A stretch of 6,564 bases of DNA, from positions 1 through 6,564 of the forward strand of contig JACQGZ010000151.1 in assembly GCA_016199305.1 (NCBI GenBank), read 5' to 3'. Below, one piece after another: positions 1-6,564 of this stretch. Under the pieces are notes generated by a model. It saw nothing but the letters and a program-made list of their open reading frames with translations. It was not told the origin of the DNA and searched no databases. Each line of letters opens with the position of its first letter. Within the stretch, counting starts at the first letter, position 1. This stretch comes from Armatimonadota bacterium (GTDB lineage: Bacteria > Sysuimicrobiota > Sysuimicrobiia > Sysuimicrobiales > Humicultoraceae). The position numbers and the translations under genes are program-made.

Positions 1-648
1 CCCCTGCACTTCCACGACCCCGGCCCCGACGTCTCCGGCATCCCGATCACCCAGCTGGTCGGCCCGGCCTGCGTCGTGGACCTGCAGCAGTTCGGGGTCG
101 GCGACTACGACATCTACGGCCCGGAGCACTTCGAGCAGTGGGAGAAGAAGCACAACATCACGATCGAGCGTGGGGACATCCTGATCATCCACACCGGCTA
201 CCACGCCTACTACAACGAGGACTGGTCGCCGGCCACCCGGGAGCAGCACGCCGACGCCGGGCCGAACCTGCCCCGCTCCTTCCTCCGCCACCCCGGCCCG
301 CGGGCGGAGTTCTGCCGGTGGGTACTGGATCGCGGCATCCGCTGGCTGGCCGTGGACGCCATCTCCACGGACCATCCATTTAATACCGCCGTGCGCCGGG
401 CGCGGCCCGACCTGGTGCCCGAGGTGGAGAAGAAGATCGGGATGCCGTTGGAGGAAGCCTTCCCCTGGCCGCGCGACTACCAGGCGACGCACACGATGCT
501 GTTCCCCCGGGGCGTCTACCACGTGGAGAACGTCGGCGGGGAGATCGACCGCGTGCTGAACCAGCGGGTCTGGATCGGTTGCTTCCCCTTCCGCTTCAAA
601 GGGGGGGAGGCCGCCTTCTGCCGTTTCGTGGCTTTCGTGCAGGCGTAG
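1..648 (+). CDS. cyclase-family metal-dependent hydrolase (kynurenine formamidase/isatin hydrolase-like), 5' end missing
   Basis: The frame is open from the first base and ends at TAG 646-648, giving 215 visible residues; the start lies outside the window. The visible N-terminus reads PLHFHDPGPDVSGIP and is followed by a segment ending CVVDL. This matches the stretch just after the metal-binding HxGTHxDxP motif of the cyclase family (PF04199, COG1878), so the metal ligands themselves are cut off. Further family marks are GDILIIHTGY, WLAVDAISTDHP and, near the C-terminus, THTMLFPRGVYHVENV. Members are Mn- or Zn-dependent hydrolases acting on amide or cyclic amide bonds (N-formylkynurenine, isatin). 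The substrate cannot be told here. A run of seven G at 601-607 leaves the frame intact. The gene converges on the hom operon, with about 40 bases between the stops, and shows no functional link to it. The family is secure; the substrate is unknown. Confidence 0.85.
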   Translation, partial: PLHFHDPGPDVSGIPITQLVGPACVVDLQQFGVGDYDIYGPEHFEQWEKKHNITIERGDILIIHTGYHAYYNEDWSPATREQHADAGPNLPRSFLRHPGPRAEFCRWVLDRGIRWLAVDAISTDHPFNTAVRRARPDLVPEVEKKIGMPLEEAFPWPRDYQATHTMLFPRGVYHVENVGGEIDRVLNQRVWIGCFPFRFKGGEAAFCRFVAFVQA

Positions 649-650
649 AC

Positions 651-697
651 GCCGGCGATCCTCCGGCTGGCCCAGCCCGGGACCCGATCAGCCGGGC
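651..697. terminator. two small hairpins between convergent genes, possible weak bidirectional terminator
   Basis: The gap between the cyclase stop (648) and the hom stop (688) contains GCCGG 651-655 pairing with CCGGC 663-667, and GCCCGG 675-680 pairing with CCGGGC 692-697. The second arm reaches into the last hom codons. Neither hairpin is followed by a T-run on either strand, so this is not a canonical intrinsic terminator. The position between convergent genes is the main support. Confidence 0.25.
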
Positions 698-2034
698 CGG
701 GGTTCCTGCTCCTGCACCCGAAGCACCGGCCCGACGGCGGCGACGACGTCCATGGCGCGCAGGCGCGAAACGACGCGCTGCACGGCGCCGTCAGGCGCCT
801 CGTGGGTCATCAGGACCACGTCGGCAGTCTCTCCACGGCTCTTCTGCACGATGCTGGCCAGGCTGACCATCTCCTCTCCGAAGACCGCCGCGACCTTGGC
901 GAAGACCCCGGGACGATCCACCACCTCCAGGAAGAGGCAGGAGGGGACCACAAGATCGCCGATGGGGAGGACCGGCCGCGCCAGAAAAGTGCTGTCCCTC
1001 ACGGGCCATGCCCCGCTCCCCCGCCCGTCAGCCGCCTCAATAATGTCCCCCAGGACGACCACCGCCGTGGGCGTCCCGCCAGCCCCGGGGCCGCTGAACA
1101 GGATCGGGCCGGTGGCCGCGCCCGTCACCAGCACGGCGTTGCGCTCGTCGCGGATGGTCGCCAGCGGGTGAGTCAGCGGCAGCAATGTGGGGTGGACGCG
1201 GCAGTCGAGGCCCCCATCGCGCTCGGCGGCAATGGCGAGCAGTTTGACTGCGTACCCCAGCTGCCGAGCGTAGGCGATCTCCCGCGGCCCGATGGCCGCG
1301 ATGCCGTCGCGGTACACCTGCTCCGCCGTCACCGGCGCATGAAACGCCACCGTGGCTAGGATCGCCAGCTTGGCCGCGGCGTCGTGTCCGTCAAGATCCT
1401 CGTCCGGGTCGGCCTCCGCGAAGCCATGCTCTTGCGCGGCCGCCAGGGCGTGCTCGAAGGTCCACCCCTCCTCACTCATCCGCGTGAGGATGTAGTTGGT
1501 CGTCCCATTCAGGATCCCGGTGATGGCGTGGATCCGATCTGCGGCCAGCGACTCCCGCAGCGGCTTGATCAGCGGAATGGCGCCGCCGACAGCCGCCTCG
1601 AAATAGAGACCTACGCCGCTGGTGTCAGCCAGGCGCAGCAGTTCCGGCCCGTGGGTCCCGAGGAGGCGTTTGTTCGCCGTCACCACAGGCCTGCCCAACG
1701 CAAGCGCCCGGCGAATATACGTGTAGGCCGGCTCCACGCCGCCCATGACCTCAACGACCACATCAACACCCTCATCCTGCACGACCGCCCAGCCGTCATC
1801 GACGAGCCGATCGGGAGGAACGGGGACCCTTCTGGGCTTGTCGCGGCGAGCGACCGCCACCTTCGCCACTTCGAGCCGTCGGCCGGTCCGATGCGTGATC
1901 AGATCCGCGTGCTCGCGGAGCAACCGGAGCACCTCGCCACCGACGGTGCCGCAGCCCAGCAGGCCGATGTGAACGACGCCGGGATCCGGCCGTGGTCCGG
2001 CGCGCCGCGATGATCGGACCAGACGCTCGCTCAC
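688..2034 (-). CDS. hom: homoserine dehydrogenase with C-terminal ACT domain
   Basis: This cytoplasmic enzyme (448 aa) reduces aspartate semialdehyde to homoserine with NAD(P)H, the branch point to threonine and methionine. Residues 22-33 carry the Rossmann motif (HIGLLGCGTVGG, GxGxxG at 27-32). TANKRLLG follows near 119-126, then GILNGTTNYIL at 173-183. The signature EADPDEDLDGHDAAAK at 207-222 includes the expected catalytic Asp218 and Lys222. Residues 368 to about 441 (FLEVVDRPGVFAKVAAVF...) form an ACT domain, the usual site of feedback control by threonine in this family. Length is normal for the ACT-containing form. The start is GTG 2034, which overlaps the stop of the sulfur-carrier gene by four bases (GTGA). 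No good Shine-Dalgarno lies upstream, so translational coupling is likely. About 20 Arg/Pro-rich residues precede the Rossmann fold, with no later start codon available. It is the last gene of the operon behind the SAM-type leader. Confidence 0.96.
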   Translation of the reverse strand: MSERLVRSSRRAGPRPDPGVVHIGLLGCGTVGGEVLRLLREHADLITHRTGRRLEVAKVAVARRDKPRRVPVPPDRLVDDGWAVVQDEGVDVVVEVMGGVEPAYTYIRRALALGRPVVTANKRLLGTHGPELLRLADTSGVGLYFEAAVGGAIPLIKPLRESLAADRIHAITGILNGTTNYILTRMSEEGWTFEHALAAAQEHGFAEADPDEDLDGHDAAAKLAILATVAFHAPVTAEQVYRDGIAAIGPREIAYARQLGYAVKLLAIAAERDGGLDCRVHPTLLPLTHPLATIRDERNAVLVTGAATGPILFSGPGAGGTPTAVVVLGDIIEAADGRGSGAWPVRDSTFLARPVLPIGDLVVPSCLFLEVVDRPGVFAKVAAVFGEEMVSLASIVQKSRGETADVVLMTHEAPDGAVQRVVSRLRAMDVVAAVGPVLRVQEQEPRPG

Positions 2035-2309
2035 GGGGAACCGCCGGCCATCGCAGGAATCATGGCGATCTCGGAGTCCGCACGCAGCGGCGTCAGTAGG
2101 CCGCGGCCGAGGCGCACATCCTCGCCGTCCACGAAGAGGTTGACGAATGGGTGGACCTGGCCGCTGCCATCAAAGACGCGCGGCCGCAGCCCCGGCCAGT
2201 GGCGGGTGAGCTCCTCCAGGGCCTCGCCCAGCGTCCGGCCGCCGACCGAGTCGGTGCGAGCTCCGTCGGCATACTGGCGTAGGGGGGTCGGAATCCGGAC
2301 GATCGCCAT
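2031..2309 (-). CDS. CysO-like MoaD/ThiS-family sulfur-carrier protein with Gly-Gly-Ser-Pro tail
   Basis: A small beta-grasp protein of 92 residues. It begins MAIVRIPTPLRQYADG and contains HPFVNLFVDGEDVR followed by the C-terminal IPAMAGGSP. This layout closely follows mycobacterial CysO (IPTxLR near the start, FVN-(V)-x-EDVR in the middle, a PAxAGG end), more than MoaD or ThiS. Such proteins are adenylated at the terminal glycine by an E1-like enzyme, converted to a thiocarboxylate and used as the sulfide donor. Here Ser-Pro follows the Gly-Gly, so the tail would need trimming before activation. An upstream GTG at 2312 is in frame (two starts in tandem, GTG-ATG). ATG 2309 is preferred because GGAGG lies 6 bases before it, against 3 for the GTG. 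The ATG overlaps the thrC-like stop by one base (TGATG), and its own stop overlaps the hom start (GTGA). No E1 or JAMM protease is in the window. Position between a ThrC-like enzyme and hom suggests a sulfur-transfer role in methionine or cysteine supply (inference). Confidence 0.9.
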   Translation of the reverse strand: MAIVRIPTPLRQYADGARTDSVGGRTLGEALEELTRHWPGLRPRVFDGSGQVHPFVNLFVDGEDVRLGRGLLTPLRADSEIAMIPAMAGGSP

Positions 2310-3577
2310 CACGCACCTCCCACCGCCTGCCCCGCCCGCGGCCGCACCTGAGCGAGCCCGGGCAGGACCTCCGCCTCGAAGGCCCCCAGCGTCGCACGGA
2401 TCTTCACCGGCTCCCGCAGCGTCCCGGCGACGCTCTCCTGCGTCTTCAGCCCAATACCAGTCAGGTAGACGACGATGACGTCATCGGGCCCGAAGATCCC
2501 GCCCGCGGCCAGCCGGCGGAGCGCCGCCACGGCGACACCGCCGGCGGTCTCGGTGAAGACCCCCTCGCGGGCGGCTACCTCCCGGACGGCAGCGACCGCC
2601 TCCGCGTCGGTGACCTCCACCGCCACCCCGCCGCTGCGCCGGATCGCTTCCAGCGCATAGCGGCCGTCGGCGGGGTTGCCGATGGCTAGGGAATGCGCGA
2701 TCGTCTGCGGCCGCACCGGGCGCACCGACTCGCTCCCCTCCCGGTAGGCGGCGACGATGGGCGCGCACCCGGAGGGCTGGGCGCCGTGGACGCGCACACG
2801 GGCGGGCGGAACGATTCCAAGCTCCACCAGCTCGGCGAAGGCCCGCTCAATCTTCAGCAGCAGATTACCGGAGGCCAGGGGGATGACCACGTGATCGGGC
2901 AGGCGCCAGCCGAGTTGCTCGGCCACCTCGTAGCCGAGGGTCTTCGCCCCCTCGCTGTAGTAGGGCCGGAGGTTGACGTTGACGAAGCCCCACGGGTACT
3001 CGTCGGCCACCTGCGCGCAGAGGCGGTTGACGTCGTCATAGGTGCCGTCCACCTCCACGATCGTCGCACCGTAGACGGCCGAGAGCACCTGCTTCCCGGC
3101 CTCCAGCCCCTCGGGGACAAAGACGCACGCCTGTATCCCCGCCCGCGCCGCGTGCGCCGCCACGGAGTTGGCCAGGTTGCCGGTGGAGGCGCAGGCGAGG
3201 ACCTGAAAACCGAACTGCCGCGCCGCCGCGACCCCCAGGGTGACGACGCGGTCCTTGAACGACCAGGTGGGATTGCACCCGTCATTCTTGAGGAAGAGGC
3301 GCCGGAGCCCGAGGTTCCCGCCCAGTGTGGAGGCGTGCACCAGCGGGGTAAGCCCGGCGCCCAGGTCCGCGACGGGGTCGTGAGCCACCGGGAGGAGGTC
3401 CTCATAGCGCCACAGCGACGCCGGGCCCGCCCCGATGCGCGCGCGAAGCGCCTCCGCATCGACCGCCGGGCGCGGCCGCTCCGTCTCCAATGGGCCAAGG
3501 CACTCCTCACAGACGTACTGCGGGGCGAGAGTGTACGTGCGGCCGCAGTTGCGGCAGCGCAGGGCGTGTGCAGGCAT
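2309..3577 (-). CDS. thrC: threonine-synthase-like PLP enzyme with N-terminal zinc ribbon (paralogue 1, sulfur-carrier-linked)
   Basis: The 422-residue protein is a fold-type II PLP enzyme of the threonine synthase family, which normally converts O-phosphohomoserine to threonine. Residues 8-26 hold two CxxC pairs (C8/C11, C23/C26), a zinc-ribbon-like knuckle seen in longer threonine synthases. SLWRYEDLLPV (54-64) and GLTPL (75-79) precede the PLP lysine in NPTWSFKDR (Lys108). CASTGNLANS (129-138) contacts substrate and cofactor in the family. NLRPYYSEGAKT lies at 202-213. The phosphate-binding loop is ASGNLL (235-240) rather than VGNGGN. The start is ATG 3577, with GGAGGGG seven bases upstream; an in-frame TTG at 3610 sits in a hairpin loop and is less likely. 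The stop overlaps the sulfur-carrier start (TGATG). It is the first gene behind the SAM-type leader. The classical paralogue at 3848-4942 makes a second plain threonine synthase look redundant, so this one may use O-phosphohomoserine for homocysteine instead (inference). Family assignment is strong; the reaction is open. Confidence 0.93.
   Translation of the reverse strand: MPAHALRCRNCGRTYTLAPQYVCEECLGPLETERPRPAVDAEALRARIGAGPASLWRYEDLLPVAHDPVADLGAGLTPLVHASTLGGNLGLRRLFLKNDGCNPTWSFKDRVVTLGVAAARQFGFQVLACASTGNLANSVAAHAARAGIQACVFVPEGLEAGKQVLSAVYGATIVEVDGTYDDVNRLCAQVADEYPWGFVNVNLRPYYSEGAKTLGYEVAEQLGWRLPDHVVIPLASGNLLLKIERAFAELVELGIVPPARVRVHGAQPSGCAPIVAAYREGSESVRPVRPQTIAHSLAIGNPADGRYALEAIRRSGGVAVEVTDAEAVAAVREVAAREGVFTETAGGVAVAALRRLAAGGIFGPDDVIVVYLTGIGLKTQESVAGTLREPVKIRATLGAFEAEVLPGLAQVRPRAGQAVGGA
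2315..2320 (-). promoter_or_regulatory. ribosome binding site of the sulfur-carrier gene, decides ATG 2309
   Basis: GGAGGT on the minus strand (2320-2315) lies inside the last codons of the thrC-like gene. Counting from GGAGG, it is 6 bases from ATG 2309 but only 3 from the upstream GTG 2312. The spacing favours the ATG. Confidence 0.7.
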
Positions 3578-3693
3578 CCGGTCCCCTCCGATCACGGTCG
3601 CGGGCGCCAATAGAAGCGCCCGCCTCTCACATCAGGAGAGCCGGGCCTGTGTCGATCGGACATTCTTGCCGCCGGCAAGGGAGCCTGCCGGGA
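3578..3693 (-). promoter_or_regulatory. leader segment between aptamer and thrC paralogue 1 (candidate expression platform)
   Basis: On the minus strand this stretch can form three successive hairpins: CCGGCA/TGCCGG (3691-3686 with 3677-3672), CTCTC/GAGAG (3640-3636 with 3628-3624) and a perfect 8-bp GCGGGCGC/GCGCCCGC (3623-3616 with 3607-3600). None is followed by a T-run, so control by transcription termination is not obvious. Two 7-base segments are complementary to the ribosome-binding region. CGGTCCC (3696-3690) matches GGGACCG at 3585-3579, and TCCGATC (3660-3654) matches GATCGGA at 3593-3587. A translational switch is therefore possible. The pairings are directly visible; their use in the cell is inference. 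Confidence 0.45.
3583..3589 (-). promoter_or_regulatory. ribosome binding site of thrC paralogue 1
   Basis: GGAGGGG on the minus strand (3589-3583) has good spacing to ATG 3577 and none useful for the upstream TTG 3610, which fixes the start. Its two flanks can pair with separate upstream leader segments, at 3654-3660 and 3690-3696. Confidence 0.8.
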
Positions 3694-3780
3694 CCGCATC
3701 CCCGCGAGGAGCGGGAAGGCACCTTGGCTGTCCGTTCCAGGTTGCCGGGCCCACGATTGAGTGGGCCTCTCCCGATGCGA
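3694..3780 (-). promoter_or_regulatory. SAM-I/SAM-IV clan riboswitch aptamer (variant)
   Basis: Read on the minus strand, the segment folds as a four-way junction. P1 is GCATC (3778-3774) with GATGC (3700-3696), extendable by two pairs. The joining strand is GGGAGA (3773-3768). P2 is GGCCCAC (3767-3761) with GTGGGCC (3754-3748). GGCAACC (3746-3740) leads into P3, where ACCTGG pairs with CCA and GGT (one bulged A). AGGTGCC (3724-3718) is followed by TTCC and then P4, CCCGC (3715-3711) with GCGGG (3705-3701). The paired motifs GGCAACC and AGGTGC, in this order around P3, are the hallmark of SAM-I/SAM-IV riboswitches and form the SAM pocket. Unlike canonical SAM-I, P2 is a plain hairpin without room for the kink-turn, and the second joining strand is shorter than GGTGCCAATTCC. 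The placement at the transcription start, upstream of thrC-like, sulfur-carrier and hom genes, fits repression by SAM. Covariation support is unavailable here. Confidence 0.75.
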
Positions 3781-3784
3781 GCAC

Positions 3785-3813
3785 AGTATCGCACGGAGGT
3801 CGCGGCCTGTCAA
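3785..3813 (-). promoter_or_regulatory. sigma-70-type promoter of the thrC-like/sulfur carrier/hom operon
   Basis: On the minus strand a perfect -35 box TTGACA (3813-3808) is followed after exactly 17 bases by GATACT (3790-3785), which matches TATAAT at four of six positions including A2 and T6. The expected start falls near 3778-3779, the first bases of riboswitch helix P1. The -35 box begins about 35 bases after the stop of the upstream threonine synthase, so this operon has its own promoter, though read-through from upstream is possible. Confidence 0.8.
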
Positions 3814-3847
3814 AGCCGCCGCGCCCGCGGCCTCTGCGACCAGGGCC

Positions 3848-4942
3848 TCAGGCGAGAAGCCGCTCCACCACCGTGCTCAATGCCTCAACCGTTCGGGCGA
3901 CGGTGGGAAGAAGAGACGGGGCCAGAGGCGGCGGATCCTTTAAGCCGTGGCCGGTGAGGATGCAGACGGCGACCTCGCCGGAAAAGGGCCGAGCGGCCGC
4001 CAGTAGCTGCAGGCCGGCCAGCGCAGCGGCCGACGCCGGTTCCACGAGCAGGCCCTCCCCGGCCGCCAGCTCGCGTCGCGCCGCGAGGATTGCGTCATCG
4101 GCGACCTTGACGAAGCGGCCTCCCGACGCCCGCGCCGCCTCCACCGCGCCCTCCCAGGAGGCGGGGCGGCCGATGCGGATGGCGGTGGCCACGGTCCGAG
4201 GCGATGTCACGGGGTGGCCGTCGACAAGAGGGGCGGCACCCTCGGCCTGCACTCCTACCATCTGCGGGAGCGCCGTAAGCCGGCCGGCCTGCCGGTACTC
4301 CTGAAATCCACGCCAGCAAGCCGTGATATTGCCGCCGTTGCCGACCGGCAGCACCAGCAGGTCGGGTGCCCGCCCGAGGGCGTCAACGATCTCAAAGGCG
4401 ACGGTCTTCTGTCCCTCCAGGCGGTAGGGGTTGACCGAATTCACGAGCGTGAGGCCGGCCCGCGCCGCGAGCTCCCGTGTGGCGGCCAGGGCTGCGTCGA
4501 AGCCAGCCTCGACGGCGACGACCCGTGCCCCGTGCGCGACCACCTGCCCCAGTTTCCCTGCGGCGACCCCGTCGGCGGGAAGGACGATCACGCAGGGCAG
4601 CGAAGCCCGCGCGGCGTACGCGGCCGCAGAGGCGGCGGTGTTGCCGGTGGAGGCGCACACCACCGCGCGGCTGCCGGCCTCCAGAGCCTTCGACACGGCC
4701 ACCGTCATCCCCCGATCCTTGAAGGAACCCGTGGGGTTGGCGGCCTCAAATTTGAAGAAGAGCCGTAGCCCGAGGCGCGCCCCAAGTCTCTTTGATGGGA
4801 TGAGCGGGGTGCGCCCCTCCTGCAGGGTCACCACCGGTGTGGCCGCGGTGACCGGGAGGAAATCGCGGTAGGCCTCGATCACCCCGGGCCACGCCATCGC
4901 CGCCGTCAGGGCGTGGCCGGAGGAGGAATCGTCCGGCATCAT
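3848..4942 (-). CDS. thrC: threonine synthase, classical actinobacterial-type (paralogue 2)
   Basis: This 364-residue PLP enzyme converts O-phosphohomoserine to threonine in the cytoplasm. WPGVIEAYRDFLPV (18-31) and EGRTPL (42-47) start the catalytic core. NPTGSFKDRG (69-78) carries the PLP Lys75. CASTGNTAAS lies at 96-105, NSVNPYRLEGQKT at 168-180, and the phosphate loop VGNGGN at 200-205. EPASAA and TGHGLKDP near the C-terminus complete the family pattern. There is no zinc ribbon, and the length equals the roughly 360-residue actinobacterial enzymes. The frame stays open upstream to 5236, but that part overlaps the membrane protein and lacks family similarity. The start is therefore placed at the tandem ATG-ATG: ATG 4942 overlaps the membrane-protein stop as ATGA, and ATG 4939 is the alternative (363 aa). 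No Shine-Dalgarno precedes either, so coupling to the upstream gene is likely. It differs strongly from paralogue 1. Confidence 0.95.
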   Translation of the reverse strand: MMPDDSSSGHALTAAMAWPGVIEAYRDFLPVTAATPVVTLQEGRTPLIPSKRLGARLGLRLFFKFEAANPTGSFKDRGMTVAVSKALEAGSRAVVCASTGNTAASAAAYAARASLPCVIVLPADGVAAGKLGQVVAHGARVVAVEAGFDAALAATRELAARAGLTLVNSVNPYRLEGQKTVAFEIVDALGRAPDLLVLPVGNGGNITACWRGFQEYRQAGRLTALPQMVGVQAEGAAPLVDGHPVTSPRTVATAIRIGRPASWEGAVEAARASGGRFVKVADDAILAARRELAAGEGLLVEPASAAALAGLQLLAAARPFSGEVAVCILTGHGLKDPPPLAPSLLPTVARTVEALSTVVERLLA

Positions 4943-6384
4943 CGAGCCAGGAGGATCGGGAGGGTGAGGGCGATCACCGCCACCAGCGCCCACAGCGCCG
5001 GCGCCGAAGTCAGCACCTGCTCCCGCCGCCGCGCCACGCGCGCCGCCTCGACCTTCGAGCGGGGAGTCCACCAGGGATTGTGGCGGGCCTCGAGGAGGTG
5101 AAAGATCACGCCCAGGGCGGCGCCGTAGGCCAGGTGTCCGATCAGATACGGGAACAGCTCCGCCGCCGCCTCGACCCTCCATCGCGGCGCCGATCCCAGG
5201 AAGAGCGGCGTCAAGGTGAGCGGCCCCAACACCCACCAGAGGAACCCATAGGAGATCCCCCAGCCGAGACCCGAGCCGACGTCGTAACTCTGGCGGCGGA
5301 ACAGGAATCCGTAACTGATCCCGATCGCCTGCGCCACCACCACCTGAGCGATCAGGCCCCAGATCGACGAGGAGCCGACCACGCCGCGCATCGCCGCCAG
5401 GCCGCCGATCTGCACGATCACCAGCGCGAAGAGCGCGCCGCCAATCAGGCCCGCCAGCGCGCCGCGGCCCAGCGCGCGCAGCCCTTCGGTCCCCACCCCC
5501 TCCTCGTCGCGGGCGCCGACCATGTCCGAGAAGAGGAGCCGGCCCAGTCCGTCCAGCCAGGCGTAGAACAGCGCCGTCGCGGCGCCGAAGAGCAGGTAGC
5601 CCGGCAGCATGGAAAAGTCCCCCAGCGCGGATCCCGCCGCGGGTTCACCGCCGCCCCGGGCCCCCGGCAATGGCGCGAGCGAACCGATCACCCACCAGCA
5701 AAAGCCATAGACCATGCCGCGGATGAGGCCGGGACCGCTGCCATCGGGCGGGTGGGGATAGAGCAGCGCGTACCCGGCGCCCGCGAGCGCCCCCATCAGC
5801 AGGATGACGACCCAGCCGGGCCACGCGCCGCTCATCATCGAGGGGAGCGTGGTCAGCAGCCCCTGCGCCTCCAGCATCAGCCTCAGCAGTGAGCCGCCCA
5901 TCAGCCCGGCCAGCACGCCACGCAACACGGCTCCCGCCCGCGCCCCGCTCCCGGTCGGGCGGCGGTCCCGACGGATCAGCGCCAGGGTGAGTCCCGTCAC
6001 ACCGCCGTAGAGGAGATAGCCCAGGAGGCTGGGGAAGGCCTCCTGCGCCGAGTGGAGGTCCCAGGCCAGAAAACCGAGCAGCCACAGCGACATCAGCGTG
6101 AGCGGTCCGAGGAACCAGCACAGCGCGCCGTAGGTCAGCCCCCAGAACAGCGTCTCCCCGGCCCCGGCGCGCTGGTGCCAGACCAGCACCCCGAACCCGG
6201 CGCCGAGGACGATGCCGAAGAGCACGTGGAGAACGAAACCCGCAGCGGCCGCATCCGCGCGCACCAGCGACGCGGTGGGTGGCAGCGCGCCCAGCCGGGA
6301 GAGCGCCGCCGCCGAAATCGCGCCCCCCAGCAGCCCGGCGAGGGCGCCGGGTGCGATCCCGCCGCGCAGAAGGCCGGTCCTCAC
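4939..6384 (-). CDS. polytopic membrane protein with three tandem multi-helix repeats, function unknown
   Basis: I do not recognise a family for this 481-residue, very hydrophobic protein. It is built from three copies of one unit of about 125-130 residues. Each begins with a G-x-LAGLxGG motif (13-21, 156-164, 308-316). About 70 residues later comes YG-x-x-x-W-x-x-G (85-93, 226-234, 379-387), and about 37 residues further a GYLLYG-like helix (GYLLYG 122-127, GYLLFG 262-267, GHLAYG 416-421). Each unit has room for about four membrane helices. A charged linker (roughly 433-455, rich in Arg) leads to a final helix at about 460-479 ending in ILLAR. The start is GTG 6384, overlapping the NADH dehydrogenase stop as GTGA, with a strong GGGGAGG seven bases upstream. 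The stop overlaps the threonine synthase start. Translation next to a type II NADH dehydrogenase suggests a partner at the membrane, but no redox motifs (heme His pairs, Cys clusters) stand out. Confidence 0.88.
   Translation of the reverse strand: MRTGLLRGGIAPGALAGLLGGAISAAALSRLGALPPTASLVRADAAAAGFVLHVLFGIVLGAGFGVLVWHQRAGAGETLFWGLTYGALCWFLGPLTLMSLWLLGFLAWDLHSAQEAFPSLLGYLLYGGVTGLTLALIRRDRRPTGSGARAGAVLRGVLAGLMGGSLLRLMLEAQGLLTTLPSMMSGAWPGWVVILLMGALAGAGYALLYPHPPDGSGPGLIRGMVYGFCWWVIGSLAPLPGARGGGEPAAGSALGDFSMLPGYLLFGAATALFYAWLDGLGRLLFSDMVGARDEEGVGTEGLRALGRGALAGLIGGALFALVIVQIGGLAAMRGVVGSSSIWGLIAQVVVAQAIGISYGFLFRRQSYDVGSGLGWGISYGFLWWVLGPLTLTPLFLGSAPRWRVEAAAELFPYLIGHLAYGAALGVIFHLLEARHNPWWTPRSKVEAARVARRREQVLTSAPALWALVAVIALTLPILLAR
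5089..5466 (-). repeat. membrane repeat unit 3 (residues 307-432)
   Basis: Third repeat, closest to unit 1 in its middle. Anchors are GALAGLIGG (308-316), YGFLWWVLGPLTL (379-391) and FPYLIGHLAYGA (411-422). The acidic AAAELFPYLIG stretch parallels AQEAFPSLLG of unit 1. Confidence 0.8.
5554..5922 (-). repeat. membrane repeat unit 2 (residues 155-277)
   Basis: Second repeat, the most diverged. Anchors are GVLAGLMGG (156-164), YGFCWWVIGSLAPL (226-239) and PGYLLFGA (261-268). A Gly/Ala-rich insert at about 241-252 replaces part of the loop seen in units 1 and 3. Confidence 0.78.
5974..6366 (-). repeat. membrane repeat unit 1 (residues 7-137)
   Basis: First of three protein-level repeats. Anchors are GALAGLLGG (13-21), YGALCWFLGPLTL (85-97) and PSLLGYLLYGG (118-128). 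Confidence 0.8.
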
Positions 6385-6564
6385 GCGTCGGCCTCCCCGC
6401 CCACACCCGGCGCGGCGGCCGAGGCGTCGCGGCGGGCTCCGATTGTTTGCGCCAGCGTCGGTGTCGTCGCCGGCCCCGTGAGCACGATGTCCCGCGGGAA
6501 GAACAGGTCGATCGTCCAGTCGAGGGCCACCCGCACCTTCTTCTCCAGGCCGGGCAGTTTGCTC
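6381..6564 (-). CDS. ndh: type II NADH dehydrogenase (NDH-2), C-terminal end only
   Basis: A minus-strand frame enters at the right edge and ends at TGA 6383-6381, giving about 60 residues. The visible part starts SKLPGLEKKVRVALDWTIDL and continues FFPRDIVL, then a low-complexity Ala/Pro/Gly tail. The segment LPGL-x-x-K-x-RV-ALDW-T-x-DL-FFPRDIV is the conserved C-terminal membrane-anchoring end of FAD-dependent NDH-2 enzymes, which pass electrons from NADH to quinone without pumping protons. The FAD and NADH domains lie outside the window, so completeness cannot be judged. The stop overlaps the start of the three-repeat membrane protein (GTGA), so the two are very likely co-transcribed and translationally coupled. 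Confidence 0.85.
   Translation of the reverse strand, partial: SKLPGLEKKVRVALDWTIDLFFPRDIVLTGPATTPTLAQTIGARRDASAAAPGVGGEADA
6392..6398 (-). promoter_or_regulatory. ribosome binding site of the membrane-protein gene
   Basis: GGGGAGG on the minus strand (6398-6392) lies inside the last codons of the NADH dehydrogenase. It is seven bases before GTG 6384, which supports that start over internal ones. Confidence 0.7.

Follow-up and report, generated by a model that had tools for sequence, protein, structure and literature searches.

A predicted MetM/MetO-type homocysteine route, comprising a threonine synthase-like enzyme and a sulfur carrier behind a SAM-type leader, in an Armatimonadota genome

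In the window analyzed here, the whole 6,564-nucleotide stretch of contig JACQGZ010000151.1, the operon at positions 688 to 3646 very probably encodes a homocysteine route of the MetM/MetO type that feeds methionine synthesis and lies behind a predicted SAM riboswitch (Table 1). This reading is based on gene content, order, and overlap, a riboswitch match, conservation, co-occurrence with other routes, and residue differences. The chemistry already has a published case in MetM/MetO of Streptomyces, and the window operon is very likely a further member. The original prediction, that the ThrC-like enzyme (ThrC2) moves sulfur from the carrier onto O-phosphohomoserine, is thus supported as a prediction by the SAM riboswitch, the co-operonic hom and thrB genes, a second thrC, and an anticorrelation with MetA/MetX.

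Table 1. Features of the predicted operon, its leader, and the upstream gene
Feature	Position	Strand	Family or evidence
Hom, homoserine dehydrogenase with ACT domain	688-2034	minus	PF00742, PF03447, PF01842; PRK06349 498 bits
ThiS/MoaD/CysO-family sulfur carrier, predicted MetO	2031-2312	minus	PF02597; C terminus PAMAGG-SP
ThrC2, threonine synthase-like PLP enzyme, predicted MetM-type homocysteine synthase	2309-3577	minus	PF00291 (PALP), TIGR00260
Terminator-like hairpin, predicted expression platform, between aptamer and start codon	3618-3646	minus	sequence
SAM-I/IV-like riboswitch aptamer in leader (predicted)	3652-3783	minus	Rfam RF01725
ThrC1, ordinary threonine synthase; neighboring gene upstream of the riboswitch, outside the predicted pathway	3848-4942	minus	TIGR00260 297 bits

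The ThrC-like gene, the carrier gene, and hom had been described as overlapping end to end, and both their boundaries and their families are confirmed: taking the longest reading of each open reading frame, the three genes overlap successively by 4 bases. A profile search of the hom product finds Homoserine_dh, NAD_binding_3, and ACT domains. The carrier scores 40.2 bits as ThiS (cut-off, 22.5), ends in AGG followed by Ser-Pro, and has relatives of up to 74% identity. ThrC2 scores 279 bits against TIGR00260 (thrC; cut-off, 167) and carries a CxxC...CxxC motif at its N terminus. The classical threonine synthase described next door is real (ThrC1). No PF01053 match was found in the operon when six window proteins were scanned.

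In the proposed pathway, homoserine dehydrogenase would provide homoserine, which homoserine kinase would convert to O-phosphohomoserine; the kinase gene lies outside the window operon and inside the matching operon of relatives. A JAMM protease may trim the extra Ser-Pro from the carrier, after which a ThiF/MoeB-like enzyme and a sulfur donor would build a thiocarboxylate on its GG end. ThrC2 would remove the phosphate from O-phosphohomoserine and let the carrier sulfur, rather than water, add at the gamma rather than the beta carbon. Hydrolysis would free the carrier, and homocysteine would go on to methionine synthase. At high SAM, transcription would end at the leader hairpin.

The proposed SAM-type leader is borne out by a SAM-I/IV aptamer match just below the cut-off that recurs in the two nearest relatives. 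The window's match scores 38.6 bits (E 5e-5) when 301 bases are scanned in a focused search, 2.5 bits under the Rfam gathering threshold of 41.1, and it is not reported by a whole-window scan at gathering. The same model matches the same place in the relatives G005 (35.8 bits) and G003 (33.8 bits), both also below gathering, and the aptamer core is largely identical among the three. The loci of these two relatives, L084 and L085, likewise have a predicted hairpin at the position corresponding to that of the window. The leader (3574-3790) is more stably folded than all 200 shuffles (z -3.8), although the minimum-energy structure predicted for the entire leader does not simply reproduce the aptamer. 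Across 56 ThrC2 loci, a SAM riboswitch lies upstream in 42, including three SAM-I/IV matches that fall short of gathering. None was seen in the other 14 (five cut by a contig end, nine uncut), in scans mostly run at gathering, which may miss weak matches.

One riboswitch heads hom-thrB-thrC2-carrier in G014, G011, and G012, a predicted path via O-phosphohomoserine to homocysteine, and all three thrB products exceed the TIGR00191 cut-off. Within the window's phylum, 17 of 30 loci have a thrB-like gene as the immediate upstream neighbor of ThrC2; four of these 17 were tested with TIGR00191, and all four exceed its cut-off. A carrier gene lies within 700 bases of ThrC2 in 48 of the 56 loci, with AGG in all 47 complete carriers, and the pair recurs in at least eight phyla besides the window's, going by the phylum names in the sequence records. 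The eight loci without an adjacent carrier include that of the closest relative (G005; 77% identity). A ThiF-family gene is present in 32 of 33 ThrC2 holders tested, including the source genome, which also has a JAMM-family gene (PF14464, 99 bits) adjoining a CysM-like gene.

In Mycobacterium, CysM, CysO, and Mec+ synthesize cysteine. The window shares with this system a carrier of the same family and a PF00291 PLP enzyme, and the source genome has the JAMM-family gene; it differs in having a ThrC-like enzyme, with hom and, in relatives, thrB as operon neighbors. Among solved structures, the carrier's best relative is PDB 3dwg chain C (labeled 9.5 kDa culture filtrate antigen), which we take to be Mycobacterium CysO, and carriers adjoining CysM-like genes belong to the same family. 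Both observations would fit ThrC2 and the carrier acting like CysM with CysO, with O-phosphoserine converted to cysteine or some other beta-substituted product. This is highly improbable, given that CysM-like, carrier, JAMM, and Rrf2 genes form a cluster of their own in the source genome, that ThrC2-carrier and CysM-like-carrier sets stand side by side in the Chloroflexi loci L009, L049, and L073, and that hom and thrB lie within the SAM-controlled operons of relatives. In a carrier tree, grouping by partner (ThrC2, n = 48; CysM-like, n = 35) takes 8 and 9 changes, versus 35.5 and 29.6 when shuffled; a further 25 carriers had neither neighbor by the rule used. Two clean clades by partner were not formed in this tree, which is poorly resolved with 91 columns.

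ThrC2 sequences form one group of 57 in a tree (branch support, 55), apart from the window's ThrC1, which groups with 11 ThrC1 sequences of other genomes; ThrC scores are bimodal across 80 genomes. Judged from its sequence, the fold class of ThrC2 is clear. It falls outside the cysKM family (TIGR01136, 46 bits; cut-off, 344), and cysteate synthase was rejected as its identity (TIGR03844, 54 bits; cut-off, 325). Cysteine synthesis and plain threonine synthesis were also considered and ranked behind the homocysteine reading. Residues N202, R204, Y207, and L135 are class specific, with R204 and Y207 present in 57 of 57 ThrC2 sequences where ThrC1-type rows mostly have N and R. Alignment with 1uim equates Thermus Thr88, Ser155, Arg160, and Asn188, which we take to be active-site residues of classical threonine synthase, with L135, N202, Y207, and S236 of the window enzyme. 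The first three are uniform in 57 of 57 ThrC2 sequences, and position 236 is Ser in 89%. By these residues, the window ThrC2 would not be classed as a classical threonine synthase. Positions 206 and 10 alone separate seven carrier-free enzymes from 47 carrier-linked ThrC2; position 206 changes from Tyr to Phe in all seven, and the nearest relative, L084, also without an adjacent carrier, keeps Tyr. We rejected this as a carrier-contact signature: it is too little for an interface claim and could simply reflect common ancestry.

The closest described system is that of Streptomyces albulus. According to PMC12172450, which cites the original study (Hasebe et al. 2024, doi 10.1128/aem.01247-24), the ThrC-like MetM is reported to convert O-phosphohomoserine to homocysteine, metM has a SAM riboswitch upstream, and metO is a sulfur-carrier-family gene. 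Compared with that account, the window likewise has a distinct ThrC-like enzyme, an adjacent GG carrier, and an upstream SAM riboswitch match; it differs in that hom belongs to the overlapping operon, the leader is SAM-I/IV-like instead of SAM-I, the carrier has a Ser-Pro tail, and the phylum is another. As a stand-in for S. albulus MetM in sequence comparison we used the enzyme of the actinomycete Nonomuraea, which has the order riboswitch-ThrC2-carrier; its ThrC2 is 51.5% identical to the window's and falls inside the ThrC2 tree group. The best 120 matches to it, mostly from Nonomuraea and Streptosporangium, include none named Streptomyces, and in a plasmid collection MetM-like identity was found in Nonomuraea only.

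PMC12172450 also describes a Microcystis ThrC, 51.6% identical to MetM and with a metO-like neighbor, that worked mainly as a threonine synthase in vitro; the authors concluded that in the cell it is not fully MetM-like. Together with the TIGR00260 score of ThrC2 and the loci without a carrier, this is what speaks for ThrC2 being a threonine synthase or a dual maker of threonine and homocysteine, its carrier serving elsewhere or part-time. We consider this unlikely. An ordinary ThrC lies next door, the predicted riboswitches point to regulation by SAM rather than threonine, and the equivalents of Thermus Ser155, Arg160, and Thr88 are changed throughout ThrC2; further, a second thrC is present in nearly all holders lacking a strong PF01053 match, as described below.

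The predicted MetM-type function is further supported by the distribution of other homocysteine routes. In the 80 genomes, MetA, or MetX scoring at least 200 bits, occurs in 5 of 63 ThrC2 holders versus 11 of 17 non-holders (Fisher, 3e-6, uncorrected for relatedness); 44 of the genomes, outside the window's phylum, were picked by carrier, 26 of these because ThrC2 adjoins the carrier. The MetX threshold was set at 200 bits because no genome, controls included, reached the model cut-off of 500. G038 and G041 (SAR202/Chloroflexi records) and G060 hold ThrC2, carrier, MetA, and PF01053 genes together; the ThrC2-carrier pair is therefore not exclusive. A MetX-like gene is present in holders G043 and G027, with a weaker one (181 bits) in G069. 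In four of four genomes of genus g6, which belongs to the window's own family, ThrC2 is absent and MetA adjoins a PF01053 gene; in one of them (G006), the two genes are MetY (TIGR01326, 679 bits; cut-off, 495) and MetA, and a SAM riboswitch precedes them. The exchange of MetA/MetY for the ThrC2-carrier pair inside a single family is a clear example of one pathway replacing another.

In 21 of the 63 holders, none of the four homocysteine enzyme families searched was found, with PF01053 counted at over 100 bits. Among these 21, a methionine synthase candidate occurs in 19 and a second thrC above the cut-off in 20. Pfam's own 27-bit PF01053 cut-off is passed by 74 of the 80 genomes, and the 21 holders reach no more than weak, partial matches (E 5e-10 or worse). 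We read these as other PLP-enzyme families.

Within the window's phylum, the source genome and 30 of 31 holders have at least one PF01053 gene over 100 bits and no MetA. Such a gene could encode an enzyme that takes O-phosphohomoserine, like plant cystathionine gamma-synthase, and makes the homocysteine itself, leaving ThrC2 and the carrier accessory. The holders lacking such a match argue against this, and we regard it as extremely improbable. The two strong matches of the source genome score best as methionine gamma-lyase and cystathionine gamma-synthase, neither of them over a model's cut-off among the matches listed. The latter sits at the end of a contig and close to a cystathionine beta-synthase (over cut-off), an arrangement consistent with reverse transsulfuration. 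Since the source genome is only 69% complete, the absence of MetA/MetX there carries little weight; given also its two PF01053 matches, a parallel homocysteine route may exist in the organism. The MetA/MetX anticorrelation agrees with the expectation that standard routes would be missing; the few genomes with both routes and the frequency of PF01053 in the phylum qualify it. Genome-level predictions held in the main, with loci lacking a carrier or riboswitch as further exceptions.

Two other systems resemble the window in part. Wolinella synthesizes methionine from a protein thiocarboxylate with a MetY-type enzyme of PF01053. The analogy originally drawn to it holds for carrier-borne sulfur, predicted in the window, and is looser beyond that because the Wolinella enzyme belongs to another family: the window enzyme is ThrC-type, and its operon has no PF01053 gene. 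The DUF39/NIL-ferredoxin system is likewise an alternative homocysteine route, and a small NIL-domain gene neighbors ThrC2-carrier in 15 loci. It differs in that DUF39 (PF01837) was found in none of the 80 genomes, including the 69% complete source genome, and in that, according to PMC5764234, the DUF39 route does not use homoserine.

Price et al. 2018 (PMC5764234) name the protein thiocarboxylate pathway and state that at least one homocysteine route had yet to be identified, with Aquifex, Pyrolobus, and Acidimicrobium as the cases given. ThrC2-carrier is a candidate route for the 21 genomes without the four families searched, which could otherwise be mistaken for methionine auxotrophs. Our results suggest that genes annotated "threonine synthase" that adjoin a MoaD/ThiS gene and a SAM riboswitch often carry the wrong name, and they provide an anatomy rule separating MetM-type from threonine synthase genes. 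More tentatively, MetM might be a modular homocysteine synthase whose sulfur-delivery part was swapped between lineages. In this doubtful but possible scheme, the SAM-controlled thrB-thrC2 of sister families f4 and f6 would have lost the private carrier (no ThiS or ThiF gene was found in G035) and would use free sulfide or a shared CysO, and in six other phyla the small NIL-domain protein would be an unrecognized third component alongside enzyme and carrier.

The original prediction had three genes overlapping end to end behind a SAM-type leader and beside a classical threonine synthase. The coordinates bear out the overlaps, and the neighboring ThrC1 is an ordinary threonine synthase whose gene shares four bases with that of a membrane-like protein lacking any Pfam or NCBIfam match. 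The leader call also holds: Rfam matches the aptamer to SAM-I/IV at 38.6 bits, 2.5 under the gathering score (E = 5e-5, this stretch scanned alone), and does so, again below gathering, at the leaders of the two nearest relatives (loci L084 and L085). The aptamer core is largely identical across all three, and each has a predicted downstream hairpin, terminator-like in the window. A GGAGG site precedes the ATG start of ThrC2, the threonine-synthase-like PLP enzyme; an alternative TTG start at 3610 would, by sequence, fall within the leader structure. Riboswitch class ahead of ThrC2 varies within one family, being SAM-I/IV-like in three genera (the window, L084, and L085) and classical SAM-I in two others (L089 and L092).

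Genes and leader aptamer of the window
Feature	Coordinates	Strand	Remark
Membrane-like protein, 481 residues	6384-4939	minus	repeated hydrophobic segments, predicted
ThrC1, ordinary threonine synthase	4942-3848	minus	profile match
SAM-I/IV-like aptamer	3652-3783		below gathering score
ThrC2	3577-2309	minus	leader upstream
ThiS-family sulfur carrier	2312-2031	minus	overlaps both neighbors
Homoserine dehydrogenase (Hom)	2034-688	minus	last gene of overlapping three

According to PMC12172450, the Streptomyces homocysteine synthase MetM, which uses O-phosphohomoserine and has a SAM riboswitch upstream, was identified by Hasebe et al. (2024); PMC12172450 also names metO in S. albulus, gives a Microcystis relative of metO as annotated to the sulfur-carrier family, and describes a Microcystis relative of MetM that acted mainly as a threonine synthase. 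The actinomycete Nonomuraea gerenzanensis carries riboswitch, ThrC2, and carrier in the window's order, with a ThrC2 51.5% identical to the window's. On these grounds the window operon appears to be a member of the already reported MetM/MetO kind, differing in that hom lies in the operon. Thiocarboxylated MetO is reportedly the sulfur donor, in a pathway said to occur in other bacteria as well. The operon is highly likely to function in making homocysteine out of O-phosphohomoserine, its carrier being the predicted sulfur donor. The chief doubts arise from the Microcystis relative, loci without carrier or riboswitch, genomes with two routes, and PF01053 genes in the window's phylum. The record holding the Nonomuraea operon, NZ_LT559118.1, is labeled a plasmid, yet measures 11.85 Mb and has a GroEL-like gene beside the operon; it is probably in effect a chromosome.

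We surveyed 80 genomes, 36 from the phylum and 44 reached via carrier loci. Up to 120 phylum genomes were sought at a completeness of at least 85%; the 36 include the window's own (69%), and all belong to its order. Best ThrC2 scores are bimodal, with 63 genomes (holders, including 31 of the 36) at 319 bits or more and 17 (non-holders) under 246. A 76-protein tree places 57 ThrC2 proteins on one side of a single branch, supported at only 55, and unites the window's ThrC1 with 11 from other genomes (support 100); the proteins of two holders, G072 and G073 (331 bits), lie apart from the main ThrC2 group. Residues N202, R204, and Y207 occur in 57/57 ThrC2 proteins, where 14 ThrC1-type rows, two of them placed elsewhere in the tree, mostly have S, N, and R (86 to 93%). 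Further class differences are L135 (T in ThrC1-type), W224, and S236 in 89% (N in ThrC1-type). Aligned to PDB 1uim, N202, R204, Y207, L135, and S236 correspond to Thermus positions 155, 157, 160, 88, and 188, a numbering anchored on Lys61, which we take to be the PLP lysine; several of these positions presumably bind substrate phosphate.

A carrier scan of named genomes, using the best 80 of 326 relatives, found ThrC2 adjoining the carrier in 26, among which L004 has just a ThrC2 fragment. Our 56 loci comprise 30 from the phylum (omitting the G024 match and a second G020 copy), 25 of these 26, and Nonomuraea. A carrier lies on the same strand within 700 bases of ThrC2 in 48/56. AGG ends the carrier domain in 47/47 complete carriers and is terminal in 16; the others have tails of 1 to 65 residues. 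By record title, and draft-genome titles may be wrong, the pair is found in Chloroflexota, Actinomycetota, Verrucomicrobiota, Omnitrophota, Planctomycetota, Deltaproteobacteria/Myxococcota, Dormibacteraeota, one record named Bacillota, and the window's phylum, in which the nearest relatives that bear a name go under Armatimonadota. L066, titled Akkermansia muciniphila, is probably misnamed; in the tree its ThrC2 barely differs from the one in a Chthoniobacteraceae MAG (L059).

Of the eight loci that lack a same-strand carrier within 700 bases, six belong to family f4 and one to f6; the eighth is L084, from the window's nearest relative (genome G005). The f4 and f6 proteins form one clade (support 99), and their loci (L087, L088, L093, L095, L097, and L101 in f4, L099 in f6) read SAM riboswitch, thrB, thrC2. 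Searches for ThiS and ThiF family genes in the f6 genome G035 (89% complete) found none. These proteins are possibly carrier-free homocysteine synthases.

In 42/56 loci, ThrC2 is preceded by a same-strand SAM riboswitch (26/30 in the phylum, 15/25 elsewhere, and Nonomuraea). Three of the 26 are SAM-I/IV matches below gathering, and three were seen only with longer upstream DNA. Of the 14 loci without one, five run into a contig end (L096, L103, L105, L032, and L074) and nine do not (L110, L005, L018, L053, L056, L062, L065, L072, and L078); part of the scans used the gathering threshold, so weak matches were possibly missed. A homoserine-kinase-like gene immediately precedes ThrC2 in 17/30 phylum loci; 4/4 checked pass the TIGR00191 cut-off, and Pfam places a fifth among the GHMP kinases. 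A single riboswitch precedes hom, thrB, thrC2, and carrier in G014, G011, and G012, with thrB confirmed and hom present in all three (by Pfam in G012). L169 (G034:C65) strings together aspartate-family genes: the end of a hom-like gene, ThrC1 (L146), thrB-like and aspartate-kinase-like genes assigned by reading the sequence, and finally ThrC2 and the carrier; a riboswitch was not found in 3.8 kb.

The expectation that genomes with the pair would lack standard homocysteine routes was mainly borne out. MetA (PF04204) or MetX (TIGR01392) occurs in 5/63 holders (G027, G038, G041, G043, and G060) versus 11/17 non-holders (Fisher 3e-6, ignoring relatedness); we set the MetX threshold at 200 bits or more, the cut-off of 500 being reached by no genome and no control, and holder G069 (181 bits) is not counted. 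In the window's family (f1), MetA is found in 0/5 holders and 4/5 non-holders, the fifth, G004, having neither ThrC2 nor MetA. The four probably reflect one event, since all belong to one genus. MetA adjoins a PF01053 gene in each; in G006, the one looked at, these are MetY (TIGR01326, 679 bits; cut-off, 495) and an acetyl-type MetA (484 bits; cut-off, 460.5). There (L172; G006:C20:12500-18500), a SAM riboswitch precedes MetY and MetA, the same regulation of another route.

PF01837 (DUF39) was found in 0/80 genomes. A PF01053 match above 100 bits is lacking in 21/63 holders, which also have no MetA and no MetX at 200 bits and so are without all families searched. Among these 21, a methionine synthase candidate of the MetH or MetE family scores above 100 bits in 19 (exceptions, G040 and G059), and 20 have a second thrC over the model cut-off (exception, G053); that of G036 is a partial match (193 bits). 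Against the expectation stand, besides the five holders with MetA or MetX, the PF01053 genes in 30/31 phylum holders. The window's own genome has two, scoring best as methionine gamma-lyase and, at a contig end, cystathionine gamma-synthase; neither reaches a model cut-off among the matches listed, and the latter has close to it a cystathionine beta-synthase scoring above its own model's cut-off.

A ThiF-family gene is present in 32/33 holders checked, the window's own genome included (exception, G035). For methionine synthase, the window's genome has as candidates an adjoining pair of PF01717 matches (163 and 60 bits) plus one partial match to PF02574. Its contig C162 bears a cysteine cluster of PF01053, second-carrier, cystathionine beta-synthase, SbnI/SerK-like (a distant likeness, below both cut-offs), CysM-like (350 bits; cut-off, 394), JAMM-family (PF14464), and Rrf2 genes; the JAMM protein is a candidate for trimming the Ser-Pro tail of the window's carrier. 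In other phyla, ThiF (8 loci), JAMM (5), TusA (3), and CysM-like (8) genes, one member of each checked, are found no more than a few kilobases from the pair. Three Chloroflexi loci (L009, L049, and L073) have ThrC2-carrier and CysM-like-carrier sets side by side with ThiF-like and Rrf2-like genes nearby, the families being checked in L073. A small NIL-domain (PF09383) gene adjoins the pair in 15 loci from six phyla by record title (L003, L015, L023, L032, L041, L050, L051, L056, L059, L065, L066, L072, L073, L074, and L078). The domain is present in 8/8 such proteins checked, which are possibly a third component of the pair or a methionine sensor.
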